From: Candidatus Kapaibacterium sp.
GTDB taxonomy: Bacteria; Bacteroidota; Ignavibacteria; Kapaibacteriales; NICIL-2
Direction: 5' to 3'
Length of the DNA: 64,000 nucleotides
Assembly: GCA_026003475.1 (NCBI GenBank)
Contig: BPHJ01000001.1
Coordinates: 444,545-508,544 of the forward strand
Numbering within the stretch: position 1 is the stretch's first letter; each line of letters begins with the position of its first letter. Both the position numbers and the translations under genes were made by a program. This document shows positions 1 to 64,000 of this stretch, piece by piece. The notes beneath the pieces were generated by a model. It worked only from the letters and a program-made list of their open reading frames with translations. It made no database searches and had not been told where the DNA came from.

Positions 1-2
1 CT

Positions 3-797
3 GCTGCAGTGGATTGGGAACGCACCATTGCTGCAGCTCGGGCACATCTCCAGCCCTTGCTGGCAACACACCGCATTGTTGTCACGCAAGGGTTTATTGG
101 GAGCACCCCGACAGGTACAACAACAACGCTGGGGCGCGGTGGCTCGGACTACTCGGCTGCTATTCTTGGTGCCTGTCTCCACGCGGACCGTATCGAGATT
201 TGGACGGATGTCTCGGGGATTTTCAGTGCTGATCCACGCCGTATTCCTGATGCCCAAAGCCTCCCAACGGTGACGCTTGGTGAGGTGGCAGCACTTGCAG
301 CATACGGAGCACGAGTCCTCCATCCCCGGACCATCGAGCCCGCCATCGAGCAGGCGATCCCTGTTGTGGTACGGAATACGTTCGAACCAACCCATCCGGG
401 TACGGAAATCGTACCAGAGCTTCCATCGCCAATCGGCGGCATTCGCGCGATAACGATGCTCGATGCATACGCAAGTACCCAACCAACCGCAGGACATTGC
501 CAGGGACTGCTTGCTGCCGTCGAGCTTCAGGGATATACGCGACACCTGTACCGAGAATGCTTCGATGAGAGAGCGCAGCCGGTTACGCTCGTGTGCTGTG
601 TCGGTGCATGGCTTCATCACCGCGGCACAGCACTCCAACAGATTGCCGAAGCTACCTGCTCGCTTGGATGCACTGTTGATGTGGTTGCAAGCACCCCGCA
701 GAGCATCCTCTTCACCGTTGATCGGTCTGTCGGACAACAGATGCTCGAGGCACTCCACCAGAAAATCGTCACAGTCGCCGTCGAGGCAATTCCATGA
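3..797 (+). CDS. lysC: Aspartate kinase, C-terminal part (cut by window start)
   Basis: The gene enters from before the window in the frame starting at base 3. It phosphorylates L-aspartate, the first step to lysine, threonine and methionine. Seen: the GRGGSDYSAA stretch typical of amino-acid kinases, then WTDVSGIFSADPR and AYGARVLHPRTIEPA, which are strongly aspartokinase-like. The regulatory tail after the kinase fold is short and poorly conserved, so the two ACT domains usual in LysC-type enzymes look reduced. The stop overlaps the next ATG (ATGA at 794-797), so the two genes are co-translated. The N-terminus is not visible. Confidence 0.9.
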   Translation, partial: AAVDWERTIAAARAHLQPLLATHRIVVTQGFIGSTPTGTTTTLGRGGSDYSAAILGACLHADRIEIWTDVSGIFSADPRRIPDAQSLPTVTLGEVAALAAYGARVLHPRTIEPAIEQAIPVVVRNTFEPTHPGTEIVPELPSPIGGIRAITMLDAYASTQPTAGHCQGLLAAVELQGYTRHLYRECFDERAQPVTLVCCVGAWLHHRGTALQQIAEATCSLGCTVDVVASTPQSILFTVDRSVGQQMLEALHQKIVTVAVEAIP

Positions 798-2170
798 AAG
801 CAACGATAACGACTCTGCTTTTTGCCATTGCTTTAGCCCATGGACAGCAGTGGCAGCGTCTGCTCAGCGAACCTTGTTACGGCATGGCAATCAACCCCCA
901 AAATCCCCGCACGCTCTACGTTGGCGGCGAAGGAAGATTGCTCTACCGCAGCTACGACGGTGGTCTGACATGGGATACCATCGTCGTTGAATTCCAGAAC
1001 GCGACGACACAATTCACGAACGTTCTCGTTCATCCGATTGATACCAACGTTGTGTTCATCGGTGGCATACGGTTCGGGACGCTTCGCCGATCGAACGATA
1101 ATGGCGCGACGTGGGAGAGTGTGCTGGTTGGGACGCAGAACTACGTTTTTTCGGGGGAAGCGATCATCAACGACCCGAAGGCACCGGCTATTCTCTATGC
1201 AGCAGAATTTCTCACATCAACGGTGTTTCGCAGCACGGACCGTGGGCGGAGCTGGCATGCGATGGGAAGCATTCCTGCTGATAGTACGCTGCCGACACCA
1301 ATACCGCCACGTCTCTGCTGTATTGCGTTGCGACCGGATTCAACCGGCATTCTCTACGCTGGTTGTCAGGGCAGCGCGATCTATCGCTCCGACGATAGCG
1401 GCAGAACCTGGCGACTGATTCAGCGCTTCTACCAAACCAAACTGCGTGACACCGAAATCCCCCAGATTCGATTCAGCTCGCTCCGCCCGAATGTCGGCTA
1501 TGCAGTGATGACCTACTTTTTCTGGCCGCTCCGTCCGAACGGTGGGCTGTGGCGCACAACTGATGGCGGCTGGAGTTGGCAGCCCTACGGGTTCCAGGAT
1601 ACCTCGCTGTGGGCAATAGGAATTCGTCCGCGGCAGGATCGTGACGAGCTTATCGTTGGTGGATTCACCGAATTTTTCGATGCCGATACGGTTGTTCCCG
1701 GAGCTCGAATTGTCCGGCGAAGTGTGGATGAAGGACGAAGCTGGCAAACCCACGACCAAGCAATTCCGTGGATGGGTACCTTGCCAGGCAATGCTTTTGC
1801 ATTCCGCTACGCAACCGATGGCAACCGGGAACGACTGTACTACGTCAGCGATGCTGGACTCTATGCTCTTGACCTAACCAGCGACGAACCGCTTCCTCCG
1901 ATCCAGCGGGAACCGCTGGTTGTGATCCAACCTTCGCGCTCGGTGCTCCGCATCATGGGAGACTGGGATATGGCCCCCACAGCCATTCCCGCCATTGTGG
2001 AGGTGTATTCGGCGCTGGGACAGTTGGTCGCTCAAGCAACGCTTCGCCGGTACGGACAACGCGCCTTCTACGGCGAAGTTGATGTTGGGCACTTGGCAGC
2101 GGGTATGTATTATGTGCGACTTCGGATTGGTGACCCAATTGCCAGTGCCGTTGTGCTCATTCCCAATTAG
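794..2170 (+). CDS. Secreted BNR/Asp-box repeat protein with T9SS-type C-terminus
   Basis: The 458-residue protein has a signal peptide (about residues 1-17, ending AHG). It has at least six Asp-box motifs of the form S-x-D-x-G-x-(T/S)-W, near residues 53-60, 100-107, 147-154, 199-206, 255-262 and 310-317, so a beta-propeller of the sortilin/sialidase-repeat type is expected. The last ~75 residues (IVEVYSALGQLVAQ to GMYYVRLRIG) look like a T9SS type-A sorting domain. I see no sialidase catalytic residues, so a binding or structural surface role is more likely than hydrolysis. It overlaps the preceding kinase gene by 4 bases. Confidence 0.8.
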   Translation: MKATITTLLFAIALAHGQQWQRLLSEPCYGMAINPQNPRTLYVGGEGRLLYRSYDGGLTWDTIVVEFQNATTQFTNVLVHPIDTNVVFIGGIRFGTLRRSNDNGATWESVLVGTQNYVFSGEAIINDPKAPAILYAAEFLTSTVFRSTDRGRSWHAMGSIPADSTLPTPIPPRLCCIALRPDSTGILYAGCQGSAIYRSDDSGRTWRLIQRFYQTKLRDTEIPQIRFSSLRPNVGYAVMTYFFWPLRPNGGLWRTTDGGWSWQPYGFQDTSLWAIGIRPRQDRDELIVGGFTEFFDADTVVPGARIVRRSVDEGRSWQTHDQAIPWMGTLPGNAFAFRYATDGNRERLYYVSDAGLYALDLTSDEPLPPIQREPLVVIQPSRSVLRIMGDWDMAPTAIPAIVEVYSALGQLVAQATLRRYGQRAFYGEVDVGHLAAGMYYVRLRIGDPIASAVVLIPN

Positions 2171-3156
2171 CTCCGATCGAGCACAATACGGTTGCGCAGC
2201 ACACCAAGGCGCTCGATCTCACACTCGACAATGTCACCAGGTTGGAGCCAGCGAGGCGGATCGAAGACCTTGCTCCCGTTGAGTTCAAGCAAACAGCCTG
2301 TGCCACACGTTCCCGATCCAATAACATCCCCTGGGTAGACAGTGACACCATAGCTGGCACGCTCGATGATCTGGGCAAATGTCCAGTGCATGTCGGCAAG
2401 ATTACCGCGAGAAACCTCCTGGCCATTGATGCGTGCGACCATCGAAAGATTATAGCGCTCACCGTGAGGTGATGGAATTGCATGCTGTCGCAGCTCGTCG
2501 CGTGTAACCAGAAATGGTCCCAGCGAGGTTGCAAAGTCCTTGCCTTTTGCTGGACCCAAATTCAATTTCATCTCGTGCATCTGGAGTGCGCGAGCGCTCC
2601 AATCGTTCATGACCATGTAGCCAGCGATGTACTCATCGGCGTGTTCGGCAGGAATGTTGCGTCCTTCTTTGCCAATGACAATCGCACACTCCAACTCGAA
2701 ATCGAGCTGCTCACAATGGCGTTCCTGGACGTGGACATCTCCTGGTCCTGTCACTGCGTGGTGGTTGGAAAAGTAAAAAATCGGAATTTCATCGAACTCG
2801 GGTATCATTGGCAGACCACGGTTGCGTCGGGCGGCTTCAACGTGTTGCCGGAAAGCATATCCATCGCGCAACGAGCTCGGACGTGGGATCGGCGCGGCAA
2901 GCTGAGCCTGTTCGATCGGCACCAGCGCGCCTGATACGTCTATCGTGCTTGCCAGATGGATCAGCTCACGAGCGCATTCCAGCGCTGCGTCGCCAAGTCG
3001 GAGGAATTCGATAGGATCGTGCGGAAGATAGCCAAGTGGTAACCGTGCACCGCTGCGCTGAGCAATGGCATGCCCAAGAGCAAGATCGAGCATGTGATTT
3101 CCCACAACAGCGGCGAAGCGATGTTCGTGAGCGGAGCGGTAACAGGCAAATTGCAT
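2167..3156 (-). CDS. Fumarylacetoacetate hydrolase family protein
   Basis: 329 residues. FAH-fold metal-dependent C-C hydrolase. Seen: the metal-binding E-x-E in DFELECAIVIGKEG, the Asp in VMNDWSARALQ, the Lys-Gly-Lys-Asp stretch in GPAKGKDFATSLGP, and GSGTCGTGC near the C-terminus. These match fumarylacetoacetase (last step of tyrosine breakdown), but related acylpyruvases and homoprotocatechuate-pathway enzymes share them, so the substrate is inferred. It is the last gene of the minus run prfA-trpS-membrane protein-FAH, 15 bases after its neighbour. Its stop shares the four bases TTAG with the stop of the convergent BNR gene. Confidence 0.85.
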   Translation of the reverse strand: MQFACYRSAHEHRFAAVVGNHMLDLALGHAIAQRSGARLPLGYLPHDPIEFLRLGDAALECARELIHLASTIDVSGALVPIEQAQLAAPIPRPSSLRDGYAFRQHVEAARRNRGLPMIPEFDEIPIFYFSNHHAVTGPGDVHVQERHCEQLDFELECAIVIGKEGRNIPAEHADEYIAGYMVMNDWSARALQMHEMKLNLGPAKGKDFATSLGPFLVTRDELRQHAIPSPHGERYNLSMVARINGQEVSRGNLADMHWTFAQIIERASYGVTVYPGDVIGSGTCGTGCLLELNGSKVFDPPRWLQPGDIVECEIERLGVLRNRIVLDRS

Positions 3157-3171
3157 AGGACTGCAAAGACG

Positions 3172-4743
3172 CTATGGTGAAACATCCGAAACAGTTCGTT
3201 TGAGAACCCGGGCAATCGGCGTCGTCATTGCCACGCGAAAATGAGCTTGGACGTAGTGAGCACTGGCGGTATCTGCATAGAGTGATTCCCACGAACTTCG
3301 TCCATGGCCGAAGAGAGGCTCGGCACGATCGAGCGTGCTGACGACAAGCCAATCTGCGCGACGAATGTCCTGCCAGTAGAGCGCGCGCCAACGGAGTGGA
3401 ACGTGCTGCGCAAAGATCGGCATCGTTGTCGAGAAATGGTGCCACTGCGGCTGATGCAAAAAGACGTACAGCTGGCTCATGCACGAAGAGAGAATCAACA
3501 CGCGGTCAGCAGTGGGATCGCTCGATCGGATAAAACCAGCAATGTCCCAGAGTGTACGTCGGTGGAGGACGTTGTGCGCGGTGCGCTGGTATGCATCATT
3601 GTAGCGTTCGGTATCCGTGAGAGCATAGATGGGCACTGCCAGAGAGTGGAGGAAGCGCGGAATAGGCGAGAAAGCTATCGCGGCGCCTGCCAGCGGCAGC
3701 ATCGTCAACCGAACAGTGACAAAGCTGGACTTCCAGAGCGTTGTCATTGTGCGTACTGTCCACAGCAGTCCAACGGCCAACGGTATCGTCAGGCAGGGAA
3801 GGAGTCGCCATAGATGGACGACGCCAAACTTTCGCTCGATGATGATGCTTGCACTCATCGCCAGCGAGAGCAAAGCCCACAGCACAACGTTGCGATTCGC
3901 CCTGCGTGTAAGAAGACCAATGCCAATTCCCGCCAACGCGGTCATCGTTATTGTGAAGTTTTCCGCTGCAGAGCGGATCAGATTGTGCCATGCATTGACG
4001 ATCGCAGGACCGATCGGTGGCTGTGTCCCGTAAAAGCGAAGATACTCGAGAGCGGCGGGCACGCTCGACCACTCGATCGTGTTCGCAAGCAGCAGCAGTC
4101 CACCTGCACTCGATATGAATACGGCAAGTAGAGCAATCGCCCACTCTTTGGCAACCTGCCCTGCCGAACGTCGCTCGATGATGTCGAAAAGCAGGAGTGC
4201 GGGGGCAACCAGGAGGAAAGTAAGCTTGAGCCACACCAGCGCAGTCAGGAGGAGACCTTCCCAGGCGGGATCGAGCCAGTGGTTGCGTGGGTGCATTCGT
4301 CCCAACGCGAGAAGCGCCAACAACAGACCTGCCAATGATTCGGGATGTGCAGCTAAGACGTATGCGCTCGCGCTGTAAACGAGTAGATAAGCGCCAGCGC
4401 TAGTTGCTGCAAGCACTGCACCACCAATGCGATTGGCGACAAGTGCCAGTGCGCTTGCGGTGCCGAGTTGATAGAGAGCATCCAGAAGGCGATAACTCCA
4501 TTCATGATCGCCAAAGAGCAATTTGGCCAGCGCAAAGAACAGATAGATCAGCGGCTGCTTGACCAAGTAGTCATCGGCAAGTTTGGTTCGGCCATCGAGC
4601 AGGACTTCTCCCCCGCGCCAATAGATCGCGTGATCGTGATAGAGCGGCTGTGCAACGATGATTGCCACCGCAAGAACCGCGACCACGCCTGTTGCGATCC
4701 ATTGCACCAACGGTAGCTGCTTCGTGCCTGAATCTGGATGCAT
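3172..4743 (-). CDS. Multi-pass membrane protein, probable GT-C glycosyltransferase
   Basis: 523 residues from ATG 4743; a GTG at 4749 is an alternative start. About ten hydrophobic segments are followed by a ~130-residue soluble C-terminal region. After the first membrane segment comes LYHDHAIYWRGGEVLLDG, and then DDYLVKQPLIYLFFALA. This acidic-residue plus K-x-P pattern resembles ArnT/PMT-type lipid-linked sugar transferases. The substrate cannot be predicted. It lies 18 bases downstream of trpS, probably in the same transcript, though the functions are unrelated. Confidence 0.6.
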   Translation of the reverse strand: MHPDSGTKQLPLVQWIATGVVAVLAVAIIVAQPLYHDHAIYWRGGEVLLDGRTKLADDYLVKQPLIYLFFALAKLLFGDHEWSYRLLDALYQLGTASALALVANRIGGAVLAATSAGAYLLVYSASAYVLAAHPESLAGLLLALLALGRMHPRNHWLDPAWEGLLLTALVWLKLTFLLVAPALLLFDIIERRSAGQVAKEWAIALLAVFISSAGGLLLLANTIEWSSVPAALEYLRFYGTQPPIGPAIVNAWHNLIRSAAENFTITMTALAGIGIGLLTRRANRNVVLWALLSLAMSASIIIERKFGVVHLWRLLPCLTIPLAVGLLWTVRTMTTLWKSSFVTVRLTMLPLAGAAIAFSPIPRFLHSLAVPIYALTDTERYNDAYQRTAHNVLHRRTLWDIAGFIRSSDPTADRVLILSSCMSQLYVFLHQPQWHHFSTTMPIFAQHVPLRWRALYWQDIRRADWLVVSTLDRAEPLFGHGRSSWESLYADTASAHYVQAHFRVAMTTPIARVLKRTVSDVSP

Positions 4744-4761
4744 GAACACAATGGTGTGGTA

Positions 4762-5775
4762 TCAGTCCTTCGGCGACCAGAGACCGACTTTGCGATATAC
4801 CTTCCGCAGCGTGCGATGCGCAACACGCGCAGCCCGTTCTGCACCGCCGATAAGAAGCTCGGCAAGGAATGCTTCGTCCGCGCGAAGCTGGAGAAAGCGT
4901 GTGCGCACCGGTTCCACGTATGCAACAAGTGCATCAGCAACGGCAGCCTTGAACGCAGTATAGGAGGCGGTCCGAAAACGCTCTACAATCGCTTCGATTG
5001 GATCGCCAGTTGCCAGGTGGTAGATTTCGATCAGATTCGAAATACCGGGCCGGTGTTCGGGATCGTAGGCGATGGTATTGCCTGAATCGGTCACTGCTCG
5101 CTGAATTTTTCGGCGGATGGCGTCGTTGTCATCGGCAAGGAATATGGTTGCGTTCTGATTGGGGTCGGATTTGGACATTTTCTTCCGCGGGTCTTGCAAA
5201 CTCATCAACCGTGCGCCATACTTGGGGATGTATGGTTCGGGGATCGTGAATGTTGGGGAGTAGGTGTTGTTGAAGCGTTGGGCAAGGTCACGCGTGAGTT
5301 CCAGATGTTGCTTTTGGTCATCACCGACGGGGACGAGATTCGTTTGGTAGAGCAAAATGTCGGCCGCCATCAAAATGGGATAGGCAAAAAGCCCGACGTT
5401 GACGTTGTGGGAGTGCTGCTCGGACTTCTCCTTGAATTGGGTCATGCGGCTGGCTTCGCCAAAGCCAGTGAAGGTGCTCAGAACCCATGCCAGCTCAGCA
5501 TGCGCAGCCACGTGTGATTGAATGAAGATTGTTGCCTGGGCAGGATCAATGCCGGCGGCAAGGTACATTGCTGCACAGTCGAGGGTCCAGCGACGCAAGT
5601 TCGCTGGTACTTGCCGGACGGTGAGCGCATGCAAATCCACGACGCAGAAGTAACACTGATAGTCGTATTGGAGCGCAACCCAGTTGCGGAGAGCGCCGGC
5701 AATATGCCCAACTGTAAGCATGCCCGATGGTTGAATGCCACTGAAGATGACCTGTTGCTGTACGGTTTCGCTCAT
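4762..5775 (-). CDS. trpS: Tryptophanyl-tRNA synthetase
   Basis: 337 residues, normal for bacterial TrpRS. Charges tRNA-Trp with tryptophan using ATP. Class I signatures are seen: the HIGH-type [12 protein letters not shown] (residues 16-27) and KMSKS (199-203), with the family-typical [15 protein letters not shown] between them. The start ATG overlaps the prfA stop (ATGA), so the two are translationally coupled. Confidence 0.97.
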
Positions 5776-6893
5776 GCCGAAGGTGAGTTGGTTTGTTCTG
5801 GACTTGCTTCGTGGAGGAGCATAGTTTGTTCGTGGATGCGCAGTTGCTCGATGAGGTCGTCGAGCTGACCATCAATGATTTGCTGGAGGGCATAGTTCTT
5901 TGCTTCACCCTCGAGGCGATGATCGGTGACCCGATTCTGTGGGAAGTTGTAGGTTCGAATTTTATCGGAGCGATCCCCGCTTTTGACCATTTGCCGTCGT
6001 GCGTGCGTCAGTGATTGTTGCTGCCGCTCACGTTCCATCTGGTAGAGCTTTGCTTTGAGCATTTTCAACGCGCGTTCGCGGTTGGCGTGCTGGGAACGTT
6101 CCTGCTGGCATGCGACGACCACACCGGTGGGAATGTGACGGAGACGAACTGCCGTTTCAACTTTGTTGACGTTCTGACCACCTTTGCCGCCCGAACGGAA
6201 TGTTTCGAGTTCAATGTCGTCGGGGCGGATCTCGATTTCGATGGTGTCGTCGTATTCAGGGAAAACCGCAACCGTTGCAGCCGATGTATGAATGCGTCCG
6301 CTGGCTTCGGTTTCTGGAACACGCTGGACACGATGAACGCCGCTTTCGTACTTGAGCAAGCCGTAGGCACCATCGCCATCAATTTCGAAACTGATTTCCT
6401 TGAAGCCGCCTAAGTCGCTCTCGGTAGAGTCGAGCACGGAAACATTCCATCCCTTGCGTTCAGCAAAGCGACTGTACATGCGGAAAAGGTCCGCTGCGAA
6501 GAGGGCTGCTTCTTCGCCACCAGTACCGGCGCGGATTTCCATGATACACCCTTTCATGTCGGTCGGGTCGCTCGGAAGGAGCAGGACCTTGAGCCGTGAT
6601 TCGGATTGGTGTAGTTTATCTTCGAGGCGGTGAATGTCCTCGTAGGCAAGATCGCGGAGTTCGGGTTCAGCAGCGGGATCAGCAGCCAGACTCCGCGCTT
6701 GTGCCAGTTGGTCGAGGAGTTTGAGGTATTGCTGTCCTTCTGTCACGATGGGTTGGAGTATTTTGTACTCGCGACCAATGCTGCGATAGCGCTGCTGGTC
6801 GGCAATGATCGTTGGGTCGGCCAGTTGTGCTTCAATCGCCCGAAATCGTTCAAGAGCGCTACGTATTGTTTCTTCCATACCGTTGTCGGTCAT
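5772..6893 (-). CDS. prfA: Peptide chain release factor 1
   Basis: 373 residues. Recognises UAA and UAG stop codons and triggers peptide release. The GGQ motif is at residues 238-240 in [18 protein letters not shown], and [15 protein letters not shown] is in domain 2. The anticodon-like tripeptide reads P-E-T (193-195) where the common form is P-x-T, so this is RF1 and not RF2 (SPF). The second Met (6878) is an alternative start: the promoter candidate ends only about 10 bases before 6893, which would leave almost no leader. Confidence 0.96.
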
Positions 6894-6903
6894 GACGGGA
6901 ATG

Positions 6904-6931
6904 CAAAATTAGGGCGCTCGTGCAAGCGCAA
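6904..6931 (-). promoter_or_regulatory. Promoter candidate for prfA-trpS run
   Basis: On the minus strand, TAATTTTG (6904-6911) is preceded by TTG after 17 bases (6929-6931). This fits the Bacteroidota-type TTG-N17-23-TAnnTTTG pattern. The predicted transcription start is about 6899. Confidence 0.5.
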
Positions 6932-6959
6932 GTGATGGATTGTTCGTCAATGCAGCAGT

Positions 6960-8945
6960 ATGAAAGTAAGCAGGTGTTTTTTGCCGATTGTTGTTTGCGT
7001 TGTGCTCATAGGCATAACCGGCTGTGAGCAAGAGTCGTGGAATCTTGTTTCGCCGCCGCCGAATGCCGATACCATCATGGTGCGGCTGGTGAATATGGTC
7101 GAAGGTGGCACAAGCTACGTTCTCCAGCTCGATGCAATCACGGCTGAAGCTCGAACCAGCGCTGTTCCACCGCTCAGTGCCAGCGGTTGGATCAAGTCGC
7201 CGGCTGATTCGGCGTATGTGCGGGTGTTTGATGCTGGAGGAAAAGTCCTCAAAGATGCCGCAGCCCGAACGCGCTTCAATAAACGTACGGTTGAAACGAT
7301 GGTTCTGCTTCCCTCGACTACGGGGGCACAAGCTGCCGATACCCTTGTTCGCTTGGTGACCAATCCATCGCCACTCCCCTTGCCAGGTCGGGCACAGCTA
7401 CGCTTTCTGTGTGCAGTGCCCGATACGACGCTGACGTATGAGGTGCGTTTGGGCTGTCCCAGCGGGGAGTTCTTCGATCGGCAATCATTCCGTGGCAGTG
7501 GTGCGTTCCGTGAGTTACCAGCAGGGGAAATTGTCGTTTCAATCCTGCGCGGAAGTGAACCGGTTGCGATCGTCCGCCAGGAGCTTCACTCACAGCAATT
7601 CGCAACAGTCATAGTGGCAGGGCGGGCACCGGCAGTTCGAGTTTTTCTGCTCGATGAACTGGAAGCATCACCATCGGCGCTACGCGAAATGCTGCCCATC
7701 CCCGAGGCGGAGCGAACAGCGCTGGTCCGGTGGATGAACGTTTCACAGTACCATTTCGATAGCATCCGTATTGCATCCGTCGGTGTGATTGCCTCGAACG
7801 GTACGGGGCAGTTCCTCAGTGATTACCAGCGAGTTCCTGCATGCAGCAATGCGCTCAGCGACACGGTGGAGCTTTATGCCAATGGAGTTCGACAAGATGC
7901 AGTCCCCATCTCGGTTGAAGTAGGATACCGGTACACGATTGTTGTGCTCGATGCACCCAATTTCGGTGCACCTGCTTCGCGTCTTGCGGTTGTTGTTCGC
8001 GATCGCTCTGGGATCGCTGGTGATTCCTGCCAGTGGCAGGTGCTCAATGCCACAGGACAGGGTCAGCAGATCACCGCATTTTTGGGTGCGCGGCTTGATG
8101 CTGCAGGTAGCTACCACAATGGCGAGTACCTTGCCAATGCACTCGGCGATGGGGTGCTTGGTCCACCTGTGCGCATTCCTGTTGGCGCGGTACCGATCAT
8201 AGTCCGCGGTGGAGTCCCCGAGCGCATTTTGGCGCTGGCGGTAGATACTGCTCGAGCTGGCCGCCTTCATACGCTCGTTGTGTTGGCTGGCCGCAATGGG
8301 TCTGCCGATATCTACACGCTGAGTGATGATGCGCCCAGCGGACCAATTGCACCGCGACCTGCCGGCGCAATAATACAGTTCGTCAACGCTGTTGCCGACC
8401 GAACCGCGCTTCGATGCCGAATCGGAAACATGGTCGACCGAAGCTCACTAACGCCGACGAACGTGCTTGCAACGGTGTTGCCGGCAGGCTCGCACACGGT
8501 GACTGTTGGAAATCAATCGGTGCCGATTCAAGTGGATCCATCGCGCGTGATAACGCTCATCGCTGCTGGGCATGGGCAAACCCCGTCGCTGATTGTGCTC
8601 GATAGCACATCGTTACAGCCAACAACGTTCGTTGCACGGGTGCGATGTGTCAATGCTGCGCCCGATGTCCAGGACTTACGCATGGCACGGGATCAACTGA
8701 CCTCGCTCGACCAGTGGGACTCGAACATTTTCGCCAATCGTATCGCGTTTGGTTTTGCATCTCGACCTATCGAGTTTCCGCGCCTGCAGCGAATCAACTT
8801 GGTATTTGGAACGTCCGGCTCACCGCCACAGGAACTGCTTCGTCCCGATGGTTCGGTGAGCTTTGCGTTGGGGAAGGCATTTACCGTTGTCTTCTACGGC
8901 ACAAGAGAACTTGGGTATAACGTTTTCATCCTGCAAGAACCCTAA
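6960..8945 (+). CDS. Lipoprotein with DUF4397-like repeats
   Basis: 661 residues. An N-terminal lipoprotein signal ends in the lipobox GITGC (Cys about residue 22), so lipidation and envelope anchoring are expected. Five segments of the pattern R-x-(V/L/W)-(V/M)N-x2-(P/D) occur near residues 38 (VRLVNMVEGG), 146 (LRFLCAVPDT), 253 (VRWMNVSQYH), 471 (IQFVNAVADR) and 559 (VRCVNAAPDV). They resemble the start of DUF4397 domains, which occur in surface proteins of unknown function. I cannot assign a ligand. A strong hairpin follows the stop. Confidence 0.7.
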   Translation: MKVSRCFLPIVVCVVLIGITGCEQESWNLVSPPPNADTIMVRLVNMVEGGTSYVLQLDAITAEARTSAVPPLSASGWIKSPADSAYVRVFDAGGKVLKDAAARTRFNKRTVETMVLLPSTTGAQAADTLVRLVTNPSPLPLPGRAQLRFLCAVPDTTLTYEVRLGCPSGEFFDRQSFRGSGAFRELPAGEIVVSILRGSEPVAIVRQELHSQQFATVIVAGRAPAVRVFLLDELEASPSALREMLPIPEAERTALVRWMNVSQYHFDSIRIASVGVIASNGTGQFLSDYQRVPACSNALSDTVELYANGVRQDAVPISVEVGYRYTIVVLDAPNFGAPASRLAVVVRDRSGIAGDSCQWQVLNATGQGQQITAFLGARLDAAGSYHNGEYLANALGDGVLGPPVRIPVGAVPIIVRGGVPERILALAVDTARAGRLHTLVVLAGRNGSADIYTLSDDAPSGPIAPRPAGAIIQFVNAVADRTALRCRIGNMVDRSSLTPTNVLATVLPAGSHTVTVGNQSVPIQVDPSRVITLIAAGHGQTPSLIVLDSTSLQPTTFVARVRCVNAAPDVQDLRMARDQLTSLDQWDSNIFANRIAFGFASRPIEFPRLQRINLVFGTSGSPPQELLRPDGSVSFALGKAFTVVFYGTRELGYNVFILQEP

Positions 8946-8949
8946 AACA

Positions 8950-8983
8950 CAATCGGCGCTATGCATGTGCATAGCGCCGATTG
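8950..8983. terminator. Perfect inverted repeat between convergent genes
   Basis: A 16-base perfect stem (8950-8965 with 8968-8983) around a 2-base centre, between two convergent stops. It probably serves as a bidirectional terminator. The T-rich flank (TGTGTTTTAGG) is on the minus strand, so Rho-independent stopping is better supported for the outer-membrane protein gene than for the lipoprotein gene. Confidence 0.65.
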
Positions 8984-9006
8984 CCACAGTAATGCCACGA
9001 TAAGCC

Positions 9007-9495
9007 TTAGCGTCCGAAGAACCAATCCACACCCACGCGTGCGGGTACGATTGCGAATTGGGTGTACGAAGGATCCAAGCCAAGATCGAGCAGATTGATC
9101 TCGCCGCGGACGCCAAACGTTCCATTCCAGTAGTACGCAACGCCGCCGCCGAGCAGCAGTGCTGAGCTTGTGGCGCTCTGTCCAGCAGTGCTGGTGCTCG
9201 CGTACGCAAATTCCGCGTGGAGGTAGGGCGTAACGCCACTGCTTGTGAATAGGTAGCGGAAGAACGGCCCAAAGCCAAACTGCGACTGCGAAACACCCCC
9301 TTGGCTCATGCTGGCAAATCCAAGCCGTGCACCAACGTGAATGTTGGGATTGACTGCGTAGGTAAACTGGGCGCCAGAATAGGAACTACCCAGCGTCAGC
9401 CCTACGCCGAATTGGCCATTGGGTGCGTTCTGTGACCACGCACTCGTGACAGAAAGCGCGCACAGGAGTGCGCATGCAGAAACGAAGAACTTCAT
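9007..9495 (-). CDS. Small outer-membrane beta-barrel protein
   Basis: 162 residues from ATG 9495. The open frame extends to 9621, but the signal peptide (MKFFVSACALLCALSVTSAWSQ) and a promoter candidate at 9551-9558 place the start at 9495. The mature part alternates glycine and aromatic residues in barrel-like strands (QFGVGLTLGSSYSGAQFTY, VGARLGFASM, FGFGPFFRYLF) and ends in a strand finishing DWFFGR. It belongs to the broad outer-membrane beta-barrel class. Specific function unknown. Confidence 0.75.
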   Translation of the reverse strand: MKFFVSACALLCALSVTSAWSQNAPNGQFGVGLTLGSSYSGAQFTYAVNPNIHVGARLGFASMSQGGVSQSQFGFGPFFRYLFTSSGVTPYLHAEFAYASTSTAGQSATSSALLLGGGVAYYWNGTFGVRGEINLLDLGLDPSYTQFAIVPARVGVDWFFGR

Positions 9496-9550
9496 CGAAG
9501 AACCCTGAAGATAGTGGAACAAAAACATATCCCCGCTCATCGCGGCTGGG

Positions 9551-9558
9551 CGAATATA
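9551..9558 (-). promoter_or_regulatory. Putative -7 element, outer-membrane protein gene
   Basis: TATATTCG on the minus strand, within an 11-base block (GCGAATATACG on plus) that recurs exactly upstream of the RDD gene at 24868-24878. It gives a leader of about 50 bases. No -33 TTG is seen. Confidence 0.4.
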
Positions 9559-9610
9559 CGGTGTGTTCCACCCGGAGGTTGCAGTCCCTGGAACAGCGTG
9601 TGACGGTTTG

Positions 9611-11185
9611 TTACCGCTCAACGAAGAGTGCTTTCATTGCTGATCGGCTGCCTGCTTGCAAGCGGACAAAGTACGTCCCACTTGCGAAGCGATCGAGCGG
9701 GAGGACAACTGTGCCATTGCCTGCGGGGCAGTCGCCCACGTCGCGCGTGACAAGACACCGACCGCGCAGATCGTGAATCGTGACGGTCACCCGTGCTGGC
9801 GATGGAAGATGGTAGCCGATCGTTGTCTGTACCGAGCAGGGATTCGGTGCAACGGTCAACGACTGTACCAGTGCGGCATCTTCCCACTGCTCGACCGTGC
9901 TTGCTATCTGGAACAACGGTAGTGCAGCAAATTCTCGAAAGAGCACTGCCTGCAGGGTATTCATGGGAGCACCGAACCATTGCAGCAATGCCGCGGCGTA
10001 CACTTGGCGATAGTCGAATTCCATGAGCAAGTCGCCACGGCTATCGAGATTGACCAAATCCGGGTCGTGTCCCAGGATTTGCCCCCCGATAATCTGTTCG
10101 CCGAAAACGAAGAGCGGAGCAGCAGTGCCGTGGTCGGTGCCGCGGCTGCCGTTTTCCATCACACGCCGTCCAAATTCAGAGAATGTCATGCCAACGACGT
10201 GATCGGCAATTCCCAAGCCACGGCAATCATCGAGGAAGAGCTTGACTGCATCGCCAAGTTGTTGGAGAAGCTGTGGATGGATACCGGTCAGCGAGCCTTG
10301 GTTGATGTGCGTGTCAAACGTGTTGCCCCCAATGCTGACCAGGTAGAACTTCGTCGTTAGTCCGCCGGCAATTAGGCGTGCAACGATCTTGAGGCTCTGG
10401 GCAAGTGGGTTGTTGGTTGGATAGGTGACGGTATTTGTTTTCTGCCGGTCTGCTGCTTTCTTGACAGCTTGTGAATAGAGCTGGGAGGAAAGCTCAACGG
10501 TTCGAACAAATTCAAGTTCGGTGCCGCCATACGTGTCGGGGGCTGGGTCGTAGGTCGTGCCGGTGCCTTGCTGATCAACCAGAGCGTAGAAGGACTCCGG
10601 ATCGCGGAAGGTAATTCCCAGTGTGCCGCGATTGCCCTGGAATCCAAGCGAGAGCGTTGTGCCAATCTGAACTGCCAGTGGCTCATCGGGCAAGCGCTCG
10701 GGAAAATCTGGTGCCACGGTCTCCAGAAATCGACCTACCCATCCGCTACTTTTGAACACGTCGCTATCGGTAGCAGTGAGCCAAATATCAGTACCGCGGA
10801 AATGCGAGCGGTCGGGGTTGGGATAGGTAACGTTCTGGACAATCGAAAGCCGCCCGTCATTGTAGAGGTCGCGAAAGCCAGTAAGTGAGGGATGCCACCC
10901 AAGTGTGGACGTCAGTGGCAGTGTTTGGTTTTTCGGTATTGCCAGGGTGGGGCGTGCTTGGTAGTAGAGGCCATTTTCGATGGGGATGATCGTGTTGAGT
11001 CCGTCGTTCCCGCCGGTGAGTTGAATCAGCACAAAGACCCGGTCGCTATTGCCGGTCAGCCGCTGCCAGGCGCGGAGCGTGGGGGAAGCAGCCAGCGCTC
11101 GCAAACGAACACTGCCGAAGGATGTTCCCAACGTTGCCAGTGCTATGCCGGCAGTGGAGCGGTGCAAAAATTCTCTCCGTTTCAT
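9611..11185 (-). CDS. DUF1501 family secreted protein with T9SS sorting domain
   Basis: 524 residues. The N-terminus MKRREFLHRSTAGIALATLG is a twin-arginine-like signal, and GGAGGA sits just upstream of the ATG. The DUF1501 core is recognisable from VFVLIQLTGGNDGLNTIIP and TFSEFGRRVMENGSRGTDHG, a sulfatase/phosphatase-like fold of unknown activity. The last ~80 residues (VAPNPCSVQTTIGYHL to SGTYFVRLQAG) are a T9SS type-A-like sorting domain. It follows the DUF1800 gene by 10 bases; this pairing recurs in many bacteria. Confidence 0.85.
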   Translation of the reverse strand: MKRREFLHRSTAGIALATLGTSFGSVRLRALAASPTLRAWQRLTGNSDRVFVLIQLTGGNDGLNTIIPIENGLYYQARPTLAIPKNQTLPLTSTLGWHPSLTGFRDLYNDGRLSIVQNVTYPNPDRSHFRGTDIWLTATDSDVFKSSGWVGRFLETVAPDFPERLPDEPLAVQIGTTLSLGFQGNRGTLGITFRDPESFYALVDQQGTGTTYDPAPDTYGGTELEFVRTVELSSQLYSQAVKKAADRQKTNTVTYPTNNPLAQSLKIVARLIAGGLTTKFYLVSIGGNTFDTHINQGSLTGIHPQLLQQLGDAVKLFLDDCRGLGIADHVVGMTFSEFGRRVMENGSRGTDHGTAAPLFVFGEQIIGGQILGHDPDLVNLDSRGDLLMEFDYRQVYAAALLQWFGAPMNTLQAVLFREFAALPLFQIASTVEQWEDAALVQSLTVAPNPCSVQTTIGYHLPSPARVTVTIHDLRGRCLVTRDVGDCPAGNGTVVLPLDRFASGTYFVRLQAGSRSAMKALFVER

Positions 11186-11195
11186 CGTTCCTCCG

Positions 11196-12665
11196 TCAGA
11201 GTAGTTGGTATTCGGGCAGGGTAAAGATTGCTTTCAGCAGCGACCGTAGCCGCAGCTCGACGTTCGGCATCGAAAGGCTCCATTCGTACTCGGGAGCACC
11301 CAGCAGCAGCTCATCGAGGAGGTAGGCTTCTGCGTTCGGACCAGGAGGAATCGCAAGCAAGAACCTGGCGACGTCGCTGACGAACTCGCGTGCAACCGCA
11401 TTCGAAGAAAACGAAGCTGCAAACTGCCGAACGTCCGGTGGTGTGGGAAAATTCTGGTAATTGTCGTTGCGTTTGCCATCGGCAAAATATTCGGCGATGC
11501 GTTCGCGCAAGGGATAGGTGTTTGTGTTGATCCACAGGTGATGTCCCTTCCATCCTTCGACGGTCGGTGGATTGAGCAGTTCGAGCGTAAGCCGTGCCAT
11601 TCGCTCAATACCGTAGTCGAGCGGGAGTTCCGCAAACGACAGTTGTCGGCACAGTCCCACCATGAACTCGATAGGGCTTTTGATGAGAGCGCCGCGAAAG
11701 GCTGGATCGAAAAAGTGCTCGCTCATCAGGAGCGTTTCGAGCATCGGACGGAGCTCGTAGTTGTTGGCTTTGAGCAGTTGCGCAAGTTGCTCGACGATGT
11801 CCGGGTTGGGGACGTCGTAAACAAATGTGCGGTAAATTTTCGTTGCGATAAAGCGTGCGGCTTGGTCCTGCTCGAAGATGATGGCGATGATGTCATCAGC
11901 ATTGAAGGTGCCGCGCCGTCCCAGAAAGTCCTTGACTCCTGGATCCCAGAGCTGCTGGTTGAACACGCCCCGCATTCCCTGAATGCGCCAACCGGTCAAT
12001 GCGCGGGCTGCTTCAACGATGTCGTGTTCGGTGTAGTGGCCGACGCCAAGCGTGAACAATTCCAATAGTTCGCGGGCGAAATTTTCGTTTGGGTTCCCTT
12101 TGATGCTGGCAACGTTATCCAGGTAGATGAGCATTGCTGGATCGGCGACCATTGCCCGAGCAAGTTCGCGAACGTTCCCCCACGCCATTTGGCGAAATGT
12201 TTGGTTCTGCAGGTACATATACTGCGGATAGTACACCTTCAGGTAGTCCGAGCAGTAGTGATTGTGCCAGAAGAAGACGAGCTTTTCGAGGATTGAAAAT
12301 CCACCTTCGGTGATCATGCGCCGGAGCCACCACTGCTGCAACTCGGCATACCGGCGGTAGTATTCTTGCTGTCGAGCATCGGGCGATGGGAAGTTCTCCG
12401 TCGTTGGATCAATGGTTGCCCATGGTGGCGGGTTTGGGGTTTGATTGCCGCTGAAGAGAGCCTGGACAGCTTGCCGTGTCGTCATCTGCTGGGCGCGTGC
12501 CAAGTCCTGGCGCGATACACCAAGTGTCGCACGGCGGAGCAGGTGGAGCGCATCGTCCTGGCTGAGCAATTGATCGGGCTTGTATGGATCGAGTCCGGTC
12601 GTGATCCCAAGAGGTGTGGTCGGTGGGTTCGAGACAAGACGCCACAAAAAATCACGGCGATTCAT
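11196..12665 (-). CDS. DUF1800 family protein
   Basis: 489 residues from ATG 12665. An upstream Met at 12731 is rejected because the promoter candidate lies between the two, and GAGGTG precedes the 12665 start. DUF1800 features: LLRRATLGVSRQDLA near the start, FWHNHYCSDYLK, LDNVASIKGNPNENFARELLELFTLG (shown here in two parts of the same segment), and ALTGWRIQG. Molecular function is unknown. It is consistently co-encoded with DUF1501 secreted proteins, as here, so a shared export or surface role is inferred. Confidence 0.85.
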   Translation of the reverse strand: MNRRDFLWRLVSNPPTTPLGITTGLDPYKPDQLLSQDDALHLLRRATLGVSRQDLARAQQMTTRQAVQALFSGNQTPNPPPWATIDPTTENFPSPDARQQEYYRRYAELQQWWLRRMITEGGFSILEKLVFFWHNHYCSDYLKVYYPQYMYLQNQTFRQMAWGNVRELARAMVADPAMLIYLDNVASIKGNPNENFARELLELFTLGVGHYTEHDIVEAARALTGWRIQGMRGVFNQQLWDPGVKDFLGRRGTFNADDIIAIIFEQDQAARFIATKIYRTFVYDVPNPDIVEQLAQLLKANNYELRPMLETLLMSEHFFDPAFRGALIKSPIEFMVGLCRQLSFAELPLDYGIERMARLTLELLNPPTVEGWKGHHLWINTNTYPLRERIAEYFADGKRNDNYQNFPTPPDVRQFAASFSSNAVAREFVSDVARFLLAIPPGPNAEAYLLDELLLGAPEYEWSLSMPNVELRLRSLLKAIFTLPEYQLL

Positions 12666-12706
12666 AAACACCTCGACTCGGCAAAATGAGTAGCTACACG
12701 TGCACG

Positions 12707-12736
12707 CGAAAATATCGGAAAATCTGTTCAAAACAA
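12707..12736 (-). promoter_or_regulatory. Promoter candidate for DUF1800-DUF1501 operon
   Basis: On the minus strand, TATTTTCG (12707-12714) with TTG 19 bases upstream (12734-12736). It gives a leader of about 37 bases to ATG 12665 and is the best-formed Bacteroidota-type promoter in the window. Confidence 0.55.
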
Positions 12737-12804
12737 TAGCACCTCCCCGTTGGTGCTGTGATCACGGATTTTTGCTGTGATAGTCATCTACGGTCAATCC
12801 ACCA

Positions 12805-13500
12805 ATGGCGAGTTTCGGCGAGCGCTATTCTGCATGGATCGAGTCGTTGCGCTATCCTGCGCAGCTACCCGATGGCATCGAGCTGCTGGACCCCTACCGC
12901 GACCGTGCCGCTGGCGATGTTGTCCGCCGCTTTGCAGAACGGTTTTATGCAGATACCAATCCGCGCATCGGGATTTTTGGTATCAATCCCGGTCGCTTTG
13001 GTGCTGGCACCACTGGGATAATGTTCACTGACCCGGTTGCTCTGCAGGAAGAGTGCGGCATTGAGCATCAACTGGGGAATCGCCGGGAGCTGTCGTCCAC
13101 GTTTATCTACCAGACCATCGCTGCCTATGGCGGCGTCAGGGCGTTCTACCGCTCGTTCTACCTTTCAGCGCTGTGTCCGCTCGGGTTTACGCAGGGTGGA
13201 AAAAATGTGAACTTTTACGACCGCCCCGATCTGCTTGCGCGCACGATTCCCTTCATTGTCGAATCGCTGGTGGTGCAGTGCGCTTTTCCCCTCCGGCGCC
13301 AGGTTGCGATCATTTTGGGTAGTGGCAAGCTCCGTCACCTTGCCGAACGCATCAACGCCGAGCACCGCTTCTTCGATCAGTTGATCATCCTTGAACATCC
13401 CCGTTTTATCATGCAGTATCGCCGTCGCGCCCTTGCCGATTACTGTGAGCGCTATGTTTGCGCCTATCGCCAAGCACTCAGGATGTGTAACTGTGCATAG
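12805..13500 (+). CDS. SMUG2-like uracil-DNA glycosylase family protein
   Basis: 231 residues. Resembles the SMUG2/DUF4918 branch of uracil-DNA glycosylases, which remove uracil from DNA in base-excision repair. Seen: the motif-1-like GIFGINPGRFGAGTTGIMFTDP region (residues about 53-74), YLSALCPLGFTQGGKNVNFYD, and the motif-2-like EHPRFIMQYRRR near the C-terminus. The substrate is inferred from the family. The next gene starts inside its last codons. The 139 bases upstream (12666-12804) hold the divergent DUF1800 promoter and nothing else that I recognise. Confidence 0.75.
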   Translation: MASFGERYSAWIESLRYPAQLPDGIELLDPYRDRAAGDVVRRFAERFYADTNPRIGIFGINPGRFGAGTTGIMFTDPVALQEECGIEHQLGNRRELSSTFIYQTIAAYGGVRAFYRSFYLSALCPLGFTQGGKNVNFYDRPDLLARTIPFIVESLVVQCAFPLRRQVAIILGSGKLRHLAERINAEHRFFDQLIILEHPRFIMQYRRRALADYCERYVCAYRQALRMCNCA

Positions 13501-14659
13501 CATCGAATTCGGACGCCACTGCCGTGGGCTTTGGCTGCTTGATCCCGACGTGGTCTTTCTCAACAACGGATCGTTCGGAGCGACACCAATCGAGGTGCTC
13601 GAAGTTCAGCATCAATGGCAGTATCGTTTCGAACGCGAACCGATCGAGTTCGTCGGACGGCATCTGCACCGCGAGCTGCGGAATGCTGCAGCAACAATGG
13701 CAGCATTCCTCGGCGCCCGTGGGGAGGACCTGGTGTTCGTCGAGAATGCCACCACAGGTGTCAATGCTGTTCTCCGTTCGATAGCGCCCTTGCTGAAGCC
13801 AGGTGATGAGCTGCTGACGACCTCGCATGTCTACAATGCTGTTCGGCAAGCAATGCGATATATCGCAGCGTTGACCGGAGCGCGGTATGTCGAAGTCCCC
13901 CTACCATTTCCGATCGAAAGTGCCACCGTCGTTGTCGAATCGGTTCGGGAAGCTCTGAGCGATCGCACGCGGTTTGCGCTCTTTGACCATATCACCTCAC
14001 CGACGGGGTTGGTGTTTCCTGTCGAGCAGCTTGTCGCGCTGTGCAAGGAGCGCGGAATCTGGGTGATGGTTGATGGTGCCCATGCGCCCGGAGTTCTCCC
14101 GCTGCAGCTCGATCAACTTGGCGCTGATTGGTACACGGGCAACTTCCATAAGTGGCTCTTTGCGCCCAAAGGGTGTGCCTTTCTCTGGACCGCTCCCCCG
14201 TGGCAATCGTTGATGCATCCTGTGGTCATCTCGCATGGCTACGGTAGCGGGTACACTGCCGAGTTCGATTTTACGGGTACCAAGGATTGGTCGGCCTACT
14301 TGAGCGCGCCTGCAGGGTTAGCATTTCTTGAAAAGCTCGGTGCTGATCGGGTGCGGAACTACAACCGCGAGCTTGCGCTTGGTGCTCAACGGGTGCTGTC
14401 GGAAACGATCGGTATTGTGCCGCCAGCACCGGCGGATATGATTGCGTGCTTGGCTGCAGTGCCGCTCCCGGTTGATCCTGCTGATGAAGCAGCCGCACAA
14501 CAGCTCCATGACTGGCTCTTTAATCGGCATCGGATCGAAGTGCCAATCTTCCTCCACAACGGGAAGCTCCTGTTACGCACCGCCTCGCAGGTCTATAACG
14601 AAGCCGACCAATATCACCATCTTGCTCGAGTGCTTGCGCAATGGATCGCCGACGATTGA
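13493..14659 (+). CDS. Class V aminotransferase, isopenicillin-N-epimerase-like
   Basis: 388 residues from GTG 13493, with AGGA about 9 bases upstream, overlapping the previous stop. The open frame extends to 13391, but that extension is antisense-like and not conserved in type. PLP enzyme: VFLNNGSFGATP at the N-terminus, ENATTGVNAVLRS, the Asp-x-Ala-His of VMVDGAHAPGVLPL, and the PLP lysine in TGNFHKWLFAPKGCAFL. This pattern fits cysteine-desulfurase/epimerase-like members. The actual substrate is unknown. Confidence 0.8.
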   Translation: MHSIEFGRHCRGLWLLDPDVVFLNNGSFGATPIEVLEVQHQWQYRFEREPIEFVGRHLHRELRNAAATMAAFLGARGEDLVFVENATTGVNAVLRSIAPLLKPGDELLTTSHVYNAVRQAMRYIAALTGARYVEVPLPFPIESATVVVESVREALSDRTRFALFDHITSPTGLVFPVEQLVALCKERGIWVMVDGAHAPGVLPLQLDQLGADWYTGNFHKWLFAPKGCAFLWTAPPWQSLMHPVVISHGYGSGYTAEFDFTGTKDWSAYLSAPAGLAFLEKLGADRVRNYNRELALGAQRVLSETIGIVPPAPADMIACLAAVPLPVDPADEAAAQQLHDWLFNRHRIEVPIFLHNGKLLLRTASQVYNEADQYHHLARVLAQWIADD

Positions 14660-15213
14660 GCTACGACGAATTGGCTGCCGAACGTCGGAGCACCAATCAA
14701 CACTATGGCCAGCGGCGTCACCCGATTGGGGTGCTGCTGTGGAATATCCGCAGTGCCTACAACGTCGGTTCGATATTTCGGACGTGTGATGCTGCACGCG
14801 TAGAGGTGCTGCTCTTGAGCGGCTACACGCCAGGTCCGGATCGCCATCGGGTGCATAAAACATCGCTCGGTGCCGAACACACCGTGCCATGGCAGCGCTA
14901 CGACGATCCACACCAGGCAATTGCAGCACAGCGACATGCAGGACACCGCATCATCGCTGTCGAGCTGGTGAGCAATGCTCGTCCCTACACCACGGTTAGT
15001 GCCGATGATTTCCCCGCGACGTTCGTGTTCGGTAACGAGCTTGTCGGTATTGGCGAGGACGTGCTCGCTGATTGCGATGACGCGATCGTCATACCGATGT
15101 TTGGGTTGAAGCATTCGCTCAACGTGGCAGTAAGCGTTGGGATTGTTCTCTACAAAGCCATCGAAGCGCTTGGTCTTACTGCGTCGAGGGAATTGGCCGA
15201 GCGCCGAGACTAA
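14641..15213 (+). CDS. SpoU/TrmH family RNA methyltransferase
   Basis: 190 residues. SAM-dependent 2'-O-methyltransferase with the SPOUT trefoil-knot motifs: NIRSAYNVGSIFRTCDA (motif 1), FVFGNELVGI (motif 2) and IPMFGLKHSLNVAVSVGI (motif 3). Its small size, without an N-terminal RNA-binding extension, resembles TrmL/TrmH-like tRNA enzymes. The target nucleotide cannot be read from sequence. It overlaps the upstream aminotransferase by 19 bases and the convergent dnaX end by 38 bases. Confidence 0.85.
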   Translation: MDRRRLSYDELAAERRSTNQHYGQRRHPIGVLLWNIRSAYNVGSIFRTCDAARVEVLLLSGYTPGPDRHRVHKTSLGAEHTVPWQRYDDPHQAIAAQRHAGHRIIAVELVSNARPYTTVSADDFPATFVFGNELVGIGEDVLADCDDAIVIPMFGLKHSLNVAVSVGIVLYKAIEALGLTASRELAERRD

Positions 15214-16834
15214 GGAGCGCTCGCTCGATCGGGGAAGGATCCTCTGAATGTGGTGTGGTTGGCTGCTCGGCGGAGACGGGGGGAGCTGTAGCTGGGGTGG
15301 ATTGCCCGACAACAATATCGAGTTCGATCGTGCGCTGGAGCTGTTTTCGGAGCCAGGCTTCAAGCTGCGCTTTCTTCTCCATCAGCAATCGGTGCGCGTC
15401 GGCATCCCCACAATCTATGATGCAGCGATTCCCCTCGATTCGAGGAGGTGAGAGCTGAGAAAGGATCCAGCGAATGCTTTTCACTTGTGGCGGCAGTTTT
15501 TCGACGAGTGCTTGCCAGTTGATTCCGATCTCTGCTGCAGTCACCGATGCAGCCGAGCGGTGTCGGCCAGCGCTTGGAGGGGTGCTTGGTGTCGTCGGCG
15601 GTGTGCTTGCGTGTTGCTGCGATGGTTCGTCGGATGTTGCAAGGTTGGGAGTGTGTCCTTGCGCTGATTGCGGCAGCAAGTTGGGATTGGAGCGAATCGC
15701 TTCCAATTCCTCGATGAGTTTGCCGACATCGCGTGCTTGTGGCAAATGGACCAGTTGCGCCAGGAGCAGCTCGAATCGCACGCGAGGTTGAGCGCTGTAG
15801 CGGAGCTGCTGCTCTGCAGCGGCAACGATGGTCATCATCTGGACGAGGTCTTCCTGGGAAAATCGGCTTGCGAGCTGCTGGTAGCGTTGGCGGGTCTCTT
15901 CGGATGCTTCGACAAAGTCCGTACTGCCTGTTGCTTTCGTGGTCAGTGCGTTGCGGAGGTGTTCAAGCAGTCCCGTCATTGCTTGCTGCACGTCAAATCC
16001 TTGTGCGACGATGTGTGCTGCCAAATCGAATACTTTGGCAAGGTCGCGCTCTGCAATGGCGTCGGTGAGAGCAAAGTACACTTCATCGTCGAGAACGTGT
16101 AAACTTCGGCGAACGGCAGTTCCGGTGATTGTGCCGGTCGCATAGGCGCGCACTTGGTCGAATAGCGATTGCGCGTCGCGCATCGAGCCATCTGCAAAGC
16201 GGGCGATGGTCAGGAGTGCGTCATCGTCAATCGAAACCTGCTCAGCATCAGCGATGGTGCGAAGATGGGCTGCAATGGTGCGCGTGTCCATGCGGTGGAA
16301 ATCGAACCGCTGACAGCGGCTTTGAATAGTCGCTGGAACCTTATGGGGCTCGGTAGTTGCGAAGATGAACAGCAGATGTGCCGGGGGTTCCTCGAGTGTT
16401 TTGAGCAGCGCATTGAATGCACTGGTCGAGAGCATGTGCACTTCGTCAATGATGTACACCCGGTACTTCCCGAATGCCGGCGGATACTTGGCATTTTCCC
16501 GAATGCGGCGAATATCCTCGACACTGTTGTTGGATGCCCCGTCAATTTCAACGACGTCCATCGAGCGTCCGACGAGAATATCACTGCACGATGGACACTG
16601 ATTGCAGGGTTCGATGCCATCAACCGGTGCGGCGCAGTTGATTGCACGAGCGATGATGCGTGCAGTAGTGGTTTTCCCAACTCCCCGAGGTCCGCAGAAC
16701 ATGTAGGCATGGTGTACACGTCCGCTGGCGAGTGCGTTGCGGATCGTGGTGGTGATGTGGTCTTGTCCGATGACTTCGGTAAAACGCTGCGGGCGCCATT
16801 TGCGTGCAGTGCCCAGATACTCTGGCGGTGTCAT
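15176..16834 (-). CDS. dnaX: DNA polymerase III subunits gamma/tau
   Basis: 552 residues from ATG 16834; a further in-frame start at 16885 lies upstream of the promoter candidate and is rejected. Clamp-loader ATPase: Walker A GPRGVGKT (48-55), zinc cysteines C67, C77, C80 and C83, Walker B YIIDEVHMLS, and sensor FATTEPHKVPATIQSRCQRF. A Pro/Ser/Thr-rich linker precedes a tau-like C-terminal domain. It starts 64 bases from the divergent subtilase gene. Confidence 0.96.
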   Translation of the reverse strand: MTPPEYLGTARKWRPQRFTEVIGQDHITTTIRNALASGRVHHAYMFCGPRGVGKTTTARIIARAINCAAPVDGIEPCNQCPSCSDILVGRSMDVVEIDGASNNSVEDIRRIRENAKYPPAFGKYRVYIIDEVHMLSTSAFNALLKTLEEPPAHLLFIFATTEPHKVPATIQSRCQRFDFHRMDTRTIAAHLRTIADAEQVSIDDDALLTIARFADGSMRDAQSLFDQVRAYATGTITGTAVRRSLHVLDDEVYFALTDAIAERDLAKVFDLAAHIVAQGFDVQQAMTGLLEHLRNALTTKATGSTDFVEASEETRQRYQQLASRFSQEDLVQMMTIVAAAEQQLRYSAQPRVRFELLLAQLVHLPQARDVGKLIEELEAIRSNPNLLPQSAQGHTPNLATSDEPSQQHASTPPTTPSTPPSAGRHRSAASVTAAEIGINWQALVEKLPPQVKSIRWILSQLSPPRIEGNRCIIDCGDADAHRLLMEKKAQLEAWLRKQLQRTIELDIVVGQSTPATAPPVSAEQPTTPHSEDPSPIERALLSLGARPIPSTQ

Positions 16835-16871
16835 AAGCTGATGGGTATCGAGTAGTCGTAATTTGCTGCTG

Positions 16872-16879
16872 CAAATGTA
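16872..16879 (-). promoter_or_regulatory. Putative -7 element for dnaX
   Basis: TACATTTG on the minus strand, an exact TAnnTTTG, about 33 bases upstream of the dnaX ATG. No -33 TTG at the usual spacing. Confidence 0.45.
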
Positions 16880-16898
16880 GTACACTGGCGGCAGTTTT

Positions 16899-19688
16899 GT
16901 GCGAGCCTTTTTCGGACTGGTGTTTGTTGTCGTTGTTGGTGTAGCGGTAGCTGAACCGAGCTGGCTCTATGTTCGTGTGTATCGGCAAGCTCTTCCGCTT
17001 GTGCAAAGTCAGACGCTCTGGCTCGGTGCTGGCACCACCGTCGAGCGGAAGCTCCTTGCACCGGAACAAACGCTCCGCTGGCAGCTCCTTGAGGGCAAAA
17101 CGATTCGGCTCACTCAATCGCGTCGGGTAGCAATCGAGAATGCCGAGGAACCGCTCCTCCGCACGCTGGTGGTGCGCTACGATGGAGAGCTGCCGCCCGT
17201 AAAATTTTGCCAGTTCTTGATGGCGCATCATCCGCTTGTCGAGTATGCCGAACCTGCCCGTCGTCAACGGCTGCTCTCGACGCCCAATGATCCACTTTTC
17301 TCCGAGCAGGCATACCTCCAAGCGATCGAAGCACCGGCTGCGTGGGATGTGACGACGGGGTCTTCCGGGGTGCTCGTGGGTATCTCCGATAGCGGGGTTC
17401 GCATCACGCATGAAGATTTGAGTGCTGCTGTCGCTATCAACACTGGCGAAGTTCCCGGTAATGGTCTCGATGACGATGGCAACGGCTACCCCGATGACTA
17501 CCGCGGCTACAATCTCAGTTGGCGCGACGACCAAACAGCAGCGGATAACGTTGTCCATCCAACCAATGGCCACGGAACCAGCGTTGCGGGCATTGTTGCA
17601 GCGGTTCAGAACAACGGCAAAGGAATCAGTGGCATTGCGCCGGGCTGCCGTATCGTGCCGATCAAAGCGACACCCAACGCCACCGATGGGTACATTCTCT
17701 TCGGGTATGAATCGCTCATTTATGCAGCAGTTCGGGGCTGTGCCGTCGTCAACTGCAGTTGGGGGAACGAGGATCAAGCACCCAGCCCGATTGAGGAAAG
17801 CATCATTGCCTATGCGGTGGCACGCGATGTGGCAATTGTTGCTTCCAGTGGCAACGGCACCGGTACTCAACCGATGTATCCAGCAGCATACCCTGGCGTG
17901 CTCGGTGTAGGCGAAACAGAGGTTGATGGCAGAATTGTCCCGGGCACAGGCATTGGCGCGCACTGTAAAATTCTTGCTCCTGGCAGTGGTGCTCGTACAA
18001 CCGGCAGCGCTTCTGATGCAGATTACACCTACTTTTCGGGGACATCATCGGCAGCCCCGATGGTCAGCGGTGTGGTGGCTCTGGTTCGGTCGCGCTACCG
18101 GCAGCTCACAGCACTGCAAGCACTCGAGCACGTCCGCCTTTCGGTGCGGGATATCAGTAGCGTCAATCCAGAGATTGCCATGCTCCTGCCGGGTATGGTC
18201 AACGCCCGCCGAGCACTTGAACGTGATCCATTCTCAACGCCGGCAATCGTTCCGCTTCGCACCGAGCTTCGCCGACTCGATGGCGCTGTCGTGCAACGCG
18301 GTGCGGTCGGGGATACACTCCAGGTGTTTGTGCATGCCGTCAACCGTTTGGGGAGCGGATCGCAGCTCCGCTGGACGCTGCAGGTGATCCAATCATGGGG
18401 TGGGGAAACCGATGCTGTCTCGGTCTTGGATGCGACGGTCACACGGCCGACGGTTGCTGCCGGTGAGGAGCTGCTTATAGGTCCGTTCTCACTGGTCATC
18501 ACGCGCGCTGAACCGCTGTTACACTTTTTCCGGCTCTCGGTGAGTGGGCGGGGCAGTGGCGGAGCGGACTACCAGGACGTTGCATTGCTTCCGTTCTATC
18601 CAACAGCCGATTGGGTGACGATCGAAGGCGATAGTCTCCGGCTTTCAGTCGGAGACTACGGATGGATTGGGCGTAATGCCGGCTCGGGACAGGAACTCAA
18701 GGGCGAAGGACTTGCCGTCCGGCAGCTTGGTTCGTTGCTCTATGGAGGCGGTGTGTTTGCGGTGCACTTCCCGACCGAGCAGGTCCGAAGCGGTATCGAA
18801 GGCGATGCACTGGCCACCGACAACGACTTTGTGCCACTTACCATCGTGCACGATACCAATTGGAGCCAGCGCGTGCTTCGCGATACCACCAACTCGCGAG
18901 GCACTGCTATCGGCATCACGCTCGACGAGCAGTTCGGCGTACTCGACCGCTCGACGATCCATCTTCGCACCAAGCTGACCAATTCGAGCCAAGCATCATT
19001 GCAGGATATTGCCGTCGGGTACTTCTTCGATTTTGATCTTGCGCCATCGGGTGATAGTTCGACGGTGAGTTTGCTGTTTCAGCGGAGCGGCGCTTGTGCT
19101 GAAATAATGGAGCGAACAAGTCGCGATCCCATTGCAGTTGCCCTGGTTCGGTCAAATGAGCAGGATGCACAGTTGCAGTGCGCTGGCTTGGATGCATCCT
19201 ATGCACGGGTTGGCAATTTCATCCCCGAGCGGAAAATGGAGTCGCTCCGCCGAGGAACTGACCTGCAGTTCGGTAGCTTGGGGGATAAATCCATTGTTGT
19301 CGGTGCACGTTTCGCCGGACCCGTTGCACCAGCCGAGAGCAGGACCATGGACATCTACGTGCTCGTCGGCCGTGACCGCACGGAGCTGCGCCAGCGTGCC
19401 GAGGCACTATCAGCGATCGAGTACCGTTTGCCACCAGAAGGCATCAGCATCACTCCACAGCCAGCAGCCGGCGATGCAGTTGTTGCGATCTGTCCTTCGG
19501 CAATTGTTGGAACGCCAACGCAATGGCAGCTCCGGACACTCGATGGGCGTAGCATCGGGGAGCAAACATTTGCGACTACGCCAGAGCAAGTCGTTGTGCC
19601 GCTGTCGTCGGTTGCAAGTGGTGTGTACGTGCTCGTAGTGCGTTCGGGAGGCGTTCTGTATCGGCAGCGCTTGGTTCGGCTGCGCTAA
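16899..19688 (+). CDS. Subtilisin-like serine protease (S8) with T9SS sorting domain
   Basis: 929 residues from GTG 16899, immediately followed by a signal peptide (MRAFFGLVFVVVVGVAVA). The S8 catalytic triad is complete: D164 in GISDSGV, H225 in NGHGTSVAG and S383 in SGTSSAAPMVSG. A propeptide-like region lies between the signal and the catalytic domain. A long region after about residue 440 carries beta-sandwich-like segments. The last ~80 residues (ITPQPAAGDAVVA to SGVYVLVVRSGG) are a T9SS type-A-like sorting domain. The protein is expected to be secreted or surface-anchored. Confidence 0.9.
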   Translation: MRAFFGLVFVVVVGVAVAEPSWLYVRVYRQALPLVQSQTLWLGAGTTVERKLLAPEQTLRWQLLEGKTIRLTQSRRVAIENAEEPLLRTLVVRYDGELPPVKFCQFLMAHHPLVEYAEPARRQRLLSTPNDPLFSEQAYLQAIEAPAAWDVTTGSSGVLVGISDSGVRITHEDLSAAVAINTGEVPGNGLDDDGNGYPDDYRGYNLSWRDDQTAADNVVHPTNGHGTSVAGIVAAVQNNGKGISGIAPGCRIVPIKATPNATDGYILFGYESLIYAAVRGCAVVNCSWGNEDQAPSPIEESIIAYAVARDVAIVASSGNGTGTQPMYPAAYPGVLGVGETEVDGRIVPGTGIGAHCKILAPGSGARTTGSASDADYTYFSGTSSAAPMVSGVVALVRSRYRQLTALQALEHVRLSVRDISSVNPEIAMLLPGMVNARRALERDPFSTPAIVPLRTELRRLDGAVVQRGAVGDTLQVFVHAVNRLGSGSQLRWTLQVIQSWGGETDAVSVLDATVTRPTVAAGEELLIGPFSLVITRAEPLLHFFRLSVSGRGSGGADYQDVALLPFYPTADWVTIEGDSLRLSVGDYGWIGRNAGSGQELKGEGLAVRQLGSLLYGGGVFAVHFPTEQVRSGIEGDALATDNDFVPLTIVHDTNWSQRVLRDTTNSRGTAIGITLDEQFGVLDRSTIHLRTKLTNSSQASLQDIAVGYFFDFDLAPSGDSSTVSLLFQRSGACAEIMERTSRDPIAVALVRSNEQDAQLQCAGLDASYARVGNFIPERKMESLRRGTDLQFGSLGDKSIVVGARFAGPVAPAESRTMDIYVLVGRDRTELRQRAEALSAIEYRLPPEGISITPQPAAGDAVVAICPSAIVGTPTQWQLRTLDGRSIGEQTFATTPEQVVVPLSSVASGVYVLVVRSGGVLYRQRLVRLR

Positions 19689-19714
19689 TGTACCCACGAG
19701 CCTGCCACACGCCG

Positions 19715-19722
19715 TAATTTCG
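19715..19722 (+). promoter_or_regulatory. Putative -7 element for tRNA-Leu / tig
   Basis: TAATTTCG, 22 bases before the tRNA 5' end. It may drive the tRNA and, by read-through, tig-clpP-clpX, because only 39 bases separate the tRNA from tig. Confidence 0.4.
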
Positions 19723-19743
19723 CAGCGCCGCACGGTTGAATGT

Positions 19744-19828
19744 GCGGACGTGGCGGAATTGGCAGACGCACCAGACTTAGGATCTGGCGGGGTAACCCGT
19801 GAGAGTTCGAGTCTCTCCGTCCGCACCA
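19744..19828 (+). tRNA. tRNA-Leu (anticodon UAG)
   Basis: 85 bases including the encoded CCA. The acceptor stem GCGGACG pairs with CGTCCGC, the anticodon stem CCAGA pairs with TCTGG around the loop CTTAGGA (anticodon TAG), there is a long variable arm as in class II tRNAs, and the T loop is TTCGAGT. It reads CUN leucine codons. Confidence 0.97.
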
Positions 19829-19867
19829 GGAGCTATCGTTTTTTCCACTATTGACCGAGGTTTTCCC

Positions 19868-21151
19868 GTGCAAACCACACTAACGACCATTGGGGGATTG
19901 CGCCGCAGCGTTGAGATCACGCTCAGCTACGATGAACTGGCACCCCATTTCGAACGTGCATACAGCGAAGTTCAGCGCGACTTGCAATTGGAAGGTTTCC
20001 GAAAGGGCAAAGTGCCGATGGACATTATTAAGTCCCGGTACGGCGACAAAATCGAACGCGATGCACTCGGCGACATTGCCAGCGATGCATTCCGCACAGC
20101 TGCCCGAGAGCATGAACTCGATGTGATCGGCACGCCTGTTCTGGTGGAAATGAACCGCACTGCTGAGCGGGGCGCCCGCTTTGTCATTGAATTCGAGGTG
20201 ATGCCAACCATTTCGCTCCGCCCCTACGACGAGATCGAGATCGTCAAACCCATCCGCCAGATTAGCGAGGTGGATGTTGATGAGGAACTCTACAACCTGC
20301 AGCTCCGATCAGCCAAGCTGGAGCCAGCCGACCAAATCACCGATTCGATGTACGTGGTCAAGTTGAAATTCTCTCCGGTTGATCCACAAACGAATGCGCC
20401 AATTCTTGGTGGTAAGGAGCAAGAGTTTTTCCTTGACGACGAGCGAATGGATCCACTACTCCGCAGCGAGCTGATCAATCTTCGCGTCGGGGATAGCTTC
20501 GTCTATCGCACCGAACACCAGGGAGACGAACACGGGGATCAACCGCATCAGCATGTGTACCATGTGACCGTCCAGCAGATTCAGCGTGTGGTTCTGCCAG
20601 AGTTGAACCAGGAATTCATCACCTCGCTTAGCGGTGGCAGGCTCAGCACCGAAGATGCCCTGCGTCAGGATATTCGTCGCTCGCTGGAGGAATACTGGGA
20701 AAAAGAACTTGCCAACTACCTTCGCGAACGGTTGGTGGATGCGATGGTCGAAGCCCACGATTTCGAGGTTCCCGATGGGCTTGTCCGGGTCATGGCGGAA
20801 GAATTCGCTGACGAAGCACTCCAGCGCGGCAAAGACGATAAGCGGATGCAGCAAATCCCTCGCGAACAACTCATCGAATACTTCCTGCCACAGGCTGAAC
20901 AGGCGGTGCGATGGCAGTTGATTGCCGACACTATTTTGCGCACCGAAAACATCACGCTCAACAACGAGCAACTCGCCGACATTGCTGCTCGCTACGGCGT
21001 AGATACAGAGCAGCTGAAGATGGCACTGGAACAAAATGCCAGTCTGCGTAACCGCTTGCTGACGGATGCGCTCTTCGACTTTCTTTTTGCGCGGGTGCGC
21101 GTGGTCGAGCGTCCCTACGACGAGCTGCTCGAACAAGGTGGCGACGCCTAA
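19868..21151 (+). CDS. tig: Trigger factor
   Basis: 427 residues from GTG 19868, with GAGG 7 bases upstream. The open frame runs back into the tRNA, so the earlier start is rejected. Ribosome-bound chaperone and peptidyl-prolyl isomerase. The ribosome-binding signature is in LEGFRKGKVPMDIIKSRYG near residue 40. The FKBP-like middle domain is present but divergent (GGKEQEFFLDDERMDPLL, VGDSFVYRTEHQ) with a His-rich insertion, so isomerase activity is uncertain. The helical C-terminal domain follows. It is the first gene of the classic tig-clpP-clpX order. Confidence 0.95.
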   Translation: MQTTLTTIGGLRRSVEITLSYDELAPHFERAYSEVQRDLQLEGFRKGKVPMDIIKSRYGDKIERDALGDIASDAFRTAAREHELDVIGTPVLVEMNRTAERGARFVIEFEVMPTISLRPYDEIEIVKPIRQISEVDVDEELYNLQLRSAKLEPADQITDSMYVVKLKFSPVDPQTNAPILGGKEQEFFLDDERMDPLLRSELINLRVGDSFVYRTEHQGDEHGDQPHQHVYHVTVQQIQRVVLPELNQEFITSLSGGRLSTEDALRQDIRRSLEEYWEKELANYLRERLVDAMVEAHDFEVPDGLVRVMAEEFADEALQRGKDDKRMQQIPREQLIEYFLPQAEQAVRWQLIADTILRTENITLNNEQLADIAARYGVDTEQLKMALEQNASLRNRLLTDALFDFLFARVRVVERPYDELLEQGGDA

Positions 21152-21211
21152 TAAATCGCTGCACGCTGCGTCAATGGCACCTGCATTGTTTACCGTTGTC
21201 AATCCACGTGT

Positions 21212-21829
21212 ATGGAGCTTGTTTCGTTCGATCCGCGCAATCAGCTTGTTCCGATCGTCATCGAGCAGACCAGTCGGGGCGAGCGCTCCTACGACATTTA
21301 TTCACGCCTGCTCAAAGAGCGCATTATCTTCATCGGAACACCAATTGATGACTACGTTGCCTCGTTGGTGATTGCCCAGCTACTGTTCCTTGCCAGCGAA
21401 GACCCCAGCAAAGACATTTTCATGTACATCAACTCTCCGGGTGGAAGCGTTACTGCTGGCATGGCGATTTATGACACGATGCAGTACATCAAGCCGGATA
21501 TTGCTACCTACTGCGTGGGCGTGGCAGCCTCGATGGCGCAAGTTCTGCTCTGTGCTGGTGCGAAAGGAAAGCGTTACGCACTCCCGCACTCACGCATTCT
21601 GATGCATCAGCCACTGGGGCGAACCCAGGGACAAGCAACCGATATCGAGCTGTTTACCAAAGAGATGCTTCGCATTCGCGATATGCTCTACCACGTCATC
21701 GCACGGCACACCGGCAAGACCTACGACCAAGTCAAGCGCGATGCCGATCGCGATAACTACATGTCTGCCGAGGAAGCGCTCCAATACGGTATTGTTGATC
21801 ATGTCCTTGCCAGCACAAAAGAAGTCTAA
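21212..21829 (+). CDS. clpP: ATP-dependent Clp protease proteolytic subunit
   Basis: 205 residues. Forms the tetradecameric serine protease that works with ClpX. Catalytic Ser107 (GVAASMAQ), His132 (RILMHQP) and Asp181 (DRDNYMSA) are all present. It lies 60 bases after tig and 18 before clpX, consistent with one operon. Confidence 0.97.
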
Positions 21830-21847
21830 ACCACCGCTCTATTTCTG

Positions 21848-23101
21848 ATGAGCAAAGAGTACACCTGCTCATTCTGCGGACGCTCTGCCCACGAGGTGAC
21901 GACGCTCATCACGGGCAACAATGCGAACATTTGCGACATCTGCGTTATCAACTCGCTTGTCATGTTGCAGAGTCGCCAGCGGGAGCGGCAATCAGCAGCG
22001 CCCCAGCCGAGATTGACGCTGCCCAAGCCATCGGAGATCAAGGCCCAACTCGATAGCTACGTTGTCGGACAGGAAGAAGCCAAACGCGCGCTCGCCGTTG
22101 CCGTCTACAACCACTACAAGCGCGTATTGGGTGGGAGTGTGCTCGGCATGTTCGAAGATGTCGAGGTGGATAAAAGCAATATTCTGCTCATCGGTCCAAC
22201 AGGCACGGGGAAAACGCTCCTGGCACGTACGCTGGCGAAAATCCTCGATGTGCCCTTTGCGATCGCCGATGCGACCACGCTCACCGAAGCGGGCTACGTC
22301 GGCGACGATGTAGAGTCAATCATTTCGGCGCTCTTGCAGAATGCCGACTACAATGTTGCGCGCGCCGAAATGGGAATCATCTACATCGACGAAATTGACA
22401 AGATCACGCGCAAGAGCGATTCTCCCAGTATCACGCGCGATGTCTCGGGTGAAGGAGTTCAACAAGCCCTGCTCAAACTCCTGGAAGGGACCATTGCCGG
22501 CGTGCCCCCACGAGGTGGACGCAAGCATCCCGAACAACCACTGCTGCAGGTGAACACACGTAACATTCTGTTCATTTGCGGCGGAGCTTTCGACGGACTC
22601 GAAAAGATCATTGCGCGGCGGATGCGCTCGACCGCAATTGGCTTCCATAATCCTGGAACAACCAGCGTCGAGGAAACCTATGCGCTCCTGAGTCACGTCG
22701 AGCCGGAAGATTTGCTCAAGTACGGCTTCATCCCAGAGTTCATTGGTCGCTTGCCAGTGATGGTTGCGCTCCATCCGCTCGATGATGATGCAATGCTGAA
22801 CATCCTTACCCAACCGAAGAATGCGCTGGTCAAGCAGTACCAAAAACTCTTCGCAATGGAGGGTGTCGAGTTGGAGTTCGAGCGTGATGCATTGATGGAA
22901 GTGGTTCGCCGCGCACGGGAGCGACGCACCGGCGCGCGTGGATTGCGCTCGATCTTGGAGGAAGTGATGCTGCCAATCATGTACGAGTTGCCGGAGCTGC
23001 GGGGAGTTCGTCGAGTCCGAATACCGGCAAGCGTTATCCGCAGTGAGTCGCCGGCAGTGCTTGAGTACGAGAGTGCGCCATCGGCAACCGAAGCAGCCTA
23101 A
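21848..23101 (+). CDS. clpX: ATP-dependent Clp protease ATP-binding subunit
   Basis: 417 residues. AAA+ unfoldase that feeds ClpP. The N-terminal zinc-binding domain has C7, C10, C29 and C32. Walker A is GPTGTGKT (about 116-123), Walker [11 protein letters not shown], with [15 protein letters not shown], and the C-terminal sensor region REWLGARG-like stretch reads [16 protein letters not shown]. Its stop shares the four bases CTAA with the convergent kynA stop. Confidence 0.97.
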
Positions 23102-24192
23102 CGTAGGTCGTCGTGATTGACTTCTGCGACAAAGTGCAGGCGCTGGGCAATATCGTCGGGCAGTGGTGGAACGCGTGAAGAGGGCAGGATATAGCTGCTC
23201 AGCGCTGCAAGGTCTGCAAATACCCGGTGCTCAAGCACGGTTTTCATCAAGTAGTCAAAGCCACTCGAACCACCAGTGCCGGTGCGCTGACCAATCATCC
23301 GACTTACCATCAGCGCGTGGCGAAAGCGGAACATACTCAACCGTTTGTCCAGTTCAAGAATCGCGTCGAGGAAACGGAAGGGCTGTTGCAGCAGGGGATA
23401 ATGCGAATACACTGTGATGAACAATGCCGCCAATGTTGCTCGCTGGGAAAGGCGCTTTTCGCCACGCTCGACCAGTTGAGCATAGGCAGTGGGGTCGAAC
23501 AACGCCCCAAAGTGTGCTTCCAAACGGCTGATTTGCTCGAGCTGTCGCTGGCGCTCGGAAGGGTGGAGCGTTGATATCGAAGCCAATTCAGCGCGGTCGT
23601 GTTCGAAGATTTGCTCAACTGCCTGACGGTATGCGTCCAAGAACCGATACGAGCCCGATTCCATAAACGGCATCTTTTCGAGCCAGTGCTCTACAGCGCG
23701 GAAGAGTGTCGGCCCGCGTTCGATCTGCTCGAGCGTGCGGCGGTCTTCCTCCCGCAGCCGGGAACGGTAGCCAGCAGCATCAATCTGCACACGCCGGCTT
23801 TCGTCAACACCAACGAGAACTTCCAGCATCCGGAACTGCACCGACTCAAATCCACTGGCGGGGTAGAGCAGGTCGCGAAACTCCATGAATTGCTGCGGGG
23901 TCATCGTCTCGAGCACGTCGAAGTGACCATCGAACACATTCATAATCATCAGCATTCGGCGGATACGGTCGAGCGCGATGCCCACGTCGGATTCCGGCAC
24001 GTAGGGTTGGCTCAAGCGTGCAATCACATCGCGGAGTTCCCAGAGCAGTTGCTTGAACCAGAGCTCGAAGGCTTGGTGAACGATGATGAAGAGCATCTCA
24101 TCGTGTGCTGTGGCGCCTGCTTCCGTGCTCCGCAGCGTTTGCGCGCCGAGAATCTTTTCGAGCTGGAGATAGTCGCCGTAGTAAAGTCGCAT
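23098..24192 (-). CDS. kynA: Tryptophan 2,3-dioxygenase
   Basis: 364 residues. Haem enzyme that opens the tryptophan indole ring to N-formylkynurenine, the first step of the kynurenine pathway. Seen: [20 protein letters not shown], the family's substrate and haem-pocket signature, and [24 protein letters not shown] (the proximal His region; named here as two adjoining motifs). It starts 9 bases after the RDD gene, so both probably share a transcript. No other kynurenine gene lies in the window. Confidence 0.93.
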
Positions 24193-24201
24193 TTGGGTGT
24201 G

Positions 24202-24819
24202 CTATGTCAATGATTCTGCCGCTCGGATGCCCTCACGACGGTAAACCGCTGTCTTTGCGATCAAGTCATGGAGAGCTTGACGATTGGCGCCAAGCACAAA
24301 AAAACATCCGATGAAGATAACCACGCCGACAATGGTTGCCAACGTGCTCAAGATGGAGGTTGCTGTCACCGTAGCCACAATATTGAGCACCGACGATAGC
24401 CCGGTTTTGACAAACCAGCGCGTTGCCAGTGTTGCAGTGGGAGCAACCGTTGCATCGGCAGTGGCGATTTTGATGCCAAGCATCATTTTACCCGGTGTTG
24501 CTGCCATCGCGATTTCTGTCAGCGAGTAGAGCACTGCAACAATTGTTCCGACGATGCCCCAGAGAATGCCCATCTTGGTGTATCCACTGATCATCTCAGC
24601 CTGATCGGTATCAAACTCTGCCAACGCGGCGTTCTGCTCTTCCAGTTGTGCAGCGATCTGCTTTTCGACCAGCGGCTCGAAGGAGGAACCAGCGACAGCG
24701 TACACTATCCCCGACAGCATGACAATGATGATCACATCGAGGAGGGCTGCACCAAACCGCCGTCCGAAGCCGATACGTTCTGCTGTTGGTGGCATCGAGG
24801 TATCGAATGTATCCGTCAT
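24202..24819 (-). CDS. RDD family membrane protein
   Basis: 205 residues from ATG 24819, with GGGAG upstream. The first membrane segment is preceded by ERIGFGRRFGAALLDVIII, the Arg/Asp signature of RDD proteins, and ATPGKMMLGIKI is also typical. Four hydrophobic segments are visible, with an acidic, Gln-rich loop after the first. The family's role is unclear; transport links have been proposed for some members. It is encoded with kynA, which may or may not be meaningful. Confidence 0.8.
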   Translation of the reverse strand: MTDTFDTSMPPTAERIGFGRRFGAALLDVIIIVMLSGIVYAVAGSSFEPLVEKQIAAQLEEQNAALAEFDTDQAEMISGYTKMGILWGIVGTIVAVLYSLTEIAMAATPGKMMLGIKIATADATVAPTATLATRWFVKTGLSSVLNIVATVTATSILSTLATIVGVVIFIGCFFVLGANRQALHDLIAKTAVYRREGIRAAESLT

Positions 24820-24868
24820 GGGTAGACTCCCAGATTGATGAAACATGCGCTGCCCGGGCTGGGCTGCG

Positions 24869-24876
24869 CGAATATA
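24869..24876 (-). promoter_or_regulatory. Putative -7 element, RDD-kynA run
   Basis: TATATTCG on the minus strand, in the same 11-base block found before the outer-membrane protein gene at 9550-9560. It lies between the stop of the MTHFR gene and the RDD start, with a leader of about 45 bases. Confidence 0.4.
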
Positions 24877-24881
24877 CGCTG

Positions 24882-26795
24882 CTATGGATTGCCGGTTTCA
24901 GAGACGATACCTACCCGCCGGAGCACCTCGATTGCGACGGTGTAGCGCCGAAACGGTGGCATCAGGTACACACCGTCGGCATGGTGCCGAACGGCGGCCA
25001 GAAACTCGGCTGCGATTGCGATACCTTCCTCGGCAGCGGCTGCACTGGTTGGTGCGCGGCCTAAGCGCTCCCGCGCCCATCCCGGAATAACCATCCCAGG
25101 CACTTCGTAGTGTAAGAACTCCGCATGGCGGATGCTACGAAGGGGGAGAACGCCAACGATAAACCGCGCAGGCAAAGTCCGCACGCGTTCCCGAAACCGA
25201 AGCCAGAGCTCAACATCGAAGACCGGTTGAGTGAAGACAGCTTCTGCGCCTTCGGCAACTTTGAGAGCAAGGCGATCGAGTTCTCGTTCGAGGTCCTCAG
25301 CGCAGGGATTGCAAGCACAGGCAATGCAGAAGCGCGTGCTACCGCCGAGCGGATTGCCCGCAAGGTCGCGTCCGCTGTTCATCATGCGGAGAGCGCGAAT
25401 CAACCCGACGGCATCGAGATCGCCAACGCTGGTAGCACGCGGAAAATCGCCAATATGCGTTGGGTCCCCACTGATTGCCAAGATATTTTGAACGCCGAGC
25501 ATTGCAGCGCCTAACAGGTCGCTTTGCAGTGCAACCATGTTGCGATCGCGGCATGCAAGGTGGGTGATGCACTCGATTCCCGTTTGCTGGTGGACAATTG
25601 CGCTGAGCATGATGGAATTGACCCGAAGCCGTGCGCGAGCACCATCGCTGATGTTGACCGCATCAATCCCATGGCGACGCAAGTATGCAGCACCCTCGAG
25701 AACGCTCTGCATGTCGAGTCCGCGGGGAATATCCAGCTCAACTGTGGTGATGAAACGATTCTGCAAGGCACGAGCAAATCCAGACGGCTCCAGTGCTGGT
25801 TGTGCCGGAGCAAGGTGTGCCTCGCGGTGTCGCGATGGCGGCTCGATGTGCACTGGTGGTTCGGCTGCAAGTGCAGCGGCAATGGCACGGATGTGCTCAA
25901 CGCTCGAACCGCGGTCGGTACCGATGATGCGAACGCCGAGCGCGACAAGGTGGCGAACGGACCGAGCGACGTAGTCGGTATCGGACCGGTAGGTGATCGT
26001 GCCTCGGTTGTTGGTTGGAATGCTCGTGTCTGGCAGTGCGACAATCGGTAGTTGCGTGCCCTGACGCATTGCGGCGATGATACCGTGCATGCGCTGTGGT
26101 CCGACCGTCCCGCTTGCGCCGATGGCAGCTACCGGGTGCGATGCGAGCAACCGCGCGACATCTGCCGGGAACGAGGTCGCCAACACAGCACCATCTTCGG
26201 GGAAGGCTTTCAGGGCAATGATCGGTGTACCGTTGGCAAGGGGAGCGACAGTTTCCAGCGCCAGGATAAGCTCATCGAGTTCCACAAACGACTTGAGCAC
26301 GAGTGCATCGCATCCACCGTCGAGCAGGGCAATGGCCTGCTCGGCGAGGGCACGGCGCAGCAGCTCTGGTGTCAGCGGTCCGATAGGTTGCAGCATCTGG
26401 GGTGGCGGACCAATCACCCCTGCCACGTAGGCAGTGCGAGTGGCTGCTTTGCGAGCAATCCACACCGCCTTGCGATTGAGTTCATAGACCTTGTTGGCAC
26501 GATCGAGCTGGGCAAGCCAGAGTCGGCTTGCGCGTTCGGTTGGCGTTAGCAGCAATTCGGCGCCAGCTTGAACAAACAGACCGAATACCTCTTCCAACGC
26601 AAGGGGCGCTTGGAGAGCAAGCAACTCGGCACGGTCAGCAATGCGGCTCTGGGTTTCCTGCTCAACCGATCCAACAGCAATCAGCGGCGTTGGGTGGTGG
26701 AGTCGTTCGCGAAAGGGTGTGCGCTCTGGTGGCACCGTCACTATCGAGCGGTTGGTGTACAACGCAAAATTCGCATTTTTGCCATTGCTTGTCAT
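24882..26795 (-). CDS. Fusion: degenerate homocysteine S-methyltransferase domain + methylenetetrahydrofolate reductase
   Basis: 637 residues. The C-terminal half (about 345-637) is a good MetF domain that reduces 5,10-methylene-THF to 5-methyl-THF with FAD: FITTVELDIPRGLD carries the catalytic Glu, and ITHLACRDRN, ILAISGDPTH and FTQPVFDVELW follow. The N-terminal half aligns by eye along the homocysteine S-methyltransferase fold, but its key sites are replaced. The zinc-site GxNC segment reads GASGTVGP, and the GGCC-TTPEHI segment reads GTDRGSSVEHI. The N-terminal DGAMGT equivalent reads VGSVEQE. Zinc binding, and so methyl transfer, looks lost. The true start may lie slightly inside (GTG codons near residue 18). 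Its start is only 20 bases from the divergent acyl-CoA dehydrogenase. Confidence 0.88.
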   Translation of the reverse strand: MTSNGKNANFALYTNRSIVTVPPERTPFRERLHHPTPLIAVGSVEQETQSRIADRAELLALQAPLALEEVFGLFVQAGAELLLTPTERASRLWLAQLDRANKVYELNRKAVWIARKAATRTAYVAGVIGPPPQMLQPIGPLTPELLRRALAEQAIALLDGGCDALVLKSFVELDELILALETVAPLANGTPIIALKAFPEDGAVLATSFPADVARLLASHPVAAIGASGTVGPQRMHGIIAAMRQGTQLPIVALPDTSIPTNNRGTITYRSDTDYVARSVRHLVALGVRIIGTDRGSSVEHIRAIAAALAAEPPVHIEPPSRHREAHLAPAQPALEPSGFARALQNRFITTVELDIPRGLDMQSVLEGAAYLRRHGIDAVNISDGARARLRVNSIMLSAIVHQQTGIECITHLACRDRNMVALQSDLLGAAMLGVQNILAISGDPTHIGDFPRATSVGDLDAVGLIRALRMMNSGRDLAGNPLGGSTRFCIACACNPCAEDLERELDRLALKVAEGAEAVFTQPVFDVELWLRFRERVRTLPARFIVGVLPLRSIRHAEFLHYEVPGMVIPGWARERLGRAPTSAAAAEEGIAIAAEFLAAVRHHADGVYLMPPFRRYTVAIEVLRRVGIVSETGNP

Positions 26796-26815
26796 ACCGA
26801 CATTCGGACTGAACG

Positions 26816-27973
26816 ATGTTTTCGCTGGAATTATCTGAAACGCATGAAATGATCCGCCAGACAGCGCGGGAATTTGCGCTCAACGAAATTGCTCCGACCG
26901 CAGTCGAGCGCGATCGAACAGGCGAGTTTCCCGCCGAGATTGTGCGCAAGCTTGGTGAACTGGGCTTTTTGGGGATGATGGTCTCCCCTGAGTGGGGTGG
27001 CAGCGGCCTCGATTGCATTAGCTATGTTCTGGCAATGGAGGAAATTTCCAAAGTAGATGCCAGCGTCGGCGTGATTATGTCGGTCAACAATTCTCTGGTC
27101 TGTTGGGCGATCGAAACCTATGGCACCGATGAGCAAAAGGAACGCTTCCTCCGTCCCTTGGCACAAGGAGAAATAATCGGTGCGTTCTGCCTGTCGGAGC
27201 CCGAAGCGGGATCGGATGCAACCTCGCAGCATACGACTGCCACCCGTGAAGGAGATGAATGGGTCATCAATGGCACAAAGAACTGGATCACCAACGGCAC
27301 AACAGCCAGCGTGTACTTGGTCTTTGCGCAGACGAACCGCGAGCTGCGGCACCGTGGCATAACCTGCTTTCTGGTCGAGCGGGGAACTCCAGGATTTACG
27401 CACGGTGCAAAGGAAGACAAGTTGGGTATTCGCTCCAGCGATACCTGTTCGCTGGGATTCGACAACGTCCGCGTTCCCGACTCCAACCGCTTAGGTGAAG
27501 TCGGGCGTGGATTCAAGATCGCGATGGAAACCCTCAACGGGGGACGAATTGGCATTGCAGCGCAAGCACTCGGTATTGCGGCTGCATCGTTCGAAGCAGC
27601 GCTCCAGTATTCGCAGCAGCGGCATGCTTTCGGCAGGCCAATAGCGGAACTCCAGGCGATCCAATTCAAACTGGCTGACATGGCAACCAAACTCGATGCC
27701 GCACGTTTGCTGACTTACCGAGCAGCGTGGCTCAAGGATCAGCACCAACCCTACGTCAAGGAAGCTGCTCAAGCAAAACTGCTTGCCTCTCGTGTTGCTG
27801 TCGAGAATGCTCTCGACGCAATTCAGGTGCACGGTGGCTATGGGTACGTGCGGGAGTACTTAGTCGAGCGGTACCTTCGGGATGCCAAGATCACCGAGAT
27901 TTACGAAGGGACCAGCGAAATTCAACACATCGTCATTGCCCGCGAGCTGCTCAAGGAATACGCGCTTGCCTAA
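26816..27973 (+). CDS. Acyl-CoA dehydrogenase (short/branched-chain type)
   Basis: 385 residues. FAD enzyme that makes the alpha-beta double bond in an acyl-CoA. Seen: FCLSEPEAGSDATS and the KNWITNGTTA FAD/substrate region, the catalytic Glu in ITEIYEGTSEIQ (about residue 364), and QVHGGYGYVREYLVERYLRD. The catalytic Glu position is that of short-chain and butyryl-CoA-type enzymes and not of isovaleryl-type. The substrate is not certain. The stop shares CTAA with the convergent truA stop. Confidence 0.92.
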   Translation: MFSLELSETHEMIRQTAREFALNEIAPTAVERDRTGEFPAEIVRKLGELGFLGMMVSPEWGGSGLDCISYVLAMEEISKVDASVGVIMSVNNSLVCWAIETYGTDEQKERFLRPLAQGEIIGAFCLSEPEAGSDATSQHTTATREGDEWVINGTKNWITNGTTASVYLVFAQTNRELRHRGITCFLVERGTPGFTHGAKEDKLGIRSSDTCSLGFDNVRVPDSNRLGEVGRGFKIAMETLNGGRIGIAAQALGIAAASFEAALQYSQQRHAFGRPIAELQAIQFKLADMATKLDAARLLTYRAAWLKDQHQPYVKEAAQAKLLASRVAVENALDAIQVHGGYGYVREYLVERYLRDAKITEIYEGTSEIQHIVIARELLKEYALA

Positions 27974-28770
27974 CGCAGCAGGAGCAACGGTGTGATGGGT
28001 CCGCCCCTCGGATCGCCAGCATAGTACACGCGCTCCAAGAACAAGCCCGCTGCCGGCGCCAAGTAGCGGAGCGGCTCTGGTGATGGATGCTCAAGGTAGT
28101 CCAGCAGCACGTCGTCGCTAACTGTGCCGGTACCGACGCGAACCAACGTCCCGACAATTGCACGCGCCATGTGCCACAGAAAATGGGACGCCGTCAAACG
28201 CACCACTACCAACTGGCCGTGTTGCTCAATCCGAATTTCTTCGAGTAGCACTCGGTAGGAGCGCGTGCCCCGATCAGCTCGGGCAAAGGAGCGGAAATCA
28301 TGCATCCCCTCGAGCAGCTCGGCGGCATGCTGCATACGGGCAATATCGAGCGGCGATTGCACCCACCATGCGTAGTCTTTGACGAATGCGCCACGACGCA
28401 GAGCGATCTGGTAGAGGTAGCTCCGCGCGACAGCACTGCGCCGGGCATCGAACCAGTGCGGGACAGGCTCGACCCGAAGCACGTGTATGTCGGGGGCTAA
28501 ATACTGGTTGAGTGCAGTGCAGAGTTCGCCTGGATGGAAGTCCGTTGTCAGGTCAGAATGTGCTACCTGACCCAGTGCGTGGACTCCTGCGTCGGTGCGT
28601 CCAGCACCAGTACACGTCGCAGTGGCATCACCGCTAACCCTACGCAATGCGGCAATGATCTCGCCCTGGATTGTCCGGGCGTTCGGCTGAAGTTGCCATC
28701 CGCGATACCGTGAGCCGTCGTATTCAATGGTGAGTTTGTAGCGTTTGCGCCGCACGCTACTTTGCAACAA
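27970..28770 (-). CDS. truA: tRNA pseudouridine(38-40) synthase
   Basis: 266 residues. Converts uridines 38-40 of tRNAs to pseudouridine. The catalytic Asp is D60 in GAGRTDAGVHALGQVAH; YDGSRYRGWQLQPN and SFLWHMVR-like HFLWHMARAIVGTLV also fit. It overlaps the end of the PD40/OmpA gene by 14 bases. Confidence 0.95.
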   Translation of the reverse strand: MLQSSVRRKRYKLTIEYDGSRYRGWQLQPNARTIQGEIIAALRRVSGDATATCTGAGRTDAGVHALGQVAHSDLTTDFHPGELCTALNQYLAPDIHVLRVEPVPHWFDARRSAVARSYLYQIALRRGAFVKDYAWWVQSPLDIARMQHAAELLEGMHDFRSFARADRGTRSYRVLLEEIRIEQHGQLVVVRLTASHFLWHMARAIVGTLVRVGTGTVSDDVLLDYLEHPSPEPLRYLAPAAGLFLERVYYAGDPRGGPITPLLLLR

Positions 28771-30244
28771 TTTTCATTTCCACACGGCGGTTTTGGGCGC
28801 GTGCTTCGGGGGATGTATCCTTGACTTTGGGTTGCGATTTGCCATAGCCGACCGTTGAGATGCGCTTTTCATCTATCCCTTTGCTGACCAGGTATTTTTT
28901 GACCGCCTCAGCACGGCGACGCGAAAGCTGGAGATTGTAGTCGTCGCTACCGACGTCGTCGGTATGGCCTTCGATGCGAATCTTGACTTCTGGATGTTCG
29001 CGCAGAAACGTTGCTGCCAGATCAAGTTCGGGCAGTGACTCCTCCTTGAGGTCTGCTTTGTCGAAATCGAAAAAGACCAAAAGTCGGGTAGCGCTTTCGC
29101 TGGCGATCGGTGCAAGGTCAATGTTCTTTTCCAGGTCCCGACCGCGTTCGTCGGTTGGGACTTCGATTTGCTCGGAGTAGAAAAGATAGTCGGGATGATA
29201 GGCTGTCACTGCATAGCTCCGACCTGCGGTGAGCGTGACGTAATACTCGCCGGTTTCGTCGTCGCTGCGTAGAGTGGCGACCTTCTGCCGTGTCTTCAAG
29301 TCGGTAATGATGATGTCTGCGCCGACGGGAATCTGCGTTGTGCTGTTGCGAACGATTCCGTGCATGGTGACGACTGGCTCGGGCATTTCGGGATTAGGAA
29401 CGGCGCGGTAGAGGTCGTAGCCGCCATTGCCCCCGGCGCGATCACTGGCAAAGTATGCTGTCGTGGAATTAGGCAGCGCGATATAGCTAATGTCGTTGTC
29501 GGAGGAGTTGATGGGTGTGCCGATATTCTGTGGCTGGGAAAACCGTGTGCCTTGCAATCGTGCCACATAGATATCGTAGCCTCCAAGACCACCCGGACGA
29601 TTACTGGCGAAATAGAGCGTTTTGTTGTCTGGTGCAATCGAAGGGGTCATTTCGTCGAATTCGGTGTTGAGCTCGCTAAGCGGTTCCGGAGCAGACCAGC
29701 GATCACCGAGCCAGCGAGAGCGGTACAGATCAATTCCTCCTTTCCCGCCGGGACGGTCGCTGGCAAAGTAGAGCGTGCGCCCATCGCTCGAGAGCGATGC
29801 TTGCGAATCCCATGCGCTCGAGTTGAGCGGTGCACCCAGTGGGACGGCTTTGTCCCAGTACCCTTCGGTGCGCTTGCTGACGTAGAGATCCGTCCTGCCT
29901 TCAGAACCAGACTCGTGTTGGTAGGCAGAAATGATCATTAATTGCCCATCGGGTGTGAGGGTGGGGCAGCCAACCTGTTTTGCATCGCCAAGCGTGCGAA
30001 TGCGGTCAGGGCTTCGCCATTGGCCGCCGCGGGAGCGGCAGACGTAAATGCGCTGCTCCCCTGAGCGATCGGAGGTAAAGTAAAGCGTTGCACCGTTGTG
30101 GGTAACAGCCGGACAAAAATCATCGGCGGCGCTGTTGTACTCGAACGGAAAAACTTCGACTGTTGGTCGCAGCGTCCGCTGTTGAATTTGAGCCATCACA
30201 GCGATTGGTAGAGCAGCAGCCAAAACCAGAATCCACCGCTTCAT
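28757..30244 (-). CDS. PD40 beta-propeller / OmpA-family peptidoglycan-binding protein
   Basis: 495 residues from ATG 30244, with GGAGG upstream. A signal peptide (to about VMAQ) is followed by at least five PD40 blades (TLYFTSDRSGEQRIY, TLYFASDRPGGKGGIDLY, TLYFASNRPGGLGGYDIY, TAYFASDRAGGNGGYDLY). Then comes a carboxypeptidase-regulatory-like beta sandwich (about 310-375) and an OmpA domain (FFDFDKADLKEES, IRIEGHTDDVGSDDYNLQLS). This order resembles the T9SS component PorE without its TPR part. It anchors to peptidoglycan from the outer membrane side. Confidence 0.88.
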   Translation of the reverse strand: MKRWILVLAAALPIAVMAQIQQRTLRPTVEVFPFEYNSAADDFCPAVTHNGATLYFTSDRSGEQRIYVCRSRGGQWRSPDRIRTLGDAKQVGCPTLTPDGQLMIISAYQHESGSEGRTDLYVSKRTEGYWDKAVPLGAPLNSSAWDSQASLSSDGRTLYFASDRPGGKGGIDLYRSRWLGDRWSAPEPLSELNTEFDEMTPSIAPDNKTLYFASNRPGGLGGYDIYVARLQGTRFSQPQNIGTPINSSDNDISYIALPNSTTAYFASDRAGGNGGYDLYRAVPNPEMPEPVVTMHGIVRNSTTQIPVGADIIITDLKTRQKVATLRSDDETGEYYVTLTAGRSYAVTAYHPDYLFYSEQIEVPTDERGRDLEKNIDLAPIASESATRLLVFFDFDKADLKEESLPELDLAATFLREHPEVKIRIEGHTDDVGSDDYNLQLSRRRAEAVKKYLVSKGIDEKRISTVGYGKSQPKVKDTSPEARAQNRRVEMKIVAK

Positions 30245-30258
30245 GGGATGCGCCTCCG

Positions 30259-31107
30259 TTATAGGTTGAACCACAATCCAAGCACGAGTTGCAGGGCGTG
30301 CAATCGCCGGTTCGTGAATGCGTAGACCTGCCCGAGCACAGGATGGTAGCCAGAACTGAGATTATCACCAGCGAGTGGATTGAGAAAGATCTGTCCTGCC
30401 AGGCGAGGGAGAAACACGATATTCTCGCTCAAGGGGATGCGGTAGCCAACACTGAGGTCGATTGACCACCGAGCAGCGTTGAATGCACTGGTGTTCGAGC
30501 CAGATTCCTGGCGCCGTTGACCAATAGCATTGCCAACGTCGTCGTAGAATTGGCACGTCCCGCTGGTGATTGAGTCAGTCTCGGTAAACGAGGCATTACT
30601 TCGGCTGTGGTACGTCGCGCCGGCAAGGACCACCCAGTTCTCCTCGAAGCGATAGCGGAGTGCAACGCCGCCAGTCCAGTATGCGATAGTTTGGGAAGTT
30701 GTGTGTTCGACTCGCGTGGGAATGAATAGCCCACTTCCTGGCGGAGTTTCGCAGGGTGAATCCAAAAATCCGCTCGTGGTAAAATGCTTTTGATCATAGC
30801 CAAGTCGTGTCTGAATTCCCAGAGCATCAGTGAGCGCATAGTCCACCGCGAGATTGACCAATGGTCCCAGCCCGCTGCCCCCGGTGAGGTTCGTTTGATA
30901 GTCGGGTGCTTGGTGCTCGGTCACGTCTTGTCCAAACAGGCTCAGCGAACCACCAACTTCGACGCCGAGTGCCCATGGATTCTTGACCAACCCTTCCGCC
31001 ATCACTTGTGGCGGCGGTGTTGAGCGCCCTTGAGGCCGCAAAACATCTTCGTCAGCATAGCCTGCAGTTCCCAGCAATAAGACACCCAAAAGAAATCGTC
31101 TCAGCAT
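30259..31107 (-). CDS. Outer-membrane beta-barrel protein, partner of PD40/OmpA gene
   Basis: 282 residues with signal peptide (MLRRFLLGVLLLGTAGYA). GAGGA precedes the ATG, and a TAGTTTTG promoter element lies ~30 bases upstream. The body shows alternating barrel-type strands (WALGVEVGGSLSLFGQ, GVALRYRFEENWVVLAGATY, LSVGYRIPLSENIVFLP) and ends LQLVLGLWFNL. It has the size and position of a porin-like partner of the PD40/OmpA protein 14 bases downstream. Exact family unknown. Confidence 0.7.
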   Translation of the reverse strand: MLRRFLLGVLLLGTAGYADEDVLRPQGRSTPPPQVMAEGLVKNPWALGVEVGGSLSLFGQDVTEHQAPDYQTNLTGGSGLGPLVNLAVDYALTDALGIQTRLGYDQKHFTTSGFLDSPCETPPGSGLFIPTRVEHTTSQTIAYWTGGVALRYRFEENWVVLAGATYHSRSNASFTETDSITSGTCQFYDDVGNAIGQRRQESGSNTSAFNAARWSIDLSVGYRIPLSENIVFLPRLAGQIFLNPLAGDNLSSGYHPVLGQVYAFTNRRLHALQLVLGLWFNL

Positions 31108-31138
31108 ACGTCCTCGGAACCGTTGGTACGACCAGACG

Positions 31139-31146
31139 CAAAACTA
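31139..31146 (-). promoter_or_regulatory. Putative -7 element for barrel-PD40/OmpA-truA run
   Basis: TAGTTTTG on the minus strand, an exact TAnnTTTG, giving a leader of about 27 bases with a good GAGGA ribosome site. Confidence 0.5.
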
Positions 31147-31167
31147 CACATTTGGGTCATTACCATC

Positions 31168-32010
31168 ATGCCTGTTACCAACGACTCGTACACTCTGGCA
31201 ATTGTGCTGGGAAATACCAACGCTCGGCATTTTCGGTTGTTGTTGCGCTCGATTCTCAACCAATCGCGCCTGCCAGCAGAGGTGCTCTATGTTGGGCTGC
31301 CAATGACCGGCTCTGCTGTTGCGCACCATGCGTCACGGCGTCCGCTCGCTCTTGATGTTGAGCAGAGGCTGCTGTGGTGTCCGATTGCTGATTCGGATGA
31401 GCCAATGGTCAATTGGAGCATTCTCGAAACGGTTGCTTATAGCGCCCAGACTGGGTCGGTGTTGATCACCAGTAGCGATGTGGTGGCGCATCGAGACTTT
31501 GCTGGTGCGTTGCTCGACTTGGCCGGTACGACAGCAATCGCGACAAGTTTCCCGGTAGTGCTCTCGCCTGCGCTTTCCGATCGCCTTGATGAACCGGCTA
31601 TTGATGCCGGTGAGCCATTCGCATCGTGGTGGCGGGTACTCATGGATGGAATTTTCGGGCAGACGCACCGTGCAGCACGGATTATCCCCTCTGGACGCTT
31701 GGGTGCAGCACTCGATCGTCTTTCCCTGGGGCGGCAGCTTTCGAGCAGTGCACTTGCCATGACCCGGCAGACACTTGACCAACTTCTATCGGTACGGCAC
31801 CACGGGAACTCGTCGTCGAGACTCCCGGCTCTACTTGCATCGGCGGGTATCCGGTATCAGTGTGCAACGCGGCAGGCGCGGCATGCGCGACTGGCCGAGA
31901 CGCGACCACAAATTTTTGCGCTTGCTCCGATAACAGAGTCACAGTGGAGCACTCCACCACTGGGCGTCCTGGATGTCCGACCAGTGCTCCATCGCCACCG
32001 GTTGAACTAA
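31168..32010 (+). CDS. Glycosyltransferase family 2-like protein
   Basis: 280 residues from ATG 31168. The N-terminus (TLAIVLGNTNARHFRLLLRS followed by ILNQSRLPAEVLYVG) matches the start of GT-A family 2 enzymes. A DxD-like site is not clear: the expected position reads ITSSDVVAHRDF. The C-terminal part is not recognisable. It may be a divergent GT2 or a nucleotide-sugar-binding relative. It precedes the lipid-exporter-like ABC gene by 19 bases, which fits an envelope role. Confidence 0.5.
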   Translation: MPVTNDSYTLAIVLGNTNARHFRLLLRSILNQSRLPAEVLYVGLPMTGSAVAHHASRRPLALDVEQRLLWCPIADSDEPMVNWSILETVAYSAQTGSVLITSSDVVAHRDFAGALLDLAGTTAIATSFPVVLSPALSDRLDEPAIDAGEPFASWWRVLMDGIFGQTHRAARIIPSGRLGAALDRLSLGRQLSSSALAMTRQTLDQLLSVRHHGNSSSRLPALLASAGIRYQCATRQARHARLAETRPQIFALAPITESQWSTPPLGVLDVRPVLHRHRLN

Positions 32011-32029
32011 CCACGAACCTTGTTGCCTG

Positions 32030-33844
32030 ATGCGTACGTTCCGGCGGGTCGCTGCATTCTTGCGTCCATATTGGTGGCTCTTTGTGCTCTCGCTGATTGG
32101 CAATGCAGCGCTGGGTGCGTTTGGCGCCTTGAGTATGGCGGTGATCGAGCCTGTTCTTTCGACGCTGTTCGGCACAAGTTCTGCAGCAGCGCGGCCGGCA
32201 GGCGTTCCGTCCTCGATCAAGGACAAGGTCTTCGATCTGCTTTTTGGATGGCTTCTGACGCCAGACCCTCAACGAACGCTCCTCCAGCTGGCGGGGTTCA
32301 TCATTGCCATGTTCGTGGTGAAAAATGTCGTCAAGTACGCTACCGGACAAATCAACGTACGCTTGGGGGAGTGGGTCATTCGGGATATGCGGCACTTAGT
32401 GTTTTCGCGGATGGTGGAATTGCCCGTGAGCTTTTTCAACCGCATGCGGAGTGGGGAACTTATTGCGTTGGTGACCAACGAAGTCGGCACGATGCACAGC
32501 ACCCTGGTTCCATTCATGGTGACGCTCATTCGGGCACCGATGGAAATTGCATTGTTGCTGGGATTGCTCCTTGCTCTATCGCCGACGCTGACACTGGTTG
32601 CGCTCAGTACCAGTGGCGGTACGTTGTTGATTATTCGGATCGCGCGACGGTATTTGCGTCGCTACTCCCAACGGATGCAGGAAGCAGCAGCGCAATACAC
32701 CAGTACGCTCCATGAAGGCATCGGCGGTATCCGCATCGTCAAGGCGTTCGGTGCCGAGCAGCGCTTGCGTACTCGCTTTTGGGGTGATCTGCAGCGCTAC
32801 GTTCGTTCTGCTGTCAAGCTCACTGCCGTCAACGATATGGTTCCCGCGATCGGTGAAACACTTGCCATTGCAGCCCTGGCGGTGGTGCTCTACATTGGCG
32901 GGCAAGAAGTTTTCAACGGCACCATGCGTGGTGCGGATTTGATGACTTTCTTGTTTGCGCTTTTTGCGATCATGGCACCGATTGCGTCGCTAACGGGTGT
33001 TCCAGGACAGATTCAACGTGGTATTGTAGCCGCCGAGCGTGTGTTTGCAGTTGTGGATTCAGCTGCATCACTCAAGGATGGTAGCTTGGAATGTCCACCG
33101 TTGCAACGCTCGGTACGCTTCGAAAGTGTCAGCTTCAGCTACGATGGCGAGCGGCCCGTTCTGCAAAACATCACTCTCGAGTTAGAGCGAGGAAAAACCG
33201 TTGCTCTCGTCGGGATCAGTGGGAGCGGTAAATCCACACTTGCCGATTTGCTGGTGCGGTTCTATGACCCAACCAGTGGGCGCATTAGCTACGATGGGAC
33301 CGACATTCGGCAGTTCCGTGTTGCTTCGTATCGGCGGCGCTTTGGTGTGGTCTCACAGGATGCAGTGCTGTTCAACGACACTGTTGCGGCAAACATCGCA
33401 CTTGCAAAGCCCGATGCGACGCGGGAAGAGATCGAACGCGTGGCACGCATTGCGCATGCGCATGAATTCATCACCCAGCTTCCCGATGGTTATGACACGC
33501 GCATTGGGGATCGCGGTGTTCGGCTTTCGGGTGGTCAGCGGCAGCGAATCGCAATCGCCCGGGCATTACTTGCCGATCCGGACATTGTGATCTTCGACGA
33601 AGCAACATCGGCGCTCGATAGCGAGTCCGAACTTCAGGTGCAGCAGGCAATTGCCGACGTGCTTCGCGATCGAACGGCGTTGATTATTGCTCACCGGCTC
33701 TCAACGGTTCGCGATGCTGATTGTATCTACGTTCTCGACCGTGGCCAGATCGTCGAAGTGGGCACTCATGACGAGCTTGTTGCCCGCAGCGATGGTGTCT
33801 ATGCTATGCTCTACACGTTGCAAACAGAAGGTGTTCGGATATGA
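32030..33844 (+). CDS. MsbA-like ABC exporter (fused membrane and ATPase domains)
   Basis: 604 residues. Six membrane segments (about 15-300) precede one ATPase domain: Walker A GISGSGKST (about 395-403), Q loop SQDAVLFNDTV, signature LSGGQRQRIAIARALL (about 499) and Walker B IVIFDEATSALD (about 520-527). Half-transporters of this shape work as homodimers and often flip lipid A or other lipids. With kdsD and glycosyltransferases in the window, lipid-A-type export is plausible but not proven. Coupled by ATGA to the next gene. Confidence 0.9.
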   Translation: MRTFRRVAAFLRPYWWLFVLSLIGNAALGAFGALSMAVIEPVLSTLFGTSSAAARPAGVPSSIKDKVFDLLFGWLLTPDPQRTLLQLAGFIIAMFVVKNVVKYATGQINVRLGEWVIRDMRHLVFSRMVELPVSFFNRMRSGELIALVTNEVGTMHSTLVPFMVTLIRAPMEIALLLGLLLALSPTLTLVALSTSGGTLLIIRIARRYLRRYSQRMQEAAAQYTSTLHEGIGGIRIVKAFGAEQRLRTRFWGDLQRYVRSAVKLTAVNDMVPAIGETLAIAALAVVLYIGGQEVFNGTMRGADLMTFLFALFAIMAPIASLTGVPGQIQRGIVAAERVFAVVDSAASLKDGSLECPPLQRSVRFESVSFSYDGERPVLQNITLELERGKTVALVGISGSGKSTLADLLVRFYDPTSGRISYDGTDIRQFRVASYRRRFGVVSQDAVLFNDTVAANIALAKPDATREEIERVARIAHAHEFITQLPDGYDTRIGDRGVRLSGGQRQRIAIARALLADPDIVIFDEATSALDSESELQVQQAIADVLRDRTALIIAHRLSTVRDADCIYVLDRGQIVEVGTHDELVARSDGVYAMLYTLQTEGVRI

Positions 33845-35253
33845 AAGTTGGAGACATCATCGAGCTGACTGTTGAATCGCTCGGCTTTGAGGGCATTAGC
33901 ATTGCTCGGAATAATGGCTTCGTAGTCCACATGCGCGGTGCCTTACCAGGGGAACAGGTGCGCGCGCGCATTCGGCGGAAGAAGCGCTCTTATGCAGAAG
34001 CAGAGCTTGTCGAAATTCTCCAGCCGTCTCCGCAACGTCGGCAACCGCCGTGTCCGTATGCAGGCGATTGCGGCGGCTGCAGTTGGCAATTTGCGCACTA
34101 TGACGAGCAGCTCCGCTGGAAACAGCAGCAGGTCCGCGATGCATTCGAGCGCATTGGCCATATTGCCGTGGAGGAATATCGCCCGATCATTGCTTCGCCA
34201 ATCGAGTTTGGCTACCGCGCGAAGATGGAATTTACCTGCTCCGATCGCACCTGGATACCCGAGCAGCAGTGGCGCAGTTTGGAGCCAGTGGCAATGGAGC
34301 GAAAGCGCCCCGCAATCGGACTCCACGTTCGGGGACGCTTCGATGCCGTGCTCGACATCGAGCGATGCTTGCTCCAGGATGAGCTTGCCAATGCGATTCT
34401 GGAGACCATTCGGCATCATATCCGCTCGGCAGGAATTGCGTGCTATAACCAGCGCTCGAAGACAGGCTTTCTGCGCACCATCGTTCTTCGGCGTAGTCGC
34501 ATTGGCGAGGGGATGGTCGTCTATACGACCACCTCGCCTCAACGACACGAGGAGGAACAGTTCCTCGAACGCTGCACCCAGGAACTGGCCGAGCGTTTCG
34601 CATTTGTGCAAAGTGTGCAGTGGGCACTCAACGATACGCCGTCACCAGTGCCACCAGGACCATACCGTCTGCTGCACGGACACCAGTACATCCGGGACAT
34701 CGTCGCGGGTATCGAGTTTCACATTTCGGCGCAGTCGTTTTTTCAATCGAACATAGCACAGGTAGAGCAGTTCATCGAAACAGTCGTCGCTGCAGCAGCA
34801 CTCACCGCTGACGAGGATGCATGGGACCTGTACGCCGGAATTGGAACGCTCACGCTACCGTTGGCACGACGCTGTCGTTTCGTGGTTGGCGTGGAAAGCA
34901 ATGCGGCTGCAACCGAAGACGCGATGGCAACGGCAGCACGCAATGAGATCAAGAATGCGCAGTTCCTGGCGACGGACCTGCACACACCAGCGGGTATTCA
35001 AACGCTCGATGGATTACCTAACCCACAGGTTGTTGTCATTGATCCGCCACGAGCCGGAATGCATGCACGGCTGGTCGAATACGTTCTCCATCGAGCGCCA
35101 GAGCGGATTGTGTATGTGTCCTGTAACCCCACAACGCAAGCACGCGATATCGCACTGATGTCCGAGCGATACCGCGTGCGAGCAGTCCAGCCGATAGATA
35201 TGTTCCCGCAGACCTACCACGTCGAGAACGTGGCAATCCTGGAACGCCGCTAA
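33841..35253 (+). CDS. RlmD/TrmA-family rRNA or tRNA (uracil-C5)-methyltransferase
   Basis: 470 residues. N-terminal TRAM domain (about 1-60), then Fe-S cysteines in CPYAGDCGGCSWQ with a further Cys in ERCLL. The SAM-binding DLYAGIGTLTLPLA comes next, then the catalytic Cys in YVSCNPTTQARDIALM. The substrate could be 23S rRNA U1939 (RlmD) or U747/tRNA; the cluster and TRAM domain favour RlmD-like enzymes. The start overlaps the ABC stop. Confidence 0.9.
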   Translation: MKVGDIIELTVESLGFEGISIARNNGFVVHMRGALPGEQVRARIRRKKRSYAEAELVEILQPSPQRRQPPCPYAGDCGGCSWQFAHYDEQLRWKQQQVRDAFERIGHIAVEEYRPIIASPIEFGYRAKMEFTCSDRTWIPEQQWRSLEPVAMERKRPAIGLHVRGRFDAVLDIERCLLQDELANAILETIRHHIRSAGIACYNQRSKTGFLRTIVLRRSRIGEGMVVYTTTSPQRHEEEQFLERCTQELAERFAFVQSVQWALNDTPSPVPPGPYRLLHGHQYIRDIVAGIEFHISAQSFFQSNIAQVEQFIETVVAAAALTADEDAWDLYAGIGTLTLPLARRCRFVVGVESNAAATEDAMATAARNEIKNAQFLATDLHTPAGIQTLDGLPNPQVVVIDPPRAGMHARLVEYVLHRAPERIVYVSCNPTTQARDIALMSERYRVRAVQPIDMFPQTYHVENVAILERR

Positions 35254-35257
35254 GGTG

Positions 35258-35452
35258 CTACGATTCTCCTTTGCGGGCGACTTTGATGGCTTGAATTTCG
35301 GTACGGATTTCTTGCGCTAAACGGCGAAGTTCCTGCAATCCTTTGCGCAAACGGGTTCCTGCTGCGTTCTTGCCCTTGACGTAGAACTTTTCGAAGTCTT
35401 CCTTCATTGCCTCGATACGCTGGACAAGTTCTGTGTAGCGGTCTGCACTCAT
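35258..35452 (-). CDS. Histone H1-like DNA-binding protein (Hc1 type)
   Basis: 64 residues, Lys/Arg-rich and helical: YTELVQRIEAMKEDFEKFYV, then KGKNAAGTRLRKGLQELRRL and AQEIRTEIQAIK. This is the short Hc1-like histone H1 protein common in Bacteroidota, thought to bind DNA. It lies 4 bases from the convergent methyltransferase stop and 27 bases after the subtilase gene, with its own promoter-like element. Confidence 0.85.
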   Translation of the reverse strand: MSADRYTELVQRIEAMKEDFEKFYVKGKNAAGTRLRKGLQELRRLAQEIRTEIQAIKVARKGES

Positions 35453-35463
35453 GGAGAATGTTA

Positions 35464-35471
35464 CGAAGGTA
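35464..35471 (-). promoter_or_regulatory. Putative -7 element for histone H1-like gene
   Basis: TACCTTCG on the minus strand, only 11 bases before the ATG, which would give an almost leaderless transcript. No ribosome site is visible between them. Confidence 0.3.
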
Positions 35472-35479
35472 GTGAAACA

Positions 35480-38365
35480 TTACCGCGCGAGCACGAACGG
35501 TGCTGCAACGCTACCGCGCTCGCTTCGCACAACTGCAAAATACGGTCCATTGTTCCAACTTCCATCGAGCGGAAGCTCGATACGATCGTGGAGCGGGTGG
35601 ATACCCGGTGCAAGGACAGTGGCAATGGTTTGCCCCAGCAGGTCCGTGATCACGATGCTCATGGTTCCGGTATCGGGGACGGAATACTCCACCGACAGGT
35701 GATCAGTTGTGATGGGATTGGGACTTACACTGATGCGAGTATCCTGGCTTGAGGGAGGTGCCGAAGGGGTGATGCCCAGAAGTTGCTGGGCTGTCTGGCG
35801 CGCACGTTCGGCAGCGGTGCGAAGCTCACTCAAATTGCGACCAGCGAAGATGCTGAAAACGACCTGCTCGGTTGCACCGGCTTCCATACGAAACGGTCCA
35901 GCAGCAATGACAGCGGATGCATCGGTGATGCTACTCTGGGTGCGAGCAATGCCGCTGGAAATGGTTGTCCATTTCTCGGTTTTTGTGTAGCCATCATAGA
36001 CACCGGGATTGTCGGGTGTCCGTCCATCGTTGTCCATCATGAAAGCGTTGGGCGTGTGCGCCGATACAACCTGCATGCCCACGTACGGGAGCGATGTGTC
36101 TTGGGTGTTGTACATGTAGTAGAAACCATCGTCTCTGCTCCAGACGGCAAGGTCGTTCTGTCCGGATGGACCGATGTCCCAATCCGCGTAGATGCCGCAG
36201 TACATCGCATTGACGGCTTGGTCATTGCGATTGGTGATTTGGTACACGCTGAGCGCGAAATCCCGCTTGCCATCCTCGGTAAACACATACGCGCGTTGCG
36301 TAATGCTGACGTTCGCTTGGTTTTGAGCGCCATCGTCAGCAAAGGTGGTCGCGACGACTTGCGAATTGTTCGAGGACAGTGTTTGGAGTGTTGTTGGGAT
36401 ACCCATCCGGAAATCGGTGTTTTGGCCAGAGCCGGAATTTTCGTTGCGGACAACGTCCGACAGGCGCGTATTGCTGAAGCCAACGATCAATCCGGCTTCG
36501 AAGAGGATGCTCGGACTTCCTTTGTAGCGGAAGCCTTCTCCTTGGGTGTTCGCCGGATAGTCATTGTAGGCGAAATTGCCGGTGCTATTGACCGTCAGCA
36601 CAAGGTCCCCGTTGCGAAGGGTACGGTAGGTTGGCATGATGATGAGGTTGAGCACACCGCCGCCAATTGGCGTTGAACCTTCCGAAACGATGACCTGACA
36701 GGTTAGGATGTAGTTCGGTGTTGCGTTGGAAGGAATGGGCAGGGTGAATGCTGTGGGTGTGGTCAAGATGGCGTTGGTGCCGAGGGAGCCAAGCTCGACA
36801 AGAGAATCACTGAATACGTAGATGTTCGAGCCGATACCGACAGGGCGAATGACCGCAGTTGCGTTGGAAACCGGCGTGAGTAGGTTCCGGAAGGTTGGGA
36901 CGATGCGAATGGTATTGCCCGGTTCAAAGACCCCATCGCCATCATCGTCGCTGATGGTTGCCGAGACCAGCTCGACGTACTTAGGATTGGCTTCTGTGAC
37001 AGCACGGTAGGCATTGACTCGTCCTGTGCCGAGTTTGCCCATCCATGCGCGATTGCGATTTCCAGTGACTTGGTCAACTGGGTCGGCAGTTGCTTTGAGA
37101 CGAGCAATGATTTGTTGTGGAGAAAGCCAGGGATACTTTGCACGAACAAGTGCTGCGACACCAGCGACAATCGGTGACGCCATCGAGGTACCATCGGCTG
37201 TACCATAGCTGTTGCCCGGATACGTTGCCAGTATTGAAACGCCCGGTGCACTGATGCCAACGGAACTGTGATAGCTGCTAAACGAGGCACGAGCGTCGGT
37301 CGGACCAGTTGCGGCGACGGAGAGAACACCGTTGTATCCACCCGGGAAAATCTGCTCTTCGGTGCCCCCATTTCCTGCAGCAGCAACGATGACGCTACCG
37401 AGCGATACTACGGTGTTGATGACTTCTTGTTCCGCTTGCGATGCTGTGCCGCCACCCCAGGAACAGTTGATAACACTTGCTCCCATCGCTGCTGCATAGG
37501 CAATTCCTTCGTAACCATTGATGATGCTGGGTGCAACGGGGGAATCGCTGGCGCACTTGACCGGCAAGATCAATGCACGATTGGAAACGCCTGCAACACC
37601 GATGACGTTGTTTACTTGAGCAGCAGCAGTACCCGCAACGTGGGTTCCATGGAGGTTACCTGGCCGGGGGTCGTTGTCATTCATACCAAGGTCCCAGCCA
37701 TGCCAGTCGTCCACAAATCCATTGCCATCATCATCAACGCCATTGGAGCGTTTGTCGCGGCCCTGCGCATCGGTGCCGCTCTCGCCGGGGTTGACGAACA
37801 CGACATTGGTCAAGTCCTCGTGTGTATAGTCCACGCCCGTGTCCACAATTGCGATGAGCACTGGTGCAGCCGTTGAGGGGATTGAATCCCACGCATCGGC
37901 TACTCGAATACGGCTGAGGTGGTACTGCTGTGCATAGAGACTATCGTTGGGACGGAAAAATACCCGACGTTCCGGCAGTGGTTCGGCGTACTCAAGCGAT
38001 GGGTGACGGGATAGCTTTCGTGCAAGCAACCGAATGTCTGCTGGACTGGAAAGCTCGATAATCGCGATACGCTCAAGGTCCGCAAGAGGATTGGAGGCGG
38101 TTCGTGCGGCGTACTGCCCAAGCCGCCGTGCCAATGCGTGCAATACTGCATCGCGCACGTAGGGGCGACTGCGGTGAGCGCCAACGATCGGTTCGAGCAG
38201 CGCAATGGTGCCGCTCCGACCGGCTAATCGCCACTGAACAAATGCTGGATCATCAGCGCGAAATTTGACAACAATCGTGTTGGGGACAATGTCCTCGGAG
38301 AAGGCCCATGCCGTCATTCCCACTGTTGCCAGAGCAAGGGCAACAGCATTGCAAAAAGCACGCAT
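35480..38365 (-). CDS. Subtilisin-like serine protease (S8) with T9SS sorting domain
   Basis: 961 residues from ATG 38365, where a signal peptide begins (MRAFCNAVALALATVGMTAWA); a longer frame to 38428 lacks one. The triad is complete: D175 (AIVDTGVDYTHEDL), H239 (NLHGTHVAGT) and S394 (DGTSMASPIVAG). A propeptide-like region (FRADDPAFVQWRLAG onward) and calcium-site-like acidic loops (NGVDDDGNGFVDD) are present. A C-terminal beta-rich region leads to the T9SS domain (SVSPNPITTDHLSVEYSVP). It is a distant paralogue of the subtilase at 16.9-19.7 kb. Confidence 0.9.
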   Translation of the reverse strand: MRAFCNAVALALATVGMTAWAFSEDIVPNTIVVKFRADDPAFVQWRLAGRSGTIALLEPIVGAHRSRPYVRDAVLHALARRLGQYAARTASNPLADLERIAIIELSSPADIRLLARKLSRHPSLEYAEPLPERRVFFRPNDSLYAQQYHLSRIRVADAWDSIPSTAAPVLIAIVDTGVDYTHEDLTNVVFVNPGESGTDAQGRDKRSNGVDDDGNGFVDDWHGWDLGMNDNDPRPGNLHGTHVAGTAAAQVNNVIGVAGVSNRALILPVKCASDSPVAPSIINGYEGIAYAAAMGASVINCSWGGGTASQAEQEVINTVVSLGSVIVAAAGNGGTEEQIFPGGYNGVLSVAATGPTDARASFSSYHSSVGISAPGVSILATYPGNSYGTADGTSMASPIVAGVAALVRAKYPWLSPQQIIARLKATADPVDQVTGNRNRAWMGKLGTGRVNAYRAVTEANPKYVELVSATISDDDGDGVFEPGNTIRIVPTFRNLLTPVSNATAVIRPVGIGSNIYVFSDSLVELGSLGTNAILTTPTAFTLPIPSNATPNYILTCQVIVSEGSTPIGGGVLNLIIMPTYRTLRNGDLVLTVNSTGNFAYNDYPANTQGEGFRYKGSPSILFEAGLIVGFSNTRLSDVVRNENSGSGQNTDFRMGIPTTLQTLSSNNSQVVATTFADDGAQNQANVSITQRAYVFTEDGKRDFALSVYQITNRNDQAVNAMYCGIYADWDIGPSGQNDLAVWSRDDGFYYMYNTQDTSLPYVGMQVVSAHTPNAFMMDNDGRTPDNPGVYDGYTKTEKWTTISSGIARTQSSITDASAVIAAGPFRMEAGATEQVVFSIFAGRNLSELRTAAERARQTAQQLLGITPSAPPSSQDTRISVSPNPITTDHLSVEYSVPDTGTMSIVITDLLGQTIATVLAPGIHPLHDRIELPLDGSWNNGPYFAVVRSERGSVAAPFVLAR

Positions 38366-38474
38366 GGCTCTGTTCGAGAATAGTTGAACTTGGGAGCAAA
38401 ATAACGGTCCGTGTGCGAAAAGTAACACTCGGGTGACTACATTTTTGCGTACTCTCGGTTACTCTTCCTCTTCC

Positions 38475-39050
38475 ATGGAGCCATTCGATTCCCACTTTGC
38501 ACGGTTGTATCAGCGCATTGGAGTACCGGTGCAGACCACGAGCGCCGCTTTGCTTGCGCGTGCCATTGCTGCACGAAGTGCGCTTGGGTCGCAGCCACAT
38601 ACCGATTGTTGGGAGAGCTGGGGCATCGATCGTGCTGCATTTGCTGCCGTAACATCGGCAATCGAAGCAGCACGTACTGCTCGCGAGCGTGCGTATGCGC
38701 CGTATAGCAACTTTCGCGTCGGTGCTGCAGTGCTCGATGTACATCAGCAGGTGTGGGTTGGTGCGAATGTGGAAAATGCCAGCTATGGACTGACCCTGTG
38801 TGCCGAACGAGCAGCGTTGTGTGCAGCACAAGTTGGTGGGGCGGGGTCTGTGATGCTGCTGTGCGTCGTCGCTGATACTCCCGAGCCAATTGCTCCGTGC
38901 GGTGCGTGTCGGCAGTGGATTATCGAGCTTGCTCCAAGTGCGATCGTTGCCATGATCAGCACCCATCAGGGTGAACGGTGGCTGCCAGCAGCAGAGCTGT
39001 TGCCCTTTGCATTCGACAGAAACATGTTCCATCCCTCACGAGAACACTAA
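38475..39050 (+). CDS. cdd: Cytidine deaminase with N-terminal extension
   Basis: 191 residues from ATG 38475; a GTG at 38433 would add 14. Zinc enzyme that deaminates cytidine to uridine. The active site is complete: the TLCAERAAL Cys-Ala-Glu and PCGACRQWI double Cys, with YAPYSNFRVGAAV and NVENASYG. The usual tetrameric enzyme is about 130 residues, so the first ~60 residues (to about GIDRAAFAA) are an extension I do not recognise. The stop is 3 bases before the MetH-like gene. Confidence 0.88.
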   Translation: MEPFDSHFARLYQRIGVPVQTTSAALLARAIAARSALGSQPHTDCWESWGIDRAAFAAVTSAIEAARTARERAYAPYSNFRVGAAVLDVHQQVWVGANVENASYGLTLCAERAALCAAQVGGAGSVMLLCVVADTPEPIAPCGACRQWIIELAPSAIVAMISTHQGERWLPAAELLPFAFDRNMFHPSREH

Positions 39051-39053
39051 CCG

Positions 39054-40835
39054 ATGCCTGGCACACGCAAATGTGTGTACGATCCGCTTGCAGAGCTGAT
39101 TGCCTACTACGCCGAGGCTGATACCAGCCAGCAAGCATCGCAGAGCGCCAGCGCCGATTTACCGCTCGAGCAGCGGCTGGTTGAACGCATCGTCCGTGGC
39201 GATCGGTTGGGTCTCGAACGCGATCTCGATCATGCATTGCAGCAGTACACGGCACTGGAGATCATCAATCGGTTTTTGCTCGAGGGAATGCGCATTGTCG
39301 GGGAGCTTTTTGGAAGCGGCCAAATGCAACTGCCGTTTGTGCTCCAAGCTGCCGAGGTAATGAAGGCCGCGGTCGCATACTTGGAACCGCACATGGAACG
39401 CAGCACCGACGCGACGACGAAAGGGACCATCGTCCTTGCCACGGTCAAAGGCGACGTCCACGACATCGGAAAAAATCTTGTGGACATCATCCTGAGCAAC
39501 AACGGATACCGCGTTATCAATCTCGGTATCAAGGTGCCGCTCGAGCAGATGCTCAAAGCTGCTGCGGAACACAACGCCGATGCAATCGGGATGAGCGGGC
39601 TTCTGGTCAAGTCCACCGCGATCATGAAGGAAAACCTCGAGACGATGGAAGCGCGCGGGATCCGTATTCCGGTTGTCTTGGGTGGTGCAGCGCTCAACAG
39701 GCGATTTGTTGAGCAGGACCTTCGGCAGATTTACAGCGGCACGCTCGCGTATGCCCAAGATGCCTTCGATGGGCTGCGATTCATGGAAGAACTGCGGCAG
39801 AGCAGGCAACCGCTGCCACAGCCGACGACCTCGCTGGAGCTTTCGCTGCACCTCCAGCAGGCACAGCACGAACGCGCCGAACATCCCGTTGAACAGATTC
39901 GCACCGACAGCGAACAGTCGGGTCAACCGGTGGTGCGGCGGGTCTCGTCGGTTCGACAGGATGTGCCCATCCCGATTCCTCCGTTTTGGGGATCGCGCGT
40001 GGTCGAAGATATTCCGCTAGAGCATGTGTTTGCCTACATCAACGAAAATGCACTCTTTCGAGGGCAGTGGCAATTCCGACGCGGACGACGGAGCGAAGAA
40101 GAGTTCCACGCGCTCATCGAACGCGAAGCGCGGCCGGCATACGAAGCACTCAAACTGCAATGCAAGCGTGAGCGACTCCTTGTTCCAAAGGTTGTCTATG
40201 GGTACTTCCCATGCCAGAGCCAGGGAGACGATCTGATTGTTTACCGCCCAGTGCATTGCGCCGGTGCAAGACTCTATGCGGTATGGGATGAGTTGCCGTT
40301 GGAGAATCTTCGTACCGGTCGCACCGAGCTTGTCGAGTGGGTGCGTTTTCGGTTTCCTCGCCAGCGCAGCGGCAAGCATCTCTGCATTGCTGATTTTTTC
40401 CGTCCCATCGAGTCGGGCGAATTCGATGTCGTTGCCTTCCATGTTGTCACCATTGGTGAGCGTGCAACATCGTACGCACGCCAACTGTTCGAGCACGGGC
40501 AATACCGCGACTACCTGTTCTTCCACGGTTTGAGCGTTGAAAGTGCTGAGGGACTGGCAGAGTACTGGCACAAAATCATCCGCACCGAGCTTGGCATAGC
40601 GGGGAACGATGCCACTGAACTCAAGCAATTGTTTGTGCAAGGATACCAGGGGTCACGCTACTCGTTCGGCTATCCAGCCTGTCCACGGTTGGAAGATCAA
40701 GCGCTCATTGTGGAGCTGCTCTGTCCGGAACGGATCGGGGTGGAGCTCACCGAAGAGTACGAACTTGTTCCCGAGCAGAGCACCAGCGCGCTCATTTGTC
40801 ATCACCCACAAGCGCGATACTTCAACGTGCGCTGA
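39054..40835 (+). CDS. Stand-alone cobalamin-binding and reactivation half of methionine synthase (MetH C-terminal modules)
   Basis: 593 residues. Domains in order: helical cap domain (about 35-120, ALEIINRFLLEGMRIVGELF); cobalamin-binding Rossmann domain with the D-x-H-x2-G ligand loop VKGDVHDIGKN (His136 as lower axial ligand) and the SGLLVKSTAIMKENL and VVLGGAALNRRF segments; a ~60-residue Pro/Gln/Glu-rich linker; then the AdoMet-dependent reactivation domain (about 310-593) with SRYSFGYPACPRLEDQ. The homocysteine and folate domains that make MetH catalytic are absent, and there is no upstream frame that could encode them. It must act with partners encoded elsewhere, or as a corrinoid carrier. 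Confidence 0.9.
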   Translation: MPGTRKCVYDPLAELIAYYAEADTSQQASQSASADLPLEQRLVERIVRGDRLGLERDLDHALQQYTALEIINRFLLEGMRIVGELFGSGQMQLPFVLQAAEVMKAAVAYLEPHMERSTDATTKGTIVLATVKGDVHDIGKNLVDIILSNNGYRVINLGIKVPLEQMLKAAAEHNADAIGMSGLLVKSTAIMKENLETMEARGIRIPVVLGGAALNRRFVEQDLRQIYSGTLAYAQDAFDGLRFMEELRQSRQPLPQPTTSLELSLHLQQAQHERAEHPVEQIRTDSEQSGQPVVRRVSSVRQDVPIPIPPFWGSRVVEDIPLEHVFAYINENALFRGQWQFRRGRRSEEEFHALIEREARPAYEALKLQCKRERLLVPKVVYGYFPCQSQGDDLIVYRPVHCAGARLYAVWDELPLENLRTGRTELVEWVRFRFPRQRSGKHLCIADFFRPIESGEFDVVAFHVVTIGERATSYARQLFEHGQYRDYLFFHGLSVESAEGLAEYWHKIIRTELGIAGNDATELKQLFVQGYQGSRYSFGYPACPRLEDQALIVELLCPERIGVELTEEYELVPEQSTSALICHHPQARYFNVR

Positions 40836-40846
40836 GGAGGCTGGCG

Positions 40847-40854
40847 TAATTTCG
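40847..40854 (+). promoter_or_regulatory. Putative -7 element before the Rossmann gene
   Basis: TAATTTCG between the MetH-like stop and ATG 40890, predicting a leader of about 30 bases. The pair may therefore be separately transcribed. Confidence 0.35.
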
Positions 40855-40889
40855 CTGCCGTTTTTTTCACGTTTGTGTTATCCTTGCCA

Positions 40890-42578
40890 ATGCAACTGAA
40901 AGGTTCGACTATTCTTGTGTTGGGCGGGTGGGGTTTGGTCGGTTCGGCGATCATCCAGCGGCTGATGCGCTTCGAGCCCGCACGAGTGATCGTTACCTCC
41001 CTCCGTCGTGAAGAAGCCGAAGACGCCGTCGAACAACTCCGCCGCCAATATGCTTTGCTTCCGGCTGAAACCTTCGTTCCGTGGTGGGGGAACATTTTCG
41101 TTCGCACCGAATGGAAAGACCTCTCCCGGGAAGAGCTGCTAAGCGATCCAGAGCGGCGCCGTCAGCTTGTCGAAGACACCCTTGGAGAATTGACCGAAAG
41201 CGCGCTCCGCCGCCAAGCGCTCTACGACCTGCTCATGACATACCAACCGGATGCAGTCATTGATTGTGTCAACACCGCAACGGCAATTGCCTACCAAGAC
41301 ATCTACACAACCGGTATGCAGCTTGCGCGTGCGGTCATCGAGGGTGAATCTCCTTCGTCTGCCGACATCGAGCGGTTGCTGGCAAGTTTGTACATCCCCC
41401 AGCTTGTCCGCCACATTCAGATTCTCCATCACTCGCTCCGTGACGCCAAAGTGCAAGCGTATCTAAAGGTCGGCACCAGCGGTACTGGCGGCATGGGGCT
41501 CAATATTCCGTTTACGCACAGCGAAGAACGCCCATCGCGCGTGCTGCTATCGAAAGCAGCCGTTGCCGGTGCGCAATCGCTGTTGCTGTTCTTGATGGCT
41601 CGCACGCCGAACGGTCCAGTGGTCAAAGAGGTCAAGCCCAGTGCAGCCATTGGCTGGAAGCGGATTGGCTATGGTCCGATTGTGCGGCGTGGGACGGTCA
41701 TCGAGCGGTGTGATATGCTGCCGGAACAGGCTCTGCGATGCGAGGGTGTCTTCGACCGATCCGCCAGCGATGGTGTGATGTGCTTGGGCATTCCGCTGGA
41801 GTCGGTGTTCATTGATACTGGCGAAAATGGCATTTTCGGTCGTGCCGAGTTCGAAACGGTAACCACCGTTGGCTTGATGGAGATGGTCACGCCCGAAGAG
41901 ATTGCCCATGTGGTCGTCGAAGAATTGCGCGGTGCTGCCACCGGGCGCGAGATCGTGCAAGCACTCGATGGAAGCGTTATGGGTCCGACCTACCGCGCAG
42001 GAGCATTGCGAGAGCGAGCACTGGCGCAGTTGCGTCGTCTGGAGGCTGAACACAGCAATACCAGCATTGGTTTTGAGCTGCTCGGTCCACCACGCCTGAC
42101 GAAGCTGCTCTACGAAGCGGCAATACTTCGTGCGATTGCTGGGTCAATCCGTGCTGTTGCTGATGCGACGGCCGATGCTCTTGCTCACCAGGCGGAGCAT
42201 TTTATCGCAACCAATGCCGAGTTCCGTTCGACGGTGCTCTCGGTGGGTTTGCCTATTCTGCTCAGCGATGGCTGCCGCTACCTGCGCGGGGCAACGGTCC
42301 TTGTGCCATCCCCAACAGCGACCGACCGTGCCCTGTCAGCAGCAAATATCGAACGGTGGTGTTCCGATGGGTGGATTGATCTCCGGCCCACAAATTGGCA
42401 GACGTGGATAACACGTTGCCGAACTCTGATGGAACGATGCAGTCGCGACACTGCAGATACCAGCTCGCGGGCAGAATTTACCGCCGAGTATTGGGAACAG
42501 TTCGAGACTATCAACGAAGGCAAGTTAGCGGCGTACATTCTCTATGCAGAAGAAGGTGGCGGACGAACAAAACGCTAA
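40890..42578 (+). CDS. Large NAD(P)-binding Rossmann protein, function unknown
   Basis: 562 residues from ATG 40890 (a GTG at 40875 is possible). The N-terminus STILVLGGWGLVGSAIIQRL carries the G-x2-G-x2-G nucleotide site of extended short-chain dehydrogenases. Further on, AVIDCVNTATAIAYQDIY and AYLKVGTSGTGGMGLNIPFTH fit the same fold, and a conserved-looking Lys follows (SKAAVAGAQSLLLFLMARTP). The remaining ~300 residues do not resemble a domain I know. I cannot name a substrate. It lies downstream of the MetH-like gene and overlaps purN by 35 bases. Confidence 0.6.
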   Translation: MQLKGSTILVLGGWGLVGSAIIQRLMRFEPARVIVTSLRREEAEDAVEQLRRQYALLPAETFVPWWGNIFVRTEWKDLSREELLSDPERRRQLVEDTLGELTESALRRQALYDLLMTYQPDAVIDCVNTATAIAYQDIYTTGMQLARAVIEGESPSSADIERLLASLYIPQLVRHIQILHHSLRDAKVQAYLKVGTSGTGGMGLNIPFTHSEERPSRVLLSKAAVAGAQSLLLFLMARTPNGPVVKEVKPSAAIGWKRIGYGPIVRRGTVIERCDMLPEQALRCEGVFDRSASDGVMCLGIPLESVFIDTGENGIFGRAEFETVTTVGLMEMVTPEEIAHVVVEELRGAATGREIVQALDGSVMGPTYRAGALRERALAQLRRLEAEHSNTSIGFELLGPPRLTKLLYEAAILRAIAGSIRAVADATADALAHQAEHFIATNAEFRSTVLSVGLPILLSDGCRYLRGATVLVPSPTATDRALSAANIERWCSDGWIDLRPTNWQTWITRCRTLMERCSRDTADTSSRAEFTAEYWEQFETINEGKLAAYILYAEEGGGRTKR

Positions 42579-43176
42579 GATTCGCGTTGCGATTTTCGGC
42601 TCTGGCCGTGGCACAACTGCTCGTGCGCTGCTCGAATATGCACGAGAGTTCGACGCCTCTTATCAGGTCGTTCTGGTAGTGACTAATCGAGCTGATGCAG
42701 GAATTCTGGGTGTTGCCGAATCCTTCGGTGTGTCAGCCGTCGTGCTTGCACCGCGGGATTATTCCGATCCTTCGATGTTCAGTGCCCAGATGCTCCAGAT
42801 ACTCGAAACCAAGCATGTCGAGTGTATTGCGCTGGCGGGCTACCTTCTCAAGGTGCCAGCAGCAGTGGTGGAGCGTTTCCAGGGTCGGATAGTCAATACC
42901 CACCCAGCACTTCTTCCCCAATTTGGTGGCAGGGGCATGTACGGCATCCATGTTCACCGTGCCGTGCTTGCGGCAGGTGAGCAGTGCACGGGCGCAACAA
43001 TTCACCTTGTTACCGACGAGTACGATGCAGGGCCAATCCTGGAGCAGGTTCGTGTTGCCGTCTTCCCCCACGACAGTCCAGAGAGCCTGATGGCACGAGT
43101 TCAAACAGCCGAACGGTGGCTGTATCCGCGTGCACTTGATCGGCTCTGTCACCAGCTTGCTTACAGCCGGTCGTGA
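42544..43176 (+). CDS. purN: Phosphoribosylglycinamide formyltransferase
   Basis: 210 residues. Transfers formyl from 10-formyl-THF to GAR in purine synthesis. The catalytic Asn118, His120 (RIVNTHPALLP) and Asp161 (DEYDAGPIL) are present. The phosphate loop reads IFGSGRGTTARAL where G-S-x-S-N is more usual. The segment FGGRGMYGIHVHRAV follows the Bacteroidota-type sequence. The overlap with the preceding gene suggests coupled translation. Confidence 0.93.
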   Translation: MQKKVADEQNAKIRVAIFGSGRGTTARALLEYAREFDASYQVVLVVTNRADAGILGVAESFGVSAVVLAPRDYSDPSMFSAQMLQILETKHVECIALAGYLLKVPAAVVERFQGRIVNTHPALLPQFGGRGMYGIHVHRAVLAAGEQCTGATIHLVTDEYDAGPILEQVRVAVFPHDSPESLMARVQTAERWLYPRALDRLCHQLAYSRS

Positions 43177-43405
43177 AAAAACTTTTGGATGTGAAAAAAA
43201 AATTTTGCATTTTTACAATTGGAGGTTCGGCCGCTGATTGCAGTCTGTCATCGGATATGGGAATTCCATCTGCCCAATTGCAGTGATTGCCCCAGCGGTC
43301 CAGCACCCCTGAAACAAATTTCTTGTCGGCTGCATTACTTTTGCGCAACGCGAACCACGAGCATTTATGCAATTGTTGATGTTCCACAATTCTGTTGAGG
43401 GTACC
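43177..43405 (+). other. AT-rich leader region of the giant surface protein gene
   Basis: A 229-base gap with an A-tract (43193-43202) and T-tracts to about 43217, far richer in A+T than the surrounding genes. It ends in GAGGG 6 bases before ATG 43406. There is no open frame of note. The tracts could be an upstream promoter element or a weak terminator for purN; no stable GC hairpin precedes them. Confidence 0.4.
43336..43343 (+). promoter_or_regulatory. Putative -7 element for giant surface protein
   Basis: TACTTTTG, an exact TAnnTTTG, giving a leader of about 58 bases. No TTG at the usual distance upstream. Confidence 0.45.
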
Positions 43406-46400
43406 ATGCGGTACACATTGATTCTTGCTGGAGTGTTGCTTGCAGCAACAAACTTTGCCTATGCAAGCGGTGATGGCAAAGGCAACGCAGAGCAGCGCCG
43501 CAGCGTTGTCAACAAGTACACTAATAACGGTTCCTATCCGCAGCCGTTTCCGATCCAATTGCAGGGTAATCCTAATCCCAACCCTTCGGTGAAAAACACC
43601 GTCGCACCGACAGTGTCGACGGGATACTACATCGTTGACAGTGACGACAATGCCGACCCTGCTTGGAAAAACTATCCGTTCCTGTTCCCTAACATTGAGG
43701 TGGACTTGAACTACCAGCCAACGACGTGGCGGCAGATTGTCAGTGGTGCTCACCAGTTCCCGGAAGACTACTGGATCGGTCATCCCGAAGGGAAACCCTT
43801 CTTCCAGAATCCGGCAACGAAAACATCGCAATTGCCCTACGGTGCGGATTCGACCGACAATGCGTTTGCCGGACCGATCCCGATCGGCTTTCCATTCTAC
43901 TTCAATGGTGTGCGCTACGACAGTTTCTACGTCTCGACAAACGGCATCATCGCATTGAGCAATCGCCGCTACTTCTACGATGAGTCTGGGCAGCGCGTCG
44001 AGCGAGAAATTGCTCCCGGGGTTTACTCGTACTATGATCCACAGCGCGAAGACACCCGGCCGGCCCAAGGATCGAGCGGCGCCAGCGATCCAACACCTGA
44101 TGACTACGGCTATCGGTGCATCGCACTGGGGAAAACACCAGGTACAGGAACCATCACAGAAAGTAGCGCAAATGCTCAAGATGGTATTCGGAATCCGAAC
44201 AATAAGTGGTCTGGCAACAATGGCGTCAACAGTGTGGCGAACTTTGTCAACCAGCCGCCCCTCATTCTGCCGTGCTGGGGTAACTTACAGCTATCGGTCT
44301 ATAACCCGCAAGGGAACTACATTGACAACTTCGGAAAGGTGTACTACAAACGCTCTATCAGTGGTGACCGGCTTATCATATGGTACCAAAACCTTACCCC
44401 ACGCGGGACGTGGACATTCTACCGTGGAGGAACATCCCAGGGTACGACGACGTACAACGCTGACATCCGCCCCGGGGATCGCAATTTCGTTTCTGCCAGT
44501 GTTGCTGTGATCCTGAATCGGTCGGACTCCTCGATTCACGTCTATTTCAGCAACTTCCAAGGTATTGCATTCGATGGATTTGGCCGTCCATACCCAGCAG
44601 CGGTCATGTTCCGGAACAACACAACGCTTGCGGTTCGCGGGCAAGCGCGGCACAACACGTACAATTCCTTGGATGGAAGCTCCAGCGCAACGACAACGCG
44701 GTACACGCAGTTTACAATGTACTACACCCAGGGAGCGGCTTCATACAATCCTCAGGTTTTCGTATCGGGGACCGGATCAGAAGACGCTCGTACTCCAGCC
44801 ACAGGGCTTGTTGTTCAGTTCAAGCAATGGAAGAACACTGTTCGGGCAGTGACAACCGAATACCGCGTCAAGCCACGGGATGCGAACCAGCCGGCTGACT
44901 ATACTGTTGTCGTTCCCTCGCAGAATGTAAACAACTTTGAGATCCTGGCTGGCGATGAACGACTTGGCGGTATTCAACCGATAGCCATCTTCCAAAACCT
45001 TTCCAACGACATTCAAGGTCCCCTTGGCGTAAACTATCAGCCACAGAATATCAAGTTCAGTGCACGCTTCCGGATTGTCAATGATGCGACCGGTCGGGTA
45101 GTGTACAACCGCCTTGTCCGAATCAACTCCTTCTACAGTGATAACTCGAACTGGACGATTGGTGGGTATCGTCTGGGTACGATCCAGGTCTCGGGTAATA
45201 ACCCGCCAGTGTTCACGCCGATCAGCCCAGCACCTGCGCTCAATGGGGTGCCACCCTATGCATACGTGCAGGTGCAATTCCCACCATTCGAACCAAATGA
45301 GTTCATTGATGACCAAATCGGTCGCTTTACTGCCTACGTGATCGCGGTACCAGTGGACTCCAATAACATCGGCTACAAGGATATGTGGCCGTTCGACGAT
45401 ACGGTTACCTTCCGCCTCTTCGTGATACGGCGTCTTACTCAACTCAATGAAGATGTTCGTGAATACCACGTCGTCGGTGGATCGGCGATTCCGTCGGTTC
45501 TCAAGTTTGTGAGCATCGGTGCGGAAGTCGTTGATGGAAACGAGTCTACAAATAATCCACCACCACCACGTGGTGAATTCGCCGCTGCAAACAACCAATT
45601 CTTCCGTCTGAATACACCCGTAATTCGGCTTGACCGAATCATTGATGGAGCGGAACCAAACCCGCCAGGGGGTGATGAACTTCGAACATTCCCGATAGAT
45701 CTCCGCGATCGAAAGGGTGCTGTTCTCTCGTTTGCATTCCATCGAGCTGTCAAGCAACCGGACTATCCTCGAGGATGGGCAGATTCGCGTTTGGTTGGTC
45801 CAGAACCACGGGTGGCATACTTTGATCAAGGTCCATTTGCGGGTATCGTCGCCCCAGGAAACACTGCCGACGATTACCAAGATGTTCTACGGGTCGAAAT
45901 CGCACGTCCCAGCCGCGACCAGATCAACAACATTGTAGTCTCGCAGGTCCCGGGCGCCCCGGCCTTTGAGTGGAACTGGCACCCCAAATGCTGCGGGCAA
46001 GCTGCGATTACCGATAATCCAGCATGGAGCCTGTGGGGCGGTGGTGGGTATCGCCGCGGCTTCCATCCAGTTGATAAGGACACACCGCTAACCCGCGCCC
46101 AAGGAATCGTTGTTGATCCATACGACGACGGTAAGGACTTCGAGTGGCGTAAGGTGTACATCCCTATTCCCGACACCTTCATCAATGCACCGAATGAAGG
46201 TGCAAAGAATTTGCGATTCCGCTTCCGTGTTATGGCCCGTCCGCACATTTGGCTGGGTGGCCCCGATGATGACGAGGATCCATTCTTCATCAAGAATGTG
46301 CGGATTCTCTTCCCAACAGAAGTTACTGACCTTGAAGTTGTCAGTGTCACTGCATCATGGCCCTACCGTGTCACGCCAGCAAGTCAAGCCCAGCGGATCC

Positions 46401-48094
46401 CAATTCGAGTGCGGATCAGCAATAATACAGGGTTAGCTGCCCAAGCCTTCCCTGTACGGGTGATGATTGCTGATCCTGCCGATGCACAGAACTCGAATAT
46501 TGATCGGCGCTATGTCTATGACCGAACTGTTGTCGTGCCATTTGTGCAGGGCAATCAGGATCGGGAAATGACCATGCCCGCATGGAATGCACGTATCTCA
46601 GCTCGCTCTGCAAGTGACCGCTATGTTATTGCGGCAACGGTCAAGTATCCTGGCGGTGATTTGGAGCCACTCAACGATTCGACCTACAGCGAGTTCCAAA
46701 TGAACTTCGGGCCTGCGTTCTCCTACCACGACCCTGACGAGCAAAACCAAGTGCCGAACTTCTTGCAGCCGCCATTGTTCGGGAAAGGGTTGAACCTGCT
46801 TGGTTATCAGTCGGCTGGATATTCTGCGGCGACAGCCTTTGGTGACGTCGGTGGGAGTGGGTCCGGACAAATCGCCATGAAGTTCGAGTTGACAACGCAG
46901 GATACTGTTTACGGATACCAAGCATGGTTCGGCTCACTCAATTCGAACACCGATAATATCCGCTTTGCCATCTACCAAGACCAAGGCGGGGTGCCAGCAG
47001 GCAATCCAATCCAAGCCAGCGTGCTCCGCACCTTCCGTGGAATGGATGCTTCGGGCGACGTCAAGTATAACGAGTACACAACCTACCTGTTGCCAACGCC
47101 GCTTGTGCTTCCACCAGGGACCTACTGGGCATCGGTCGGGCAGCTCAGTTCGGTCGGGATGGAACTTGGTGCTACTTCCCAGCGGATGGGTATTCAGCTC
47201 GGAAATTTCAATGCAGCGCCAGTGCCCGGTGCCAATAACTACAACCTGCTCATTGACAAAGATTTCCGCGTCAAGACCCGGACCGGAGCACTCATCAACG
47301 ACAACAAGTTCGTCTTCGAGAACTCCATTGGTAGTGGACAGTGGGCACAATTTGTCCCAACGATCGGGAACGTGGCGTATAATCACTTGCCCTACACTGG
47401 GCAGATTGGAAGCGGGAGAAGCTTTACCCGTGGCAGTTGGCTCCCGATGATTCGTCCATACCTTGGAAATCGTACGTTCGGACCTCGTCAGTACGTCCGC
47501 ATCACACCGGTCGAAATCACGCTCTTCGAAGGAGCCAAACGACCGACAGCGGTTGATCTGTGGTGGGAAACATCTTCGGAGACCGACAATAGTGGCTTCC
47601 ACGTTGAACGTCGAACGCTCGGCTCCGATGAATGGACCGATCTCACCTTCGTTCCAACCCAAGCGGTGGGCGGCACATCAACAAAGCCGTTGAGCTACTC
47701 CTACACCGACCGTTCCGTTCAGGGTGGAAAGGTGTATGAGTATCGGCTCCGCCAAGTCAGCCGCGATGGGTCGGTAGGCTACAGCGGTACGCTTCGTTTC
47801 GACTTCACCGATCAGGCAGAGCTTGCGCTTGAACAAAATTCACCCAATCCGTTTAGCACGACGACAACGATCGCCTATACCGTTCCAGCAAATACTCCGG
47901 TTGAGCTGGAAGTGGTGGATGTGCTTGGCAACGTTGTCAAAAAACTCGTCAAGGGTGCTGTGCAATCGGGCTACCAAACGGTTCGCTGGGATGGAACCGA
48001 TGATGCTGGTAACCTGGTTGCCAACGGCACGTACCTCTATCGCCTCAAAGTCGGCGAGCGTGTCGAAGTCAAGCGCATGTCGCTGCTGCGCTAA
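43406..48094 (+). CDS. Very large T9SS-exported surface protein
   Basis: 1562 residues from ATG 43406, with GAGGG upstream. Signal peptide MRYTLILAGVLLAATNFAYA. The body is rich in Asn, Pro, Tyr and Gly with beta-sandwich-like segments (PIGFPFYFNGVRYDSFYVST, FSARFRIVNDATGRVVYNRL). Near the end come an FnIII-like domain (TAVDLWWETSSETDNSGFHV) and a FlgD-like/T9SS type-A sorting domain (ALEQNSPNPFSTTTTIAYTV to LVANGTYLYRLKVG). There is no protease or lectin signature. The private promoter and terminator suggest a highly made structural surface protein; this is inference. Confidence 0.85.
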   Translation: MRYTLILAGVLLAATNFAYASGDGKGNAEQRRSVVNKYTNNGSYPQPFPIQLQGNPNPNPSVKNTVAPTVSTGYYIVDSDDNADPAWKNYPFLFPNIEVDLNYQPTTWRQIVSGAHQFPEDYWIGHPEGKPFFQNPATKTSQLPYGADSTDNAFAGPIPIGFPFYFNGVRYDSFYVSTNGIIALSNRRYFYDESGQRVEREIAPGVYSYYDPQREDTRPAQGSSGASDPTPDDYGYRCIALGKTPGTGTITESSANAQDGIRNPNNKWSGNNGVNSVANFVNQPPLILPCWGNLQLSVYNPQGNYIDNFGKVYYKRSISGDRLIIWYQNLTPRGTWTFYRGGTSQGTTTYNADIRPGDRNFVSASVAVILNRSDSSIHVYFSNFQGIAFDGFGRPYPAAVMFRNNTTLAVRGQARHNTYNSLDGSSSATTTRYTQFTMYYTQGAASYNPQVFVSGTGSEDARTPATGLVVQFKQWKNTVRAVTTEYRVKPRDANQPADYTVVVPSQNVNNFEILAGDERLGGIQPIAIFQNLSNDIQGPLGVNYQPQNIKFSARFRIVNDATGRVVYNRLVRINSFYSDNSNWTIGGYRLGTIQVSGNNPPVFTPISPAPALNGVPPYAYVQVQFPPFEPNEFIDDQIGRFTAYVIAVPVDSNNIGYKDMWPFDDTVTFRLFVIRRLTQLNEDVREYHVVGGSAIPSVLKFVSIGAEVVDGNESTNNPPPPRGEFAAANNQFFRLNTPVIRLDRIIDGAEPNPPGGDELRTFPIDLRDRKGAVLSFAFHRAVKQPDYPRGWADSRLVGPEPRVAYFDQGPFAGIVAPGNTADDYQDVLRVEIARPSRDQINNIVVSQVPGAPAFEWNWHPKCCGQAAITDNPAWSLWGGGGYRRGFHPVDKDTPLTRAQGIVVDPYDDGKDFEWRKVYIPIPDTFINAPNEGAKNLRFRFRVMARPHIWLGGPDDDEDPFFIKNVRILFPTEVTDLEVVSVTASWPYRVTPASQAQRIPIRVRISNNTGLAAQAFPVRVMIADPADAQNSNIDRRYVYDRTVVVPFVQGNQDREMTMPAWNARISARSASDRYVIAATVKYPGGDLEPLNDSTYSEFQMNFGPAFSYHDPDEQNQVPNFLQPPLFGKGLNLLGYQSAGYSAATAFGDVGGSGSGQIAMKFELTTQDTVYGYQAWFGSLNSNTDNIRFAIYQDQGGVPAGNPIQASVLRTFRGMDASGDVKYNEYTTYLLPTPLVLPPGTYWASVGQLSSVGMELGATSQRMGIQLGNFNAAPVPGANNYNLLIDKDFRVKTRTGALINDNKFVFENSIGSGQWAQFVPTIGNVAYNHLPYTGQIGSGRSFTRGSWLPMIRPYLGNRTFGPRQYVRITPVEITLFEGAKRPTAVDLWWETSSETDNSGFHVERRTLGSDEWTDLTFVPTQAVGGTSTKPLSYSYTDRSVQGGKVYEYRLRQVSRDGSVGYSGTLRFDFTDQAELALEQNSPNPFSTTTTIAYTVPANTPVELEVVDVLGNVVKKLVKGAVQSGYQTVRWDGTDDAGNLVANGTYLYRLKVGERVEVKRMSLLR

Positions 48095-48121
48095 GCGGTA
48101 GGAGTCAAGCAAACCATGAGC

Positions 48122-48164
48122 GAGGGCGGCGCTCCAGCAGGAACGCCGCCTTCGTTATTTTCGC
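48122..48164 (+). terminator. Rho-independent terminator after giant surface protein
   Basis: A GC-rich hairpin (GGCGGCG at 48125-48131 with CGCCGCC at 48144-48150, extendable to 48122-48153 including an inner stem around AGCA) followed by TTCGTTATTTT. It lies 27 bases after the stop. The T-rich tail also contains TATTTTCG (48156-48163), which could be a -7 element for the HIT gene. Confidence 0.75.
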
Positions 48165-48179
48165 GGGCACCTGAACTGA

Positions 48180-49522
<1,343 letters not shown>

Positions 49523-49526
49523 TGCT

Positions 49527-50540
49527 CTACGGGGATGATGGCTTCGGTGGTAGGGGCGATGGTGCTTTCGGTGGAACCGGGGTTATCTCGCGTGATTGCA
49601 TGGCACGGCGCAGGATTTCTTGTCGCCGCCGCTCTACAGGAGACATGCGTGCCGGCTGCGATGTCACTTGCTTCGATGGTGACGGCGACACGGTGGGAGC
49701 TGTCTTCCCCTCAGGCTGAGATGGAAGCGGTGGCGGTTGGTGCTTCAATGTTTCCAGCAGGGAGTCCCGACGACGAGACCAACTGCTGGTGCTTGGAATG
49801 ACATCGCTTGCTGTGATGCGAACATATCGCACTGCTTCGCCGCGTTTCCCCAAGGGCGGTAAACGCTCTCCGTTACGGTACAGCTCCACACCACCGGCGT
49901 TGCCTATCGAAATGACGATTGTTGCGTTGGCAGACCATTGCCGACGGTCACCGGGACGCAAGGTGACTTGTTCGCTTCGGCGCCCATCCATTGTGATGCT
50001 CAGCCACGCAGTGTCGGTTGCAATTGCTTCGAGCCGCAGACTATCGCTCGAAGTTGAGCCGAAGTATTCCAGCAAGCCACGGGATGGAGTCGTGCGGACC
50101 GTCTCGATTGGTGCTTCGGTTTGTGAGGAGGAAGTGGGAGGTTCAGCCGGTGAGCCCGGTGGTGGTGACTCCGAGGAGAGATAGAGCGCATATCCAGCCC
50201 CAGCGACGACTGCAACAGCCACCACAATTGCAATCGCTGACGACGCGCGCCGTGACGGTGCAACCGATGCTACGGCAGTGGCAGTTGCACTGACTTTCCG
50301 GGGTGATGGTGTCTCGGCCAATGGTGGCAACTCACGCTCGTTGATACCCAGGGCACGAGCATATCGCCGGACAAACGAGCGCATGTACACCATCGGCATC
50401 ACATCGAAACTGCCTGCTTCGATTGCCTCGAGGATTGCTGCACGGATGCCAGTCAGTCGGCTCATATCACCGATGCTGAGTCCCAGCTCCGTGCGTTTGT
50501 TTCGGAGGATTATGCCGGCATGCAGGGCGTCGTCTTCCAT
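49527..50540 (-). CDS. RodZ-like protein: HTH, membrane segment, DUF4115
   Basis: 337 residues. A cytoplasmic helix-turn-helix of the HTH_25/RodZ type (ILRNKRTELGLSIGDMSRLT, FVRRYARALGIN) is followed by one membrane segment (about 103-123) and a periplasmic DUF4115-like domain (AWLSITMDGRRSEQVTLRPG, IVISIGNAGGVELYRNGERL). A Pro-rich tail follows (PVPPKAPSPLPPKPSS). RodZ binds MreB and shapes rods; this homologue may do so or act as a regulator. Ends 4 bases from the kdsD stop. Confidence 0.82.
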   Translation of the reverse strand: MEDDALHAGIILRNKRTELGLSIGDMSRLTGIRAAILEAIEAGSFDVMPMVYMRSFVRRYARALGINERELPPLAETPSPRKVSATATAVASVAPSRRASSAIAIVVAVAVVAGAGYALYLSSESPPPGSPAEPPTSSSQTEAPIETVRTTPSRGLLEYFGSTSSDSLRLEAIATDTAWLSITMDGRRSEQVTLRPGDRRQWSANATIVISIGNAGGVELYRNGERLPPLGKRGEAVRYVRITASDVIPSTSSWSRRRDSLLETLKHQPPPLPSQPEGKTAPTVSPSPSKQVTSQPARMSPVERRRQEILRRAMQSREITPVPPKAPSPLPPKPSSP

Positions 50541-50561
50541 GCTGCTCCTGGTGCGGGGTGT

Positions 50562-50569
50562 TAGCTTTG
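50562..50569 (+). promoter_or_regulatory. Putative -7 element for AtuA-family gene
   Basis: TAGCTTTG, an exact TAnnTTTG, about 80 bases before ATG 50650. The predicted leader contains the 14-base palindrome at 50578-50591. Confidence 0.35.
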
Positions 50570-50577
50570 TGCGTCTG

Positions 50578-50591
50578 CTGCAAATTTGCAG
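50578..50591. repeat. Perfect 14-base palindrome in divergent leader
   Basis: CTGCAAATTTGCAG reads the same on both strands. It lies between two divergently transcribed genes, just after a putative promoter element. It is a possible operator for a dimeric regulator; no regulator is identified. Confidence 0.45.
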
Positions 50592-50649
50592 TGGTCAAGA
50601 CGTATTGCAATCGTTACTGGTGTTTTCGTCCACATCTCGGCAAGGTTGA

Positions 50650-52011
50650 ATGAAGCCATTGATTCGCATCGCTTCTGGGCAGGGTTTCTGGGGCGACTTA
50701 CTGACTGCTCCTATCATGCAGGTTCGTCGCGGCCCGATTGATTACCTGGTAATGGACTACCTGGCAGAAGTGACCATGTCTATTCTGCAGAAGCAAAAGT
50801 TGCGCAATCCAGCCCATGGATATGCACGGGACTTTCCCCAGACGATGGACGCAATTATCGAGGATGTCGCAGCCAAAGACATTCGTGTCATCACCAACGC
50901 CGGCGGGGTCAATCCACAAGCTGCTGCTGAAGCGGTGTTTGAGGTCGCACGCAAGCACGGCATCAGCGGCTTGCGGATCGGGATTGTTACCGGCGATGAT
51001 ATTCTACCCCGTATTGACGAGCTCCTTGCAGCAGGATATCCACTCCGTCACATGGAAACAGGCGAGCCGCTTGCAGCCGTTCGGGATCGGCTCCTGAGCG
51101 CGAACGTGTACTTAGGTGCCCGACCCGTCGTCGAAGCGCTCGAGCGTGGTGCGCAGATCGTGATAACCGGTCGAGTTACCGATACCGGCTTGACGCTGGC
51201 ACCGATGGTATTCGAATTCGGCTGGGGTTGGGATGAATGGAACAAGCTTGCAGCTGGCGTTGTTGCTGGCCACATCAACGAATGCGGCGCTCAAGCAAGC
51301 GGTGGGAATTTCCTCGGGGACTGGCAATCCCTGCCCAATCTCGCGGAAATTGGTTTCCCTATCATCGAAGCGTATCCGGATGGAACATTCGTCGTCACCA
51401 AACACGAGGGCACAGGTGGTGCGGTCACCCGGGAAACTGTATCCGAACAACTCCTCTATGAGATTGGTGATCCTCGCATGTACATCACCCCCGACTGCAT
51501 CGCTGATTTTACGAGCATTCACCTTCGCGATGAAGGCTCCGATCGCGTTGCTGTCTTTGGAATTGAAGGTCGTCCGGCAACCGATTCCTACAAGGTCAGT
51601 GCAAGCTACTCCGATGGCTACGTCGCAGTCGGTTCGCTGACCTATTCAGCACCAGGCGCACTCGAGCGAGCCCGAGCGGCGGACGCAATTTTGCGACGCC
51701 GACTTGAACTGCTCGGACTGACCTTTGAGGAAATCCGCACCGAGTTCATTGGCTACAATGCTTGCCATGGCCCGCTGGCACGTGGGAACGAAAACCCTCC
51801 CGAAGTAATGCTGCGGATTGGTGTTCGCTCGCACGATTATGCGGCAGTCGAACGCTTCGGGAAAGAAATCGCACCGCTCATTCTTACTGGTCCACCAGGT
51901 GTGACTGGTTTTTCGGGTGGCCGTCCCAAGCCAAGCGAGGTCGTGGCCTACTTCCCAACACTCATTCCCAAAGATGTTGTTTCGGTCCACGTGGATATTC
52001 TCGAGCTATAA
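50650..52011 (+). CDS. AtuA-family protein (DUF1446)
   Basis: 453 residues. Matches the DUF1446/AtuA family by [72 protein letters not shown] and [16 protein letters not shown]. Family members occur in acyclic terpene and some carboxylic-acid catabolic clusters, but the reaction is unknown. The neighbours here are not catabolic genes. Overlaps the next gene by 38 bases. Confidence 0.8.
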
Positions 52012-53023
52012 GGCTGCAGGGTACGCCCTGGTTGCTCTGTGCCTGCTGCCAACTGTTGCGCGGGGAGCTGTGGGTGATTCTGCTCCATCGGCACTGCCTG
52101 ATAGTGCCGCGGTGATTCCCTGGAGCCAGTTCCTGCTTGCCGGCCATCAACGCTACACTATTGACGGCTTACCACCGTTGTGCGAAAGCCGCATCAATCC
52201 CTATACGCTGACCGCAGCTGGGAGCATCTATGTCGGCATCATGGTGGGATTGCACGTTTACCAGAAAAACACCATCTGGAACGAACGTGCAGAATTCCGC
52301 GTGATCGAGGATGGCGACTATGCACAAGGTGTGGACAAGCTTGGGCATGTCTATGGTGCATTCATCATGTCGTACTACTCCGGTGAGCTGTTGCAAGGGG
52401 CTGGTGTTGCTCACCGCCACGCCATGCTCTATGGTGCATTGATGGGCATTGTTTATCAAACCTACGTCGAACTCGAAGATGGTGTCGGCAAGGAGTGGGG
52501 ATTTAGTCCGAGCGATCTTGCCTTCGATGTGCTCGGTAGTTGCTACTTCTTACTTCAGCAGTCGGTACCAGTGCTGCAGAATTTCACCCCGAAGTGGCAG
52601 TACATTCCTGCGCACTGGTATGGTGATGCCGAACGCGCCGAGGGCAAAACATTCATTGACGACTACAGCAGTTCGACGTTCTTCCTTTCAGCAAAACTTC
52701 GTCCGTTGATGCCGGAATCGGTTCAGCCATGGGTTCCCCGGTGGTTAGCGCTTGGTGTTGGTTATGGTGTGCGAGGGCTGGGTGGCTCCAATGGCGATTC
52801 CGATCGCCGGCTGGTGCTCAGCTTGGATGTGGATATGGTTGAACTCTTGCCAGATTTCGAGCCGATTGCCGGTAAACCGGTTGGATCCGTCCTCAACTGG
52901 CTCAAGCAGTCCTTCAACTACTTCAAGCTTCCGACCCCAGCTCTTGAATGGAGCCAGCGGCATGGGTTGCGAGTGTCGGTGCTCTATCCGTTCCGGTTCA
53001 CCATCGGAAAGCTCCGGCTGTGA
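51974..53023 (+). CDS. DUF2279-like envelope protein
   Basis: 349 residues from ATG 51974, where a signal sequence begins ([20 protein letters not shown] then [11 protein letters not shown]). The centre carries [20 protein letters not shown] and [15 protein letters not shown], the pattern of DUF2279, a family found in envelope proteins of unknown function. Two or three short hydrophobic segments suggest an inner- or outer-membrane-associated protein. Starts inside the end of the AtuA-family gene. Confidence 0.65.
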
Positions 53024-53031
53024 ACAAAACG

Positions 53032-53856
53032 ATGACGCATATCCCGACTGAGCTTGCCATCTGGGAGCGCAGCCAGCGTCGCTGCCCACCAGAGAAGGTG
53101 CAAATCAGCGTGATTATTCCCACACTCCAGGAGGAACGAACGCTGAAAAGCTTGCTCGAACGGTTCGATGACGCCACTATCGAACGCTATGGCATCGAGG
53201 TGGTCGTTAGCGACGGGGGAAGCAGTGACCAGACGGTAGCAATTGCACAGCGTTATGCTGATGTTGTTGCGATGCATCGCGCTCACCGACGGCAAACAAT
53301 CGCCGAGGGGCGGAACGTCGGTGCCTACTTATCCCATGGTGAGACGCTTGTGTTTCTCAATGCCGATTGCATGCCTGCAGACTGGGAGCGGTTTTGGCAT
53401 GCTGTTGCTCAGTGGGCCTCTGGTGGTGGACCCTACGCCACGTATGCAGCGCTGGCAGCACCCGTCGAGGTCTTGCCGGCTGAACGACAGTGGAGCGACA
53501 CGATCGTTCACAGCATGTTCAATGCATACATCATCGCAGCCGCCAGACTTGGATTCGGCGTCGGGCGTGGGGAATGCCACCTTGTTCGGCGGTGGCTCTT
53601 CGAACGCATCGGTGGCTATGCAGCCTCGTTAGCAGCAGGCGAAGATTTTGAATTTCTCCACCGTGCTCGACAGTGGTCACGCATCGGCATACCACAGGAA
53701 CTTCTTGTCTATGAGTCACCGCGACGCTATCGCCGCTGGGGCTATCCACGACTCTTAGGGCAATGGTTTCTCAATTGGGTTGGTGCGATGTTCTTGCGCC
53801 GAAGTATGGTGCGGGAATGGTCGCCAGTGCGAGAGTCGGAACCGCAGTCGCGTTGA
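53032..53856 (+). CDS. Family 2 glycosyltransferase
   Basis: 274 residues from ATG 53032; a GTG at 53020 overlaps the previous stop and is possible. GT-A fold: ISVIIPTLQEERTLKSLLER, VVSDGGSSDQTV, and NVGAYLSHGETLVFLNADCM with the N-A-D metal-site-like segment. Two hydrophobic stretches near the C-terminus (WFLNWVGAMFL) suggest membrane contact. Probable role in envelope glycolipid or polysaccharide synthesis; substrate unknown. Confidence 0.85.
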   Translation: MTHIPTELAIWERSQRRCPPEKVQISVIIPTLQEERTLKSLLERFDDATIERYGIEVVVSDGGSSDQTVAIAQRYADVVAMHRAHRRQTIAEGRNVGAYLSHGETLVFLNADCMPADWERFWHAVAQWASGGGPYATYAALAAPVEVLPAERQWSDTIVHSMFNAYIIAAARLGFGVGRGECHLVRRWLFERIGGYAASLAAGEDFEFLHRARQWSRIGIPQELLVYESPRRYRRWGYPRLLGQWFLNWVGAMFLRRSMVREWSPVRESEPQSR

Positions 53857-53913
53857 CGTGTCGCTATTGTTCCTGGATGCTGATCTCCGGAGCAATGCGG
53901 CGCGGTTGCATCC

Positions 53914-53921
53914 TATCTTTG
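53914..53921 (+). promoter_or_regulatory. Putative -7 element for purM
   Basis: TATCTTTG, an exact TAnnTTTG, about 28 bases before ATG 53950. It excludes the earlier possible start at 53923, which would leave almost no leader. Confidence 0.5.
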
Positions 53922-53949
53922 CATGTACCACTTTCTCCAACCACCCCGC

Positions 53950-54939
53950 ATGGACTACACCACCGCAGGTGTCAACATCGCAGCAGGCGATGAACTTGTC
54001 CGTCGTATCAAACCGTTGGTGCGATCAACGTTCAACAAGCGCGTTCTTGCCGACGTCGGGCATTTCGGTGGTTTCTACGATGCACGCTTCGAGGACATGC
54101 AGCACCCTGTGCTTGTCAGTAGCACTGATGGCGTGGGGACGAAGCTCAAAGTTGCTATTGCGATGAATGTGCACTCGACAGTTGGGCGCGATCTGGTCAA
54201 TCACTGTGTCAACGACATTCTCGCCTGTGGAGCGCGGCCACTGTTTTTCCTCGATTACTTTGCCACCGGCAGATTGGATGTTTCGGTCGCTGAGCAGGTC
54301 GTGTCGGGACTGGTTACTGCGTGCCGAGAGAACGGTTGTGCGCTCATCGGTGGGGAGACTGCTGAAATGCCCTCGCTCTACGCCGATGGCGATTACGACT
54401 TGGCCGGGACAATTGTTGGTGTTGTCGAAAAACAGCGCATTCTCGATGGACGCTCGATCAGTGCTGGCGATGTGCTGATCGGCTTGCAGTCGAGTGGCCT
54501 GCATACAAACGGATATTCGCTTGCTCGGGCTGTATTGCTCAAGCACTACCGGCTTGACGAAGAGATTACCGAGCTTGGCACAACGCTTGGTTCGGCACTG
54601 CTTGCGATCCACCGTTCGTACTTGCACGCGGTGCAACCGCTGTTGGAACGCAACCTGGTTGTGGGTTTGGCTCATATCACCGGTGGCGGTATCGAAGGCA
54701 ACACCCGTCGGATTCTCCCCAAAGGCTTAGAGCTGGCCATCGAGTGGGGAACATGGCAAGTCCCTCCGATCTTTCACCTGATCCAACGCGTTGGTGGGAT
54801 CAGTGACGAGGAAATGCGACGCGTCTTCAATCTCGGCATCGGTATGGTGGTGATCTGCAAACCTGAACATGCCAATACCATTCTTGCGCTCACTGCCGAC
54901 GAACAGAGCAGCATCATCGGTCGCGTCGTGGCTGCGTAA
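53950..54939 (+). CDS. purM: Phosphoribosylformylglycinamidine cyclo-ligase
   Basis: 329 residues from ATG 53950. Makes aminoimidazole ribonucleotide in purine synthesis. Typical: MDYTTAGVNIAAGDELVRRI, LVSSTDGVGTKLKVA, NDILACGARPLFFLDYFATG, ALIGGETAEMPSLY, SSGLHTNGYSLAR and HITGGGIEGNTRRIL. It is not next to purN (11 kb away), so the purine genes are dispersed. The end overlaps the convergent transporter by 26 bases. Confidence 0.96.
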   Translation: MDYTTAGVNIAAGDELVRRIKPLVRSTFNKRVLADVGHFGGFYDARFEDMQHPVLVSSTDGVGTKLKVAIAMNVHSTVGRDLVNHCVNDILACGARPLFFLDYFATGRLDVSVAEQVVSGLVTACRENGCALIGGETAEMPSLYADGDYDLAGTIVGVVEKQRILDGRSISAGDVLIGLQSSGLHTNGYSLARAVLLKHYRLDEEITELGTTLGSALLAIHRSYLHAVQPLLERNLVVGLAHITGGGIEGNTRRILPKGLELAIEWGTWQVPPIFHLIQRVGGISDEEMRRVFNLGIGMVVICKPEHANTILALTADEQSSIIGRVVAA

Positions 54940-56248
54940 TGCGCGCCCATGCAGGGGACGCACTGGCACGGCGATGGACAATTACCAACAGCAGTGCAGC
55001 AAGCACGAACGCTGCTCCTAGCACCAACGCACCGATGCGAAGTGAGCCCGTCACGGCAACAGCAGCGCTGAACATTCCCATCCCTGCCATCGTGCCCAGC
55101 TTTTCAGCAATGTCGTACAGGCTGAAAAGCGCTGCATGTGCTTGCTCTGGGGCGATGAGCTTGGAAAACGTCGAACGCATCTGCGATTGAATCCCACCGA
55201 GCACCAAACCCACCGTTGCCGAAAGAATCACGAATGCGCTTACGGTGGTGATTGCGTAGGCAGCAATGCACACGAGCATCCACACCATCGTGATCAGCAC
55301 AAGTGCTCGCGTATTGCCAAGCCACTCTGACACACGGCTCCAAAGCCAGGAACCAAGTGCCGCGACAAATTGCACAAGCAGAATGATACCGACCAGCAGC
55401 GCTTCACTCAAGGACAGCTCTTGGTTGCCATAAACGCTCGCTACCATGATGACCGACTGCACGCCCATCGAAGCTGCAAGGTAGCTTGCCAAAAAGGTGC
55501 GGTGGACAGGCGATCGCACAACGATGCGGAGTGCCTGCAGAAGCTGGCCTATTCCATGCTGAATTGCAGCGCTTACGGTGCCAAGCCCATGCACCCGGTG
55601 TTCGGGGACAATGTGCAGCGTGATTTGTGCAAACGCATACCACCACGCACCAACGGCAAGAAACGACCATGGTGCTACTGCCAGAAAAGCTGTTTCACCG
55701 GAGGGGGCGATTCCGAGCACTGGCGCAAGCTGCAGTGCTCCAACAACGGCAATCAACAGCAGCGATGAACCAACGTAACCGAACATGTATCCCCGCGCAC
55801 TAATCCGATCGTGGAAGCGCGGCGGTGCAATCTCTGGCAAGAAGGCATTGTAGAAAACAAGCGAACCATTGAACCCGATGCTTGCGACGATTGCAGCGCA
55901 TATCCCCAACCACAAGTGCTGCCGATCCGTGAGCGCAAGAAAGCCACAACTGAGAGAACCCACTGTGCAGAACAGCCGCAGAAACATTTTCTTCCGACCG
56001 CCCCAATCGGCAATGCCCGACAGCACCGGCACAAGAAGTGCATTGGCACCATACGATACCGCAATCGCAAGCGAGTACAGCGACGCAGATTCCCACTGCA
56101 GACCCGCGAAGGTGACAATGGTGCTATGTGCATGATCGCGAGCAATGATGGTGAAGTACACCGGAAAAAGCGCTGTCGAAATCACGAGCGGGTAGGCAGA
56201 ATTTGCCCAGTCGTACATGCACCATGCCCAGATGATGCGGCGATTCAT
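54914..56248 (-). CDS. UMF1-family MFS transporter
   Basis: 444 residues, about 12 membrane segments. The N-terminus MNRRIIWAWCMYDWANSAYP carries the AWxxYDWANSAY signature of the UMF1/Atg22-like branch of MFS. VPVLSGIADWGGRKKMFLRL fits the MFS loop 2-3 motif. Substrate unknown. The start codon shares one base with the vWA gene stop (TGATG), so it is coupled to that gene. Confidence 0.85.
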   Translation of the reverse strand: MNRRIIWAWCMYDWANSAYPLVISTALFPVYFTIIARDHAHSTIVTFAGLQWESASLYSLAIAVSYGANALLVPVLSGIADWGGRKKMFLRLFCTVGSLSCGFLALTDRQHLWLGICAAIVASIGFNGSLVFYNAFLPEIAPPRFHDRISARGYMFGYVGSSLLLIAVVGALQLAPVLGIAPSGETAFLAVAPWSFLAVGAWWYAFAQITLHIVPEHRVHGLGTVSAAIQHGIGQLLQALRIVVRSPVHRTFLASYLAASMGVQSVIMVASVYGNQELSLSEALLVGIILLVQFVAALGSWLWSRVSEWLGNTRALVLITMVWMLVCIAAYAITTVSAFVILSATVGLVLGGIQSQMRSTFSKLIAPEQAHAALFSLYDIAEKLGTMAGMGMFSAAVAVTGSLRIGALVLGAAFVLAALLLVIVHRRASASPAWARITQPRRDR

Positions 56249-58926
56249 CAGCGGAACATCCAGAATGCGTTCAGCACTGGGAATATGGCAAAGTGTGCAG
56301 CTCCTACATTGGGAATAGCCAGCAGGACTCCACCATCGAGCGAGAAGCGTTCACCGAAATATCGCACCGTCAACAGCGTGGGAATGTGTTCAACGGTTCC
56401 GATACCGAAAACATCCAGGGCGACTTTCCACTGCGGTGCGATGAGTAAATCTCCTCCGAGCGCGGTAATCGGGACATCCGCACGAAAGCGATCTTCCGTT
56501 GTGCGGTGCTCCTTGAATGCATAGCCAATGCCAGTGTTGAACCGGAAAGGACCGGTTGCAAATGTGGCTATCGCAAATGGAGCTGCAACCAAAATGGATG
56601 TTTCTCCGGATGCTTGGTTGCTGGTGCTCTGACCGATCGCCCCACCGATAGCAACACTCCACTGCGTATCGAGCCGGAACGCACCGCGCGCACCAATGCC
56701 AAATGCGGTTGATCGTGTTCCGCTGAGTGTCACCGGTATCATTCCGCCGGCAAAGATCGCAAGCGTGTGCGTTGGTGCGTACACACCCAGCAAGCCAACA
56801 CCATCGTAGGTTCCAATCCCCGCGCTGCCAGCTGCAAGGGGCTCGGCGGTCGGTTGGAGTACTGTTCGGAATGCAGTCGGATCGGGGGATGCAGGGCGAT
56901 TGGGTACGATGCCTTGACCGCGAAGCTGGATTGTCATCGAGTGCTGAGAGCCCGAGAGTTTGGCAACTGCGTAGTAGGTGCGCGTGCTATCAGGTGAAAA
57001 GCGAATCGCTCGCTCCGAAGCGGTACTGGCCGGCTCGAACGTGAAGACGCTGCTATCGCCACTCCATGCAATTGCTGGTGAGAATGTGTCATCCAGAGCG
57101 ATGTGCTCTGTGCGGCTATCGCCAACGGGGACAACCCCGAAATCCACAAGCATGTGGCGAGGTGCTGTCCCAACGCCGTGCCCCCAAACAAGCTGCCGGA
57201 CGTAGCCGCCTGGCGTTGTCAGCAGCACTTCTGCATTCCGTCTGCCCGCTGAGGATGGGTGGAACAGCAGCTCAACATCGAGCGTGCCTGCTGGTGGGAT
57301 AATCGCGGGGAAAACACCCGAGGCGATGCCAAAATCGGCAGCATGGTCTCCAACAAATTCGATTCGTTCAATGACAAGCGGCTGCCGAGATGATGGATTG
57401 CGGATGAATGCCCGAAGCACGGTATCTTTTCGAACGCCGACGGATGCTTGGCCAAGATCGGTCGCAGCAAGAATGCCGGTGGTTGGTTCCAGCGTCACAG
57501 GGTCACTCTCGGCCCTCTCGAGTGGTCGGCTACTGATACGCTCAACACGAAATCGTGCCTCGATGCGCTGATCGAGTGGCGGTACTTTCCATCGGTACCG
57601 TCCACCGCTGGCATCATTGGCCAGCAGTTGCCATGACGCGCCACCATCAGAACTGATCGAAACACGGCAGCTATCGTCAGGGGGAATGCCCTCCCACCGC
57701 ACCATAACATCGCTCCCACTGAAGTAGCGCTCTCCCCGACGGGGTGCCGTTACACGGAAAGGAGAAGGAACAACTTGTGCAGTGCGTCTGCCGACACTAA
57801 ACGTAACAATGTGCTCACCACAGGAAGTGGCCAGGTGTACTTCGCCCCACGCAGCACTGGTATCTCGCGTCCGGTACCGAACCGTCAGCGGTACTGATTG
57901 ATCGGGCAAGAGAATAGTATCAGCAACGGCGTCCATGGAAAAGTTCGGTGAACCTGTCACCCAAACGGAGTCAAGATGGATGGGCAAGTTCCGAGCTGTT
58001 ACGGTCACAGTTGCATCGCGTGTTGTCCCGACCAGCGGTGAGCCGAAGTACACATGCGACGTCGAAAGTTCAACAGCAGCGGTTCGGTCAGTGTGGTAGC
58101 GCATTCCAAAGGACGCCAGTGGGAATTCGATCTGCACGTCATGGGATGCGCTACACGTAGCGCGAGCAGTGTAGCGAAGCTGGCACAGGAGCTGCTGACC
58201 AGTAATCACCTTCGCAAGATGTGCCACCGAACGGCTTGCTGCTCCTGTTTCGCTAACAAGTTCGAGCCAACTGCCATCGGTGCTCCGCGCAAGCTCACGA
58301 ATGCACTCAGGCGCTTCGTTCCGGAGCATGAGTGCTGCAACACGAGGTGGGGATGTCCCGAAGAGGGAACGAATGCTCCCGATTTCGACGGTATCGAGAC
58401 CATCGGTAATCAGCAGCAGCCACCGTGCACGATCGCTCGGTGTAGACAGAATCTGAGCTGCTTCTTCGAACGCAGCAGTGTAACTGGTACCCCCGCCGAA
58501 ACGGAGCGACGCAAAGATGCTCGATAGCTCCGTCGCTTGGATGTTTCGGTAGGATGTTACCGCGGTGTTGAATGCGACGACATGGAAACGACAATCATAA
58601 CCAGACAGCTCCGTTGCAAGCGTTGCCGCGATTGTGTCCATGATGGCACGGCTTGCCACCTGGGCTGCGTTGCTGGAGCTAATATCCACACAGACGACCA
58701 GCTCGATTGCCCTTGGCGATGGTTGCTTGATGCAAGTGTGCTCCAGCAGAGCGACGTTCTGGCCGTTGTCGCGGATACGAACCGGAGGGGAAAGCTGCTG
58801 CGCATCTTGTGGAATGTACCACACCGTTACGGTTGGGAATGCGTGCTGATCGAGACGAAAAATTTGTCCCACCGCAACACAGATCGACAAAAAGCTTACA
58901 ACGAGAAAGCATCGGACACCAAACAT
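56248..58926 (-). CDS. Secreted vWA protein with C-terminal barrel-like region
   Basis: 892 residues from ATG 58926 at a signal peptide (MFGVRCFLVVSFLSICVAVG). The von Willebrand A domain (about 75-260) has a complete metal site: D81-x-S-x-S (VCVDISSSNA), T147 (GGGTSYTAAF) and D175 (LLITDGLD). Beta-sandwich segments of the choice-of-anchor type follow (VGDHAADFGIASG, VDFGVVPVGDSRTEHIAL). The last ~170 residues are Gly-rich alternating strands (GVYAPTHTLAIFAGGMIPVT, FGIGARGAFRLDTQWSVAIG) ending NAFWMFR, as in outer-membrane barrels. There is no T9SS domain. Confidence 0.75.
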   Translation of the reverse strand: MFGVRCFLVVSFLSICVAVGQIFRLDQHAFPTVTVWYIPQDAQQLSPPVRIRDNGQNVALLEHTCIKQPSPRAIELVVCVDISSSNAAQVASRAIMDTIAATLATELSGYDCRFHVVAFNTAVTSYRNIQATELSSIFASLRFGGGTSYTAAFEEAAQILSTPSDRARWLLLITDGLDTVEIGSIRSLFGTSPPRVAALMLRNEAPECIRELARSTDGSWLELVSETGAASRSVAHLAKVITGQQLLCQLRYTARATCSASHDVQIEFPLASFGMRYHTDRTAAVELSTSHVYFGSPLVGTTRDATVTVTARNLPIHLDSVWVTGSPNFSMDAVADTILLPDQSVPLTVRYRTRDTSAAWGEVHLATSCGEHIVTFSVGRRTAQVVPSPFRVTAPRRGERYFSGSDVMVRWEGIPPDDSCRVSISSDGGASWQLLANDASGGRYRWKVPPLDQRIEARFRVERISSRPLERAESDPVTLEPTTGILAATDLGQASVGVRKDTVLRAFIRNPSSRQPLVIERIEFVGDHAADFGIASGVFPAIIPPAGTLDVELLFHPSSAGRRNAEVLLTTPGGYVRQLVWGHGVGTAPRHMLVDFGVVPVGDSRTEHIALDDTFSPAIAWSGDSSVFTFEPASTASERAIRFSPDSTRTYYAVAKLSGSQHSMTIQLRGQGIVPNRPASPDPTAFRTVLQPTAEPLAAGSAGIGTYDGVGLLGVYAPTHTLAIFAGGMIPVTLSGTRSTAFGIGARGAFRLDTQWSVAIGGAIGQSTSNQASGETSILVAAPFAIATFATGPFRFNTGIGYAFKEHRTTEDRFRADVPITALGGDLLIAPQWKVALDVFGIGTVEHIPTLLTVRYFGERFSLDGGVLLAIPNVGAAHFAIFPVLNAFWMFR

Positions 58927-58965
58927 GCAGCCTCTTGGCTTGTTTTCACAAGTGCTCACTTGACG

Positions 58966-60810
58966 CTATGGCGGAATGCTGATTGTGACACTGGTGCCAG
59001 TGTGCTCTTTGCCAATACAACGGAGACGGTAGGTGTACTGCATTCCTTGCTTGATGAGTTCGTCGCGGAAGCTCGTCATTGTGCGGTCAAGGTATGCCAG
59101 CACTACGACATCGTCGCTCTGCGCCGTGCTCCGTTCAAGCAGTAGATCACTGTTTGCCTGGCTCCAGAAGAGCATCACCGCGCCATCGCGAAACACAACG
59201 GAGTCAATGGCTGGAGCGATGCAACGGTGCATTGGCTGATAACCAAGGCGCCGCGAGGGCAGGCTATAGTTACCGATGCTATCAATGGCCACCAGCTCGT
59301 ACCAGCGTGGTTCGGTCGTTGGGTCCACATACGAGATTGCGCGCCCATCGAGCATTGCAATGGTTATTGGCGTTGAAAGTGTGTCCTCGTAACGATTGAT
59401 CAGCATACGTGCTGCCCACGGTAGGGGATTCCACGCAAGGAGCGTGCCACGGTCAATTCGTGTGACAGCGAGCAGCTCAGGACGGAGTGTGCGCAGTTCT
59501 GCAACTGATGCCCATGGGGTTGGCACACTCATGTTCCCATGAGCATCCACCGTGCGGAGACGGTAGCGAATTCCTTGGCGGTCGAAAGCGCGCTCGCTGA
59601 ACGTAAGCATCGGAGCATGGACAAAATACGTGATGGTATCAGGTCCATTGGTGCGCTCGAGGAGATAACCGGCAAGATCAGCGTCGGGTGTAGGAAGCCA
59701 CCGAAGCCGAACATTGTTGCCGTTGCGCTCCAGCTCAGAAAACACAGGGCGATTGGGTGGGATCGAATCCACAACGGGCAGAACTTGCGGAACGCTTGCC
59801 CAGCTTATTGAGGTGCTGTCGCCGCTGACGAGTGCCAGAGCCACAGCATCGGCTGTGCTCTCCGGCAGCGCAAGACGAATGATCGTGCCATTGGTGTCGA
59901 ACTCGGGGAGGATGCAGCGCTGTTGTGTGTTCAGCCGAACAATCGGTCGGATGCTGTCTGTTGGGGGAAAACCAACCAAACGGCAGGTGATCTGATTGTT
60001 GCCCGAAGTGGCCTCGGCAATTGTTGGTGCTCGGTGCGCGGTGGGTCGCCATTGTACGTCCACGTGGGAGGGGATTCCTTCGTTGCCGAATAGGTCAATT
60101 GCGGCTACATAGTAGGTGTAGCCGGCAGCCGCACGGATTGAGCAGTCGCGGACTAACCCAGTAATGGTGGTGTCTTGTCCCAACGATAATGCAGCGATCG
60201 GTTGCGGAATAATTCGCAGCGGACTTTTCCCATACTGTGCGCGATACACCGTAAATGCAGCGATACCCCAAGTGATTGTCGAATCGAGATTCCACCAAAG
60301 CTCGATGCAGTGGGAACGCTGGCGTGCTGCCAATCCACGTGGTGGCGGTGGCGGCGTATGTTGGTGAGAGACAACGCCCGTTTGCTCAGCTACCAAGAGC
60401 GACCCTGCCCAGATTTGGTAGTCGTACTCGGCAAGCGGGGTAGTGGTGGTGTCCTCGAAGGAGATTCCCAGCTGCATTGCGACCGATGGAGCACTCTTGA
60501 ACAACATCCGGAGCAAGAGCGAGCGGGCGCGCTGCTGCCGCTGGAGATCAGGGTGCCCAAGATCGGCAACAACTGCCTCGAGCGTTGAATCCAGCTTTGG
60601 TCGTTCAACCGTGGCAATCTCGACCCACCGTCCTGTTCCTGCAACCGCGCGATAGATGGTGTAGTGGTGCGGAAGCGGCGAGCCACTCGGTGGACTCCAT
60701 ACCAGCACGACACCCCGCGGAGTGCCGTTCGCCCACAGGTGGTCCGCTCTGGCTACCGAACCAAGTGCGCAGATCAGGAGAACAGTAACGCCAATCCAAA
60801 CTCGTACCAT
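58966..60810 (-). CDS. Secreted FnIII-like repeat protein
   Basis: 614 residues with signal peptide (MVRVWIGVTVLLICALGSVARA). It contains at least four fibronectin-III-like segments, each with a Trp-strand followed by a Tyr-rich strand: GVVLVWSPPSGSPLPHHYTI, CIELWWNLDSTITWGIAAFT, NVRLRWLPTPDADLAGYLLE and GTLLAWNPLPWAARMLINRY. No sorting domain, lipobox or enzyme motif is visible. It lies 39 bases upstream of the vWA gene on the same strand, so the two are probably one surface module. Confidence 0.7.
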   Translation of the reverse strand: MVRVWIGVTVLLICALGSVARADHLWANGTPRGVVLVWSPPSGSPLPHHYTIYRAVAGTGRWVEIATVERPKLDSTLEAVVADLGHPDLQRQQRARSLLLRMLFKSAPSVAMQLGISFEDTTTTPLAEYDYQIWAGSLLVAEQTGVVSHQHTPPPPPRGLAARQRSHCIELWWNLDSTITWGIAAFTVYRAQYGKSPLRIIPQPIAALSLGQDTTITGLVRDCSIRAAAGYTYYVAAIDLFGNEGIPSHVDVQWRPTAHRAPTIAEATSGNNQITCRLVGFPPTDSIRPIVRLNTQQRCILPEFDTNGTIIRLALPESTADAVALALVSGDSTSISWASVPQVLPVVDSIPPNRPVFSELERNGNNVRLRWLPTPDADLAGYLLERTNGPDTITYFVHAPMLTFSERAFDRQGIRYRLRTVDAHGNMSVPTPWASVAELRTLRPELLAVTRIDRGTLLAWNPLPWAARMLINRYEDTLSTPITIAMLDGRAISYVDPTTEPRWYELVAIDSIGNYSLPSRRLGYQPMHRCIAPAIDSVVFRDGAVMLFWSQANSDLLLERSTAQSDDVVVLAYLDRTMTSFRDELIKQGMQYTYRLRCIGKEHTGTSVTISIPP

Positions 60811-60817
60811 TGCGCAG

Positions 60818-60825
60818 CGAAACTA
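60818..60825 (-). promoter_or_regulatory. Putative -7 element, FnIII-vWA-transporter run
   Basis: TAGTTTCG on the minus strand, ending 7 bases from the ATG at 60810. If real, the mRNA is essentially leaderless. The remaining gap to 60909 holds no other clear signal for ypdA. Confidence 0.35.
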
Positions 60826-60909
60826 CAGCAGCTCGCGCACGGGCACTATTTGCGCGCACTCGTCGTTTAGTGCCACCGACGATAAGAGAACGTTGACTAG
60901 TTTTCGACA

Positions 60910-61917
60910 ATGCTGGATGTTGCGATTGTTGGTGCTGGCCCGACGGGGCTGGCATGTGCCATCGAAGCGCAGCGTGCTGGGCTCCAGTGTCGAGTCTTCG
61001 ACAAAGGCAGCATAGCCGACTCGATTCGCCGATTCCCGGTGAATATGACATTCTTTTCGACGCCAGAACAACTGGAGCTTGGCGGCATTCCATTTACCAC
61101 ACCGAACCTACGACCAACGCGGACCGAAGCGCTTCAATACTACCGTCTGGTCGCGCAGCGATTGGCGATACCGCTGCAGCTTTATACGCGCATAGAGCGC
61201 GTCGTTCCAGCCGATGGAGCATTCCTTGTCCAGAGCAACCGTGGGCAGTGGCAGGCGCGGACGGTGATCATTGCGACGGGCTACTTTGACAACACCAATC
61301 GGCTCGGCGTCGAAGGGGAAGACTTGCCACACGTCCGGCACTACTACACCGAACCATTCGAGTACAGTGGAACGCGAGTGCTCGTCGTGGGTGGAAAAAA
61401 TTCTGCTGTGGAGACGGCGCTCGACCTGTGGCGACATGGTGCAGAGGTAACGCTTGTTCACCGGCGCGATAACCTTGGCGAAAGCGTCAAGTACTGGCTC
61501 AAACCCGACATTGACAATCGTATCCGCAACGGAGAGATCGCCGCGCATTTTTCGACGGTTGTTCGTCGAATCGAGGAGTGCCGAGTTCTCTTGGAGCACA
61601 CCTCCGATGGAAAAACCTGGTGGCATGAGTGTGATTTTGTCCTCCTTCAAATCGGGTATCGTCCGGATGCAGAACTATTGGAACGATGCGGCATCGAGCT
61701 TGATCGGCAGACACTGATTCCCCACTGCAACCCGGAGACATTCGAGACTAACGTTCCAGGAATTTTTGTTGCAGGCTCGGTGATGTGTGGATGCCAGACG
61801 TGGAATATTTTCATCGAGAATGGTCGGGCGCATGCCCGTCCGATTGTTGCGAGCATTCTGCAGCGGTTGCGAGCATCTGTGCGTTCCGTTGAAGCCCGCC
61901 CAACTTCGCACGCTTGA
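60910..61917 (+). CDS. ypdA: YpdA-type bacillithiol disulfide reductase
   Basis: 335 residues. FAD/NADPH flavoprotein thought to reduce bacillithiol disulfide. The FAD site is IVGAGPTGLACAIEAQRAGL and the NADPH site VLVVGGKNSAVETALDLW. NMTFFSTPEQLELGGIPF and LRPTRTEALQYYRLVAQ are typical of YpdA; the thioredoxin-reductase CxxC is absent, as expected. The C-terminal ~35 residues (WNIFIENGRAHARPIV onward) are encoded antisense to the end of queG. Confidence 0.88.
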   Translation: MLDVAIVGAGPTGLACAIEAQRAGLQCRVFDKGSIADSIRRFPVNMTFFSTPEQLELGGIPFTTPNLRPTRTEALQYYRLVAQRLAIPLQLYTRIERVVPADGAFLVQSNRGQWQARTVIIATGYFDNTNRLGVEGEDLPHVRHYYTEPFEYSGTRVLVVGGKNSAVETALDLWRHGAEVTLVHRRDNLGESVKYWLKPDIDNRIRNGEIAAHFSTVVRRIEECRVLLEHTSDGKTWWHECDFVLLQIGYRPDAELLERCGIELDRQTLIPHCNPETFETNVPGIFVAGSVMCGCQTWNIFIENGRAHARPIVASILQRLRASVRSVEARPTSHA

Positions 61918-62788
61918 TGGGGCTGCCGCGGAAACGTTGACGGAATTGCTCGGCATCCATCGAGAGCACTGCTTCGAGTGCGAGTTCGATTTCGCCGTTG
62001 CGTGGTGAGAATTCCGGCTGGCGCGTTTCTTTCCGAAAACGATTCCACGGGCACACATCTTGACAAACGTCGCAGCCAAAGAGCCAGCCATCGAGATGGT
62101 GGCGGATTCTATCGGGGAATACCACCTCTGGCTTTGTTTCGATGGTCCAGTACGAGATGCAGCGTGTGCTATCGAGTACGTACGGTTCGACCAGTGCGCC
62201 CGTTGGGCAGGCATCCAAGCAGGCGGTACAAGTGCCGCAATAGTCAGCAACCGGTTGATCCGGAACGAGACTGGCACTGGTGAGCACAACGCCCAGAAAG
62301 AAAAACGATCCCATCGAACGCGAGAGGATGTTCGTATTCTTGCCCTGCCATCCAATTCCAGCCCGCCGAGCCCACTGCTTTTCCATCACGGGACCGGTGT
62401 CCACGTAGGCTTTGCTTTCGGTGCCGGGTATCATCTTAGCAAGCCACTCAACGACGTGTTCGAGTTTGGGGAGCACAATGTCGTGGTAGTCACTGCCCCA
62501 GCTATAGCGGCTGAGCTTTCCATATCCAGGCTTGTTCGTATGGCGGTAGGGGGTGTCGTAGGTGATGGCGGTAACGATGATGCTCTGCGCTGAGGGTAGG
62601 ACCAAGCGTGGATCGAGACGTTTATCGCGCGTGCGTTCCATGTAGTGCATTGTTGCATGGTAGCCGAGGCGGAGCCATTCATCGTAGCGAGGTTGTTCAT
62701 CCTCCAGCGGTTCGGCACGAGCAATGCCGACGGCATCGAAGCCAAGCGTTTGGCAGAATTGTTTGAGCTGTTCGGTCAGCGATACCAT
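61811..62788 (-). CDS. queG: Epoxyqueuosine reductase
   Basis: 325 residues from ATG 62788; the longer frame to 62890 is inside the Rieske gene. Cobalamin- and Fe-S-dependent last step of queuosine synthesis on tRNA. Two 4Fe-4S motifs: CGTCTACLDACPTGAL and FGCDVCQDVCPWN, plus RCISYWTIE and the conserved end GSPIKRAKLGGLQRNAQ. It begins 2 bases after the Rieske gene and its last 107 bases overlap ypdA. Confidence 0.94.
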   Translation of the reverse strand: MVSLTEQLKQFCQTLGFDAVGIARAEPLEDEQPRYDEWLRLGYHATMHYMERTRDKRLDPRLVLPSAQSIIVTAITYDTPYRHTNKPGYGKLSRYSWGSDYHDIVLPKLEHVVEWLAKMIPGTESKAYVDTGPVMEKQWARRAGIGWQGKNTNILSRSMGSFFFLGVVLTSASLVPDQPVADYCGTCTACLDACPTGALVEPYVLDSTRCISYWTIETKPEVVFPDRIRHHLDGWLFGCDVCQDVCPWNRFRKETRQPEFSPRNGEIELALEAVLSMDAEQFRQRFRGSPIKRAKLGGLQRNAQMLATAAECSQQSDGHAPDHSR

Positions 62789-62790
62789 GC

Positions 62791-63168
62791 TCAATCGCGC
62801 ATCCACCGTGGCAATGTTGTGGAAATGGATACGTGGACCATGCCATCGGCAACGTGCACGGCGTAGCATCGAAGGCGTCCGGAGCCACAAAGTGCTTCGC
62901 CGGTACTGAGCCGAAATTGCCAGCCGTGATTGGGGCAGGTGATTGTGTCGCCCTCGATGGTGCCCTCGCAGAGAGAGCGAACGTGCTGATGTGGGCAGGT
63001 AGGGTCGAGTGCAACTATTCCCGACTGTGTCGCAAGGAGCAAAATTGCCCCCTGTTCATGCTCGATCAGAAGCCGCTTCCGCCGTAGAACTTCTGTCAGC
63101 TCGATCGAGATTACCTCATTCTGCTGTTGTGGTGAGCTGTTCGAGCTCGACGCGGTTTCCGAGAGCAT
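62791..63168 (-). CDS. Rieske [2Fe-2S] ferredoxin-like protein
   Basis: 125 residues from ATG 63168, with GGAG 8 bases upstream. The Rieske ligands are C58-P-H60 (DPTCPHQHVRSL) and C78-x2-H81 (ITCPNHGWQF). No oxygenase domain or membrane anchor is present, so it is a small electron carrier of the NirD/ferredoxin kind. It starts inside the end of the upstream hydrolase gene (53-base overlap) and precedes queG, to which it might donate electrons; this is speculation. Confidence 0.85.
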   Translation of the reverse strand: MLSETASSSNSSPQQQNEVISIELTEVLRRKRLLIEHEQGAILLLATQSGIVALDPTCPHQHVRSLCEGTIEGDTITCPNHGWQFRLSTGEALCGSGRLRCYAVHVADGMVHVSISTTLPRWMRD

Positions 63169-63985
63169 AGCCTTTCTCCGTATGAGTGATCGTGCCGGCT
63201 GCAACCATAGCATCGTGTTCGAAGACAACGATCCATTTCTCTTGCGCTGCGCGTTCGAGCCAGTCCTTTTTCTCGCGGATGGTCGTTAGCGGGTAGTTGT
63301 CGTACCCCATCACGTACGGGATGGGGATGTGCGCATGGGTTGGGAGCAGATCGGCTGGATAGAATATCGTTCCGTCGTCGGTTTGCAGCAAGAGCATTTG
63401 CATTGCCTGGGTGTGACCGAACACAGGATGTAGGCTAAGCTGCGGTGTCAGATGAATGCTTCCATCAACAGTGTCGAGTAGCCCAGCTTCGACCAGTGGC
63501 TCGAAGTTCTCGGGCATGAAGGATGCACGATCTTTTTCGGTCGGATTGCGTGCCCATGCCAGTTGATCGGCTTGGACGTAGTAGCGAGCATTGGGGAATG
63601 TTGGGACAAGCTGGGATCCATCTCGAGAAGTGGCGCCGCCAGCATGATCGAAGTGCAAGTGGGTGAGTACGACGTCGGTGATACTCTCAGGTGCGATACC
63701 TGCACGACGGAGCGCATCTTCCAGTGGAGGAAAGGCGGGATCAATGGCGTAAATGTCTTGCAACTTTGGGGAAAGTTTCGAGCCGTTACCGGTATCGACA
63801 AGCAATCGGCGGTCGGCCCACTCGATGAGCAACAGTCGTGTTGCCATCGGAATACGGTTAGCTGCATCGCCAGGGTGGTATGCTTTGCTCCAGAGTGGTT
63901 TCGGTACAACGCCGAACATTGCACCGCCATCGAGACCAAACCGTCCAACATCGAGAAGTCGGACCGTGTAATCACCAAGTTTCAT
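63116..63985 (-). CDS. Metallo-beta-lactamase-fold hydrolase
   Basis: 289 residues. The metal site H-x-H-x-D-H is in VVLTHLHFDHAGG; further ligands are in PVFGHTQAM, FYPADLLPTHAHIP and VVFEHDAM. The size and the LLLIEWADRRLLVDTGNGS segment fit the lactonase/quorum-quenching-like branch, but the substrate is unknown. First gene of the hydrolase-Rieske-queG run. Only 15 bases remain upstream in the window. Confidence 0.87.
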   Translation of the reverse strand: MKLGDYTVRLLDVGRFGLDGGAMFGVVPKPLWSKAYHPGDAANRIPMATRLLLIEWADRRLLVDTGNGSKLSPKLQDIYAIDPAFPPLEDALRRAGIAPESITDVVLTHLHFDHAGGATSRDGSQLVPTFPNARYYVQADQLAWARNPTEKDRASFMPENFEPLVEAGLLDTVDGSIHLTPQLSLHPVFGHTQAMQMLLLQTDDGTIFYPADLLPTHAHIPIPYVMGYDNYPLTTIREKKDWLERAAQEKWIVVFEHDAMVAAGTITHTEKGYALGNRVELEQLTTTAE

Positions 63986-64000
63986 CCGGCAGTCGAGATG

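Follow-up and report, generated by a model that had tools for sequence, protein, structure and literature searches.

The N-terminal barrel of a protein that unites a homocysteine S-methyltransferase (HMT) domain and an MTHFR domain in one polypeptide chain is best read, from its sequence, as a pseudoenzyme, i.e., a catalytically dead HMT, because the zinc ligands and the homocysteine-binding Glu are gone, no conserved alternative set of Cys or His has taken their place and the domain is under purifying selection. The host of the fusion is a Kapabacteria-like Bacteroidota with a genome of 2.16 Mb in one contig, and the gene was found in a stretch of 64,000 nucleotides of this contig (BPHJ01000001.1, positions 444,545 to 508,544), hereafter the window. 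The pseudoenzyme reading had already been put forward in a first-pass annotation of these letters, and the analysis presented here supports it. It appears rather probable, from the pattern of conservation, that this ancient pseudo-HMT has been retained to serve MTHFR from within the same polypeptide, in a structural or allosteric capacity; since the barrel is still tightly conserved, such a structural or regulatory role probably accounts for it better than a decaying leftover would.

Architecture of the Fusion Protein

The HMT/MTHFR fusion gene (Table 1) encodes a protein in which PF02574 (S-methyl_trans) matches residues 54-309 (E 6e-32, 112 bits for a Pfam cut-off of 22) and PF02219 (MTHFR) matches residues 345-606 (E 9.5e-30, 104.3 bits for a cut-off of 24). 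The NCBIfam family PRK08645 (bifunctional homocysteine S-methyltransferase/MTHFR) covers residues 40-628 with 521.9 bits, the cut-off being 453. The AlphaFold model of the protein (mean pLDDT 89.5, pTM 0.84) gives a confident fold for both domains, of which residues 25-318 match MetH 8g3h (VIA Z 35.7, rmsd 2.6, 289 residues) and residues 338-632 match MTHFR 8eac (Z 30.5, rmsd 2.2, 270 residues). Owing to the match to MetH over residues 25-318, the N-terminal barrel can be considered intact as a fold, and the HMT fold that the first-pass annotation had assigned to positions 25800-26795 (residues 1-332) is borne out by both the Pfam match and the model. The catalytic positions of the MTHFR domain (E353, D444 and Q523), as placed by alignment, are invariant in 71/71 sequences.

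Table 1. Location in the window of the features discussed in the text.
Feature	Position	Strand	Basis and remarks
HMT/MTHFR fusion gene (PRK08645 architecture)	24882..26795	-	ORF, Pfam and NCBIfam; 637 aa
Zinc-less HMT barrel, residues 37-309	25869..26687	-	PF02574 match, AlphaFold model, structural match to MetH
MTHFR (PF02219) domain, residues 345-606	24978..25763	-	E353, D444, Q523 = E. coli MetF E28, D120, Q183
G229 codon, equivalent of zinc ligand C207	26109..26111	-	Alignment; Gly in 93% of the zinc-less clade
D294-R295 codons, equivalents of zinc ligands C272-C273	25911..25916	-	Alignment
K168 codon, equivalent of E146	26292..26294	-	Lys in 93% of the clade, whereas every Cys-bearing relative has Glu
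D256 codon, clade-fixed Asp	26028..26030	-	Ala/Asn/Ser in Cys-bearing relatives; possible charge partner of K168
C-terminal half of split MetH (B12-binding and activation domains), 593 aa	39054..40835	+	Separate from the fusion

Loss of the Zinc- and Homocysteine-Binding Site

The ligand equivalences were taken from a phmmer alignment of the fusion protein to the MetH of T. maritima (1q7m). In this alignment, G229, D294 and R295 of the fusion protein face C207, C272 and C273 of MetH, the zinc ligands of that enzyme, K168 faces E146, its homocysteine-binding Glu, and D256 faces N234. All three zinc-binding Cys that characterize the PF02574 enzymes are replaced, together with the Glu, so that the loss of the zinc site claimed in the first-pass annotation is confirmed and extends to the homocysteine-binding residue. 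Similarly, the zinc site that PRK08645 expects in its HMT half is lacking from the fusion protein and from its whole clade. The motifs on which the claim was built, VGSVEQE, GASGTVGP and GSSVEHI, are all present and correspond to the motifs for which they were taken; the double Cys is indeed lost, but its equivalent is D294-R295 in GTDRGSSVEHI, located just before the GSSVEHI that had been quoted for it.

The host genome provides an internal control in the form of an intact, zinc-type N-terminal half of MetH (L001), with the motifs DGAMGT, GMNCATG and GGCCGTT. As this MetH half retains DGAMGT, GMNC and GGCCG, only the fusion protein has been affected by the loss, and since the identical state occurs in dozens of independent genomes, an assembly or sequencing error is ruled out as the source of the missing Cys. 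No replacement set of Cys or His residues is conserved in the HMT domain of the zinc-less clade (54 sequences). Two candidate ligands were discarded: H301, which is a His in most of the clade but belongs to PEHI, a motif that zinc enzymes possess as well, and position 294, which is too variable (D/E/S/Y/A/F/C) to serve as a metal ligand.

Distribution and Origin of the Loss

Some 80 fusion proteins were first inspected for their motifs, followed by about 30 further ones, phyla outside the Bacteroidota being represented by a few loci (two from Zixibacteria, three from Bacilli). The named relatives are MAGs and carry the labels Candidatus Kapaibacterium, Kapabacteria, Chlorobiota or Ignavibacteria. 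The zinc-less clade comprises 54 sampled sequences distributed over many Kapabacteria-related families, in which the Cys of GxNC has become Gly (93%), the CC pair mostly D-G (position 294 mostly D or E, position 295 Gly in 91%), and LETF reads LKSF; a lone Cys occurs at position 294 in two of these 54 rows. Fusions that still bear the Cys form a sister clade (L028-L033, L078-L080, L084, L102), and others occur in Zixibacteria (L083, L088), in Bacilli (L148-L150) and in an outgroup branch containing members of families f4, f7 and f9. In one Cys-type fusion, L145 (G368), the HMT and MTHFR parts lie in different frames, which corresponds to a frameshift or a split gene.

In the maximum-likelihood tree of the MTHFR part, the 54 site-less rows group together (support 98/93) with nine CCC rows as their sister (99/92), and the tree of the HMT part, built after removal of the motif columns, also gives one origin of the loss (100/98). 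These trees indicate that the Cys site was lost once, anciently, in the ancestor of Kapabacteria and their close relatives and, since both agree on a single origin, a domain swap is ruled out. A second, independent loss is found in L095, L137 and L138 (family f4, genera g11 and g152), whose motifs read NST, GGC[LV]G and PSAG; two of the three zinc Cys are gone and the homocysteine Glu is retained.

Selection and Newly Conserved Residues

In close pairs of the zinc-less clade, the HMT part displays dN/dS values of 0.01-0.09, similar to those of the MTHFR part, and in the source genus, where dS is saturated, its dN/dS is about 0.1. The slope of the HMT rate against the MTHFR rate is 1.32 in the zinc-less clade, 0.67 in the Cys-bearing sister clade and 1.10 in the outgroups, so that, measured against MTHFR, the rate of change of the HMT part in the zinc-less clade is roughly double that in the sister clade. 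Taken together, these rates point to a constraint that is partly relaxed or redirected, not to decay. In this respect, the lost positions are far from freely varying, Gly predominating at both 229 and 295.

The loops at the mouth of the barrel are still far less variable than the remaining HMT domain, with a mean entropy of 0.71 vs 1.46, and new residues (S43, F74, W112 and D256) have become fixed in the zinc-less clade. Positions 168 and 256 combine K/R with D/E in 52/54 zinc-less rows and E with A/N/S in 17/17 others, a pattern that makes a K168-D256 salt bridge plausible.

MTHFR and Methionine Synthase in the Genomes of the Lineage

The fusion protein is the single MTHFR of the host genome. 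Among the 119 genomes of the order, the fused MTHFR lineage is present in 64 outside f4, and no stand-alone form of it was seen in these 119 genomes outside f4. The fusion is full-length (at least 600 aa) and the sole MTHFR in 61 of the 64, the other three, which are incomplete genomes (80-88% complete), containing fragments of it. Three genomes of family f53 (G298, G302 and G306) are devoid of the fused MTHFR and possess an MTHFR of 300-348 aa that scores like a conventional MetF.

The MetH of the host is split into two halves located about 1.1 Mb apart, the half found in the window (Table 1) and another one at 1.62 Mb, comprising the HMT/folate domains (L001, 562-2478, minus strand), and MetE is absent from the host genome. 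Conversely, G247 (L005), which belongs to the source genus, and 6/6 sampled f52 genomes possess MetE and the zinc-less fusion and are devoid of the MetH activation domain. Since it occurs with MetH only or with MetE only, the zinc-less fusion does not depend on a particular methyl acceptor, and the idea, raised in the first-pass annotation, that the barrel couples MTHFR to such an acceptor is not supported; a structural or allosteric role within MTHFR would fit better. A full-length MetE (about 770 aa) has apparently replaced MetH in L005/G247 and in genomes of the related family f52 (L126, L127).

The fusion gene is followed by genes for an RDD-family membrane protein and a tryptophan 2,3-dioxygenase (23098-24846, minus strand), an order encountered in about 19 of 60 relatives. 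As both are unlinked to methionine, gene order was discarded as a clue to the role of the barrel. Rfam gave no hit in the vicinity of the fusion gene, hence no sign of a riboswitch. Elsewhere in the window, a tRNA gene (Rfam RF00005, 58 bits; 19744-19825, plus strand) extends into the beginning of the ORF listed at 19799-21151, the true start of which probably lies downstream because of this overlap.

Possible Role of the Zinc-Less Barrel

Sequence comparison shows that, in one ancestor of Kapabacteria and their close relatives, a YitJ-type HMT/MTHFR fusion had every ligand for zinc and homocysteine replaced, and that the barrel, joined to the only MTHFR of the genome, has since been held by purifying selection, methionine being produced by a separate MetH or MetE. 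In the scenario that we favour, this barrel would neither bind zinc nor methylate homocysteine, and may serve MTHFR as a structural partner, in support of its folding, its oligomer or its active-site loop, or as an allosteric module. The MTHFR domain is predicted to yield methyl-THF by means of its E28/D120/Q183-type residues, which have been retained, while the charge pair K168/D256 is predicted to fill or reshape the emptied pocket. The twofold faster evolution of the HMT part relative to MTHFR, even though the outgroups come to 1.10, and the changes at D41 and N85 in the source genus weigh against this scenario.

Other roles can be envisaged for the barrel, e.g., a new catalytic or ligand-binding job in which the remodelled mouth (motifs DGS, KSF, FPEDG, NGTVGPQRM, PDxGIPT and GADGG) accommodates another substrate or effector. 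The far stronger conservation of the mouth loops compared to the rest of the domain could speak as much for a job of this kind as for the favoured role, and the coherent appearance of K168 and D256 would be in line with it. A new job nevertheless seems rather unlikely, since much of the conservation of the mouth goes back to the active ancestor and may have structural reasons, and since the mouth is partly altered in the source genus at D41, N85, N228 and G295, D41 and N85 belonging to the old pocket. By analogy with the regulatory domain of eukaryotic MTHFR, of which it would be an independent counterpart, the dead barrel might also sense a metabolite of the methionine cycle, such as AdoMet, and act allosterically. 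This putative AdoMet sensing is attractive because AdoMet-dependent homocysteine methylation is attributed to YitJ of B. subtilis, called SamT, in a review (PMC6302742), but we regard it as unlikely. It is very unlikely that the barrel is a docking scaffold which hands methyl-THF to methionine synthase: MTHFR does supply this enzyme and, in Bacilli, the Cys-bearing fusion gene directly adjoins metH, but the zinc-less fusion is kept with either of two unrelated enzymes, MetH or MetE, and no met genes stand beside it in the window or recurrently among its relatives.

A decaying HMT vestige awaiting its loss would account for the roughly twofold faster evolution relative to MTHFR and for the fact that the Cys were lost at least twice; it is highly improbable and was rejected on account of the low dN/dS and the retention of a full-length domain in nearly all genomes of the lineage, to which the fixation of new residues and the prevalence of Gly at lost-ligand positions can be added. 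Equally hard to sustain is the idea that the barrel still methylates homocysteine, either with other ligands or without a metal. This idea would agree with the preserved fold but conflicts with the charge reversal at the homocysteine-binding Glu, which is a Lys in 93% of the clade, and with the lack, in the domain, of any clade-conserved Cys or His other than H301.

The first function in the database name "bifunctional homocysteine S-methyltransferase/MTHFR" is very probably absent throughout the lineage, and pathway predictions drawn from this name would therefore be wrong. The barrel offers a clean natural example of an enzyme domain that has apparently turned into a pseudoenzyme and been retained. 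Comparison with the Cys-bearing sister clade, together with a second, independent loss, makes the use of the fused barrel to MTHFR directly testable. No pseudo-HMT or zinc-less HMT/MTHFR was found in the literature searched, which lay mostly outside the subscription journals and thus gives a weak sign of novelty.

Comparison with Known Systems

The closest known proteins are the YitJ-type HMT/MTHFR fusions (PRK08645), which the protein described here resembles in domain order, length and MTHFR catalytic positions, and whose family cut-off it exceeds. However, the members from Bacilli and Zixibacteria retain the zinc Cys and the homocysteine Glu, all of which are missing from the present fusion. 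With the N-terminal homocysteine domain of MetH (T. maritima 1q7m/3bof, Thermus 8g3h) it has the barrel fold in common, but in MetH the barrel contains a zinc site and is followed by a pterin-binding domain, whereas here it is devoid of a zinc site and is followed by an MTHFR domain. The MetF proteins of E. coli and Thermus share with the fusion the MTHFR fold, as seen in the match to 8eac, and the equivalents of E28, D120 and Q183; only in the fusion is MTHFR joined to a barrel. Finally, eukaryotic MTHFR (human 6fcx/8qa6, Chaetomium 8uy1/8uy2) similarly associates one MTHFR with an extra fused domain, which may represent a functional analogy only, the extra domain being an AdoMet-binding regulatory domain at the C-terminus in eukaryotes and an HMT barrel at the N-terminus in the fusion described here.
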